DNA from: Cenococcum geophilum 1.58
Taxonomy: Eukaryota > Ascomycota > Dothideomycetes > Gloniales > Gloniaceae
Assembly (NCBI GenBank): GCA_001692895.1
Contig: KV748267.1
Location: 186,001 to 250,000, forward strand
Reading direction: 5' to 3'
DNA length: 64,000 bases
In this document: piece after piece, positions 1 to 64,000 of the stretch
Position numbering within the stretch: the first letter of the stretch is position 1
Layout of the letters: each line of letters begins with the position of its first letter
Made by a program: the position numbers and the translations under genes
Notes under the pieces: generated by a model
Database searches by the model: none
What the model was told of the DNA's origin: nothing
What the model saw: the letters and a program-made list of their open reading frames with translations, nothing else

Positions 1-2460
1 CTAGTAGTCCTAAATAGCTATTAATCTAGTACATTTATAGAACGTCCTAGGTATACTTAGCGCTAATATCTTATAGCTATCTACCAGCTTAAAATTAGGT
101 TACTTCATCAACTACGTATAGTAGGGGGGAGCCGCTAATATACATAATGTCGACGATAATATTGTAATTAAAATTAACGTTATCTTATAAGGTAAAGCGA
201 AATCTACTTAGAAATCTACTAAACTTCTAGTAGTAGTAGCAGAGTCTAGTTAGCTCTTTAATAGCAGATCTATTAATATTATAGCCATGGCCAGTTTTAT
301 TAAAAAGCTTTTATAGTTTATTAACTAACAGGTAACCAAATTAACGGTGTAGATATTATAGCTTTATATTAGTTAAGTAGTAAGGGTTCGCCTTAAAAGA
401 CTTAACTAAATAGGACTATAAAGAGAAGCTCTATATAAGAAACGGGTAGCCAAATCGTCTAACTACTAGCACCTTTTTAGTGCGAGTAATAATAACGTCC
501 TTTAGGTTATCGTATTTAATATAGAGTCTATCTATATCTGCTTTAATGATATAGAATTATACCTTACCTATAGGGCTGTTAATATCTATAGTTTTAATAG
601 ACGTAGAGGCTCTAATCCCAAATTAGATAGTTACTTGGCCCTTAGTTAACGTGTTAAGACTTATAGACTTATCTACGGCCTATAGGGCTTAGAATTAGCC
701 GTAGCTAGCTATAGACTTACGCGAAGCACCTATATTAATTATAATTCCTATAAAGACCGTCGAGGTGTATTATAACGCTATAGTTATGGCCGTATTATAG
801 GCGAATGAGTTAGTCTCCGTATAGGGTTCTATAGCAAACCCCGTGGTAAGTTCTAAAGCCGTAAGCAGGTATATATAAGCCTTATTAGCTAGCTCTACAC
901 TTATAGAGGTTGCTTTCTCTATAGTAAGTGTTCTAAAGGTGGTAATATAGGCAGAACTATTATTAGGTTCTCCAGCATCGCTCCTAGAGTTATTAGCGTC
1001 TTATATATAGGCTTTAAAGTCTAAATCTTTATCTTTATCTCTTTTATAAGCAGCAACGTATTACTTAAAGTGGTTATCAAAGTTACCCTTATTACGGCCC
1101 TTAATATTAATAAAGCGTCTCCTATAGTCGTCTCTAGACCAACTACGCTCCTCTTCTATATATTTCTAAGAATGGCAGTTCTCCTTCTTGCAGACGTAGC
1201 ACTTAGCCTTTAGTCTGTTATTAGTTCTATAAGAGCGATTGCTACCATAGTAATTAGTGTTTCGGTCTTAACTCTAGTCGTTTTAATAGTAGCGTTAATC
1301 CGTAAAAAAGGCTTAGTAAGACGGTCTTATTAAGGCCTATAAGGGGTGTTCTTTTTCCTACGCGATAATAGAGGATTATAGCTTGCTGATTAACTAAGAG
1401 AGGTCTTTTAAAGGGTTAGAGATAGCAATACGGCATGCTAGCACTCCCTAATAAGTAGTAACTAATTTATTTATAAGAATGCGGTTTATATAAAAGTCTA
1501 GGTATAATCTATAACGTTGCTTTAGCAGTTTGTCTATAAGCAGTTAAAAGTTTTAATAGATTAACTTATTAGGGTTCTCGTCTATAACTTCTTAGAGGGT
1601 TATACTATTCCACTTTATAAGGTTCTTACGGTAGTATTCTGGCCCTTTAAAGAACTATTATATATAGTTGTAGGCTTTAGTAAAAGGTCTTAACTTAAGG
1701 TCGCTATTATAGTAGTAGTCCTAAGTAAGCCCTATTAGCATGCTAGGGAATACCACTGCGTAGCCTTTTAGTAGTAAGCCAGATCTCTTACAGATATTAT
1801 AGAAGATAGTTAACTTAAAGTTAAAGCTGTCACTAACTCTATCGTACTTTTAGTCGTCTATATAGATCTTTACAATTATAGCTACCTCCTTATTATATCT
1901 AGGTCCTTACCTAGGTCCTTACTCTATACTAGGCACGGCTAGTTTAGGTAGTATATATATATATAGCTGCTGCGGTTACTGCGGCTGCTATAGTTACTAC
2001 TTTTTTGGCTATAGTAATTGGTTAATAAGGGTGTGTATTTACCTATAGTTAGAGGTAGGCTAAATAGGGGTAGGCTAAATAGCAAACTAAATAGTAGGCT
2101 AAATAACAGGCGTTGGAGGTAGTAGGGGTAGTAGAGGCGTAGATATAGGTGTTTGCGTACTAAACCTAGGTGGTATTACAACTATAGCTATAGGCTAAGA
2201 CGGTAGACCGTTACAAGTACAATTTAACCTATTTTGTAGTACTCTCGTAGCCAGTGGTTCTGCTAACTCTTTAATAGTTGCCACAATCTCCCTATCCGTC
2301 TATTAATATAGTTCTTCTTATTATACAACTTTAAATAGTAGCTTAGATATAGTAACTCTGCTGTTGTATTTACCTACATAAACACCTCTTTTAAGGAGAT
2401 GTCTTCGCAGTTTAGATCTAATATCTATGCGTATCTTCTTAAAGCTCTCCACTATAAATC
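1..2460 (-). pseudogene. RIP-degraded Ty1/copia gag-pol remnant, truncated by window edge
   Basis: Read on the minus strand, the stretch keeps recognisable copia landmarks in order. There is a Gag-like region (about 1860-1500, with KLTIFYNICKRSG and a FFKGPEY motif), then a zinc-knuckle remnant KCYVCKKENCHS (about 1200-1160) followed by basic sequence. A degenerate integrase HHCC region lies at about 450-230 (YLTNIKL, FGYLLVNKL, ELTRLCYYC). Stops fall where Trp or Gln is expected, as RIP produces. The reverse transcriptase half lies beyond the left edge. No LTR was found on the right, so the 5' boundary is unresolved. Family assignment is confident; domain edges are approximate. Confidence 0.75.
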
Positions 2461-2708
2461 CCTCAAACTGCTCTTAAAAGATGGCCTATAAGTCATTATC
2501 TATAAGGTCTTGTGTCTTATATAGATATATTATTGTTTCTACACACTCTATTAGTTCATCCTTTATAGCCTTATCTATATTAATTCCGTATCCGTATTTA
2601 CTAGCCCTTACAGCCCATTCTTTTTCCGTTAGTACTATAGTTATAGGTATAAGGGTAGGTGTAAGGGTAGATATAAGGTTAAGGTTAAGGTTGAGGGTAT
2701 AGAGGTAA

Positions 2709-2990
2709 GGGTATATGCGTATCCCCTTAACAAATCTATAGCTTTTAAGAACTAAAGACGATTCTTAGCAAAGATATAATCCTCTAGGCGATCTTACGCG
2801 TTAGTGGTTAAGCCAATACGGGGTATTAAGCTTTAAGGGTGGTGTCTTCCGGGTATATACGTGTCCTATTAACAAATCTATAGTTTTTAAAGAACTAAAG
2901 ACGATTCTTAGTAAAGATATAAGCCTTTAGGCGATCGAACGCGTTAGTAGTTAAGCTAATACGTAGTCTCGAGCTTTAAAGGTAATATAG
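2709..2990. repeat. Two-copy tandem repeat, 142-bp period
   Basis: The segment starting at 2709 (gggtatatgcgt, then aacaaatctatag) recurs at 2851 (gggtatatacgtg, then aacaaatctatag). Similarity runs about 120-140 bp with mostly transition differences. It lies just upstream of the copia Gag remnant, where a retroelement leader or LTR would be expected, but no TG...CA ends were identified. Function unknown. Confidence 0.7.
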
Positions 2991-4289
2991 CTCTCTCCTT
3001 TAACTAAAATAGGGCGATAACTCTGCGATTATTAAATACTAGGTAAGTAGTGCTATTTCTTAAGCTTTGCTATTACGTATTTCCTAATCTATACGTCTAC
3101 TAATTAGTGTTAGTATACTCGCATTATCAACGTACACGAATATCACTTATAGTGGTACGTATGCGGTGTTAAAGTTGGTAGTTGTTAATTGTCTAGAAAT
3201 AGGGGTTTGCTCCAAGGTCGGATTAGCTAGCCTTGCTTTATGGTCTTGTGACCACGTCACATAACTAATATTCCGACAGTAAGCTTTATATAAAAAATGC
3301 GCATAACTAAATCGGGCCTATTTATAGTAGTTTACCTAGGTAGTAGCTTATATAAAACATTAGATATAGGTAGTTGGTCGCATTTTATCTAAAACTTAGT
3401 ACCTAAGTTAGACGAGTCGACTTTAAAAAGTAGCTCTACGTTTTTTTACCTATAATTTTAATAACTTACTTTTATACTATAGGGTTTTTATATAAATATT
3501 TTTAAAAAGTAGCTTTAGTTATATAATTGATTAGATTTCTAAAAAATACGTTATTTAAGGTAGAGGTAGGGCATTAAAAAAGGTTAAAAAATTTTTTTGT
3601 CTTAAAACAACCCCCATACCTTTTCGTACTAAAGGCCCTTAGATAGTAAATAAGATAGTGCTTTTAAGTACAGGGGTTATATAACGCTAGTAAGGGTTAA
3701 ATAAAGCTATACTAGTTAAGTACTAGCGAGATTTACTGTCTTGTTTGCCGTTTAAGTCGCTTACTAAGATAATAATTCAGGCCTTTACTTCTTACTAAGC
3801 AATACCGAGTTTTATTACCTGACGATCGGCCTTAGTTAACAATCGCTTTTCCCAACAAATAACTTAATAACTACAAGCAATATTAATAAAAAAATTTATA
3901 TTTACTTATTTTATAGCTCTAGTAATTAAGGTATAAAGTTATTTTTTAAATAATATATTTTTAGCGTAAGATATTAATTTTTTATATAAATATAAAGTTC
4001 TTAAAAAGAGTAAATAATATACTTTTTTATATTAAAACATACTTTAAAGCCCTATAAAAACTATATACTTTAGTTTAATAGTAGTATTATTTCATTGTTT
4101 TATAATTATTGTTTAAAATGCTTTTTTTTTATTAAAAATAGCGCCTAGCTTACGAATTATGGGAAAATTAATAATATTTTTAGTTGTTTTATTTAATACT
4201 ATTAATATTAGCTAATAATAGAGTAAAATTAATATCTTTTTAAAAGTAAATATATTATTTTTAAATACTTTACTTTTATATAGAAAATT
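2991..4289. other. AT-rich RIPed sequence without a recognisable gene
   Basis: Both strands are dense in TAG/TAA and no conserved protein motif is readable. One piece (about 3345-3395, containing attagatataggtagttggt) resembles two copies at about 10355-10405 and 10540-10590, so part of this stretch is a dispersed repeat. Confidence 0.7.
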
Positions 4290-4986
4290 AATATCTTATA
4301 CTAGGCCGTCGAAAACGGATTCTGCACCTGTACGTGGTAACGGCTACAAACCTAGGTCTTCGAAGTTCAGACCCAGAGCCAACGCAAAGACGTTACACAG
4401 CGCGTACAAGTAGGACCTGGTGGTTGTGTGCGTCGTGGGGCGTAGTAAAAAGTTTTCATATAGGATGGTGAGATCTCGAAAACCACTACTAATGGTACCC
4501 CTTCACAATACAGCTACTAGTTCTCCTACTAAGCACCTGTGTAATCTAACGTGGATGAACAGCTTTTAAAAGCATCCCCTAGCCCCCAATGGAAAGCATT
4601 AACGACCTTACATTAATAGACGAATGAGCGTACGAGCGAATGAACGAACGAGCAAATATACGGCCCCTCCTAACCCCCAGGGCAGTCGCCCGCGGAGCAT
4701 GCGGTCACTCGCCGTTTTTAACTACCAAATACTACCTAGCAGCTTGGATTGCGACCCACGGTTTTCCCTNTCTCCTTTNNACGGAGTNGTGACCCTTAGA
4801 GAGGGCCTAGCTNGGGCCTANGNANAAAAGATACCNAAATAACACAATATCCCGCTCGCTTATTAGTATTACGGTGGTTAGAACGGATGAATCCCCCTTA
4901 CGCCTTCGATGGCTCTAGGGGGGGGGAGGTAAGGCGTATATGGCAGTGGTCTATATAAGAGATAGCGTATAGGGGATGGGCAAGAT
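4290..4986. other. GC-mixed stretch with ambiguous bases, no gene recognised
   Basis: Base composition rises towards that of genic DNA from about 4300. A short near-repeat of gaacgaacgagc type lies at 4621-4655, and undetermined bases cluster between 4770 and 4835. No reading frame with recognisable protein similarity was found. The undetermined bases suggest a collapsed or poorly polished repeat. Confidence 0.5.
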
Positions 4987-5262
4987 ATGGGACATAAAGA
5001 GATAATAAGACACAGCAATCGATTAGCAAGGCCTAGCTGGGACGTAGTGAACCCTAGCTTTAATAAGCTAGAGAAGGAAGCAGTAGTTCCCAAGGAGTTT
5101 AAAATATCTAAGGAGGAGGACGTGCAGTAGGCCCGCAGGGCCGCTGCTACGTGTAAACATGGCAAATCGGGGTTTTTCATCCTACTGAGGCTGCTCATAG
5201 GGTTTTTCCTCCCCCAACTGCAGGGTTTTCTTTATGTAAATTACAAGTTTTCCCCCCTGTGA
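4987..5262 (+). pseudogene. Short ORF of unknown function with one internal stop
   Basis: From ATG at 4987 the frame reads 91 codons to TGA at 5260-5262 with a single TAG at 5128-5130. The translation looks protein-like before the stop (MGHKEIIRHSNRLARPSWD, then NKLEKEAVVPKEFKISKEED) and continues in frame after it (ARRAAATCKHGKSG). TAG is what RIP makes of TGG, so this is probably a single-hit pseudogene or the remnant of a longer gene whose upstream part is lost. I do not recognise the family. It lies about 360 bp upstream of the gasdermin-like gene on the same strand. Confidence 0.45.
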
Positions 5263-5623
5263 CGGAGTAGTCTGCGTGGGCCAAGATAGGATCCGTATCA
5301 GACGTTAATCAAAGAACTACTACTACTAATATCTTATACTAAAGGGGGTTTTTTTTAAAAAAAAAAACTTAATATACTAATTCCTTAAGCTATAAAATAA
5401 ATAAGTATAAAATTTTATACTAATACGCCTTGCGGTTATTAAGTTATTTATACTTAAAGATGCCTAAAAATCACAATTTTGTATGGGGAAAAGCGATCGT
5501 TAGCCGAGGCCGATCGTCAGGTGATAAAACACGGTAAATTCCCCATAAAATTTTCTGCCCAGCACCAAGGAGCAGTTTCCATATCATTCATCTATCAAAT
5601 ATCCGATTATATAATTCAACAAT
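5263..5623. promoter_or_regulatory. Upstream region of the gasdermin-like gene
   Basis: The 360-bp gap contains an AT-rich block with homopolymer T and A runs around 5346-5370, then GC-normal sequence into the start codon. It presumably holds the promoter and 5' UTR of the gene at 5624. No specific TATA box or binding site can be asserted. The context aacaatATGGCATC is a reasonable fungal start context. Confidence 0.4.
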
Positions 5624-6469
5624 ATGGCATCAACCGACAACGGCGTTCTCACATACCACGTCGTTCCTCGCTTCGACATCGCTGCCAAAGGCGGTCCTCT
5701 TGCGCTCGGCATCATTGTCACCGACCTCAAGCGCCTCATCCCCCTCAACCGCAAAAGCCTCGCCGAAGTTCCTGAGGAATTGATGTACGAGCCCGTGACC
5801 CAGACTGACTTTAGAGATACCCTTGCTAAGGCCCGCGAAGCGAACGTTAATGCCTGGGTCAAAGCCGTCGGGGTTCCAGTCGGTGGCAAGGCTGGCGTCG
5901 GGGGATCCAAAGACGTTGAGTCGACCGTGTCATGCGAGTCCGTCGTGACGACGTACTTTGATCCGGACCCAATGGGCGTATATGTCGCCAAGAGTCTCAA
6001 GGCGGATTCGATCCAGTCGTGGCTCGAGGCAGCGAAGCAACGCACAGCGGATTTGTACTTGGTGACTGGCCTCAAGGTCGCCAAGAAGCTGAGGTTCAAC
6101 AAGGATAGTAATGCAGAGGCTCACGCTGGGGCGGAGGCGTCTGCACAGGAGTCGTACACCAATGCTGTAGAAGCCGGGCTCGTGGGTAATGTGGCGGGTT
6201 CGAACACACACAAGCTAGAGTTTGGAGTGGATGATATCGTACTCGGCTACAGGGTGAATAAGTACCAATGCAAGCGAGTGTGGTTCAGCGAGAACTGGAA
6301 TACCAAGGACAAGGGGCTTCTGGATGGGAACATGCAAGGCGACGAGGAGGATGCATCACAAGAGCCGGAAACGAAATTCGAGTTAGTGCCCATTTCAGAG
6401 GTTGTTATCGCGGAGAAGCACGCCATTGATGCCGGAGAGATCGAATGCTGGCTTCCTCCTATCGTTTGA
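5624..6469 (+). CDS. Gasdermin-like pore-forming protein (HET-Q1/RCD-1 type)
   Basis: An intact, intronless 281-residue ORF. The pattern fits a fungal gasdermin: a compact beta-rich protein without signal peptide. It has alternating small/polar stretches that could form membrane-inserting hairpins (about 77-112, rich in Gly/Val/Ser/Thr, and 143-192). A strand-helix-strand passage carries LYLVTGLKVAKKLRF (144-158), and a late strand reads DDIVLGYRVNKYQCK (203-217). Length is close to the about 280 residues known for Podospora HET-Q1. The last 45 or so residues (acidic linker 238-250, then FELVPISEVVIAEKHAI) would be the short inhibitory tail that a protease removes. The neighbour, convergent with 55 bp between stop codons, is a subtilisin-like protease; this is the known het-Q1/het-Q2 pairing. 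Fold assignment is from pattern recognition only; the gene pairing raises confidence. Confidence 0.7.
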   Translation: MASTDNGVLTYHVVPRFDIAAKGGPLALGIIVTDLKRLIPLNRKSLAEVPEELMYEPVTQTDFRDTLAKAREANVNAWVKAVGVPVGGKAGVGGSKDVESTVSCESVVTTYFDPDPMGVYVAKSLKADSIQSWLEAAKQRTADLYLVTGLKVAKKLRFNKDSNAEAHAGAEASAQESYTNAVEAGLVGNVAGSNTHKLEFGVDDIVLGYRVNKYQCKRVWFSENWNTKDKGLLDGNMQGDEEDASQEPETKFELVPISEVVIAEKHAIDAGEIECWLPPIV

Positions 6470-6524
6470 ACATGGCATTGCGTTATGTCGTTTGTAGTCA
6501 TAATATCCTTTTCATTGTTCTTTT

Positions 6525-9500
6525 CTAATCTCCAAGTATTGCAACTCGGCGTAGCTTTTTGCAGACATTCTCAGCAGTATTCCCCGGACTCCACAGATCG
6601 TTTATCCAAGGCATGATGTTATGATAAATGCTGTTATCACTATTGGCCGTCATGTGGTAGCGGAACAAACCACTCATAGACTTATATGTAGTGAACAAAT
6701 CCATGGTCTCCGGCATCATGCATCTTGTGAATTCCAACACATTCGCAGCGATCGCAGCCGCAATCGGCGACGCAAACGATGTCCCGGATATCGAAATCTT
6801 CTTTCCGTCCCAATGTGATTCAATTTCATGTCCGAGAACAGCAAAGTTGTGCTCCATTTCGAGGGGTGTCGGGTTCATGCCAGGAACGTCTGTTGCAAAC
6901 TCGTTCATTGCGTGAATACAGAACACACCAGGCTGGGTAGCGGGCCACGAGCGCGAGCCGTTACCACCTGTATTCGACGCGGCGGCAAATACAAGTTTTC
7001 TCGCACCAACAAGGCGGGCGATCTGGTCATCGAGCTCCTGTATATGCGTCACACGAAGGCCGAAAGACATATTAATAATGTCGGCATGCTCGCCTGCCCA
7101 CTTCAGTGCCTGCCAAAGTTTGATCAGTCCATTAGAATACATGTTGCCCAAGGAAGACGCCGAGCATCTAGGAGCCTCACCTTAACTAGCTGAGTAATGT
7201 TCGTGGTCTTCAGGGATCTCGTATTAGTTATTTTGGCAACGACAATCTCGGCTCGCGGCGCGAATCTAAGTAGGATTCGAGCTACGTGGGTGCCGTGGCC
7301 GTGATGGTCTTCCCAATCATCTGGATCGGGCTCTGGATCTGGATCTTCAAGACCAGAAAGGTCGATAGGTTGAAAGAAATTTCTTTTCTCTTTAATTCTT
7401 CCCTGATCCACGAATTGCAGTAATTCGGTGTCTTCCCCGTCTTGGTCATCTTGAAAAAATCCAGTGTCAATTATAGCAATCCGAACTTTTTTTCCGCTTG
7501 CGTCCCCGCCCGTCGACTCCGGTAGTTCCTCGATATGGGATCTCAAGAATGTTTTCATCTTGGTAGTAAACATGTTTTCGCTTGTGGAACGGTCGGGGTT
7601 TTTTTCTTCGATCTTTTCGCTATGCTTGTCATCCCCGGAAGACCAGAGCTCATACTCTGATATGGTAAATGGTCGAGCCCCCATCCCCGAAGGAGAACCT
7701 ATTCCAGCGGTGAAGCTGTCACCAATTCCTTGAATTTGATGATCTCGGGACCCCCAGACCTTGATATTTTTCTTAAGCGGAAGAACGATGTTCTGAAGGA
7801 TGACTGATTGTGCCCTTAACTTCTCGTCTGGAGTCCGCTGTGCCTCGGTGTTGTAGTTTTGCAAATAAAAGAGGCAACCTTCAATGGCTTTTCGGTACGA
7901 CTCCATTAGCTTGTCTCGAAAGAATCTCATCTTGAGCTCGTCAAATAGCATATCGTACCATTCTTCGGATTTAAGCTCTCCGGAAAATCTACCGTCACTC
8001 TCTCCTTTTGCAAGTTCTACCAATAACTGTGCGAGCGATAGGAAAAACCTAGGGCAAATTTCCGTTTCGCAGTATTCTGGATATACTTCCGGGAAGCTGA
8101 TACGATCTCTCCAGTCCTTCCTAAGAACGCACGAGACGTATGTTTCATAAAGCATCTCGATTGGCCTGGTTTCAGGTGCTTGCACTATGTACAGCAAACT
8201 AGCACTCCATTCTTGGTGGATCCAAGGTCCTGGGTACAATTGATGCAATGATGAAGCTAGTCGAAAGGCTAAACGGAACTTTCTAAGTATGTCTTCTGGG
8301 TCAGTTGTTTGTAAATGGTTCTCTTGAAGCAGAGTCTCTAGTTTGACATCTGTTTTGAGTTCTTCAAAACTTGATAGAGATCTAGAAGATTGTTCTCCGG
8401 GTGATTGATCATCGAGAGAGTTCAACGTATCCCAGGATTTATCTTTATTAAACGATAAGCGTAACGGTGTACGGCGCCTACAATGCAATGGGAATTTGCT
8501 GCATATATCAACCGGTTTCCTATTTGCGAACTCCGGTGGTTCAGACCTAAGTCGACGGTCAGCAGGACTCAAGTATAGAGAAGAGATCGGTTACAAACCT
8601 TTCCAGGGTGCATGTTGTTTTGTGCCACTTTTCCGTCTCATTTTGGGATGTACTACCACAGCAGCAAGACAGAAACAAGTTAAATACGATATCGTTTTTG
8701 GGTGAACTTTCGATGTCGTTTTTGGACGAACTCTTGATATCTTTCTTGGAAGGGCGCTTGATATCTTTTGTGGGAATTCTCTTAAAACCAGACAATTGAA
8801 GAAAAGCGTGGTGCTCTTTCGCAGGACACATCCGGTTTGCCAGGATGTCATATAGCAGCTCAGTAGGCATTTTCTCTTCATCGGTTTGTTCCTCACTGGA
8901 GTTATCGGACTCAGGCTCAAAGGAGGAGGGAAAGAAGTCTTTGTAGCGCCACTGCTCCTTGATCTTGTTCAAACCGGTCAGGCTAACAACTTGGGCCCGC
9001 AATTTATCCAGCGACGGAGGGACAAGCCATGAGCGGAGTTTTGGATCGGAACGTCCTTCCTTGAAGACGGAATCGGCAAACTGATTGAGTTTTTCGATGG
9101 GATCATTGGTATTAGTTGGAATCGAGGCTCTTGATGAATCTGTACCCGGTATCTAAATTCTTCAGTTAGCCACATGTTCATCCAATCACGCTCGAAGCGG
9201 ACATCACATGAGCGGAGTTTTGGATCGGAACGTCCTTCCTTGAAGACGGAATCGGCAAACTGATTGAGTTTTTCGATGGGATCATTGGTATTAGTTGGAA
9301 TCGAGGCTCTTGATGAATCTGTACCCGGTATCTAAATTCTTCAGTTAGCCACATGTTCATCCAATCACGCTCGAAGCGGACATCATACACGGGAACCATA
9401 TTCCGAAACTTCATCCTTCACTGCCCTTTCGATTATCAGCCAATCTGTATCCTTCGATTGGGCTGGCTGCGCATCAGCGGCCAGGTTCAATTGATTGTTA

Positions 9501-9676
9501 GTCCCCGTCGCTTCAGGCAACACGATTTCAAAGCAAAGGAAATCAAGGTCATTCTCCTCATTGATCGCATCATCGTCCAGATCATCAACTTCCCTCGAGT
9601 CTGGAAGTTTGGCTCGTCGCAGCTCGGGGTAGACTTGCCTATTTGCGAACTGAAGTAGCTCAAGCTCGGCTTTCAT
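6525..9676 (-). CDS. Subtilisin-like (S8) protease with NLR-type helical N-terminal domain (HET-Q2-like)
   Basis: Exons (minus strand): 9676-9389 (possibly extended upstream), then to 8599, 8546-7181, 7109-6525. Introns 7110-7180 (phase 0) and 8547-8598 (phase 2) have GT-AG ends and branch-like ctgat/ctgac. The catalytic triad is complete: Asp in IAIIDTGF (codon 7466-7468), His in HGHGTHVA (7295-7297), Ser in SGTSFASPIAA (6777-6779), with oxyanion Asn in AASNTGGN. The upstream about 550 residues are mainly helical. The passage LASSLHQLYPGPWIHQEWS resembles the fungal helical domain I know as DUF7580, found in NLR-like and HET-associated proteins. No signal peptide is evident, so it is likely cytosolic. 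A regulated subtilase beside a gasdermin suggests it cleaves and activates it. The N-terminal region contains a 179-bp duplication (9028-9385). The true first exon is uncertain. Confidence 0.75.
8688..8778. repeat. 24-bp minisatellite inside the protease gene
   Basis: Units begin at 8688, 8712, 8736 and 8760, each starting gatatc or gatgtc. In the minus-strand protein they encode 8-residue repeats of the form (S/T)-(P/S)-K-(N/K)-D-I-(E/K)-(S/R), between the N-terminal part and the helical domain. In-frame repeats of this kind commonly vary in copy number between isolates. Confidence 0.75.
9028..9385. repeat. Perfect 179-bp tandem duplication in the protease gene
   Basis: 9028-9206 and 9207-9385 read identical by eye. 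Each copy contains the same intron acceptor (minus strand, after gaatttag at 9153 and 9332). The donor gtatga at 9388 lies just outside the duplication. Splicing from 9388 to the distal acceptor at 9153 removes the extra copy and keeps frame (…EYGSR joined to IPGTDSSR…NQFADSVFKEG). Using the nearer acceptor shifts frame unless a further 65-bp GT-AG segment is spliced out. An assembly error is also possible. Confidence 0.85.
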
Positions 9677-10084
9677 GGCGGAATAGCTGTTGCATAACCT
9701 CTCTCCTAGAGTCCACGGATATGCAAAGCACAGTATATCTCAGTGGACATGCTGAATATGCCAGGGAATGATTCAAAGTTCGGGTAGTGAGGCTGGAGCT
9801 GAGGAGGACTGGCGAGTGTTGCGCTTCAATCCCTCCCGAGTTCGCCCTTTCCTGTGGATGCTGCGTGCTTATCAAAGAAGGCCCGAGCTGTCATTGTTTC
9901 GGCTAAGCGATTGGCTAGTCTTCGTTTCTCTCGCAAATCCTGCATTCGACGTGCAGCTTGCAGCCAAGCTTTTTAGTGAAAGCGGTGGCGGCAGGGTTAG
10001 AAGAGAGTACGCCGACGTTTTACCGTAGGTCGAGTTGAGTTGAAACTCTGCTGCGGGTCGGTGGCGGGGAAATGCGCCTCCATC
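9677..10084 (-). other. Probable 5' end of the protease gene and its promoter
   Basis: The minus-strand frame stays open above the ATG at 9676 (CNSYSA, and further FAYPWTLGERL) as far as a stop near 9745, so an upstream exon is likely. One candidate frame, starting at ATG 9945 (MQDLREKRRLANRLAETMTA), is protein-like but has no good donor before its stop. The gene start cannot be fixed from sequence alone. Confidence 0.4.
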
Positions 10085-10982
10085 TTATCTCATAAATCAG
10101 ACCCTCGGGGGAGCGTTGGTACGTGCACTACGCGCACGGGCGGGCATACTGCTCCTTATTAACCAACGAAATTCTCCCCCGAGGGTCTGAGAGCTTATGG
10201 GCGTCGCTTTGGTGAGAATGTAGCGTTAAAATGCAGCAAAAATCACCTTTTTCACTGCTGTATCTCAACTATTTTACAACGTCTAGTTATTATAAAAATA
10301 CTACGAGGTAAGAGCTCTTTAGCTTCTCTATCTATTGCATTAAAAAATAACGTTGTAGCTATATTATATAAAATATTAGATATAGGCAGTCGGTCGCATT
10401 TATGGTCAGTATTTTATCGCAATTTTGTTACAATTTTGCCTTACTGCCGTACCTTATATACTTCTCTACATCTAATTATTTCTAAAATACTATAAGCTAA
10501 AAGCTCTTTATTTTCTCTATCGCCTCTACGTTACGGCAATATTATAGCTCTATTTTATAAGAAGTTAGATATAGGTAGTCGGTCGGTTTTAGTTAAAATC
10601 TACAGATCCGTAAAAACATTTAAATTGAACATCTGACTTACGTTCTGCGACGATGTATCTCGCCCCCTAGTATTCTTAGTAGGGGGTTATAATTTATAAA
10701 TATATAGATATGATTACCTAAAGAATCTATTGCATCAATAAAATATATAATAGGTCTTATGGTTAGGACGTCGCTCGTAAAAATACACAAAATTTAATTT
10801 TTAAAACATTCAAATCTCACCAAAGCGACGCCCATAAGCTCTCAGACGCTCCGTTCAGAATTTTTAAATATAGGGAGCAGATATGAGTGATTTTCTAGTG
10901 TGCCCGCCCCGTAACCAAGTACGTGNTGATCTAACTGAGTTCGGTTAAAATTCTGCTACGGAGCGTCTGATTCATGAGATAA
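10085..10982. mobile_element. Non-autonomous hAT-like foldback element (898 bp)
   Basis: The ends are 18-bp inverted repeats TTATCTCATRAATCAGAC (one mismatch), flanked by an 8-bp direct repeat CCTCCATC (10077-10084 and 10983-10990). An 8-bp duplication is typical of hAT transposons. Each end is also a hairpin: arms 10098-10113/10174-10189 on the left and about 10843-10864/10947-10969 on the right. A perfect 31-bp inverted repeat (10187-10217 versus 10815-10845) pairs the inner flanks. The interior is AT-rich and contains no transposase. It separates the protease gene from the zinc-finger gene. Superfamily is inferred from TSD length. Confidence 0.75.
10281..10600. repeat. Two diverged direct repeats inside the foldback element
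   Basis: A unit of about 115 bp occurs at about 10281-10400 (tctagttatt…attagataggtagtcggtcg type ending) and again at about 10468-10580, a period near 187 bp. A related ending also occurs at about 3345-3395. Differences are mostly transitions. This may be subterminal repeat structure of an autonomous parent. Confidence 0.55.
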
Positions 10983-11211
10983 CCTCCATCTGAGTTTGAA
11001 ATGACTGGCAATTACTGGGTCACCACAGCCATAATGTGTGAACCTCTTTAATGAACCAACTTCTTACTCTGGCATCTTCCATGCCTCCGTTCCTTTTCAA
11101 TACACGGATCTGAAAATTGGAAGTTGGAGTTGAAACCATGGCTTCCGCTCCTGTAGAAGCCGACGAATCGAGGGACGAAAACCCCATCTCATCAGCCCAA
11201 GATATCTATTC

Positions 11212-14200
11212 GTGACGATGGTACTGGAGGAGTCCTCCACATGCGTTTCCTGCTTACATAAGCAGAGTCCCTTCTTGTTCGGTCTCCGCAGCAACTACTT
11301 CGGTATCCGTAGTAGTCACCCCGGACCCCGTAGATATAGGCCTATATCAAGGCCTATATTCCTCATAGATAGATTCGATAGCTTCATTCATTCATTCAAT
11401 ATTATTCAGTTCATCAATTCGCAGGCTCGACAATGTCAAAAACTTTTCGTGGAATATCTGAAGGAATCAAGAGCATACAGGAAACAGGTCTCCGATTCGC
11501 AGCACCGATTCCTGACGTGGGCCAGTTTTCTGGGAGCCTTCGCCAGTGTGAATGTCTCTCTTGATGCTCGCCTTAGGCATGCTCCGGACATCAAAGAGCT
11601 GATGTTGGCGATGCTCCGGGTTCTAAGGAGGAATCTTGAGCGTGGTAAGTAGCCTTGATTCAGTCTTGGGCTTGATAATTAGAGTAGGTTACTGAAGAGT
11701 CCAAATTCAGCCATTCGCCGCCATGTCCTCGTGGATCCTAGGAGCAGCAATACTATCAGAGCAGATAATGAAACAGTAATGATCGATGGCGCCATTTATG
11801 GGATGACTGGGGCCATAGATCGTCTCCATCGACTTGCCACTGCTATTCGACAATCTCCAAGAACAGATGAGGTGGAGAGAGTATTGAATTTTGCCAGCAA
11901 ACGAGAGCCTGACGGCTTTTCGACCTTCATACTAGCAATGATTCAGTACCTTTTTCCAGATGCCGAGGAAACGTTGCAAACCCAGCTAACGGAATCAATC
12001 ATATATCGGCGTAACCGGCTCCTATGGAGTCTAAAACACTCCAAGAAGCTAAGATACCAGAGAAAGGATGACGAAGCCAATGAGCCGGTGAAGGAAAAGA
12101 CGCCAGCAGCTATCGTACTGTCAGAGTTTAATTCCAGTCTGCAAAACCGGGATGCCCTTCCGTCAGTCGAAACGGGGAGCAATTATTCATCCACTGTATT
12201 TTCACAGCGACAATTGGGTGGAATTGTCAATAAGAATCACGAACGTGTTCAACTGACGAGCCGGGAAGACGACACAACTAGCGCTCGTTCCTCTAACCCC
12301 CCTCCGACTGCTCAATATCCCGATGTTCCTCGGATCGCCGCTGGTGAAACAAATTTGTATTGCAAGTATTGCCTCACAGATGTAAAGATTGAGGTGAACA
12401 CATCCAAAGAGAAAAGGGAGGATATATGGAAGTTTGTCTCTCACAAGTCAAAAGGAAGTACATGTATTGACTACCTTCAGGAAGCACATAGATGCTGATT
12501 TGCGACCGTTCGTATGCTGCTCCGAAGAATGCGGGAAATTTCCACCCGCTTTCTCGAGTACCAGAAATTGGAAGAATCATATGCAAGAAAATCACCGGAC
12601 AGACTGGGCTCAATACATTCATCGTATTACATGGCCTTGTCCTTACTGTAAGGGTGCAGTGACACCCTTCCTCACAGAAGATTTACTAGTCCGCCATCTC
12701 AAAGATGATCTCGTAGGTGGCCATCCAGCAGGACTGGATAACATCAATCTTGCCAAGATAGTAGTGAGGCCCAACTTTTCAAATCCCAGACCCCTTGGCG
12801 AGTGTCCTCTATGCGGTCTTCCCCCGCCCTGGAAAGACCCGAGAAAATGAGTAATGTATCAGTCGCATCCATTGAAGAGGGAGATGCATCAATCGAAGCA
12901 TCAAATACCTCCATTGGACAGCCTGATGTCTCTGACATGCAACCCGATACCCCCAGCGGGCAGGCAGAATCGTCCAACGAACAGCCCGAAGATTCCTCGT
13001 CGCGCTTCGACAAGCACTTCGCCAACCATTTACGGCATCTTGCATTCTTGTCGATTCATTGGTGGGGCGTCGATACCGGGGAAACGGGGGACGAGGTAGA
13101 CGGCAGTGATAAGTCGGATGATGCAATTGGATTTAACTCGGAAGGAAGAGCGACTTCGGAGATAAACCATTCGCGAGAGGATTGCTCCAACACCTTCGAC
13201 AAGCAGCCGGAACAACAAACAAGAGAGCAAGGTCCTAGTCTTTCCGCTAGTCATGCGCATTCGCGGGAGAGTCTCCCTAGCCAGCCGTCAGCGGGCCCAG
13301 ACCGCCGAAGAAGCCCCTACCCTACCGTCAGCTCGGCATACTCAAGAGAAGATCTCTCGAGGCAACAGTCTGAAAGCCCTCGCGGCATACTTAAGCCAGA
13401 GAATCCAGCATCAGCGGCTTCCAGCTCTTCTGATCCGCAAAACTGGAAGACTGAAGCGGCAATTTGTGACGTCTGCAAGAATTCAATACAGTGCTCACAG
13501 GCCAGAGTCCAATGCACTCAATGTCCTGACTACGACCTTTGTGTGACATGTTTTAAAAGGGGCCGAGCCTCCAAAGATCATAAGACTAGCCACAAGATTC
13601 GTCACATCCTGAAGACACAGATACTCTGGCAGGAGGACCTGACGCCGCCAAACGATATCGTTAACCCCGAATGGAACTCAGCCAGAACTAGGCGCAACTG
13701 GACTGCTGACGAAGCGGGAAGTGGTGCAGAAGCTAGAGACGTTCGATGGCTGCATCTTCACGGCAATCAGAGCCATGCTCGTTTCTTTACCTCGAGCATC
13801 CCCCCTGGGCATTATGCCATTACAATCGCAATGGAGGTGCAATTATCATCACAGCTGAATGGAGCAAGCAAAGCGCGGCTCAGAAAAGACGGTGCTGGCT
13901 GTCTACGAGTAGCGTTAGGCGTACCAAATGACAAGAAGATGTTCTTCAACGGACGATATCGTGAAGAGGCATTCAACTCGGTAACCTTGACTGAGGATTC
14001 CTTTGTTAACAAACTGCTGAGCGGCAAGGAGTACTGGTGGGATGTTATCAACTTAAGTGTGGATCAGCCTACCATACAGATCGCTTCCGATGTTATGTTG
14101 AATCTGGACAGCGATACTCAACACGAATTTGACCTTGGCCTAATCCTGCAGTGGTCTGGAGTTGCGGCCTTTGAACGGCTGAATGAGGCTGTAGTAAAGC

Positions 14201-14691
14201 TTTGCGTGGTGCAGATTCGGTAAGCTGACAACCCGGGCCTACGTTTCACTATTTCCTTAATCTCAGTCTTCGTTAATAACTCTCTTCGACAACTGGATTG
14301 ATGCTGCAGTAGACTAGACGACCTGCTCGACTACGAGGAGCCTTTTGTCCCAGCGCCTTTATCGGAAATATCCCGTCCTTCCCCCACGCCTCATCCCCAG
14401 CCACAGACTACCGAACCAGAGGACAACAACGAACCGACGGACGAGGACTGGCTTGAAGCGTTAGACCAGATTCGGCAGCAAGTTACAGACGCACGGCAGC
14501 GAGCGGCCTTAGAGGCAATCCTGATGCAAAAACTGCAGCAAGAGAGGGAGGAGCGGCGGGAAGCTATAATAGCCGCTCTCTATTTGCGAGCTGCGCTGGA
14601 AAATCGGGCGAAAGAGGAAGAGCAAAGGCGGCAGCAGGAGCAGGCGCAAGCAGAAGCTTTGAGGATCTTGCGGCTTCTTGGCTTGAAATGA
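11212..14691 (+). CDS. Large C2H2-type/ZZ zinc-finger protein with C-terminal coiled coil
   Basis: Exon model: 11212-11644, 11711-12431, 12481-12815, 12863-14219, 14310-14691. It totals 3228 nt with all phases matching. The donors gtaagt (11645) and gtaagc (14220) are strong; the join at 12816-12862 (gtcttc donor) is weakest. N-terminal helical region (FLTWASFLGAFASVNVSLD, DIKELMLAMLRVLRRNLE) and a basic YRRNRLLWSLKHSKKLRYQ segment are typical of a common fungal zinc-finger family. Exon 3 has paired Cys/His motifs (LYCKYC, FVCCSEEC, HMQENH, WPCPYC). A ZZ finger lies at about 13465-13590 (CDVC…CTQC…DLCVTC…HKTSH). An unrecognised beta-rich domain follows (13740-14200), then a Pro/acidic linker and a long Arg/Glu/Gln coiled coil ending LRLLGLK. 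Role unknown; ZZ fingers bind peptides or ubiquitin/SUMO-like partners. The start codon is uncertain: an upstream ATG near 11140 has a good context and could belong to an earlier exon. Confidence 0.75.
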
Positions 14692-14872
14692 AGGCGGTTA
14701 AGACGTTTAGAGCGCCGTGTCATCTGTATTATGCTGATCGGCGATATCACGCTACTCTTTATGCTCTCTTAAATTTTACCAAATATATCAGGCTAACAAA
14801 TAAATCTAATCTATCTCATTATCGCCATCCTAATTATCATAAAACTAAGGATATCTCCAGCAGTATGTTTAG

Positions 14873-15215
14873 TTAGACCTCTAACATCTTTCTAGTCTCT
14901 CCAATGAACTCTTCTAAATTCTCCACGGGCTAGATACCGAACCTATTACAAATAATCTGCACATTACCGCGTCTCTAGTAACCTTTAGGGCAGCAAATGA
15001 CCATCTTGCGACTAAGAGCATATAGACCAAGCTTAAGAAGGCTAATTGGCGATATACCATTCTTATCAGGGAACATTGCGATAACGTTAGCGCGGTCCAA
15101 ATAATTAAGCTCCCACTTAACATGCTTGCGGAACTATAAATTAGAAATTTCCTATATATAAAATTTACACTAGTTATTACGGCGCTGGTTAAAAAAAAGT
15201 AATAAGAAGATATAA
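14873..15215 (-). pseudogene. RIP-inactivated nucleoside 2-deoxyribosyltransferase-like domain
   Basis: Minus-strand reading gives a coherent frame with TAG at expected Trp/Gln sites: NQRRNN(stop), EISNL(stop)FRKHVKWELNYLD, RANVIAMFPDKNGISPISL, LKLGLYALSRKMVICCPKGY(stop), RRGNVQIICNRFGI(stop), ending in TAA at 14875-14873. The passage 'WEL..LD.A.VI.M….SPISLLELGL' and 'CP.G..RRGNVQI.C.R.G' are hallmarks of the fungal/plant Nuc_deoxyri_tr2-like family (TIR-related Rossmann fold). In fungi such domains occur in immunity-type proteins. Three in-frame amber codons in Trp/Gln positions indicate RIP. The N-terminus is lost or unreadable upstream of about 15215. Confidence 0.7.
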
Positions 15216-17176
15216 GAGGGACGATATTACCTTAGCTTACCAGTTAGTAGCAGAACCTATATTAATACTATTAGTAAGGTAAATAGACTTACTATAAATG
15301 GGCGGACGGGCTAGTGGCTTATAAATTATATATATAGTAGTTTCCAAGTTAGCTAATAACGTGCTTATAATTACGTAATATTAGTAATTAACAGATAAAT
15401 AAAACCTAATCCTTAAAGTAGGTAAAATAATAAAATAGTTAGTATAATAAAGCAATAGGTAACGAAGTATCTATTAGACACAATTTAATATAAGGTATTA
15501 CCCCCGTTAATAACCATTATATTAAGGCGATATACTTTACTAAGCTACTTAAAATAGTTTAAGGGTCTTTAAATAGGGACTCTACTATAAATAACTCCTT
15601 GGAGTGCCCTAAAGCAGACCCCTATAATTTAAATTTTAAGGGTTGAAATAGAAATTAGAAATAGTAATAGGGGTTTTTATTATATATCCTATAAATCTAG
15701 TAGGTTTTAGAGTTATAAGTTATACTTTATAGTTATTTTAACCGTAACTATATATACCCTTTTATAGATATTAATGCTCTTTTTTATATATTTTTTATTG
15801 CTCTAGAAAGCTTTACTACCGCGGCGCCCCTTTATTCTAATACTATAGCTATAGTAGGTAGTAGTCCGCTAAATAGTAAAGTACTAACTATAATATCTAC
15901 GGGTGCGATTAAAGAACTTTAATTAGCGCACTTCCTTAAAAATTTAGAGGCGTCCTTTTTTAATACTAGCTTAACGGAAATTATAAAGTAGGGGACGAAT
16001 AAATATCCTAATAATGCCATTAATATTATTAGTAAGATTGCTACTATAAGTATACTACTACTTTAAAGTCTAGAAATATTACCTAATATCCCTATAGTAA
16101 GAAGAGGTCCACCTTAAAAGCCTTATAAACTTGCTTAAGGCCTATAACAAACTATTAATTTCTTTTTATAATTACTCCTTTCTAATAAATTTAACTAAGG
16201 GTTTTTTAAGCTTACCTATCTTATAACCTTAGTAAGTATTAAAGCTACTATTAGACTTATTAATACTTACTGTTAAATCCCGCTATAATATATTATTTTA
16301 TTATATCTAGGACAAAGGACCTAATTTAGCTCTATTCAATACCGGGATTAGCAATATATAGGCATATAATCTCGCTTTTTTATATATTGTTCCTAGATCT
16401 TGCCTAGTTAAAGTCTTATTACCTATTTTACTAAGATTAACTATTATACAATTAACTAACGGAGTATTTAGTAATAGTACTAATAGACTATTAGAGAGGG
16501 AGTTTATATAAGATCTAATATAAATACTATTTATTGTTAAAGAAGGCAAGCAACTTTTTATTAGATGGGTTAATTAGCTTAACATATTAGTATATATACC
16601 TTTAAATATTACCGCCCGTAGGAGGGAGACTATTTATATACTATAAGAAATAAACAAAGTAGCTTTCGCTGTGGGAATAGTGTAGTAGCCTAATAATATT
16701 AATAATCTAACTTTTATAATAATAGTAGGTGTCGACCTGAATCGGAGTTCCTTACCACTATTAAACTACTGTCTGATGACCTAGATCGTCTATACGAACT
16801 ATATCTTATCGAATGTCTTATTAAACGTCTTATTACCTATTTCCATTAACTATAACCTACTAAATGACGTCGTCGTCATTCTATTTATTACCTATCTAAT
16901 GTATATAGAGAGCTTCTAGAGCCCTCTTTAATAGACAGAGTCCTTATCCTTATTCTACGTTTAATAGTAGGGCTAGTTACTATATTACCTTCCTAAAAGA
17001 AAGTAGAAAGGTCTTATTATATTATTATACAAAGTTTAGGTTTTTTTATTTTCCTAGTATTTTAATATTTAAACTATAGAATAGGTAAAGCAGTAAGATT
17101 CTCGCTATATAGGTATGTAATAAATATAAAACTTTCTTTTTACTTATCCGCTATAGTTCCGTAAAGAGTGTAAATA
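15216..17176. other. AT-rich RIPed sequence with unrecognised coding-like fragments
   Basis: No LTRs or named domains were found. Protein-like but broken stretches can be read: plus strand about 15800-16130 (LYSNTIAIVGSSPLNSKVL), plus strand about 16740-16990 (SEFLTTIKLLSDDLDRLYE, then RRRHSIYYLSNVYRELLEPS) and a minus-strand 80-codon open frame at 16549-16307 (VNLSKIGNKTLTRQDLG). They could be several dead genes or the interior of an unclassified transposon. Confidence 0.45.
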
Positions 17177-17181
17177 GTAAG

Positions 17182-17378
17182 TATTAGTTATATAAGGGGA
17201 TATCACGTAGCTACGGTTTGTAGATGGTATGATGATTGTTCTATTTTGTCTTCTATAAGGGAGGGCGAGGAGCTTAAGGCTCCTCGCCACGCTAGTGCCG
17301 CGGCGACACGTAACGGCAACTTGCTATACGTGACGGCAATATACCTTATATGGTGACCACTTGCCTTTATTCCCAATA
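17182..17378 (-). repeat. 3' LTR of copia element A
   Basis: Pairs with 23032-23228. Terminal TG and CA have become TA and TA here, consistent with RIP, while the right copy retains TGTTGG...CCCAACA. Confidence 0.9.
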
Positions 17379-17899
17379 CTAGCAACTCTTCTTTTTAAGG
17401 TTGCCATCTATATACAGATACCGCTTAACTAGCGGAATAAATATTAATCCTCCTTACTTACTATTGCCATTGTAACATAAGTCTCGCTGTCCTAAAATTT
17501 ACCTCTTAGCACGTAGTGCTTTCTTGCTTATAAGGTATAGGTAGGTATCTTGTTAATAGGGCTGCTAAGGCGCTAGTAGTAAGCGAGCCAATAGCGATTT
17601 TCTATCCCGGGCATGGAAAATCCTAATTAGCTAGGTTAAGTTAGGGTCTGCAGAATATCATACTCTAAAAAAAGTCTTAGCAAGAGAATCTGACCAATTA
17701 GATAACTTTAACCGCCGGTTAAAGTTCCTAGACATCTTAAGACCTTACATAACTAAGAAATTTCTAGGGACTCCCTTTTAACCTAACCTTTAACTCGTAT
17801 ATGTAGAGTATTTGTGTTAATAAACGTCTCTAGTACCTTATTTAGGTTCGCCTTCGTTATCGCATTTACCGGGTTATCTTGGCTATTAATTTATTAAAT

Positions 17900-20800
17900 C
17901 TTAAAGAGTTCTTAACGCTTATAGGATTGCTAAAGTGCCATAATATTAATTATAAGGCGCTTCTCCTTTGTAGTACTAAGCTTAACTAAACACTTATAGA
18001 GGGAATATAAGTCGGTATATACAATTATAGGGATAATAGAAAGTTTGAGTCGATCTATAATTATCTTTAGGGTAGTTCCAATTGTAATTGCTATGTTAAC
18101 TCTGCTAACCATTCTATATATCTCTAACGCTAGAACGCTTTAAGTAACACGCTTGCTCTTAGTTAAGCTCTAATAGATAAGATTGCCGTAGATTATAAAG
18201 TTATTCTCTCTAGTAGACTTATTTGCGATAATAATCTTATATCCTAGCTAGGAGCTAAAATCTTTATTATTTATAAATAATTTATCGACAAATATAAAGA
18301 GCTTAGTAGTGGGAAGATTAATAGGTACGTAGTGTAGTCCCCGGTTAAGATGGTTTATTTACTAAAAAAGATATTTATTTAGGGCAAGAACGTCGTCTTT
18401 AGTTAGTTTCTAGTGTTAGGTGGCAATAGAGAGATTAAATAAAGCCTTAGGTTAATAGATAGAAGTAATATAAGCTCCGCGAGCGCGTTACTCTATATAT
18501 CCTTACTTTAGAGAATTAACGTTAATAACGTCGATCTTCTTGCCTTAACCCTTCTGGCGTAAAGCAATAGAATTCTTATTTAGGGAGAGGATGCATTTAT
18601 TAAAGAGTAATAGTATTATTAAATTAAGCTTTTCCTTTAGCTTTGCTATAAGATTTGCCTTTACTAGTTTATCTTCTTTAAGAGCTAAGAATCGGTTATC
18701 TCCTAAAATAATTATATTATTAGTTTATATGCCAACAATTCCAAATGGAGTTCCCGTGGTTATAATAAGGAAGCATAGGTTAAATATAGAAGTAGTCATT
18801 AAAAGCTTCTCTTTATAGTGCTTGCTGTAGGTAGCCTATTAATAAGTTCCTGCCTCTATAATTCTATATAATGGCTTAAGCATAACCATAATTGTATCTT
18901 TGGGATATTAGTGGCGAATTTACTCTAGAAGGTGTGCTAATATTAAGCGCTAAAGGTGTGTTTCTAATTGGGTGTAGGCCTAGGTAATATCTTATAAATA
19001 GACCGCCATTCTATTCTTTATTAAGGAGGGAGCTAATATAATAATAACTCATTGACTAGCTCGTTAAATTGTAGGAGATTACATAAGGATTATCTCCTTA
19101 CTATTATCGTTATAACCTTAGATAATAAGCCTTAATTTCTTAAATGGGGCGTTAGTAGCCTTGCCCTTAATCTTATTAACTATCCTTAACTTAAAGATGC
19201 GAACTTTATTAAACTTAGTAGGGTTATACTTCTTAAATTTAAAGACTCCTCTTATAATAAGACCGTCAATCTCCTACTTATTAGATGCTTAGAAAGGAGC
19301 TCCTAGGGTTATAATACGACCTTTCTTTTAGAGCTATTTTACAAGCTTAAAGTTAGCCTTCTCTTTAGCTATTATAAAGGCCATTAATAACTTAACTCTA
19401 TTCTTAATAGCGGCAACAAATTGTTCTTTAAAATTAATAAGATATTAGCGATTTTGTAATCCCTTTGGGCGACCTCTACTGCGTTATAGTTGTGGCGCAT
19501 CTACTATAATTATATTAGGATTGTAGTCGCCTTCTAGAGCATGTTAATCGTGATTCTCTTTTAAAGCATCTTTTAGGGCATCCTGTAAAGGCTCGGAATT
19601 ATTATCTTTATAGTAAAGCTTAATAATAGTTAAATGGAATTAAGTGGGTCTATAAGGCATCTAAATAGTATAAGTTTAATTATTAATTACAATAAGTTAA
19701 TATAGGCCTAACTATTCTCCCTTTTTACGCCACACGTACCTTAGACTAAAGTGGCAGATCGATTATAGTTAAGGTATTTAGGCTATTTCTTATTCCTAGT
19801 GCATTATTAACCTAGCGTATAGCATAGAGGCATTATACCTCCTTTATTACCTTGTGAATTGCCTTAGCTTATTATATAATAGAGGGAGATAGTAGAGAAT
19901 TGTTAGTTATTTATGGGTAGGCGCTAAAGACTAGTAATATAGGTACGAGTCTATCCGGGCCAGCGGAATTATTAATAGCTTTAATAGCTATTTATAAGGT
20001 AAGTTTTTTGCTAGCATCCTTTAGTTCTAAAGAGATAATCTTATATACGTGGCGTAATGGCGTGTAATATTACTCCACTTTTTTAATACTATTATATACC
20101 TTAATAGGGACTTCCTTAACCTTAATTACTATTGCCTTTATTTATTGTCGGAACTCTATAAATAAGAAGTTCTTTCCTATATTATAGACGATTTAATTAG
20201 GGGGTCCTAGGTAGACATTAATCAAGCATAACTAAAGGGTATCCTATACGTTTCTAGCTAATATATCCTTTAAGAATCATGCGGCTTAAAAGGAGGTTAA
20301 GAAGTTAATAACTTAGAGTACTGGCTTGCCGCTAAGGTATATAACGTTAATAATAATACAGAAGTTAAAGTTGTAGTTATCTTTAAGGGTAAACTTAAAT
20401 CGGCTAGGGGACCTCTGGTTTATTTAGTAGTAGTAGTAGTATTTTATAAGATGCTTAATTGCCTTAACCTTAACTTTATGGCCTACTTATTAAAGAACCC
20501 TAAGTAATTAGTAAACTAATAGGTGACTAAAACGACGGTATAGTTGGCGTAACTCTAACTTAGTTAAATAGTTCTAAGCAATACTCTTTTCTAGTTATTA
20601 AAGGAGCAGCTAAGGGTAACCCTACTTACATATAATAGGCACCCAATTATCTCCCTATATAAGTATATTCTTAAGGTTATTAAGCTTAACGCCTAGTTTG
20701 TTTATATCTCTAATATAAAATAGAAATAGGGTATTTATAGGAATAACATAAAAAGTGATGTACTCTAAGGGGGTTTAAACCCTAATTATGCTAAGGGAGA

Positions 20801-22658
20801 TTATAGTACCCTTGCTAAAACAAATCGTGTGTTAGCCTGCCGTTAAATGGTTAATCTAAATAGAGCTATTAAGCTGCTAAAGGGCTCGAACTTAAGGTTC
20901 TCCTACTATAGATACTCCTATAGCTCTAGTATCTGGCATAATACTATAGAAGACGTTCGCCGAGTATCTGTCGTTAAAGGAAAACGCGGAGCTCTCCTTT
21001 AGCTTATTAAAGATATCTAACTTCGTAATAGAATGGAGCGTAAATTAGTTATTAAGAACAGCGATAGTTTATATGCTATTTACCTTACCATACTTAGTAA
21101 AGTATTAGTTAGGTAAGTAGTCCTTAATTTCTATATTTATAAGGAGCTGTTCGGTCTTATTAACCTTACCCTTAAGATCTTCTACGCCTTTATATTAAAC
21201 TAGGAAGCTTTAGAAGTAAGCCGTAGTAACCTTATAATTTCCGACATTTCTTATACTCTAACGGAACTTGTTATATACCTCCTTTTACTTATTAAGGGAG
21301 TGTCTAGTTAACTAGTAATTTGGTTTCTTATAAACGTAGCACTTCTTCTAGTAATTATTTTAAAGTGAACCTCTACAAGAACCTCTATAATTGCCTTATA
21401 GTTAACGTTAATTATACCCTCTTCTATATTCCCTACTATGGCCACTATATATTTAATCAGTCTAGTTATAATTATATTAATCGGGAATACTTAGTTAGGT
21501 AAGGTTTTCGGTATAGAACTATTAAGATTCTTATATTCGCATTATAGTACCTATAGCGGAGCGTAGCTTAGCATATACTCCTTTAAACGTATTTATAGGT
21601 TTATATAGCGCTAAGTTGCACTTAGGAACGCTACGGCATACTAAGATAACCTAGTCCCTTAGGCTGTTCTTATTTTAGTAAGTTTTGGTAAAGCCACATT
21701 AAAATTTCTGGAGTTTATTAAAGAGTAGTTAAAGGCACTCTAAATAAGTCTTTATTGGGTTAGAAGCGATAACTCTTTAGAATATAGTCTTCCGCTATTT
21801 AGATATATAAAGCTAGCAATTCTTATTAGTCTTAAAGTAGGTTCTGGTAAGCTAAAGCATTATATTAAAGCTATAGTTTTTACCCACAATATAGTCGTAA
21901 TAGAATGTTGCTACCCGTCCCTTTAATATAATAGAGAAAGTATAGTAGTACTAGTGGCGTTAAATTTTAACCTTGTTGCAATAGTTATAGAAGACCTATA
22001 GTTTTACTCTAAGTATATTATACAGTTCTCCTCTAAACTTCTTCTCTTCGTCTAAATATACCTTTATTAGATTCGTGACTTCTTATAATAGAGGCTTACC
22101 GGTTAGCTAGAGTAGAGGAGGTAAAGGCGGAGTAACTTTAAGTAGGAGAGTACCTCTAGGTGGGAGAGCAGCTCTAGGTAGGGGGTTAGCGTTTTAGGGG
22201 TTTTAATACGAATTAAAGTTGCCTTCCAAAGAATATGGGTTGTTTTTAGGTTTCTATAGTTAACGTATAATTTTAGCTTCCGTCTATATTAGTTCTTCTA
22301 TACTAGTAATAACGGCCTAAATATTGCTAGTAATTAGGTTACCGTTCTTAGTAATATATACCCCATTCCTATAGAGAAAGTCTTAAAAATCCTAAATAAT
22401 ATTGACGTTACTAAGTGCCTAGGTATCAGCAGTCCATCCCATAAAATTCTCCCTAAAATACTCCTATAGTTGTAAATCGGTATAGTATCTATTTTAGTAG
22501 AATATAATATAATGTAGAAGAAAGCCGTTGACTTATTTTATGGTATAAGTTATTATATTAAAGGCGAATTCGTCCTAATCTTTATTAATAAGTTTCGTGT
22601 GCTTAGCTACCCCTAGTAGTAAGGAGTCTTTCTAGTTATTTAAAGTAGGCGTAGCCAT
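17900..22658 (-). pseudogene. Degraded copia gag-pol of element A
   Basis: Gag, zinc knuckle and RNase H segments can be read in order on the minus strand, with multiple TAG/TAA in place of Trp/Gln codons. The polyprotein end (VNAITKANLNKVLETF type sequence) is near 17830. No intact frame longer than about 75 codons remains, so the element cannot encode its own proteins. Confidence 0.8.
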
Positions 22659-22754
22659 ATTTTTGGAGGGAGGGAAGTGTTATTGGTATAGGGATTGTTG
22701 TTTAGTACGCGTTTGTTGTTTAGTACGCGTTTGGACGTATATTTGCGATTATAG

Positions 22755-22933
22755 GGCTTAGGACTAGTTCTGGCCTTAAATTACAAAGACTTATAAAGCG
22801 TGTTATTCTGCGTAATGGACGCAAGAATCNATAATCTTAAAAAGGCTTAGGACCAGTTCTGGCCTTTAAATCCTTAGATTTGTGGAAGAGTTCTATTTAA
22901 GGTTTAGGACTAGTTCTGACCTTAAAAGATAGC
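22755..22933. repeat. Three copies of a 23-bp motif in the leader of element A
   Basis: ggcttaggactagttctggcctt occurs at 22755-22777, 22844-22866 (one change) and 22911-22933 (few changes), between the 5' LTR and Gag. The location suggests a leader or packaging-type repeat; function unknown. Confidence 0.75.
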
Positions 22934-23031
22934 TTCCTCTAATATAAGTAGCACTGGTATAGTGGCTCGTCTCTTCTTAGTGGAATACCTAGCTGTTTTG
23001 TGGTATAACAGTGAAGTTAACTACTAATTAG

Positions 23032-23228
23032 TGTTGGTTATATAAGGGGATATTACGTAGCTACGGTTTGTAGATAGTATAATAATTGTTTTGTTTTATC
23101 TTCTATGAGGGAGGGCGAGGAGCTTAAGGCTCCTCGCCACGCTAGTGCCGCGGCGACACGTGACGGCAACTTGCCACACGTGACGGCAATATGCCTCATA
23201 TGGTGACCACTTGCCTTTATTCCCAACA
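23032..23228 (-). repeat. 5' LTR of copia element A
   Basis: Partner of 17182-17378. Retains TGTTGG…CAACA termini. Contains two acacgtgacggcaa-type direct repeats in its GC-rich middle. Confidence 0.9.
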
Positions 23229-23233
23229 GTAAG

Positions 23234-23462
23234 GCTTAGTTCGTTTAATTATTATATTAAAGTTAATAGCACTTTCTTATACTACTATTAAAGAAACTTA
23301 TAATTTGTTATAGAATATTTTATTATCCTAAAGTGTCTTAGTATAGAATAAAAGTTTAGAGGCTTATTAAAAATTCTAGTAACTTTAAAAAGAGCGTAAG
23401 TTAGTTTAGTAGAGTTAGTAATTATAAGGTAATAATTAAATAAACTAGGCCTTATAAGTTAT
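23234..23462. other. AT-rich spacer between element A and element B'
   Basis: About 230 bp of AT-rich sequence with no recognisable gene or element end. It is presumably older host or transposon sequence into which A inserted, since the TSD GTAAG borders it. Confidence 0.5.
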
Positions 23463-23792
23463 TGTTACGAAGTAAGTATAAGTGACGATAATATATAGCA
23501 AAGTAGATATTATTAAGCTATGTATATAAACTGTGTAATAAGGTTAAGACGTTACATAAGGAAAGAAGGTAGGAAAATGGAAAGAAAGGGTATATATCGT
23601 TAACTTAGTTGCTTAGTTAATATATATACGGAGTAGAATAGGATTTAGGTTATGGTCCTAGCAAAACTTAGCGGAATATAGTAGAATATAATAGATTACT
23701 GTTAGATTGCTATAGGTCGCGGCAAATTATAGTCTTATAGTTAGTAGAAATAGGTAAGTGTATATAAGGTATTACGGGGGTGTCCTATAATA
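23463..23792 (-). repeat. 3' LTR of element B'
   Basis: Reverse-complement match to the 369-bp LTRs of element B (46135-46503, 52228-52596), here about 330 bp, so with some internal deletion. It is followed by the poly-C tract (reverse of the polypurine tract) at about 23796-23801. Confidence 0.8.
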
Positions 23793-24019
23793 GTACCCCC
23801 CTTTTAAACTTAAGCTTCTATATAATAGGGCTATAGTAGTTTTAGGTAAAGTTTATAAAAGTCTTCTATGGCTTATATAAGTCCTATAGAGTTAATAGGT
23901 TCCTATAAGGGCTTAGTAAAGCCTTTCTATTTTATAAGATATATATATTAGCGTTTCCGTTTATTATACTTAATGTTATTAATTCTTTTAATAAAGTACT
24001 TATTCTTACTATCGACTTT

Positions 24020-26395
24020 TATTTTTATTTTTATTTTTTATATCCGTTGTATTATACTACGTATAATACTGCGCATGCAGCCTCTAGGCTATAGCGCTAT
24101 AGTTCTATATACATAAATCCTTTCTAGGCAGCTTAATATATACTAGTAGCTATGTCCTAATAGTTTATAAACCCCTAAGGGTTTATAGCTCCTTAGTAAG
24201 ATACTAAGATACTACAACTACTAGGGAATGAGAAAACGGTAGGAAAAACCATAGGAAATCCTAATACCTATCCCTATCCTTTTACAATTTGCTTCTATCT
24301 CTTTGCTCTCTAATATTGTTTTATTAAAGGCCTAATAAGCTTCTAGGATCTTGTTTTATTCTTCTATAGAATCTTCTACCCTAGTATCCACTAGTTTAGC
24401 TGCTTTAAGAGTCTTGCAGTCTTTACTATTAGCAAAGTGTTTTCCCTTACAATTAATGCAAAGAGGGGTAGTGTGCTTGCAAGCTTTGCCCATTGTTAAA
24501 CAGGTAAAACAGTAGTGGTCTTTAGATAAATATGCAGCCGTATAAAATCTACAGGCCCTAGTAGAGCATCTATCTCCTATATGGCTAAATTTTTGGCAGC
24601 TACTATACTGCGTAGTAGGAGAGACTTCTAGGTATTTTACTACCTTAGTAGCTGTACCCGCAATTAGAATCTCTTTTTATTTAAGAATTTCTTATCTTTT
24701 CTCCTCATTCTTTATAGTAAAGACTATAGAGCCAAATCTGGTCTATAGATTGTGTCTTTTTCACTAGATAAGATCTATCTAGGTAGTCCTTATATCCCTA
24801 TAGGATTAAAGGTCTTAATTTCTTCTTTTAGAAGCTTAGAGCCTCCTTCTCCTAGGAACGGTAGGGTAGGAACCCTATAGGCTATAATTTGAACCTAAGG
24901 TTCTAGTTTTTGTTCTCTTTAATAAGTAAAGCAGTTATGCCATATTTCCTTATATTTGACTAGGAAATCTACATTATACTCTTCTATAGTTATAAGAAGG
25001 ATATTTTATTTTCCTTTAGTTTTACCTATAGACCCTAGAACTGGCTTTTTTATTTACAGCTTTGATGCAAATAGTTAATTAACTTTATTTCGTATAGAGA
25101 AGGTATCTAGGGGTTAGTCCTTTTAGTCTGTAATAAGGACTAGCTTCCTTTCTTATAGCTGCTTTTTCTTACTTCTAGTAGAAGTAGAAGGGGTAGAAGA
25201 TAGTATTAGTAAGGAGTGCAGGGAGGACAAGGAAGGAAGGTTCTCCTTTAGTCTCTCTATATAGGTTTCCTTAGTAGAAGCTACCTCCTTACGGAGAGCT
25301 CTTACTTCTTCAACTAATCCTTGTAGGATATCTTTTAGCTTTTCTTTTCCTTTTATAAAGGGATTTTCTCCTACTAGAATACTCCGTGTATAGTCCTCTA
25401 GCTATTTAACTTATTCTTTTTCTTATTCTTTTTCTTATTCTTTTTCTTCTTCTTCTAGCCCTTTATAAGCCTGTATTAGGCTTTTTAGGGCCTTTTATAG
25501 GTGTTGTTTAGGAGAAAGGGGAGGGAAAGATATACTAGGTATACCAGCTGTAAAAGTTATTAGTTTTATTATCTTTTTTACAGGTTTTTGGTTTTCTTTT
25601 TCAGTAGAAGACTAAGGATGTTCTCTTTTTTCTCCTATCCCAAATAGGCCAGGAGAAGGAGAAGGGGCAGAAAAAGTGAATGTAGTCGTAGACTTATTAT
25701 CACTTATTTCTATAGCAGGTTTTTTTTATACCTATTAGACTTTAGCATCTTATAGGGGGGTTTCCTAGTTTTTACAGTAGATAATAACCTCCTTAGGTCT
25801 TTTATCTCCTAGTTCCAGAGGTAAAAAACTAGGCAAAAAGCCTTGCTAGTTTTTACTATCCTTCTATACCCTTTCTCCTTACTAATCTTACTAGAAGATT
25901 TCTAGGGAGGTTAGGCTAAAAGGTAGTAGAAAAACTAGCTAAAAAAGACTAGTATAGTTATTTTCTTTTTCTATTAGAAGTAGAAAAAACTACTAAAAAA
26001 AGGACATGTTAGGCTTTTACTAGCAGAAAAGCTCTAAAGGCAATCCTCCTCTTACTAAAGAAAATCTAACTAAAGGAGATATAGAAAAGTACCTACCCCC
26101 CCTATTTTATTAGGCTTTTACTTTCTATAAAAGAAAAACCTAGGAAAAGTCTATATTTTAGTGTTTTGGTGTTCCTACCTTTACCTCGCTTACGAGCTAG
26201 GACCACCTCTTTAAAGAATTTTCCCTTTAGAAAAGGGGGTAAAAAGGTAAATAAATCCACCTCTAGCTCGCTAGGCAGTGGGAATTGGGTCTTAGAAGTT
26301 GGAAAATCGATTGTTTTTGGTAGTAAGATGGGTATGCGTAAGTTTTGAAGTGCGGCGCTACCTTTTGGTAAGGTTGTATATGTAGTAAAAGGTTC
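24020..26395 (-). mobile_element. LINE C1: ORF1-only non-LTR retrotransposon
   Basis: Flanked by a 13-bp duplication tactatcgacttt (24007-24019 and 26396-26408). The left end is an A-rich tail read on the opposite strand (tttta repeats). It shares its 5' end and ORF1 with the copy at 32356-34519 and its 3' end with 38704 onward. ORF1 encodes a nucleic-acid-binding protein with Cys/His knuckles (about 24600-24430 on the minus strand). There is no endonuclease, reverse transcriptase or RNase H region between ORF1 and the 3' end. Inserted into element B'. Confidence 0.85.
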
Positions 26396-26882
26396 TACTA
26401 TCGACTTTAACTAATAGGGGAGGGTTCTATATTTATTTAGGCAGGGCATTTAATACGGGGGTAATAGGGTAAAGGACTAACGTATAGGATACGGAATAGA
26501 TTTTAACCGTATTAGGGAGCTTTAATTAGTAGGAGTAAGAGAAAATAACCTTCTTAACTTAATAAGGGCCAGCGTTCTTCTAATTAAGTTTTTTAGTAGG
26601 TCGTTTTATATTTAGATTTCTTATATCTAGCTAGATAAAGTTACTAATTCAGTAAGCTAGTGCTAGGGTTTATTTTCTTATTTACTACAGCTTTATAGAC
26701 AGATTAAGCCTATATTATTTTATTAATAAGAAACTATTATAGTTCCTTTATCTTCTTTATAAATTTATTTGCTTTTATAACTTATAAGGCGTAATAAGTA
26801 GGGTAAGGAATATTACTAAAAGGTTCAAAACCAATTTATAAATACTAGCCGTAGTTAGCTAGAAATGGGGAGACCTTTATAG

Positions 26883-27107
26883 TGTTACGGCACTGGCAGA
26901 AAGCGGCAGCTATGGTAGACGTTATAATAGACGTAGGACTTACGTAACTCTTACGTGACTAGGGATCGTATATAACTCCTTGTGTTGCTACTTGTCCTTT
27001 CCTTTCCTTTTCTTTAGCTTTAGATTCTCGTTTATAGACAATCTAATTATATAGGCTTGCGCGACCCTTTTGCCGTGCTTATGTCTTAATTAACTAAGTC
27101 GCTAATA
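26883..27107 (+). repeat. 5' LTR of element D
   Basis: Pairs with 34767-34991 at equal length. About 15 differences by eye, all transitions, and this copy carries the A/T state at nearly all of them, as expected from RIP. The end CA has become TA. Confidence 0.9.
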
Positions 27108-27227
27108 TTATCTAAAGCTCAAACCACCCTTTCTTCCTAAGAAGGAACTTAAATATATCTATAGGACCACGAATAGGACAAGGACATAGAATAGGACCCT
27201 AAGGATATCACTAGGACTATAAGGACA

Positions 27228-27301
27228 GAACCTAAAGGAAAAGGATAGAACCCCAAGGAAAGAACCTAAAGGAAAAGGATAGAACCCCAAGGAAAGAACC
27301 T
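27228..27301 (+). repeat. 34-bp tandem duplication in element D leader
   Basis: gaacctaaaggaaaaggat… repeats with a 34-bp period (27228-27261, 27262-27295, partial third). The related element F has only one unit at the same place, so this is a D-specific expansion. Confidence 0.7.
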
Positions 27302-27366
27302 ATAAGACACGCACAGACTAAAACCCCTAAAGAAATTACCCGGAATTACCTAATACCCCTACTACT

Positions 27367-30300
27367 ATACTACGAAACACAGTAGTAGGTAAAGCAGCTA
27401 TAGGACCCGCAAACGCCTTAGACGAAGAAACAATTAATATTTTAACCCCCTAGGCGGAGCTTGCTGCAGCTAATGCCGAAATTAAACGGCTGCAAGAACT
27501 GCTCAAAACTAGAGACACCCCTACACCTAGCGTTAATTCATTAGACAGACTTGCTACGGTCCTTAAGGCCCTAGCCTAGCGTACAGCATCAGCATTGTTG
27601 CGGTCCGCGAAGGTTATAAACCCCCCGTTACTCACAAATAGGGCCGACCCTATATTTAATAATTGGAAGCTTTAATTACAGGACAAGCTCAAAGCTAATG
27701 CGGACTACTTCCCTACCACTTAAGCCAAAATGGCCTACGTCTTCGGCCGTACCGGCGGAGACACACAGACGCATCTACGTCCGCGATATGCCCAGGACTT
27801 AGCAAAACCCTTCCTCTCTAAGGAAGAAATGATTAACTACCTGTCTTCTATCTATAAGGACCCTTTTAGGGTATAGAACGCCTGCCTTGGCTATAAAAGT
27901 CTAAATATAAAAACAACGGAGACCTTTTCGGCCTTTTAGACCCGCTTCTTATACCTAGCCGGACAAGCCTAGATTCCCCAAGAAGACCTACTTCTAGACC
28001 TCTTTAACAAGCTTACCCTAGACCTATAGCGGGCCGTACTACTAGCTTTTACTACTACACAGACGCTAAAAGAACTTACGGACTACTGCTTAGCTATTAA
28101 CTAAGGCCTCCGTCAAATTAAGGCACGAGCTAACTAGATAAAGGCTAGGAATCCCTTAAATTAAGCTATAAATAATATAAGAATGGCCCGTAATACCCCA
28201 GTATAACCTATAACGCCTACCGCACCGGCCGCCAACCTAGCAACTAGCCGTATAGCTAGCCCTGCCGCGGGCTAAATGTTTACCCGGCCTACTTACAGCG
28301 ACCCCTATAGATAGGCCCTTAGTAATTAAGGAGCTTGCTTCTTATATGGCTAAAAAGACCACTTTATAAAAAACTGCCTAATAGCGGCAAAGGCAAACGA
28401 GGTTCTGTTAATCTAGGAGGATAGCATAAAGTCGGAAAAAGAGGAACCCTAGAGAAAGACTCCTCTCTAGGGTTAAAAGGGATTAATATGTTATATGTTA
28501 ATCTAGGTTAGCTAGTTAATAGAAAAAGCTACACTATCCCTTGTACTTTATTCCGCAATAGATATTAAGTTTTAACCTCTGCCTTAGCTAACTCTAGAGC
28601 AAATGCCTTTACCCTAATTAACACCTAGTATGCTATAAAGCTGGCTAACTTTCTTAATGCACCTATAGAAGACCTGCCTAAACCAATTCCCATTCGCGGG
28701 TATAACGGACGGGTAGGGTAACCTATTATAAGTATTTTACGAATATACCTCCGCGTTAATAGGCGAAGGTAGTATAATATCCCCTTTCTAATTATGGACC
28801 TTAGAAGCTATAATATAATCTTAAGGAGGAAATAGCTAGCCTATTTAGGCTTACAGCTTAATATATAAAGCAGACGGCTTATCTAGCCCAAAACCCTACC
28901 CCTAACCCCCTCTTTTATAAAAGAGATCAGCATTATAATAGAAAACCTTATACAACCCTAGATTAATACTACCTACCAGGCCGATGCTATACGTAGAGAC
29001 CAGGCCTTCGAGAAGGATATAAAGCTTAACCCGCAACGGATCCATATACTACGCCGCCCCCAAACTACCTATATCACGCCACCCGCACCACAGACTTAGG
29101 AAGTCGGCAGTAGCCTACCTAAGTCCCCAGTAGAGAACCTAGGCCCTACGCAGCTACAATAGAAGGCCAGGGATATTGAACAATATACTAAATTAATAGA
29201 CCGGAAGGATAACTTATGGAAAATAAAACATAAGCTAAAGAAGACCCTAAACCCTATGCCGCAAAATACAGCCTAATAAACACCTGTAAAGAAACCTATG
29301 GACCTCCCACCAGTTAATATCTGCTGTATTAGCGCTATAGGATTCTACCAGAACCTAGTTTAGCCAGATACCGTTGCCTTTATAACTAGCTTATATAAAA
29401 TCAATTAAATAATTAAAGAAAAAGAGACCCTAGCCTAAGAGGAGGATAAGCTTATAGATAAGGAGCTAGTAGAACGGAAACTACCCTATCGGTACTAAGA
29501 GTTCAAGGACATATTCTCCAAGGCAGCATCCAATATACTCCTACCCCACCGACCATACGACTATAAGATCGAGATTGAACTAGATAAGGAAAACGTCCTC
29601 AGCTATACCCCCCTTCGTAAACAATCTATTACCGAATTACAGGCCACTAAGTAGTATATTGTAGATAACCTAGTAAAGGGGTTTATTAAGCCTAGTTAGG
29701 CCCCATTTGCCTCCCCTATTCTCTTTACAAAAAAGCTAAACAGAGAACTTCGTTTCTGTATTGACTACCATAAACTTAACAATATAACCCGCAAAGACCG
29801 TTATCCGCTGCCCTTACTAGATAAGACGCTGGCCCAAATAAATAGAGCTAAGGTATTTATAAAGCTTAATATCCGCCAGGCCTTCTACTAAATTAGGATA
29901 GACCCTAGATCTATAAACCTTACTACATTTCGGACTTAATACGGATCGTATAAATATAAAGTACTCCCCTTTAGACTAATTAACGGACCTACTATATACC
30001 AACGATATATAAACGATGTACTCTTTAACTACCTTAATAACTTCTATACAGCCTACCTAGATAATATTATAATTTATTCCAAAAACAAGTTAAAATACAA
30101 GGAGCACATCTACAAGATCCTACAACGGCTCCATAAGGCTGGCCTCTAGGCCGATATTAAGAAGTTGGAGTTTAGTGTAAAGCAAACAAAGTACCTAGGG
30201 TTTATTATTAGTATGGATAGAATTAAGGCAGACCTGGAAAAGACGGCCGTAATTAATTAATGGGAACCACCACGGACTATAAAAGGGATATAGTTATTCC

Positions 30301-33300
30301 TAGGCTTCTATAACTTCTACTAACACTTTATTAAGAACTATAGCAGAATTACTCAGCCCCTTAGCCGCCTTATAATAAAGGACCAGCCCTTCTACTTCAA
30401 CACCGCATATAGGCAGGCTTTTAATAAACTTAAGAAACGGCTAGTCTCCGCTCCTTTACTCGCCCACTTTAACCCAGAACGGCCCTTAATGCTAGAAACG
30501 GATGCCTTAAATAGTGTTATTACTGGCGTTTATTCCCAGAAGCAGACGGACAGGGAATAGCACCCTATTGCTTACTACTTAAAGACTATAGTAAATGCTA
30601 AGCTAAACTACCCAATTCATAATAAAGAAATGTTAGCTATTATCTATAGCTTTCAGCACTAGCGAGCACAGCTAGAAGGGACCCCTAAACCTATCCAAGT
30701 GGTTTCAGATTATAAGGCCTTAGAATATTTCATAACAACAAAAGCCCTTACGGCCCAGCAGGCGCACTAGGCGGATATCCTATCTTAGTTTAACTTCCTA
30801 ATTATATATAGGCTAGGCGCCACTAACCGTGCGGACGCTTTTATAAAGCGCGAATAGGACCTAGATAACCAGATGGCCGCAAAGGTCTTATTACGGACTT
30901 AGACGCTACTATAACCAGAGCACCTTAACCCTCGGATACGGGAAGAACTAAATACTAAATCTTTAAGCGCCGAGATATATCCTATCGACCCTACGGAATT
31001 CAACCTTATTAATAAACTACTATAAGTAAACCATACGGACCCTTCTCTACAGGAGTACCGTAAAAAGGCAAAGGATGTTACTAGCCTATAGTTCTTTAAA
31101 AATAGACTACTTAAGCACCAGGAACGGCTAGTAGTAGCAGAAAAAAAGAACTTACAAACCCGGCTTATTACCGAAGCACATACCTAGGTCTTTACGGCCC
31201 ACCCTAGAAAAAATAAGACCCATAAGATTATTAGTAACCGTTACTACTGGCCCGGAATAGTTACGGATATTAACCGTTATATAAGAAACTATAATAACTG
31301 CCGTAGGTCTATAATTCCACAAGATAAGACCCTAGGACTATTAAAGCCACTCCTAATACCAGAGCGCCCCTAGCAGCATATCTTTATGGACTTTCACAAA
31401 CTACCAGTAGACCGTAACGGGTACGATATAGTTATAATCTTAGTTAACCATTTTAGCAAATGCCCTTTCTTAATCCCCTATCACAAGAATATTAATGCTA
31501 AAGAGGCGGCCTAACTATATATCTATTACATCTACCAAATTTACAGACCACTAGATACTATTATATCAGACCACAAACCGTAGTTTATATTGGCTTTCTA
31601 GAACAAGTTTACCTAGATCCTAAGAATTAGGCTAAAGCTTTCTACGGTATACTACCCCCAGATAGATAGTTAGACGGAGATTATAAATTAATACTTAGAC
31701 TAGAGACTCCGGCCCTTCATTAACTACTTCTAAGATAACTAGGGCGAACTACTACCTCTAATAGACTACGCCCAGGCGACCCTACCCCACAACTTTACGG
31801 GATTTGCACCTATCTAACTAGAAATAGGGTATCTACCCCAAATAAGCTTTAACTGGGATAGGCCAGAAGGACCACAGACCATACGCAAGAAACTATCTTA
31901 TAAGGAAGCCTAGCAGTACGCCAAGCGCTTAGAGGAAGCCTAGACGATAGCCCATATAAACCTAGAAAAGGCCTAGAAATTAATAAAATAGCAGGCAAAC
32001 AAGTATAGGCGCGAGCCCAACTTTACCGTAGGTGATATAGTTTGGGTTATAACAAAGAACTAGAAGACGGAACGGCCCAGCCATAAGCTTAATTATTAGA
32101 TAGTAGGACCGTATAAGGTCCTTAAGAAAATAGGCAACTTATACAAAGTAGAGCTCCCAAATTTAATTAAGGTTTACCCTATCTTCTCGCCGGATAAGCT
32201 ACGGAAGGCTGCGAACGACCTATTACCTAGATAAAAGAACAAACCCCCCCTGCCGATTTAAGTCAGTGGCAATAATAAATAGGAAATTAAAGAAATACTA
32301 GCCTATAAGCTAGTAAGGAAAACGCTAAAGTACCGCGTTAGTTAGAAAGGCTATAAACCTTTCACCACACATGCAACCTTACCAAAAGGTAGCGCCACAC
32401 TTCAAAACTTACGCATACCCATCTTACCATCAAAAACAATCGATTTTCCAACTTTTAAGACCCAATTCTTACTGCCTAGCGAGCTAGAGGTGGATTTATT
32501 TGTCGTTTTACCCCTTTCCCCCAACAGAAAATTCTTTCTTAGGGGTGGTCCTAGCTTATAAGCGAGGCACGGACAGGAACACCAAACCAAATACCAAAAA
32601 CCACGGAATATAGAGGCTAGATTTTCTACTACCTTTTAGGCCTAATCTCCCCAGAAATCTTCTAGTAGGATTAATAAGGAGAAAGGGTATAAGGGTAGTA
32701 AAAACTAGGAAACCCCCCTATAAGATACAAAATGCCAAGGCCCTAATAGGTCTAAAAAAAAACCTCCTATAGAAATAAGTGATGAGGATTCTACATCTAC
32801 TTTTTCTCCCCCTCCTCCTTCCCTAGCCCGTTTAGGACAGGAGAAAAAAGAGGACATCCTCAGTCTCTCTCCTGAAAAAGAAAACCAAAAACCTGCAAAA
32901 AAGACAATAAAAACCAACAACTACTACGGATAGTACGGCTAATATGCCTTCCTATTCCCCTTCCTATTCCCTTCTCCAGAACAACATCTAAGCTTCGCCC
33001 TAGAAAGCCTAACCTTAGGCCTGTAAAGGGCTGGAAGAAGAAGAAGAAGAAAGAGAAGAAATAAAGAACAAGTTAAACAGCTAGTGTACTATACACGAAA
33101 GTATTCCTATTAGGAGAAAACCCCTTTACACAAGAAGAAGAAGAAGAAGAAAGAAAAAGAAAAAGAAAAGAAAAGGCAAATGAGGTCCTAAAAGGACTAG
33201 TAGAAGAAGTAAGAGCTCTCCGTAAGGAGGTAGCCTCTACTAAAGAAACCTACGCAGAGAGACTGAAGAAGGACCTCCCTACTTCGTCCTCTCTACCCTC

Positions 33301-34700
33301 CCCACCACTACCATCTCCTACCCCTTCTCCTTCTAGTAGGAGTACTACTTCTACTAGAAGTAAGAAAAAGCAGCTATAAGAAAGGAAGCTAGTCCTAATT
33401 ACAGACGAAAAGGACTAACCTCTAGATACCTTCTCTATACGAAACAAAGTNAATCAACTATTCGTATCAAAACTGCAGGTGGAAAAGCCAGTGCTAGCGT
33501 CTATAGCTAGAACTAAAGGGAAACAAAATATTCTCCTTACAACTACAGAAGAGTATAATGCAGATTTCCTAGTTAAGTATAAGGATATTTGGCATAACTG
33601 CTTTACCTTTTAAAGAGAACAAAAACTAGAACCCTGGGTTCAAATTATAGCCCATGGGGTTCCCACCCTACCTTTTCTAGGAGAGGGAGGCTCTAAGCTT
33701 CTAAAAGAAGAAATTGAGACCTTTAATCCTATAAGGATATAAGGACTACCTAGATGGATCTTATCTAGTAAAAAAAGACACAATCCACAGACCAGATTTG
33801 GCTCTATAGTTTTTACTATAGAGAACGAAGAAAAAAGACAAGAAATCCTNAAGCAAAAAGAGATATTAATTGCAGGTACAGCTACTAAGGTAGTAAAATA
33901 CCTCGAAGTCTCTCCTACTACGCAGTGTATAAGCTGCCAAAAATTTGGCCATATAGGAGACAGGTGCTCTACTAGAGCCTGCAGATACTGTGCAGCTGCA
34001 CATTTATCTAAAGACCATTCCTGTTCTACCTGTATAATAACAGGCAAGCCTTACTAGCATACCACCCCTCTTTGCATTAATTGTAAAGAAAAACACTTTG
34101 CTAATAGTAAAGACTGCAAGACTCTTAAAGCAGCTAAACTAGTACGTGAAGAAGATTTTATGGAAGAATAAAACAGATAGGATTCTAGAAGGAGGCAACT
34201 CCTATTAGGCTCTTAAAAAGATATTAGAGAGCAAAAGGACAGAATAAATTGCAAAAGGACAGGGACAGGTGTTAGGATTTCATAGTTTTTCCTACTGTTT
34301 TCTTATTCCCTAGTAGTTGTAGGAACTTAGGGTTTACTAAGGAACTATAAACTCCTAGTTTAGGAGTTTATAAACTACTAGGACATAGCTACTAGTACAT
34401 GTTAAGCTGCCTAGAAAGGATTCATGTATATAGAACTATAGCGCCATAGCCTAGAGGCTGCATGCGCAGTATTGTACGTAGTATAATACAATCGGATATA
34501 AAAAAAAAAAAAAAAAAAAGAAAGGCTATAACCTAGATCCTACCTAGTACCCTACATGGAACTTTATTAGCAGTCCCTATAAGCTTTAAGAATTCTATAG
34601 CCGTTACCCTAATAAACCGGGACCGCCAAAGTACCTAAACAAATGGATGGAATGCTAGTATAATAAAGATAATAAGCTACCGGAAGAGCATAAAGATAAG
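27367..34700 (+). pseudogene. Degraded gag-pol of element D with C-terminal chromodomain
   Basis: Gag from about 27367 (start ATG now ATA). Knuckle remnant CFLYG(stop)KDHFIKNC at about 28340. Reverse transcriptase about 29750-30300 (CIDYHKLNNITRKDRYPLP, and YLDN where YLDD is expected). RNase H about 30480-30900 (ETDALNSVITGVYSQKQTD). Integrase about 31150-31950 (NRYYWPGIVTDINRYIRN). The chromodomain is split by LINE C2 (EILAYKLVRKTLKYRVS before, LDPT-like WYP region after 34520). Many TAG codons replace TGG and CAG. Confidence 0.85.
32356..34519 (+). mobile_element. LINE C2: ORF1-only non-LTR retrotransposon with poly(A)
   Basis: Bordered by an 11-bp TSD gaaaggctata (32345-32355, 34520-34530) and ending in about 22 A's (34498-34519), the hallmarks of target-primed reverse transcription. 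ORF1 on the plus strand carries three knuckle-like motifs near 33930-34110 (CISCQKFGHIGDRC, CRYCAAAHLSKDHSC, CINCKEKHFANSKDC), as in Tad1-type ORF1 proteins. After ORF1 the sequence goes directly into the 3' region shared with the LINE at 38704-39780, with no ORF2. It interrupts the chromodomain of element D. Confidence 0.9.
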
Positions 34701-34766
34701 AACGCCTCACGGGCATAATACGGACATACAAAGCCTAAGGGCAGGCTTTTGCGGAGGGGGGGGTAA

Positions 34767-34991
34767 TGTTACGGCACTGGCAGAAAGCGGCAGCTATGGT
34801 AGACGTTATGGTAGACGCAGGACTCACGTGACTCTCACGTGACTAGGGATCGTATATAACTCCTCGCGTTGCTACTTATCCTTTCCTTTCCTTTTCTTTA
34901 GCTTTAGATTCTCGTTTATAGACAATCCAATCGTACAGGCTTGCGCGACCCTTTTGCCGTGCTTATGTCTTAATTGACTAAGTCGCTAACA
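34767..34991 (+). repeat. 3' LTR of element D
   Basis: TGTTAC…CTAACA termini. It keeps CpA-rich sites (e.g. actcacgtgactctcacg) that are mutated in the 5' copy, so it is the less RIPed of the pair. Confidence 0.9.
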
Positions 34992-36416
34992 TATAGTTTC
35001 CGAGATAGAGTTATTTATAGTAAACTTAGTAAATATAAGCCAGTTAATTTAGTCATTTTATAAATATAACGTGTATATCTGAATATACTATTCTATTATA
35101 GTATTTATACGTTCTATTTAACCGTCCGTTTCTAGGTAATATACTATAAATAGTAGTGCTTTAATATAGAGTTAGGTAGTTAGTTTTTTTTAAAATATAG
35201 AGATAAACTAGCTGCCTTTATTAGAGATAATTATTTTAGGGAGTCTATAGAGTTTTTATACGTAATCTAGGAATAGTTAGGCGATAGTAGGTATTAATAT
35301 ATTAGGGCAGGCAATTAGGTATCTTATCTTTAATAGTTAGTCTATAACTACTATAATGTTTATATAGCCTTTACTTATAGGGAGGTTAACAATAAAGTTA
35401 ATTAAGATATCCTTCCATCTTTAGTTTAGAATAGGTAGTAGCTTTAATAGGCCGTTATATATCTCGTGCGAAGCTTTAGCTTATTAGTAGATATAGCAGC
35501 TAGAGACGCACCTTTATATTATATTATATATATTTAGCTAGTAATACTCCCGTTAGAGTAGCTCTAGGGTTTTTCCTTAGCCTAAGTAGCCGGCTACTAG
35601 TAAGTTATATACGTGTTTAAGGAGCTTAAGCTTAAGCTTATTATAATTAGGGACAACTAAATGGTTTTAGTAGTATAAACGGTTTCCATGGGCCTTATAT
35701 TTGCTTAAAGAAATCCTTTTAAAGCGTCTAATACTATCTTATATTAGCTTAAGCGTCTCTTAAATAAACTTATTATTTGGATATTCGTTAACTATAATCT
35801 ATTTAATTAATTAATTAGTTATTTTAAAGACGTGTACTATAAGGTCTTTAATAGGAGGATTAAATAGTTTAGGGCGGAGTAAAGTCTGCTTTTAGTAGAA
35901 ACGCACTTTTTCCAGTACTAGCGCGTCTTATAAGTGTTAGATTAGGGTATTAGGCTTCTAGCCCTAAATACCTAGGTAGTATATAATTAAGAATTGGAAA
36001 TAAGATAAGTATTCTTACTAGCGGGCCTAATAATGACTTAGCTATTTTATAGTCGTAAAGTACTATAGGTTTTTATAATCGCTAAGAACCTTAATTAGGA
36101 ATCTAGCGCCATCTAGTTTAAGTTACCATTATTTAAAACATCTAATAATAGTTAATAGTTTCTTATTATAGATCTTATAGTTATATTTAGCTAGGCTTGG
36201 TTATCTTAAGAAGTATGCTATAGGGTGTAATACTCTATCCTTATTATATTAAGACAGAATGCCTTTAGTGACGTAGTTAGATAAATTAGCTTCTATAACA
36301 CTTATTTAGTTTAGGTTAAAGTGTTAGAGTATAGGCGCGGTAGTAAATATAACTTTTAGGTAAGTAAAGGCTTTATCCTTCTAGGTTAGAGCTATAAGGG
36401 GTAAAACTAAGGTGGA

Positions 36417-37602
36417 CATATTATCTAAGACTTAATATCGCCACACGCGCGCCTACTTAAGTCCACGCCGCTCTATACTTTAATAGTAAAAGTAATAAAT
36501 TAAATATTCTTAACTATTTTTAGGAACCGCTCTATTGTAAAATAACTAATTACCTAAGTAATATTCTTAATACGTTCTAATAATAATAGATTAAATAGGC
36601 TAAATAGTTTAGGTATTATAGTAAGGAGACCTTAGCTCTATATAGCCGTATAGAAGAGGGCTATTACGTACGCTATAAAGCCCTACTTAACCATTAAGAC
36701 TACTTAATAGTACTTAGCGTTCTCCTATGTAAATAGTATACAATTTTATAAAGTAACGTTAAATCTTAAACACTAGTCCGCCTTCTCTTAATAGTCCTTA
36801 GGCGCTAAATACGTGCGTATAATAGTATTATATAGATTTATCTTAATATAGAACTACGTAAGTATACTAAGGAGCTAGTCCTAACGGTTAAAAGGATAAC
36901 CTATATAGGCCTATTCTAATTTTACCGACCTAATATAATATATAGTAAGCTAGTTACTATAGGTAAGCTAGAGCCAATTAGTAAAATTATTATATATAGA
37001 GCTATAGGGGTTATTTAGAGCCTAGAGTTTAAGCTAGTTAAGGAAGATATTTTTATAGATGCTATATATACTCTAGATAATACCCTTATCTTCTATTATA
37101 GCACTAAACTACTAAAACTTAGTCTTTTTGGTATTAATATAGTATATACTTAGCATTTAAGAGAAAAGATTACTTTTAGTAAAAACGCGCTTTACCCTAT
37201 ATAGATAAACCCCCTTTATTGCGTTGGCGATAAGGTAATAGCTAATCTTTATTATTAACTTATCTTTAATAAAACTAGGTAACGGGAAGATATTATTAAG
37301 TTATATTAGTTTTATTAGATTATATATTAATTAGCATAGCCTAAATAAAGGTAAGTCTAGATAGAATATAATAGTAGCGGTTATTAGCAAATGTATAATA
37401 GACGTATAACTAAGCAATTTATTACGTTTTATGTCTTTAAAGTTTATAGGAGCTCTTTTAATTAGCTTAAAAGTTTATAAAGGTTTACAGAAGATAAATA
37501 TAAGATAATTAATATATCTCTACCTTCTTAGTAATACTATTTATAATACGATTTATTAAATAATAGTTATAATATAGCCTAGATAGCGTTTTAAATACCC
37601 TT
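36417..37602. other. Old RIPed sequence X, left part
   Basis: Begins where homology to element B' ends. It is continuous with 53000-53731 and 59717-60203 once elements E and F are removed (shared TSDs CCCTT and CTAAT). Plus-strand coding-like fragments can be read near 36870-37160 (SLEFKLVKEDIFIDAIYTL, LKLSLFGINIVYT). I do not recognise the protein. It may be a DNA transposon, because the far right end carries a TIR-like terminus. Confidence 0.5.
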
Positions 37603-38176
37603 TGTTACGGCACTGGTAAAAAATAGTAAAACTTAGTTAGTGGATCTTATAAGGAACTAGGAGTTCCTAAGGTTGATATAGTAGAAAAAGGCTTAACTCG
37701 GCACGATTGGTCAATAGAGGATACTATCTATATTTAACACATTATAAACAGCTATCTCCCTACTGGAGTAGCTGCTTGTGGTTTTATCTGGCGCCGTCTA
37801 GTTAGGACTTTACTAGATTAAGGTAAAGCCTCTAATCGGTCCAATTCTATTTATAGCTCGGACTAGATATACCTTGTTATCCTGACTTAGGTCTACTTAG
37901 GCTCCGTATAAGGCGGTAAGTCCTCCTTTACTCCGATTGTTACCTAATTATTACTGTTCGTAATAGAACATAGTAAAACTTCGCACTGGCAAGTTGCTAC
38001 AGATTGCTATATATTGCGGTTATGTAATATAAAAATCTTATAAAATATTAAGCGGCGCTACTCTTCTTCTCCTTTCCTTTCCCTAGCTTTAGATTTTTGT
38101 TTATAGACAATCTAATTATATAGGCTTGCGCGTCTCTTACACTATGCTTATACCTTAATTAATTAAGTTGCTAATA
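37603..38176 (+). repeat. 5' LTR of element E with 323-bp insertion
   Basis: Bases 37642-37964 are absent from the 3' LTR (52744-52994, 251 bp); the lengths agree exactly (574 minus 251). The insertion begins ggatcttataaggaactagg and has an 18-bp imperfect palindrome aggaactaggagttcct near its start. No clear TSD or terminal repeat was found. Confidence 0.8.
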
Positions 38177-38703
38177 TTATCTAAAGTTTATTTACCCTTT
38201 TTTCCTAAAAAGAAACCTAAATATATTTTAAGAATAAGAACTAAAATAAAAACTAGAATAAAAACTAGAATAAGAACTAAAGAATATAAAAAATATATAA
38301 AAGGAATATAAACCCTAAAAATAGAACAGGCACGGACTAGAACCCCTTAAAGAATTTACCTAAAATTATTTAACACCTCTACTACTATGCTAAGAAATAT
38401 AGTAGCTAGTAAAGTAGCTGTAGGACCTTTAAACACCTTAGATAATAAAATAGTTAATATCTTAAACCCCTAGGCAGAGCTAGTAGTAGCTAATACTAAG
38501 ATTAAATAACTGTAAGAGCTGCTTAAAGCTAGAGATACCCCTACTTCCGTATTTAGTGACGAATTATTAAACACCTAGAGACTTACTATAGTCCTTAAGG
38601 CCCTATCTTAGCGCCTTAGCGGACCCACTAAGCCCTATATAGCACTATTGCGGTCTATAAAGGTTGCGGACTATTTATTACTTATAGACGGAATAGACCC
38701 TAT

Positions 38704-41370
38704 TTTTATTTTTATTTTTATTTTTTTATATCCGTTATATTATACTACGTACAATACTGCGCATGCAGCCTCTAGGCTATGGCGCTATAGTTCTATATAC
38801 ATAAATCCTTTTTAGGCAGCTTAATATGTACTAGTAGCTATGTCCTAGTAGTTTATAAATCCCTAAGCTAGGGATTTACAGCTTCCTAATAAGATACTAG
38901 GTTGCTAACAACTATTAGGTAGTGAGAAAACGATAGGAGAATAGAAGAAAAAATTAGAATAAAATTATAAATAATCCTAACGCCTGTCCCTGTCCTTTTT
39001 ATAGTTTATTTCTATTCTTTTGCTTTCTATAGTCTATCTACTAGGACTTTAGTAGGAGTTGCCTCCTTCTAGAGATCCTTCTGCTCTTAGCCACTTCCCA
39101 GTAGCTATTTTTGTCCTACTTAAGAATAGAAAAAGCGCCCTTCTTCCTTTCTTTGTACAAAAAAGCTTCTCTAAGGAGAGAGANGAGCCTATTTNTCTTT
39201 GNATTTCCTTTNTATCTTNCNAATNTAGTCTGCATTCTAGTAAGAGGTGCGTAGGGGTTTATACCGCGGTATAGTCCTTAAAGCATCTACCTTCTTTATC
39301 CTTCCCTATTGTTTTGGAAAAGGATTTAAAGAAGCCTTTTCCTAGTTTTAGTTGAAAGAAAGCTGATTGTAGCTTTTTAGGATATTTATCCTTAGTGGCT
39401 TTAAAAGAGAAAGGGTAGTTTCCTTTACAAATTCTAGTATAGTGTTTTCCTTTGCTTTNNTTCTNTTGCNAATTNTTTTTNCACTNTTCTAGTATCTTTT
39501 CTCTTGCTTNTTTNCCTAGGTGGGCTANGGAAGAATAAGAAGATTGTATTTTTCTTCTAGAGAGGCCCTTTTTAGCTAGTTTATCTGCTATTTCATTTCC
39601 GTAAATTCCTAGGTGGCTAGGGACCCAATAAAAGTTAATAGAGATATTCCTGCTAGCTAGATAGGACAGGTAGTTATATATACTAGTAGTACTATAATAC
39701 AGTAGAGTTTACCATACCTGCTTATCTAGGCCTCTACCTTAGTTTTTTAGTGCTTTGTCCCAACTATAAGCAGTTAGCTACCACCACCAATCGCACGGGG
39801 ATTCTCACCAGTTCTTACGGATATCTTATAATAGGGTTGGCCTAAGTACCAGTCCGCCCCCTAGCAGTCTATATAAGAGTTTCCTCCTAGAGTTAGTACG
39901 CTCTCGTACGGCTTAGGAGCCTTCTATAGCCTCTAGTTTTACGCCTTTCTTTATTGTTTCCGCCGGTACGGGCATAAGCTGCCATTTACAGGGGTTATAA
40001 CTCCCATCTTACGTACCTACTAGCGTAATCCTACGAGGGCGTCGTGGCTGTATTCTGCAATATAAAAGCCTTGGGTGCACCTTCTACGGTTAAGGCCTAG
40101 CCAAAACCTCTCCCGCCTAAGTAACTCCTATTTGCTCCATAAGCATATCTCACTAGTATGCCGTCCTAGCGAGCAGACGGTTCCGTCTGTTAATATACCA
40201 ACACACACATCCGTTCTCTTGAGCCACGTAGTAGTCTCTCCAGCTAGGACGTAATCCTGCCTGCCTACTAGGTGCACTAGGGGTTAGAGCCTAGCTAAGG
40301 GGTAAGGTCCCTAGAGCCAGCAGTGGCTACTACGCACTACGCCCCACAACTACACTAGGTAGTCGTTTCGCGTTACCTATAAGAGTCTCCTTATAACAGG
40401 CCGACTATATCTTATAGAATAGGTTATAGACTAGGTCCCGTGCTAGGCGACCTACCCTACTCCATTCTACTAACTAAGCTTATGTCCCCCCTTTATATAA
40501 GCTGGCCTGTGTTTCTAACTATCGAGTCCTCGTATAACTGGCCTATAATTCCTTAAAGCCTCCCCCATATATATATGCGCAGGCTGCGTGCACCACGCCT
40601 ATTAAGACCCTCCTGTAAGTCACCTGGTCGCCATAGGGCCGTCAAAGCTAGCCTGTGTTTCCGCTACCTAGAGCTTTGCCCGTGTTTCCACCTTGTAGAG
40701 CCGTCCGGTCGCTGTCGCGTCGCCGTTACATCACTGTCGCGTCACTGTCTCGTCCAGGTCGCGCGCACTACGCCTATTAAGACCCTCTTCTAAGTCTCCT
40801 GGATATACCAGATAGGCTCTCGTAGAGGGGCCTTAACGAGTTCTCTAGGTAGGGCCTTAACAAGTTCTTCGCGGTGGCCTTAGGGCCTTAACAAGTTTCA
40901 TACGAGGTATCTGCAACGCGTTAACCTTAACAAGTTCTTATAAAAAGGGTTTCCCTACGCCCTCGTCTTGCGATCTTAGAGCTAGTGCAAGCCCAAGGGT
41001 GTCCTGTTATACAACTAGGACGCGTCTACGTTGACTGGCTGATAATAAGGCCAGTTTCGGGCCTGGCTACGAGCCAGGTAGTCGTATATCGGATGGTTTT
41101 CGTATCCCAGTATCCCTTGATAGGCCTCCCTAGGTGGTAGAGCAGGAGCCTCAAGCGGAGGCAGTAAGGCTCCTGGTGTTGTTGAGGGCGATGCTTTGTA
41201 CGATGGTACGCGTCGCGAGCTTAACACCACAGAACCGCGACGACAGCGTGCTGCACGCGCTGCGACGGCTCCCTACCATCGCCTCTGCACTTGGCCATCA
41301 AAAGAAAACGATTTCCTGATGATGTTTCCACCCGCGGCGACGTGGACGCGTGCAGTAGGGCTTCGCGGGC
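38704..41370 (-). mobile_element. 5'-truncated LINE joined to GC-rich sequence in one insertion
   Basis: One 13-bp TSD gaatagaccctat (38691-38703 and 41371-41383) encloses the whole segment. The left part (38704 to about 39780) is the 3' end of a LINE on the minus strand: A-rich tail, the 3' region shared with C1 and C2, and an ORF2 C-terminus with an RNase H domain (FYWVPSHLGIYGNEIADKLA at about 39650-39590). The right part (about 39781-41370) is GC-rich, not RIPed and not LINE-like. Since the TSD lies outside both, they were probably inserted together, for example by template switching during reverse transcription. Confidence 0.75.
39781..41370. other. GC-rich, non-RIPed island of unknown origin
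   Basis: About 1.6 kb with abundant CpG, in contrast to the surroundings. It contains two copies of a 45-bp segment (acgcctattaagaccctc at about 40595 and 40770) and four copies of a ccttaacaagttc-like motif between 40831 and 40940. Short open frames occur (e.g. minus 41230-41015, ending REAYQGILGYENHPIYDYLA) but none is recognisable or long enough to claim. Confidence 0.6.
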
Positions 41371-44300
41371 GAATAGACCCTATATTTAATAACTAGAAGC
41401 TTTAACTACGGAATAAGCTTAAAGTTAATGCTAACTACTTTCCTACCCCTTGGGCCTAAATGGCCTATATCTTTAGCCGTACTAGCAGGGCTGCCTAAAT
41501 ATACCTACGCCCGCGATATACCAAGGACTTAATAAAGCCTTTTACCTCTAAAAAAGAAATAATTAATTACTTATCTTCTATTTATAAGGACCCCTTTAAG
41601 GTATAAAACGCCTACCTTAATTATAAATGCCTAATATAAAAAATAACGGAGACCTTTTTAGCCTTTTAGACCCGCTTTTTATACTTAGCTAGCTAGGCCT
41701 AAATTCCCTAGGAAGATTTAATATTAGACTTATTTAATAAGCTTACCCTAAACCTGTAGCGGGCCATACTACTAGTTTTTACTACTGTATAGACGCTAAA
41801 GGGACTTATAAATTAGTGCTTAGCTATTAACTAAGGCCTCTATTAAATTAAGGTATATGCTAAATAGTATAAAGCTAGAAACCCTTTAAATTAGACTATA
41901 AGCAACATAAGAACGGCCTATAGTGCCCTAGTATAATCGGTAACTCTCGTAGCACTGGCTATATAGCCTACTACTAATATAGCAGCTAGCCATACAGCCA
42001 GTCCTACTATAGGTCCGGCGAATGCTCGGCCTATATATAGTAGCCCCTATATATAGGCCCTTAGCGATTAAGCCGCCTACTTCTCTTATGGCTAAAAGGG
42101 CTATATTATAAAAGACTGCCTAATAAATACAAAAAGGGACAAAGTTCTATTAATCTAGGAGGATAGTACGGAGTCGGAAAAGAGGATTCCTAGAGAAAGA
42201 CTCCTCTCTAGCGTTAAAAGGGATCAATATATTATATATTAATTTAGGTTAGCTAATTAATAAAAAAAGCTGCACTATTTCTTATACTTTATTCTATAAT
42301 AGATATTAAGTTTTAACCTCTACTTTAGCTAACTCTAAAGTAAATACCTTTACCTTAATAGACACCTAGTGCGCTATAAAGCTGGCTAACTTTTTAAATA
42401 CACCCCTTAAAGAACTGCCTAAACTAATTCCTATTTATGGGTATAATGGATAAATAGGGCTACCTATTATAACTATTTTACGGATTTACCTTTATATTAA
42501 TAGATAAAAGTAGTATAATATCCCCTTCCTTATTACGGACCTAGGAAGCTATAATATAATCTTAAGAAGAAAATAGCTAGCTTATTTAGCTTATAGCTTA
42601 ATATATAGGGTAGACGGCTTATCTGGCCTAAAATTCTACCCCTAACTCCTTCCTTTACAAAAGAAATCAGCATTATAATAGAAAACCTTATACAGCCTTA
42701 GATTAATACTATTTACTAGGCCGATGCTATACGTAGGGACTAGGCCTTTAAGAAAGATATATAGCTTAATCCGCAATAGATTTATATCCTACGCCGCCCC
42801 TAGACTACCTATATTACGCTACCCGTATTAAAGACCTAGAAACTATAAAGAACAGTAAAGAGTATTAGACGCTATACTAAACTAATAAATTAGAGGGATA
42901 ACTTACGGAAGATAGAATAGAAGCTAAGAAAGATTATAAACCCTAAACCGCAAAATATAGTCCGGTAAACGGCTATAAGGAAACCTACAGACCTTCTACC
43001 AGTTAATATCTGCTATATTAGCAATATAGAATTCTACCAGAACTTAGCCTAGCCTAACACTATTACTTTTATAACTAGCTTATACAAAATTAACTAAATA
43101 CTTAAGGAAAAGAAAAGCGAACTTAGTAGATAGGAGGGCAAGCTTATAGATAAGGAGCTAGTAAAATAGAAACTACCCTATTAATATTAGAAGTTTAAGG
43201 ATATATTCTTTAAGGCAGTATCTAATAGACTTCCGCCTTACCAACCGTATAACTATAAGATTAAGATTAAGCCAGATAAGGAAAATACCCTTAGCTTTAG
43301 CCCCCTTTACTAGCAGTTTATTACTAAATTATAGGCTATAAAGTAGTACCTTATTAATAACCTAAATAAGGGTTTTATTAAGCCTAGCTAAGCCCCTTTT
43401 AACTTACCTATCCTCTTTACTAAAAAAGCTAAATAGAGAACTTCGTTTTTATATTAATTACTATAAGCTAAAAAATATAACCCGTAAGGACCGCTATCTA
43501 CTGCCCCTACTTAATAAGATACTAGCCTAAATAAGTAGAGCTAAGGTCTTTATAAAGCTTAATATCCGCTAGGCCTTCTACTAAATTAGGATAAACCCTA
43601 GCTTAGAGGATTTTACTATATTTTAGACCCGTTATAGAATATATAAATATAAGGTACTACCTTTTAGGCTAACTAACGGACTGGCTACGTACTAGCGGTA
43701 TATAAATAATATACTTTTTAACTACCTTAACGACTTCTATACGGCCTACCTAGATAATATTATAATTTACTTTAAGAATAAGCTAAAAATATAAGGAGCA
43801 CGTCTATAAAGTCCTTTAACGGCTCCGCAAGGCTGGCCTCTAGGCTAATATTAAAAAGTTAGAGTTTAGTGTTAAACGTATAAAGTACCTAAGGTTTATT
43901 ATTAGTACGGATAAAATTAAGACTAACCTAGAAAAAATAGCTATAATTACCTAGTAGGCACCCCTACGGACCGTAAGGGGGATATAATTATTCTTAGGTT
44001 TCTGTAACTTTTACTAACGCTTTATTAAAGACTATAGCAAGATTACTAGGCCTTTTAACCACCTTACCTAAAAAGACCAGCCCTTTTACTTTAATACCGC
44101 ATATAAGCAGGCTTTTAATAAGCTTAAGAAACGACTAGTCTCCGCTCCCTTACTCGCCTATTTTAACCTAAAACGGCCCTTAATGCTAAAAACCGACGCC
44201 TTAGACGGCATTATAGCTAGTGTTTATTCCTAGAAGTAAACGGACGGAGAATAGCACCCTATTACTTACTATTTAAAGACTATAGTAAATACTAAGCTAA

Positions 44301-46134
44301 ACTACCTAGTTTACAATAAAGAAATGCTGGCTATTATCTCTAGCGAGTATAGTTAGAAGGGTCCCCTAAGTCTATCTAGGTAGTTTCCAATTATAAGGCC
44401 TTAGAATATTTTATAATAATAAAGGCCTTTATAGCATAGCAGGCGCGTTAGGCAGATACCCTATTTTAGTTTAACTTCCTAATTATATATAGGTTAGGCG
44501 CTACTAACTGTATAAATATACTTATAAGATATAAATAGGACCTAAATTAATAGGTAGCTATAAAGACCTTATTATAGAGCTAGACGCTATTATAGCTAAA
44601 GTACCTTAACTCCTAGATATAGGTAGAACTAAGTATAGGATCTTTAGAAGCTAAGATATACCCTATTAACCTTATAAAACTTAACCTTATTAATAAACTA
44701 CTATAGGTAAACTATATGGCCCCTTCTCTACAGGAGCAACGTAAAAAGGCAAAGGATACTACTAGCCTATAGTCCCTTAAAAATGGATTACTTAAGCATT
44801 AGGTATAACTAGTAGTAGTAAAGAAATAGAACTTACGGACCTAACTTATTACCGAAGTATATAACTAGGTTTCTACGGCCTATTCTAAAAAAAAATAAGA
44901 CCTATAAGATTATTAATGACCGTTACTACTAGCCTAAAATAGCTATAGATATCGACTGTTATATATAGAACTGTAATAGTTGCTATAGGTCTATAATTCC
45001 ACGAGATAAGACCCTAGGACTATTAAAACCCCTTCTAATACTAGAACGCCCTTAGTAGTATATCTCTATAGATTTTTATAAACTACCTCTAGACTGTAAC
45101 GGATATAATATAGTTATAATTTTAGTTAACCGCTTTAGTAAGCTCCCGTTTTTAATTTCCTATTATAAGAATATTAATGCTAAAGAGGCGGCTTAACTAT
45201 ATATCTACTACGTCTACTAAATTTATAGACTACTAGATACTACTATCTCCAATTATAGGCTATAGTTTATATTAGCCTTCTAGAACAAGTTTACCTAGAT
45301 CTTAGGTATTAAGCTAAGGCTTTCTATAGCATATTACCCCTAAATAAACGGTTAGACAGAGGTTATAAACTAATACCTAGATTAAAGACTCCGGCTCTTT
45401 ATTAACTACTTCTAAAATAACTAGGCTAAACTACTACCCCTTATAAACTACGCCCAGGCAACTCTACCCCACGACTCCACTAAATTTGCCCCTATTTAAC
45501 TAGAAATAGGTTACTTACCCCGTACTAGCTTTAACTAGAAAAGACTAAAAGGACCCTAGACCGTACGCGAAAGACTATTTTATAAAAAAGCCTAGTAGTA
45601 CGCTAAGCGCTTAGAAGAAGCCTAGGCGGTAGCTTATATAAATTTAGAAAAGGCCTAAAAATTAATAGAATAGTAGATAAATAAGTATAGGTATAAGCCT
45701 AACTTTACTATAGGTAATATAATCTAGGTTATAATAAAGAACTAAAAGACGGGATAACCTAGCCGTAAGCTAGACTATTAGATAGTAGGACTATATAAGG
45801 TCCTTAAGAAGAGGGGTAACTCGTATAAAGTAAAGCTCCTAGATTTAATAAAGGGTTACCCTATTTTCTTACTAGATAAGCTATATAAAGCTACAGACAA
45901 TCTATTACCTAAATAAAAGAACAAACCTCCCCTACCGATTTAAGTTAATAGCGACGATAAATGGGAAATTGAAGAAATACTAGCCTATAAACTAGTAAGG
46001 AGAACGCTAAAATACTGCATTAGTTAGAAAGGCTATAACCTAGATCCTACCTAGTACCTTATATAGAACTTTATTAGCAGTCCCTCTAAGCTTTAAGAAT
46101 TCTACAGCCGTTACCCTAATAAACTAGGACCCCT

Positions 46135-46503
46135 TGTTATGGGGCATCCCTATAATACCTTATATATATCCACCTGTTTCTACCGACTTAGCAACTAAAA
46201 ACTAACTACAAGATGGCAATCTAATAGCAATCTGCGGTAATATAATAGTAGCTTACTATATTCTACTATATTCTACTAAGTTCTATTAAATCCTACTAAG
46301 TTCTACTAGGACTACTACCTAAATCCTATCCTGCTCTATATACGTGTTAATTAAGCAACTAAGTCCATAATATATACCCTTTCTTCCCGTTTTCCTACCT
46401 TCTTTCCTTATATAACGTCTTAACTTCTTACACAGTTTATATATATAGCTTAATAATATCTACTTTGCTATATATTACAGCCGCTTATACTTACTCTATA
46501 ATA
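46135..46503 (+). repeat. 5' LTR of element B
   Basis: Pairs with 52228-52596 at equal length. Starts TGTTATGG; the end aaca has become aata. Confidence 0.9.
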
Positions 46504-46799
46504 CTACGTTGCGTTAATGTAACCGACTACCGACACTGTGCTGAGACATAAGATTACCGCTTGGAAGGCTCCAAGACAGCGTCAACGCCACCCTATATAT
46601 TGATTGCAGATTAATATTGCTTGCAGATTATTGTTCCCATTTAAGTTACCTATTACCCCATCATGTCTTATTACCTCTACCTTCTTCGTGTATATATAGA
46701 GGCTTTAGAGCTACATTCACAATTAAGTCGTTCATTTAATTCTTCGCACTGCAAAGCTTACAGTTAACTTTATATACTACCTTTAAAATATAGAATAAC

Positions 46800-49700
46800 C
46801 CTAAAGCCCCTATAACGGCCGCTAGTATTATATCCGCACTTTAAGAATAACTAGTAGAGATATAGAAGTTTTTTATAGACGCCCTTGTATAAAACTAAGC
46901 TACTTTAAATTAATAATAAGCCAAATAAGAAGCATAATACTAGCGATTAATTAAGGACCTCTAAGAAGAAATCCGTATACTTAAGATGCCTACATTAAGG
47001 CCTTAAGACCGAATACTATCTCTAGAGATAAATACGTGGAACGTAAGCCCCAACCCTATAGTAGTTATCTACCCTAAACTAACTACTACACTAAAATAAT
47101 CTAAACGACTACTAGATTCCCTGGTATTTACTAATAAACAATAAAAACTCTAATTATTCCTAAGCTAGCTTAAAAATAAGCTAACTAGTAACGCTAACCG
47201 TTACCTAACTAAAGCTAACTAACTCTATTACGCCCTAAGTTAACTAGGAGAAGAGGTAGCTAACCTTATTAAACCTTTTTAGCCAAACTTAGTATAAAGC
47301 TTAGTTATACTTCTTAAAGCCTTATACAATAACCTAAACCGCTAAGCTACTACTTAGAGGAAGATAAACCATATAGCGTAAGGAACGAAAAGTTTCCTAG
47401 TATACTTCTCCAATTTAACCGCTACGCAATGTTACAGCGACGGGTCAATTGAGGCACGAGCGCCGTAATGAACGTATGCAAGCCTGTACAATTGGGTTGT
47501 CTATCAACGAGGATATCAAGATGAGGAGCAGAAGAAGGTCGTGAAAAGGACACGTCTATATACATGGCGCCAAGACGTAAGCGAACCCCCTGACTAGGCC
47601 CTATCCAGGTTACGCACATCAGTGCCGTAACACGCAAGGGAAATAGGCTGGAACGACTCCGCACTAATTAACAGCCTCATTAAATCTTTAAGCCCTAAAC
47701 TAAAAACCTCCCTAATAGGCGTAGACCTACTAGGAGCCCTTAATGCCTATACAAATATTATTAATAAACGGTATAATAATATACTACGCCTAACACCGAA
47801 ACACGCTCCTTAATATAATACGATAGCCCTATAAACATTTACTAAGTTATCTTAGCTTAAGCACCCTAACGCTATAGATATTAACACTAGGACTTTAGGA
47901 TATGCCCTACTAGGGTCCTCTAAACAAGAATGACGCATTAAGCTAGGCCTCTGCTTTAAATGCGGAAGTAACTCCTACCTTTTTAGCTACTACTCCGCCC
48001 CTTTTTAAAAAGATCTATAAATAGCTAATGCTAGCAGCCTACCGCCCCAATCCTCTAGCTACTGTCCCTAGTCTTTATCTAGCTCTAGCTTAATAATTAG
48101 TAAGCACTGTTTATAAGGATAAAGCTTTAACCAACGTCCTATAAGAACCCTACCCTAATTACCTCTAAAGGAAGGTCCTAGAGCTAAGTCGCTTTTTAGG
48201 ACAGCTCTGCTATAGGATCTTATTAAACGTATTTAACGTCACGAACTCCGACTCTTGGGACTGTAGTATAACTATTAACTACTATCTTTAGCAGAATAGT
48301 TAATAGGCTAACGCTTAAATCCTAATTAATATAGGAGCTAGCGGCATAGGATTTATTAATAAGATCTTTATATAAGATAATGGTTTTACCCTAACCCCCC
48401 TTAACCGGCATATTAACGTATTTGGATTTAATGGTAAACGCACTGTCTTAGGCCGTATTACCTACGTAGTAACCCTAAGACTTTAATACCTAAACCATAA
48501 AGAACTAATTAAGCTTTTTATTACTACTCTAGGTTACCTAGTAATTTTTAGATAACCCTAGATAAAGCTATATAAGGTAACTATTAATTAGGACAACCTT
48601 AAGCTTCTATTTACCGCCTTCCGTTATAAGCAGAAGTGGCTTATAACTCGCTGCTTAGACCTAGAACTAAAATCTAAAAAATCTACCAGGATCTACCAGT
48701 CTAAAATTTCTATAACTGCCCACCCTATACCTGAGGAATTTACTAGATTCTACCAACCTAGGAATTCTACTAAATTCTACTAATATAAGATTTCCACTAA
48801 TGTCTACTCTACGCCTAAGGAATCCACCAGATTTTATTAATATAAGAATTCCACTAATATCTACTAAAGATCTAAAAACCCTACTAAATTCCATAAGTTA
48901 TTACTAAGCACTATACCGCCCCGAGCTAAGTAGAAGCTTAAACTTAATATATAAAAATACTAGAAGGACTGGTATTCTACTATAAAAAGGTTTCTTAAAG
49001 AACCCGAACCTAAATCTAATACTAACTCCGTACCTAATACTAAACCTAAACCTAAATAAGAAACTATGGACAATCTAAGTAAGCTTAGCACCCTAGATAT
49101 CTGCATAATTAGAGCTACCCTACTAGCGCGACTTGCTAAGAAACCCGAATATACGATCTTCGCTATTACTATAGCTAATATTAAGGCCTTAGTACCGAAG
49201 AAGTATACTAACCCTGCTATAAAGGTACTAGTAGAGTATTATAACCGCCTAGAGGTATTTTTATAAAAGGAAGCCGATAAGCTACTAGAACACCAATTAT
49301 ACGACCATAAGATTGTACTTAAAGAAGGAAAGTAGCTTAGATTTAGACCCCTATACAGGATGTCCTAAAACGAACTTTAAGTGCTATAAAAGTATTTAGA
49401 TAAGAACCTAAGGAAAGGATTTATTAGAGTAAGCTTATTGCCTATAGCCGTATTAATAATCTTTATTAAGAAACCTAGTAGCGGTCTGCGCTTTTATATA
49501 GACTACTAAGCTCTTAACGTTATTACCGTTAAGAACTAATATCCGACCCCATTAATATAGGAAATACTAAACTAACTAAGTAAGGCTCGCTACTATATAA
49601 AGCTTAATATTATCTCTATATTTAACTGCCTCTATATAGCAAAAGGAGATAAATAGCTTACTATATTTTGTACTTAGTATAAATTATTTAAATACTTAGT

Positions 49701-52140
49701 GACGCTATTTGGCCTTATAAATGCTCTAAGCTTGTTTTAATATTATATAAATAATACCCTACGTCCCTACCTAGACATTTTTTATACTGTATATATTAAC
49801 AATATCCTAATATATAGTAATAACCTAACCAAATATTAGAAATATATTAACCTTATTTTATAAGCCCTATACGGAGCTAGTTTATAATTAGATATAGATA
49901 AATACGAGTTTTATAAAACGGAAGTTCTATACCTTAGACTCCTTATTTTTATAAATAGTATATAAATAGACCCGAAAAAAGTTGAAGTAATTATAAACTA
50001 GTAAGAACTTAAGAACGTTAAGGATATAAAAGCCTTTATAGGATTTGCCAATTTCTACTAATGGTTTATTAATAACTTCTCCGCCCTAGTTTTACCCCTT
50101 ATTACTCTAACCTAAAAGGATAAAGCTTTTATCTTTAATAAGGAATATAAGAAGGTCTTTACTTATCTAAAGGTTATATTTACTACTGCACCTATACTCT
50201 AATACTTTAACCTAGAATATATAAGTATTATAAAAGCCAACTGATCTAATTATGTTACTAGAGGTATTCTATCTTAATATAATAAAGAAGAAGTATTACA
50301 CCCTATAGTATACTTCTTAAAATAACTAAGCCCTACTAAATATAATTACGAAATCTATAATAAAGAATGGCTAGCTATTATTAGATGCTTTAAGCAATGG
50401 CGACCTAAACTAGAAGGCGCCGGATTTCTAATTAAGGTCTTTAGCGACTATAAGAACCTATAGTACTTTATAACCACAAAACAGCTAAGTTATTATTAGG
50501 CCTACTAGCTAGAATATCTGTTACGCTTCTAATTCTTAATTATATACCGCCTAGGCGTTTAAGGTTAAAAGCCTAATGCCCTAACCTAATACTTGCAAGA
50601 CGCGCTAGCCCTAGAAAAAGCGCGCTTTTACTAAAATTAGACCCTACTTTGCCCTAAACTATTTAACCCTTCTACTAAAGATCTTATAGTATACATCCTT
50701 AAAATAACTAATTTATCGATTAAATAGATTATAGTTAATAAATACCTAAATAATAAGTTTATCTAAGAAATACTTAAGCTAATTTAAGATGGCGTCAGAC
50801 GCTTTAAAAAGATTTCTTTAAGTAAATACAAAGCTTATAAAAACCGCTTATATTACTAGAACCATCTAGTTATCCCTAATTATAATAAGCTTAAGCTTAA
50901 GCTCCTTAAATATATATATGATTTACCTATTACTAGCCACCCGGGCTAAGGAAAAACCCTAAAACTACTTTAATAGAAGTATTACTAGCCGAATATATAT
51001 AATATAATATAAAGGTATATCTCTAGCTACTATACCTACTAATAAGCTAAAGCCTCGCATAAGATATATAACAGTCTTTTAAAGCTACTACCTATTCCGG
51101 ACCAAAGATAGAAGGATATCTTAATTAACTTTATTATTAACCTCCCTAAAAGTAGAGGCTATATAAACATTATAGTAGTTATAAACCGACTATCTAAAAT
51201 AAGAAACTTAATCGCCTATCCTAATATATTAACGCTTATTATTGCCTAACTATTTCTAGATTATGTATAGAAACTCTACGGACTTCCTAAAACAATTATC
51301 TCTAATAAAGGTAGCTAGTTTATCTTAGCATTCTAAAAAGAACTAACTACTTAACTTCGCATTAAAGTACTATTATTTACCGCGTATTACTTAGAAACGG
51401 ATAGTTAAATAAAACGCGTAAATGCTATAATAGAATAGTGTATTTAGATATATACGTTATATTTATAAGATAACTAGATTAACTGGCTTATATTTACTAA
51501 GTTTACTACAAATAATTCCGTCTTAGAAACCATAAAAGTCTCCCTATTTTTAGCTAATTATAGCTAGCACCTATAAATGGGGTTTAAACCCTTTAGTAAT
51601 GTTCCTTACCCCGCTTATTACGCCTTATAAGTTATAAAAGCAAATAAATTTATAGAAAAGATGGAGGAACTATAACAGTTTCTTACTAATAAGATAATAT
51701 AGGTTTAATTTATCTATAAATCCGTAGCGAATAAGAAATAAACCCTAGCACTAGTTTACTAAATTAGTAATTTTGTCTAGCTAGATATAAGAAATCTAAA
51801 TATAAAACAACCTACTAAGAAACTTAATTAGAAGAATACTGGCCCTTATAAGGTTAAAAAGGTTATCTTTCCTTATGCCTACTAACTAAAGCTCCCTAAT
51901 ACGGTTAAAATCCACTCTATATTCTATACGTTAGTCCTCTACCCTACTACCCCTATATTAGACGCCCTGCCTAAATANATATAGNACNNTCCNCNACTAG
52001 TTAANGTAGATAGTAANNANAAGTACTTTATTAAAAGAATTAATAATATTAAGTATAATAAACAGAAACGCTAATATATATATCTTATAAAGTAGAGGCT
52101 ATATTAAGCCCTTATAGGAACCTATTAACTCTATAGGACT
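46800..52140 (+). pseudogene. Degraded gag-pol of element B
   Basis: Gag region to about 48000 (GWNDSALINSLIKSLSPKL just after the solo LTR). Protease remnant INIGASGIGFINK at about 48330. Reverse transcriptase about 49450-50000 (SGLRFYIDY, FGLINALS). RNase H about 50200-50600. Integrase about 50930-51500 and chromodomain-like end. RIP-type stops throughout; only short open stretches remain, such as 49066-49266. Confidence 0.8.
47430..47632. mobile_element. Solo LTR (203 bp), not RIPed
   Basis: The segment starts TGTTACAGCG and ends GTGCCGTAACA, with short terminal inverted repeat TGTTAC/GTAACA and the 5-bp TSD CGCAA (47425-47429, 47633-47637). It interrupts the Gag of element B. Its composition is GC-normal with many CpG, unlike the host element, so it arrived after the RIP that destroyed B or is too short to be RIPed. 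Any small open frame in it is not a gene. Confidence 0.85.
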
Positions 52141-52227
52141 TATATAAGCCGTAAAAGACTTTTATAAACTTTACCTAGAACTACTATAGCCCTATCTCGC
52201 AGAAGCTTAAGTTTAAAGGGGGGGTAC

Positions 52228-52596
52228 TATTATAGGACACCCCTGTAACACCTTATATACGTCTACCTATTTTCACCAACTTAGTAACTAGAGACCAACT
52301 ATAAAATAGCAATTTAATAGCAATCTGCGGCAATCTGATAGCAACTTGCTATATTCTACTATATTCTACTAAGTTTTACTAAATCCTGCTAAGTTCTGCT
52401 AGGACTACTACCTAAATCCTATCCTGCTCTATATATATGTTAATTAAGCAAACAAGTCCACGATATATACCCTTTCTTCCCATTTTCCTATCTTCTTTCC
52501 TTACGTAACGTCTTGACTTCTTACACAGTTTATGTATATAGCTTAATAATATCTACTTTACTATATATTACCACCGCTTATACTTACTCCGTAACA
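52228..52596 (+). repeat. 3' LTR of element B
   Basis: Partner of 46135-46503. Starts TATTATAGG (from TGTTAT…) and ends CCGTAACA, directly followed by the TSD CCCCT. Confidence 0.9.
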
Positions 52597-52743
52597 CCCC
52601 TAAAGTACCTAAATAAGTAAATAAAGTGCTAGTATAGTAAAGATAATAAGCTACTAGAAGAATATAAGGATAAGAACGCCTTATAGGAGTAATATAGATA
52701 TATAAAGCCTAAGGACAGGCTTTACTAGGGGGGGGGGGGGTAA

Positions 52744-52994
52744 TGTTACGATACTGGCAGAAAATAGCAGAACTTAGTTAGTAGAACTTGGCAGAACTTC
52801 GCACTAGTAAGTTGCTACAGATTGCTGTATATTGTGGTTACGTAATATAAAGATCTTATAAAACATTAAGCGGCGCTACTCTTCTTCTCCTTTCCTTTCC
52901 TTAGCTTTAGATTCTCGTTTATAGACAATCCAATCGTATAGGCTTGCGCGTCTCTTATACCATGCTTATGCCTTAATTAACTAAGTCGCTAATA
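52744..52994 (+). repeat. 3' LTR of element E
   Basis: Starts TGTTACG and ends CTAATA (from CTAACA). Lacks the 323-bp insertion found in the 5' LTR. Confidence 0.88.
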
Positions 52995-52999
52995 CCCTT

Positions 53000-53731
53000 C
53001 TTTTTACCCTAGAGCTTACAAGATAGATATCTATAAATAAAGTAAAGAAATTAGATTGCTTCTTAGCTCTAGAAGAATAGATTATACTAGTAATAGTATA
53101 CGCTTACTTAACTAAAGCGTCCTAACCCTCTACCTTTTAACCTCCTACTTTTTAACCTTTTACTTTTTATCTTTTTATCTTCTAACCTCCAGCCTAATAA
53201 CTTACTTTATAGGCGCGCTAGTTACTAAGAAGCTATAGTAAAGTTATATACTATATTAGGGCAATATCTTATATAGTATAGAAGGCGACTTTAAAGTCTA
53301 AGTTCTTTATATTTAACGTCCTATTAAATATATTAAATTATAGCTTCTAGATAAGGCGGTTTAGCTCTATAGTAAAAGACCTTACTAGTATAACTACTTC
53401 TTAAATATAGCTAAGTTACGAATTTTTTATAACTGTATCTAATAATACTTATTATTATCTTTTAACGCAACTATACTAACGGTGCCTAATTATAACACCC
53501 CTATTATCTGTGTTATCTACTTTAACCTAAGCAGATAGAAATAATATAAAGGTCTAACTCTCTTATTTTAGGGTATTAACTATAGCTTATAACTTTTTTA
53601 CACGCCTTTACTATTTTATGCCTTAGTTTAATAAGGGAGGTTTAGGCTTACTAGTATTAGGTTAGCTATTATTATTTATCTAGTTATTGCTATTAGAGAA
53701 ATCCTTAAATATATTAATAAAGTATTCTAAT
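53000..53731. other. Old RIPed sequence X, middle part
   Basis: Lies between the 3' end of element E and the 5' end of element F and shares their TSD bases. A plus-strand frame near 53350-53720 reads as broken protein-like sequence (LSYEFFITVSNNTYYYLLT), not recognised. Confidence 0.5.
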
Positions 53732-53958
53732 TGTTACGGCACTGGCAGAACTTGGCAGAACTACGTACCGGCAAGTTGCCACAGATTGCCGCATATTGCG
53801 GTCACGTGACGCGAAGATCGTATATAGCTTTGAGCGGCGCTCCCCTTCTTCTCCTTTCCTTTCTTTAGCTTTAGATTCTTGTTTATAGACAATCTAATTA
53901 TACAGGCTTACGCGACCCTTTTACTATGCTTATGTCTTAATTAACTAAGTCGCTAACA
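53732..53958 (+). repeat. 5' LTR of element F
   Basis: Equal in length to 59485-59711. TGTTACGG…GCTAACA ends are intact. Confidence 0.9.
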
Positions 53959-54166
53959 TTATCTAAAGCTTACTCTACTCTTTCTTCCTGAGAAGGAACT
54001 TAAATATATCTACGAGAATATAGAATAGGACCCTAAGGATATTACTAGGACCATAAGGACAGGACCTAAAAGAAAAGAATAGAACCCTAAGAAAAGGACC
54101 TATAAGACACACACAGACCAGAACCCCTAAATAAATTACCCGGAATTACCTAACACCCCTACCACT

Positions 54167-57100
54167 ATGCCACGAACCATAGCAGCAGGTAAAGCAGCTG
54201 TAGAATCCTTAAATACTTCAGACGAAGAAATAATTAACGTTTTAACCCCCTAGGCGGAGCTTGCGGCTGCTAATGCCGAAATTAAACGATTACGAGAGCT
54301 GCTTAAAGCTAGAGATACCCCTATATCTAATAATAAGTCATTATTAGATAACCAAAGACTTACTATAGTCCTTTAGGCCCTATCCTAGCGCCTTAGTAGA
54401 TCTACCAAGGCCTATGTAGTACTGAAGCGGTTAGCAAAGGTCGCGGACCCCCTACTACTTATAAACGGAACCGACCCTATATTTAATAATTAGAAGCTTT
54501 AATTACGGGACAAGCTTAAAGTTAATGCAGACTACTTCCCTAACGCCCGAGCCAGAATGGCCTACGTCTTCAGCCGTACTAGCGGAGACGCCTAGACGCA
54601 TTTACGCCCGTAATATACTAAAGACTTAGCAGACCCCTTCGTCTCTAAAGAAGAAATAATTAAATACCTGTCTTCTATTTATAAAGACCCTTTTAAAGTA
54701 TAAAACGCCTGCCTTAGCTATAAAAGCCTAAATATAAAAATAACAGAGACCTTTTCGGCCTTCTAAACCCGCTTTCTATACCTAGCCGAACAGGCCTAGA
54801 TCCCCTAGAAAGACCTACTGCTAGACCTCTTTAATAAGCTTACCCTAGACCTACAGCGGGCCGTATTGCTAGCTTATACTACGGTATAGACGTTAAAGGA
54901 ACTTATAGACTATTACCTAGCTATTAATTAAGGCCTTTATCGAATTAAGGCACGCGCCAACCGGCTAAAAACTAGAAACCTTATAAACCAGGCCACAAGT
55001 ACTACAAGTACAGCCTATAGTACCCTAGCACGATTGGCAACTTCTATAACTAACCCAGCAGCTAGCTGAGCAGCTACCCCTACTACGGGCCTAGTATACA
55101 CCCGGCCTATATATAGCGACCCCCATATATAGGCCCTTAGTAATTAAGGAGCTTACTTCTTATACGGTTAAATAGGCTACCCTATAAGGAACTGCCTAAT
55201 AAAGGCAAAGATAAACAAGGTCCTATTAATTTAGAAGGATAGTATAGAGCTAGAAAAAGAGGAACTTTAGAGGAAGACTCCTCTCTAGGGTTAAAAGGGA
55301 TTAATATATTATATATCAATCTGGGTTAGCTAGTTAGTAGAAGAAGCTGCACTATCCCTTATACTTTATTTCGTAATAGATATTAAGTTTTAACCTCTGC
55401 TTTAGCTAACTTAGGAGTAAATGCCTTTACCTTAATTAATATAAAGTGCGCTGCAAAACTGGCTAACTTTTTTAATGCACCCCTTAAAGAACTGCCTAAA
55501 CTAATCCCTATTCGCGGTTATAACGGACGGATAAGGCCACCTATTACAACTATCTTATAGATCTACCTCCGCGTTAACGGACGAAGGCAGTATAACGTCC
55601 CCTTTCTTATTACGGACTTAGGAAGCCACAATATAATCTTAGGAAGAAAATAGCTAGCCTATTTAGGCTTGCAGCTTAAAGTACGGAGTAGACGGCTTAT
55701 CTAGCCCAAAACTCTACCCCTAACCCCTCCCTTTATAAAAGAAATCAGTATTATAATAGAAAACCTTATACAGCCCTAGATTAATACTATTTACTAGGCC
55801 AATACTATACGCAGAAACTAGGCCTTTAAGAAGGACGTACAGCTTAACCCGCAACGGATCCATATACTACGCCGCCCTTAGATTACCTATATCACGCCAC
55901 CCGCACTAGAGACCTAGGAAGTCAGTAATAACCTAGCTAAGTTCCCAACGGAGAACCCTATAAAACTATAAAGGAAAGCCAGGGATATCGGACGTTACAC
56001 TAAACTAATAAATAGGAAGGATAACTTACGGAAAATAGAACGTAAGCTAAGAAAGACTATAAACCCTATACTACAAACCACGGCCTAATGGACGCTAAAG
56101 AAACCTATAGACCTCCTACCAGTTAATATCTACTGTATTAGCGCTATAGGATTCTACTAAAACCTGGTTCAGCCTAATACTATTACCTTTATAACTAGCC
56201 TATATAAAATTAACCGAATAATTAAGGAAAAAAAAAGCAAGCTTAGTGGATAGGAAAGCGGGCTTACGGATAAAGAACTAGTGGAGAAAAAACTGCCTAA
56301 TTAACACCGGAAATTCAAGGACGTATTCTCTAAGGCAGCGTCTAATATGCTTCCACCCCACCAACCATATAACTATAAGATTGAGATTAAGCAAGATAAG
56401 GGAAGCACCCTTAGCTTTAGCCCTCTCTACCTATAGTCTATTGCCGAATTATAGGCTATAAAGCAGTACCTTATTAATAACCTAAATAAGGGCTTTATTA
56501 AGCCTAGCTAAGCCCCTTTTAACTTACCTATTCTCTTTATTAAAAAGCTAAATAGAGGACTGCGCTTCTATATTAACTACTATAAGCTAAATAATATAAC
56601 CCNNAAGGACNNCTACCNGCTNCCCTTANTTAATNAGACTNTTACCTAAATAAGTAGAGCTAAGGTTTTTATAAAGCTTAATATCCGCTAGGCCTTTTAC
56701 CAAATTAGGATAGACCCCAGGTCTAAAGATCTTACTATATTCTAGACCTATTACAGGACGTATAAATATAAAGTACTTCCTTTTAGACTAACCAACGGAC
56801 TAGCTATATACTAGCGGTATATAAATAATATACTCTTTAACTACCTTAACGACTTCTATACGGCCTATTTAGATAATATTATAATTTACTTAGAGAACGA
56901 ACTAGAATATAAGGAGCACGTCCATAAAGTCCTATAACAGCTCCGCGAAGCTGGCCTCTAGGCCAATATTAAGAAGTTAGAATTTAGTATTAAGCATATA
57001 AAGTACCTAGGTTTTATTATTAGCACGGACGGAATTAAGGCCGACCTAGAGAAAACGACTATAATTAACCAATAGACGCCCCTATGGACTGTAAAGGGGG

Positions 57101-59335
57101 TATAATTATTTTTAGATTTCTATAACTTCTACTAACGTTTTATTAAGAACTATAGCAGGATTACCTAGCCTCTTAACCGCCTTACTAAAAAAGACCAGCC
57201 CTTTTACTTTAACGCTATATATATGCAGGCCTTTAATAAGCTTAAAAAACGGCTAGTGTCGGCCCCCCTACTTACCCACTTTAACCTAGAACGGCCCTTA
57301 ATGCTAGAAACTAATGCCTTAAACAGCGCGATAGCCGGTATTTTTTCCTAGAAGTAACCGGACGGAGAATGGCACCCTATTGTATACTATTTAAAGACTA
57401 TAATAGATGCTAAACTAAACTACNANATCNATAATAAAGAAATGCTGGCTATTATNTCTAGCTTTNAGCACTNGNGTNTANAGCTAGAGGGGACCCCTAA
57501 ACCNATTAANGTAGTATTAGATTATAAGGCCCTAGAATACTTNATAATAACTAAGGCCCTTACGGCCCGGCAGGCACGCTAGGCGGATATCCTATCTTAG
57601 TTTAACTTCTTAATTATATATAGACCAGGCGCCACAAACCGTGCGGATGCTCTTACTAGGCGCAAACAAGACCTAGGTAACTATACAGCTGCGAAGATCT
57701 TATTACGGACCTAGACGCTACTATAAATAGAGCACCTTAACCCCCAGATATAGGCAGAACTAAGTATAGACTTCTTAGGCGCCAAGATATATCCTATTAA
57801 CCCTTTAGGACTTAACTTAATTGACGAATTACTGTAAATAAACTGTACGGCCCCTTCTCTATAAGAGTACTGTAAAAAGGCAAAGAACGTTACTAGCCTA
57901 TAGTCCTTTAAAAATGGATTACTTAAGCATTAGGAATAGCGGGTAGTGGTAAAAGAACAGAACTTATGGACTTAGCTTATTGCTAAAGCATATACCCAGG
58001 TCTCTACGGCCTACCCTAGAAAGAATAAGACCCGCAGGATTATTAGCGACCGCTACTACTGGCCCGGAATGGTTATAGATATTAACCGCTATATACGGAA
58101 CTATAACGACTACTATAGGTCTATAATCCCACGAGATAAGACCCTAGGACTATTAAAACCCCTCTTAATACCCAACTGCCCCTAGTAATATGTCTTTATA
58201 GACTTTTATAAGCTACCTCTAAACCGTAACGGATATAATATAGTTATAATCCTAGTTAACCGCTTTAGTAAGCGCCCGTTCTTAATTCCCTATTATAAGA
58301 ATATTAATGCTAAAGAGGCAGCCTAACTATATATCTACTATATCTACCAAATTTACGGACTACTAGACACTATTATATCTAACTATAGGCCATAGTTTAT
58401 ATTAGCCTTTTGGAATAAGTTTACCTAGATCCTAGGCATTAAGCTAAAGCTTTCTACGGTATATTACCCCTAGATAAACGGTTAAACAGAGATTATAAAT
58501 TAATACTTAGACTAGAGACTCCGGCCTTTTATTAACTACTTTTAGGATAACTAGGCCAAACTATTACCCTTAATAGACTACGCCCAAGCGACCCTACCCC
58601 ATAACTCTACCGGATTTACCCCTATTTAACTAGAAATGGGTTACCTACCCCGCATAAGCTTTAACTGGGAAAGACTAGAAGGGCCCTAGACTATACACGA
58701 AAAACTATCTTATAAGGAAGCCTAGCAGTACGCTAAGCGCTTAGAAGAAGCCTAAAAAGTAGCCTATACAAACCTAAAAAAGGCCTAGAAATTAATAAAA
58801 TAGCAGGTAAATAAGTATAGGCGCGAGCCTGACTTTACTATAGGCGATATAGTCTAGGTTATAACAAAGAACTAGAAGACAGAATGGCCTAGCCGTAAGC
58901 TAGACTATAAGATAGTAGGACTGTATAAGATTCTTAATAAAGTAGGCAATTTATATAAGGTTAAGCTCCCAGACTTAATTAAAGTCCACCCTATCTTCTT
59001 ACCGGATAAGCTACGGAAAGCTGTAAATAACCTACTACCCAGACAAAAGAATAAACCTCCCCTACTAATTTAAGTTAACGATAATAATAAATAGGAAATT
59101 AAAGAAATACTAGCCTATAAACTTATAAAGGGAATGTTAAAGTATTATATTAGTTGGAAAGGATATAACCTAGACCCCACTTAGTACCCTATATAGAACT
59201 TTATAGGTAGCCCCTATAAGCTTTAGGAGTTTTATAATTATTACCCTAATAAACCCGGACCGCTAAAGTACCTAGATAAGTGGATAGAATGCTAGTATAA
59301 TAAAGACGATAAGCTACTAGAAGAACATAAGGACA
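54167..59335 (+). pseudogene. Degraded gag-pol of element F
   Basis: Gag ATG at 54167 (MPRTIAAGKAAVESLNTSD), knuckle remnant at about 55155 with its first Cys now Tyr, reverse transcriptase about 56550-57100 (YLDN for YLDD), RNase H about 57290-57680, integrase about 57960-58800 (RYYWPGMVIDINRYIRN) and chromodomain about 59090-59300 (EILAYKLIKGMLKYYISW). Stops at Trp and Gln sites throughout. Confidence 0.85.
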
Positions 59336-59341
59336 AGAATA

Positions 59342-59445
59342 CCCTAGAAATTTCTTAGTCACGTAAGGTATTAAGATATTTAGGAACTTTAACCGGCGGT
59401 TGAAGTTGTCTAATTAGTCAGATTCTCTTACTAAGACTTTTAGCG
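59342..59445 (+). repeat. Copia-derived 3' fragment captured in element F
   Basis: About 100 bp (ccctagaaatttcttag … ctaagactttta) match, inverted, the 3' non-coding part of copia element A at about 17668-17770. Elements D and E lack it at the corresponding place. It has a near-palindromic core aactttaaccggcggtt. Confidence 0.75.
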
Positions 59446-59484
59446 GCAAGGCCTAAGGGCAGGCTTTTTTGGAGGGGGGGGTAA

Positions 59485-59711
59485 TGTTACGGCACTAGTA
59501 GAACTTGGCAGAACTACGCACCGGCAAGTTGCCACAGATTGCCGCATATTGTGGTTACGTGACGCGAAGATCGTATATAGCTTCGAGCGGCGCTCCCCTT
59601 CTTCTCCTTTCCTTTCTTTAGCTTTAGATTCTCGTTTATAGACAATCCAATCGTACAGGCTTGCGCGACCCTTTTGCCGTGCTTATGTCTCGATTGACTG
59701 AGTCGCTAACA
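59485..59711 (+). repeat. 3' LTR of element F
   Basis: Partner of 53732-53958; TGTTACGG…GCTAACA, followed by TSD CTAAT. Confidence 0.9.
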
Positions 59712-59716
59712 CTAAT

Positions 59717-60203
59717 AGGCTAAAAACACTAAATAGGTTAAAATAGCTAAATAAAGGATTTTAAATATCCAGCTTAAATAAACGCCTATTAGAGGCATAG
59801 TTGGGCTCTATTATAGATATAATATATAGAGTAAGAGATAAGCTTTTAAATAGAAGTATTAGCAAGCTAAGCAGCGCTATATTAGGGGGCGATATATAAC
59901 GTTAAAGGCGATTAAACTATTATCTACTAGTAAGGCTATATAGCCGTTATATAAGGCGCCTATAATCCCTTAAACCCTTAAAGAGAAATCTACCTTGGCG
60001 CTTGGTAATTGGCTGCTAAAGCTAGCGCAAGCTCTAACGCCTGCGGCGTATATTGGGCTACGGCGCCGGTCGCTAATTGGCTTAGGAGTTTATAGGAATT
60101 ACAGGGGTTACAGAGGTGTGGCGGTGCCAGCCGCTGATTGGCTCAGGTGTTTGCAGGAGGTAAAGTGGATTTTCTCTCCGAGGGTCTGAGTCAACTAAGA
60201 TAA
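59717..60203. mobile_element. Right end of sequence X with TIR-like terminus
   Basis: The end reads, inward on the minus strand, TTATCTTAG…CAGACCCTCGGAGAG (60203-60170). It resembles the foldback element's TTATCTCAT…CAGACCCTCGGGGGAG (10085-10113). Three gctaattggct-type subterminal repeats lie at about 60003, 60070 and 60132, as in DNA transposons whose transposase binds subterminal sites. The matching left end was not found, so X may be a truncated autonomous or related element. Confidence 0.5.
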
Positions 60204-60839
60204 CGCCTACCGGATCTCCTTCAATAAGGTACACCTTCCATAATCCAACATGACATTGTCCAGAAGAAAAACTTGAATACTGCCACATGTCCGAAATATC
60301 AGCCTCTTAACGTTCTTCAGCTGCTTTCAATGGCTCCCTGTACGGCATACGAAGACGGCTAATCCAGACCATGCACGTCGCGGGACTTGAAAAGAGATCA
60401 TCGGAACGCTGAGATGAGCTTGGAAGCCTGACGAGAATGATCTACAAGGAAATTGACATAGAGCTTCCGTTATCCCTCTTGTTTGTTCGACAGAACGGTC
60501 ATCGCAAGCATCAAGACGAAACGGCCATGTATTTTGGACGGGGATGATACAGACATTTAATCTTGCTCGAGCGATAAAGATTGACAAAGCTATATGATAC
60601 GGGGTCTTGCACTGCCAGGCGTGGAATTTAAGCATTACACATGTTATAAAGGATGAAGACATGCTATTTGACGAATTAAAAAGGTTCTAATCAGAGTCTA
60701 CATCCACTTCCATTACACTGACGTTATCAGCAGCAAATACCTTGCCTATTGTATCACCCTCTTGAAAGCTAAATGAAAACTTTACCGCTATCTTTGGTAT
60801 AGAGTTCCCAAATGGAACACATAAACCACTATCAATCCG
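60204..60839. other. Intergenic region and 3' flank of the oxidase gene
   Basis: GC-normal, single-copy-looking sequence. It presumably includes the 3' UTR and terminator of the oxidase. Open frames here (e.g. minus 60662-60327) have no recognisable domain and no supporting splice structure. Nothing further can be supported. Confidence 0.5.
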
Positions 60840-63002
60840 TTAAGAGGAGGCAGCAGCGGCGGCATTCACCACCTCGAACTCTCGAACCTCGAGAAACTTG
60901 TTGGCGCCATGCTTCTGGAGCCGCCCGGATACCTGCACCGCCACTCCCGGATGTTCTGCCACTGCCGCAGAGAGCTGTGCGTACGCGTCGGCCTCAACAT
61001 TGGATCTCGGTTTAGGGGCCTTCGCTGCCCTGTCCCACTCGATTTTGCTGGTTGCCTGGAACGGCTCAAGGACCAGTTCCGGACGGGTCGACGTGCTGGC
61101 CAGCGTCAGCTGCTCGCCGGTGTCGAGCTGTTTTTTGGTCACCACGCCTGAGAGTGTCATTTCGATCCCGCGCATATCGTACGCGCCACTGGCAATCTTC
61201 TGAAACTCACTCCGCCACAAGTCGATGTCGGGCAGGATGTCCTGCCGCAGGTAGACGAAGGCGACAGAGTCAACTTGGTTCGGCATCGGGCGGACGACCT
61301 CGACGTCGCGGATATGCTGCAGTGCTTCGAAAGCCCCACCCCAGCAGGGACCGAGACCATACGGACAAACAGGTGTAAGGCCTACAACGACGGCTGGTCG
61401 CTCCTGTCGCTCCTGTTCGGAGATGATTTTTTCGTTGAGCGCTGGAATGTTGATCTCAACATGTTGTTCCACGGCTGTGCGTCTCGCAAGGACTGCCGCA
61501 GACGTGGGTGGTGCTGGTGTACTGGCTGGTTTGATGCGGATAATGGGCGCCACCGATGGCACACCTTGCTGGTTCAAGACGAAAAGCATATAGTGGCCTG
61601 GTGGGGCGAGGTTGGCGTTGGCTGGAGCCTGTACGGCGACCTTCGAGCCCTCCTGTTGGAAATCCAGGAATATGAGTAATTGGTTCATGTTGCATGCATG
61701 CGTAACGGAACCGAGCCGTACCCAGCTCACCCTCGCGATTACGTCATTGGCGCCGACAGTGACTTCGAACTTCTGACCGTAGCTGATCTCGGGCGGCGGG
61801 TTTGAGATGGTCGGCCGGGGGGCGGGGCCCTTGTCGTTGAACAGGTAGGGCGGCCTGAACAGTTGCGCACTCTTGAGGGAGTCTTTGGCCGCATTAGGAT
61901 TGCTCCCAATTGCGAATTCTCCGCTACCGGCCGAAAGGACTTGGCCATCGGGCAGCAGCAGTGCGATGGAGTGGTAGCAGCGATCTGCATCCTCTTTGGC
62001 CATCTGGGTCCATTGCTTGCTAACGGGGTTCCACAGCTCGGGTACATGCACAGGCATGCCGGTTTCTAGATTATTGAAACCCTTGCCTTGGGTACCTCCA
62101 GTCACCAGCACGGTGCCGTCAGGCAACACGGTGGCGTTGTGCTGTCGGCGTGCAAACCTGAGATCCGCCGTCGTCGTCCACTTTGGCGTTTCGGCGATCA
62201 AATCGATGATCTCTGTCATCTTGGTGGGAGGATCGGAATCGCCACCTCCGCCACCAATGTACATAATCTTACCTTTGTCGTACATAACCGAAGGGGCGTA
62301 TTCGCGCCCGCCCGCCGTGCGTTCCGGTCCATCTGTTGTCCAAGCACCTATACCGCCGGGAGTGTTCACATCGAGAAACCGCGACCGTGCCTGCGGCCCA
62401 GCCATGAAGACTCGGCCCTTTGGATCGAGATGTAGTCGCGGATAAAGAGAGAGAACACCGGCACCGGGGCTTGCGACGGGCACCCAGTTATCTGTGCCCC
62501 AGATCTGCGGGTTGGGGTTAGGGGCGGAGTTGTTGGTTGTGTTGCCCGAGATGGAGAGCACGCGGCCATCAGGTAAGGTCAGAGCGGAAGGATACCAGCG
62601 ACCCGCATTCATAGGCGCCTTGGCGGACCATGTATCGGCGACGGGATCGTAAACACAAGCCTGGTCGAGCCCATTACCATCGGAGATATGTCCACCGACG
62701 ATGAGTAGGCTGCCATCCGGCAGAAAGCAATGTCCGGAGCAGAAGAGATTTACGGTTTCGGCTTTAGTGCCAAGCGGTTGCGACGCGGTGGCCTTGCTCT
62801 TGCCGGTGCTGGGATCCCAGATAAAGGCTTTGGTGAAATGCTCGTTCAGCGACTCGGGCTTGGTGTCCTTGGGATTGGAGCGCCGACCCCAATAGAGTAC
62901 CTTGCCGCTAGGCAGCAGGCTGGCGTGAGCAGCGACATTTTCGAGATCGAACAGTGGTCCCCATTGCCCGACGTCTTCTGCAGCTGCCATCTTTGCTTTC
63001 AA
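60840..63002 (-). CDS. Copper-radical oxidase (galactose/glyoxal oxidase type, AA5) with extra C-terminal domain
   Basis: An intronless 720-residue ORF. Kelch-type beta-propeller repeats (LPDGSLLIVGG, LPDGRVLSISG, LPDGTVLVTGG, LPDGQVLSAGS) are followed by the immunoglobulin-like DUF1929 domain (about 396-492). The copper and radical ligands of the family are present: Cys88 (LFCSG) and Tyr137 (GRWYPS) for the thioether, Tyr343-His344 (CYHSIALLLPDG) and His435 (VTHACNMNQ). The enzyme would oxidise alcohols or aldehydes to aldehydes or acids with O2, releasing H2O2. No signal peptide is visible, unusual for a family that is mostly secreted. Residues about 505-720 form an additional domain (with CPYGLGPCWGGAF near 546) that I do not recognise. 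Met5 is an alternative start. The lack of introns is compatible with bacterial acquisition but is not proof. Confidence 0.88.
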   Translation of the reverse strand: MKAKMAAAEDVGQWGPLFDLENVAAHASLLPSGKVLYWGRRSNPKDTKPESLNEHFTKAFIWDPSTGKSKATASQPLGTKAETVNLFCSGHCFLPDGSLLIVGGHISDGNGLDQACVYDPVADTWSAKAPMNAGRWYPSALTLPDGRVLSISGNTTNNSAPNPNPQIWGTDNWVPVASPGAGVLSLYPRLHLDPKGRVFMAGPQARSRFLDVNTPGGIGAWTTDGPERTAGGREYAPSVMYDKGKIMYIGGGGGDSDPPTKMTEIIDLIAETPKWTTTADLRFARRQHNATVLPDGTVLVTGGTQGKGFNNLETGMPVHVPELWNPVSKQWTQMAKEDADRCYHSIALLLPDGQVLSAGSGEFAIGSNPNAAKDSLKSAQLFRPPYLFNDKGPAPRPTISNPPPEISYGQKFEVTVGANDVIARVSWVRLGSVTHACNMNQLLIFLDFQQEGSKVAVQAPANANLAPPGHYMLFVLNQQGVPSVAPIIRIKPASTPAPPTSAAVLARRTAVEQHVEINIPALNEKIISEQERQERPAVVVGLTPVCPYGLGPCWGGAFEALQHIRDVEVVRPMPNQVDSVAFVYLRQDILPDIDLWRSEFQKIASGAYDMRGIEMTLSGVVTKKQLDTGEQLTLASTSTRPELVLEPFQATSKIEWDRAAKAPKPRSNVEADAYAQLSAAVAEHPGVAVQVSGRLQKHGANKFLEVREFEVVNAAAAASS

Positions 63003-63075
63003 CGTGGGTGAGTGGAATGTAATACTAGCTAATGTTTAAGCTCTCTTGAGTTTAAGGACGAGAGCAAGATCGCGC

Positions 63076-63400
63076 CTACCGTGGAATGACTGTGTACGCG
63101 GTTGATGGTTTTCGAAAAGAACACACCGCGGGGATGGGAAAGAGGGGCGTGTTCGAATGACTTGTAATCTTCATCTTCCCGGGTTCCATGCTCTTCGCCC
63201 AGCTCTTCAGCTTCTCAATTCTCCCTTCTGCAGCTGTCAGCTTATGCAGCTCTCTCAGCTCTTTCAGCTCTTTCAGCTCCATGTTATCGTTGTGTCTATC
63301 AACGCGGAATAAACCGACAACAGCGCCAGCGACCCCCAGCAACCCTGCATATCTTGAGAGTTTGAGTGGATTCTTAGCAAGTCACGGCCATGAGCATCAT
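63076..63400 (-). CDS. Possible small single-pass, coiled-coil protein (gene model uncertain)
   Basis: The minus-strand frame reads NPLKLSRYAGLLGVAGAVVG, then FRVDRHNDNMELKELKELRE and RIEKLKSWAKSM, to TAG at 63078-63076. That is a short hydrophobic segment followed by a Leu/Glu/Lys heptad-like helix, reminiscent of small mitochondrial inner-membrane proteins. No ATG precedes the hydrophobic part in frame. A first exon starting MYRETRDRVSTLADGL (about 63514) could be joined by a very short GT-AG intron, but this is weak. It ends 74 bp upstream of the oxidase start, same strand. It could equally be a remnant. Confidence 0.35.
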
Positions 63401-63514
63401 CTCGACTTGCACACAGGTTGGTGTATCGCCAGAGATCCTGGTGGCTTTGCTGACTCTGGAGGACAACCCGTCTGCTAGGGTGGAAACTCTGTCCCTCGTT
63501 TCCCTATACATAGC

Positions 63515-63830
63515 AACACCGGTTGTGATGTCGAATCTGTCACAGGGAACCAGCGTGGTCACCCATAGAGGAAAGATATGAGAAGCTGAAAAGTAGTACC
63601 GAGAGGTATGGTTTTCGTGACAGGCTGCATTAACAGGCTTTGACCGATATCTGGGGGTCTAGAATTCTCTGCAGCCACAGCTCTCGCTTAACGAGAACAA
63701 AAGGATCTGGGCACGCCGTGGATGCAGATCGGTCTTACCACGCTAAAGGGTGGGTCTACCATAAGCGCTAATGCACAATCCCTGCACGGGGCAGCCTCAG
63801 CTGAAAATATAAGATTACGTGGTCAACCGA
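63515..63830. other. GC-normal flank without a recognised gene
   Basis: Composition is like the neighbouring island but no recognisable reading frame was found on either strand. The boundary to AT-rich sequence lies near 63830. Confidence 0.5.
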
Positions 63831-64000
63831 GCCCAAATTGCTTATCCCACTATATAACTTACCTCCTAGCTCTAAAATAAAACCAACTATTATAGGTAAC
63901 TAGTTATAATATATTCTAATTTAAATAGATCTATCTAATAATTACTAGCTACTAAATTTCTTTAGTAATAATAAAAATAAGTTTAAAATTAATTTAGAAG
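63831..64000. other. AT-rich tract resumes
   Basis: Stop-dense, CpG-poor sequence like the other RIPed tracts. Too short to classify. Confidence 0.7.

Follow-up and report, generated by a model that had tools for sequence, protein, structure and literature searches.

We identified a locus in Cenococcum geophilum 1.58, a soil fungus living on tree roots, that very probably encodes a gasdermin executioner together with its own activating protease. The sequence shows that one product is homologous to gasdermins, that the catalytic triad of the protease is intact, that the protease product is spliced, and that the two genes are tightly linked in a way that is conserved; in other species, a third, receptor-type gene co-occurs with the gasdermin. 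Because of the homology, the splicing support, and the conserved linkage, we assign the pair to the known class of fGSDM/Q2L gene clusters. Judged from sequence, the gasdermin, the protease, and the third gene resemble a compact circuit for cell suicide that is complete in itself. The window, i.e., the whole stretch of DNA analyzed, is 64,000 nucleotides long (contig KV748267.1, positions 186,001 to 250,000, forward strand). The features, in window coordinates, are as follows.

5624..6469, + strand: gasdermin gene; single exon, 281 codons (281 aa), intact ORF without an intron
6525..9676, - strand: protease gene, 930 aa; exons 9676-9389, 9152-8599, 8546-7181, and 7109-6525
7760..8852, - strand: protease, DUF7580 region spanning residues 197-543, across exons 2 and 3
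6702..7495, - strand: Peptidase S8 domain of the protease; residues 632-872, with D641, H698, N782, and S847
9028..9385, - strand: perfect 179-bp tandem duplication in the protease gene (copies 9028-9206 and 9207-9385), across the intron-1 acceptor
11138..14692, + strand: putative third, receptor-type gene; conserved N-terminal region, then a ZZ finger
11213..11416, + strand: solo-LTR-like 204-bp repeat, inserted close to the third gene's 5′ end

Just as the first-pass annotation had described, the gasdermin and protease genes lie tail to tail with 55 bp between them; the protease stop is at 6525. The third gene is divergent from the protease gene and lies outside the interval (5624..9676) covered by that annotation.

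A fungal gasdermin with a short acidic tail

The first gene had been described as intact and gasdermin-like, and its ORF is indeed whole. A Pfam scan of the 281-aa protein did not detect a gasdermin domain, and a PDB search with the single sequence gave no match. Hence, identification required profiles. Among 5.8 billion sequences, 63 proteins, counting the query, were homologous at an E value of ≤0.001, which speaks against a chance ORF. A profile built from 26 of these 63 database proteins and six paralogues from the same genome matched only gasdermins in the PDB (7/7), with the HET-Q1 pore chain 9uv9 first (E = 1.5e-15), together with four RCD-1 chains (E = 1.5e-14) and two further gasdermin chains. 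When the paralogues were left out, the profile matched four RCD-1 chains (E = 1.3e-7) and then a beta-lactamase at an E value of 0.77. On the strength of profile homology, the 281-residue product is a fungal gasdermin, and this homology to solved gasdermins can stand in for a predicted fold.

We place the predicted pore-forming part at about residues 1-235 and the acidic tail at about residues 236-281. The tail (46 residues, 5.1 kDa, net charge of about -10) lies beyond the segment aligned with the HET-Q1 pore chain. HET-Q1 itself has 278 aa and is cut at F238, losing ~5 kDa, or 40 residues, according to the excerpted text of PMC10989679 and PMC12881547; both its length and the size of its tail are close to those found here. 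RCD-1 of Neurospora crassa has a homologous pore-forming domain, but there two allelic variants pair, without proteolysis (PMC12881547, excerpt). Bacterial gasdermin-protease pairs share the gene pairing and the logic, as described in excerpts of PMC10197012 and PMC12881547, whereas the homology of their gasdermins to ours is only distant: the profile matched 7n52 (“Gasdermin”) weakly, at an E value of 0.034, and 9v2s (bGSDM) at 0.051, and the NCBIfam model prok_gasdermin matched the gasdermin weakly (E = 0.02).

A spliced subtilase with a DUF7580 region

No single ORF encodes the protease; instead, four exons are joined into 930 residues. The database protein P0064 (930 aa; source “lgn”; 54 contigs, the longest of 4,148 bp) is 100% identical to this product over 100% of its length. 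Its uninterrupted frame is exactly the protease product, and spliced transcripts are therefore implied. The NCBI model, P0065 (726 aa, partial), differs from the four-exon model. A proximal acceptor for intron 1 was considered and dropped, since it loses the frame and the distal acceptor alone keeps it; the distal acceptor, if used, skips the 179-bp tandem duplication.

Pfam assigned residues 197-543 to DUF7580 (E = 1.2e-32) and residues 632-872 to Peptidase_S8 (E = 1e-18). Across 20 aligned sequences, the protease included, D641, S847, and N782 are invariant and H698 is at least 90% conserved. By sequence, then, the subtilase triad is complete, as had been proposed. The first-pass annotation had also read the N terminus as NLR-type and had suggested comparing it with DUF7580. 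The latter match was borne out, but the NLR reading was not: up to an E value of 1, Pfam gave DUF7580 and S8 only, and we found no NB-ARC or NACHT match in the 930-aa protein.

We found no paper on DUF7580 in a literature search. All 35 PDB matches of a DUF7580 profile at an E value of ≤10 were kinases or kinase-like proteins, the best with an E value of only 0.0015, and the necroptosis pseudokinase MLKL appeared among the weak ones (E = 0.38 and above). An hhalign comparison of DUF7580 with kinase gave 32%, and five control comparisons gave at most 0.7%. Pfam found no kinase match among 10 DUF7580 members. The kinase catalytic loop carries the motif HRDxKxxN; the aligned segment of the protease is HQEWSASL and lacks this motif. 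The DUF7580 region is perhaps kinase-like, although this reading is weak.

Gasdermin and subtilase genes are linked across the genome and in other species

Linkage of the two gene types had been put forward as a test of the module, and the genome passes it. Six of the seven gasdermin places have a subtilase match within 3 kb, in a genome with 15 merged subtilase genes, and four of those six pairs are tail to tail. The remaining gasdermin (C24:1664679) is 1.6 Mb from its nearest subtilase match. A CHAT partner for this orphan was ruled out, with no CHAT match on that contig. In five other species, homologues of the gasdermin and the protease are found on the same contig. Different contigs are listed for the two homologues of Colletotrichum camelliae (P0036, P0080), and likewise for those of Trichoderma sp. 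SZMC 28014 (P0020, P0069); these may not be partner genes.

Could the neighbors be functionally unrelated and linked by chance or by recent duplication? The paralogous loci at C102 and C1 appear, by eye, to be duplicates of one block. However, random placement would give 6/7 with a probability of ~2e-19 (independence is not strict), and the linkage is seen again in other species at ~30 to 60% protein identity. We therefore regard chance linkage as extremely improbable.

A HET-domain gene adjoins the C102 and C1 gasdermins. We do not count it as a conserved partner because the genome has at least 150 HET matches (150 of 439 candidates scored) and the two loci look duplicated.

In excerpts of PMC10197012, about 1,900 fGSDMs are reported from 400 genomes; ~80% of the genes for fungal gasdermins lie in clusters with proteases, and ~63% with S8 proteases. 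The 2025 review PMC12881547, as excerpted, describes two- or three-gene clusters and proteases fused to “predicted kinase-like domains.” Our locus has the same genes in the same proximity, and its protease is likewise multidomain.

The proposal of a gasdermin-protease module was supported. The first gene is a gasdermin, the subtilase is intact, and their linkage is conserved; the protein classes are those of HET-Q1 and HET-Q2 of Podospora anserina, a gasdermin and an S8 protease. The arrangement differs from that of Podospora, where a single locus carries either het-Q1 or het-Q2 as idiomorphs (PMC12881547, excerpt), whereas the two genes here are side by side in one genome. HET-Q2 is also much shorter, 388 aa according to the excerpt of PMC10989679, compared with 930 aa, including a DUF7580 region, for our protease. 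If the pair nevertheless policed strain fusion as a het-Q-type incompatibility locus, the idiomorph or allele would differ in other isolates; the existence of P0002, a gasdermin with 76% identity on a contig of 4,969 bp, agrees with such variation. We consider this role quite unlikely. The genes are neighbors in one genome, as in the common fGSDM/Q2L clusters, and heteroallelic incompatibility is no more than a candidate role for the pair.

A third, receptor-type gene is probably broken in strain 1.58

The third gene begins with a conserved N-terminal region to which Pfam assigns no domain. Only three homologues were found outside Cenococcum, and in all three cases a homologue of the gasdermin is on the same contig. 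The C terminus varies: it is a ZZ finger at this locus; NB-ARC, WD40, or TPR in paralogues; and, in other genera, a kinase, a caspase-type domain, or an esterase with a weak kinase-like stretch. NB-ARC is present in the paralogues at C6 and C46 and gave no match in the two exon stretches of the window that were scanned or in P0089 to P0092. C2H2-like fingers in the Cys/His-rich segments were seen by eye only and were rejected, as Pfam called none in P0090 to P0092. The third gene probably encodes an upstream regulator of the DUF7580 protease, a role suggested by its genomic context. Excerpts of PMC12881547, PMC10197012, and PMC10989679 contain no such receptor-type partner, a difference from the clusters described there; it may be described in Clave 2022 or elsewhere.

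The 204-bp repeat within this gene starts with TG, ends with CA, and is flanked by a 5-bp repeat, ATTCG. There is a stop at codon 26, counted from the first ATG, and another at 12848 in the frame of the middle part; the open frame of P0089 (“lgn”) starts at 12847, in a different frame from that middle part. With a solo LTR and a frame break, the third gene is probably broken in strain 1.58, and the circuit may therefore be incomplete in this strain. These lesions would also fit a decaying locus, in which the gasdermin and protease are relics or uncontrolled. However, both of those frames are intact, the spliced protease frame occurs in 54 contigs, and a protease without control would be expected to kill. 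We judge decay unlikely and retain the reading of a gasdermin with its activating protease.

Across the genome, 17 of 19 receptor-type places have a DUF7580 gene, or the N-terminal region of such a gene, close by, and the DUF7580 partner is usually encoded divergently. Three DUF7580 genes bear a protease, each next to a gasdermin. At least 10 protease-free DUF7580 genes (and one more by motif) have a hydrophobic N terminus instead. These, with the weak DUF7580 match, recall MLKL, but the likeness is a resemblance only: we rejected a HeLo, HELL, or MLKL reading of the hydrophobic N terminus, as none of the eight PDB matches up to an E value of 10 was of that kind. The gene arrangement suggests one signaling pair with two interchangeable death outputs.

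Discussion

In the mechanism that we propose, the short acidic tail at the C terminus would keep the newly made 281-residue gasdermin inactive. Once a signal acts on the N-terminal (DUF7580) region of the protease, the subtilase domain would cut the gasdermin linker, at about residues 236-246. This would release the N-terminal domain to form a multimeric pore in the plasma membrane, and the hyphal compartment would die. We infer the signal, the cleavage, and the pore formation, as well as the role of the third gene.

A wider reading, which we hold tentatively and put at somewhat below even, is a three-gene, inflammasome-like circuit. The receptor would control a possibly pseudokinase-like DUF7580 protein, with output through either a membrane-acting N terminus or a subtilase and gasdermin. 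If so, one signaling pair would be wired to a necroptosis-like or a pyroptosis-like end. Related receptor/DUF7580 pairs, some with a hydrophobic N terminus and others with a protease and gasdermin, make this genome a natural experiment. An excerpt of PMC12881547 names the control of the proteases that fire fungal gasdermins as future work. Linkage points to the receptor-type gene, with its constant N terminus and exchangeable ends, as the likely controller of the protease.

Features of the gasdermin region

5624-6469, + strand: gasdermin gene, single-exon ORF of 281 residues
6525-9676, - strand: protease gene, four exons, joined product of 930 residues
Protease residues 197-543: DUF7580 (Pfam)
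Protease residues 632-872: Peptidase_S8 (Pfam)
~11.1-14.7 kb, + strand: third, receptor-type gene, transcribed away from the protease; its long N-terminal region is followed by a ZZ finger
11213-11416: 204-bp solo-LTR-like repeat, starting TG and ending CA, with ATTCG on both flanks

The 281-codon ORF encodes a gasdermin

As a single sequence, the product of the 281-codon ORF matched nothing in Pfam or the PDB. A database search identified 63 homologous proteins, including itself, with the next nearest at 76% identity; the named organisms are ascomycetes. A profile of these 63 matched five PDB sequences, namely, four chains of the Neurospora crassa gasdermin RCD-1 (best E value, 1.3e-7) and a beta-lactamase (E value, 0.77). 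We built a second profile from 26 of the 63 proteins plus six paralogues from the same genome. All seven of its PDB matches were gasdermins: the HET-Q1 pore of Podospora anserina (E value, 1.5e-15) ranked first, the four RCD-1 chains were again matched, and the weakest were 7n52 "Gasdermin" (bacterial; E value, 0.034) and bGSDM (E value, 0.051). We concluded that the intact ORF is gasdermin-like, as proposed in the first-pass annotation. The aligned part of the HET-Q1 pore chain ends at position 229 of 281 in the profile. The C-terminal end of the gasdermin (residues 236 to 281) has a mass of 5.1 kDa and carries a net charge of about -10, similar in size to the 40 residues (~5 kDa) that HET-Q1 (278 aa) loses at F238 (PMC10989679; PMC12881547).

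The protease combines DUF7580 with a subtilisin-like domain

The protease is identical over its entire length to database entry P0064, which represents 54 contigs (the longest is 4,148 bp) from source "lgn," a label for sequencing runs assembled by Logan. Since P0064 is an unbroken frame of the 930-residue product, spliced transcripts are indicated. The S8 domain can be aligned to subtilisins, with 85 sequences at an E value of ≤1e-10 (60 of them shown). In 20 aligned sequences, itself included, D641, S847, and N782 do not vary and H698 is nearly invariant, in agreement with the full Asp-His-Ser triad noted at first pass; the N terminus, for which a search against DUF7580 was proposed there, does match that domain. 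A perfect 179-bp tandem duplication (9028-9385) inside the gene includes the intron-1 acceptor, which thus exists in two copies. Splicing at the distal acceptor removes the duplication and keeps the frame; the proximal acceptor was ruled out, as the frame is not kept. The duplication may be real and tolerated by splicing, or an assembly artefact.

Gasdermin genes are linked to subtilase genes

We searched the genome (177 Mb, 162 contigs) with two different gasdermin queries, and both returned the same seven places. For six of the seven, a member of the set of 15 merged subtilase genes is no more than 3 kb away; the probability of this under random placement is ~2e-19, with the events not all independent (the C102 and C1 loci look by eye like duplicates). 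The pair is tail to tail on four contigs (C92, which holds the window, C65, C24, and C5) and head to head on two (C102 and C1). The seventh place (C24:1664679, in the excerpt L016, C24:1660000-1669900) is 1.6 Mb from the nearest subtilase match, and its contig has no CHAT match. With parts upstream of the protease domains compared as single ORFs (exons were joined at C92 alone), DUF7580 lies in frame with the S8 start at C92, C65, and C24; elsewhere we found an ankyrin ORF (C5), a TPR-matching ORF (C1), and an ORF without a significant match (C102).

The linkage extends to five cases in other species, judged by equal sizes of the listed contigs: Xylariaceae AK1471, Xylariaceae FL1651 (tags 412140/412143), Trichoderma barbatum, Fusarium decemcellulare (g8292/g8294), and Lasiosphaeria ovina. 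A contig is thus shared for at least 5 of 23 non-Cenococcum protease matches; the true number may be higher, since clustering conceals contigs and the gasdermin search covered the more similar homologues. In Colletotrichum camelliae and Trichoderma sp. SZMC 28014, the homologues are on different listed contigs.

At C102 and C1, a HET-domain gene adjoins the gasdermin (L018 1066-3402 and L021 800-3151, excerpts of these contigs), with the divergent protease on the opposite side and, at C1, the TPR-matching ORF. These two look-alike loci are perhaps another three-gene kind.

The window pair is a member of the known class of fungal gasdermins with HET-Q2-like proteases. One review counts ~1,900 fungal gasdermins in 400 genomes, ~80% clustered with proteases and ~63% with S8 (PMC10197012).

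The third gene is probably broken in strain 1.58

From the first ATG (11138), the frame of the third gene ends after 25 residues. In its middle part, a frame stops at 12848 and a downstream frame in another register opens at 12847, exactly the start of its own "lgn" frame, P0089. Given the 204-bp repeat, the early stop, and this frame change, strain 1.58 probably carries a broken copy. Among the best 40 of 181 candidate matches to the repeat, the 39 other than itself are at 88 to 98% identity; at least six same-strand pairs lie ~5.4 kb apart, a spacing as of LTR-element ends. In third-gene relatives elsewhere, the frame runs through.

Between the protease and the third gene, an inverted repeat (10169-10863; 49-bp arms, 90% complementary, 597 nt between) and direct repeats spaced 189 bp resemble a non-autonomous element, placed where the divergent promoters would lie. 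From 14.7 kb onward, only two stop-to-stop frames of ≥160 aa are listed, both in the GC-rich right end, where a 731-aa galactose/glyoxal-oxidase-like gene with kelch repeats lies at 60840-63035.

Relatives of the third gene accompany gasdermins in other fungi

Scoring the best 8,000 candidates by shared words, a third-gene query found at least four proteins, P0089 and three others. These three match the N-terminal part (model residues 1 to 519) at 43 to 50% identity; in the relatives, Pfam assigns no domain to that part, and its Cys/His-rich segments in the third gene look C2H2-like by eye. All three non-Cenococcum matches found lie on the contig of a gasdermin homologue:

Xylariaceae AK1471: relative 505789, gasdermin 505782, protease homologue also on the contig
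Gaeumannomyces hyphopodioides: relative 007010, gasdermin 007012
Fusarium sp. NRRL 66182: relative 6006, gasdermin 6005

The protease search likewise scored the best 8,000 candidates, among which the latter two species had no protease homologue; more homologues are possible. C termini vary among the three relatives: protein kinase (E value, 2.7e-19), caspase (C14; 9.6e-14), and DUF676 esterase, the last with a kinase-like stretch below the Pfam cutoff. The C14 domain is on P0091 (G. hyphopodioides RB595_007010, on the gasdermin contig); its His and Cys motifs look complete by eye.

Receptor-type genes pair with DUF7580 genes genome-wide

Receptor N termini used as queries gave 19 places (neighboring matches merged; some weak, with E values up to 0.006). 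At 17 of these, a DUF7580 gene or its characteristic N-terminal region lies within 6 kb, divergently in 15; C11 and C20 have neither within that distance. The chance of such a neighbor is ~0.002 per gene, with family duplication leaving fewer than 17 independent events. Paralogue C termini include NB-ARC plus DUF7779 (C6 and C46), WD40 (C1 and C27), and TPR (C65); the receptor N terminus is therefore also carried by NB-ARC proteins.

DUF7580 genes are of at least two kinds. The first has a hydrophobic N-terminal region that starts like MSGIEIAGLVLGAIPLVISALEHY. Used as a query, this region found 14 places, of which two are weak matches of 29 residues; a DUF7580 match follows directly downstream at 10 of the 14, and a receptor-type gene is near 12. 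One more case was recognized by motif at C27. Among loci of the second kind, described below, the region finds no counterpart in the window or in the excerpt L019, and only a match at an E value of 0.34 in L017. A HeLo or MLKL identity was considered for it and dropped, there being no such PDB match. The second kind is a fusion with the subtilase; its three cases (at C92, at C24, and in the second of the C65 genes) each adjoin a gasdermin; among the other DUF7580 matches, only the neighboring C65 gene has a gasdermin or subtilase within 5 kb. With the two C65 genes taken together, there are 31 merged DUF7580 places, and 13 of them have a receptor-type gene nearby; DUF7580 is thus not confined to this pairing.

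At C65:896993-909538 (L017/L030), two DUF7580 cassettes lie side by side, one with the hydrophobic N terminus and one with protease and gasdermin, accompanied by two receptor-type genes, making five such genes in ~12.5 kb. This is a possible fungal defence island.

A 2025 review names kinase-like fusions and two- or three-gene clusters in general terms (PMC12881547). In the literature searched, seen in part and with few primary papers among it, we found no description of the accompanying receptor-type gene or of the swap of hydrophobic N terminus for protease plus gasdermin.

DUF7580 may be a pseudokinase-like domain

A profile built from ten of the genome's DUF7580 stretches had 35 PDB matches up to an E value of 10, all protein kinases or kinase-like (IRAK4 from 0.0015, BIK1 at 0.083, MLKL from 0.38, and SYMRK at 1.5). 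Comparison by hhalign of 30 DUF7580 rows with 15 kinases of the same genome gave a probability of 32% (E value, 5e-4); five control comparisons gave ≤0.7%. As we read it, the alignment appears to run collinearly through the region of the catalytic loop and helix F. Catalytic-loop kinase residues are absent from the DUF7580 of the window protease, and Pfam assigned none of the ten stretches to kinases. Together, these alignments make a moderate case, and no more, for a pseudokinase-like domain. DUF7580 was not mentioned in the literature searched.

Proposed mechanism

In the ectomycorrhizal ascomycete C. geophilum, the parts and their linkage were observed. For every functional step, we reason by analogy with two systems described in reviews, HET-Q1/HET-Q2 and the CHAT cluster of P. 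anserina (PMC10197012; PMC12881547). Most likely, a signal would act through the receptor-type protein on the DUF7580 protease, which would then cleave the gasdermin tail, leading to a pore and death of the compartment.
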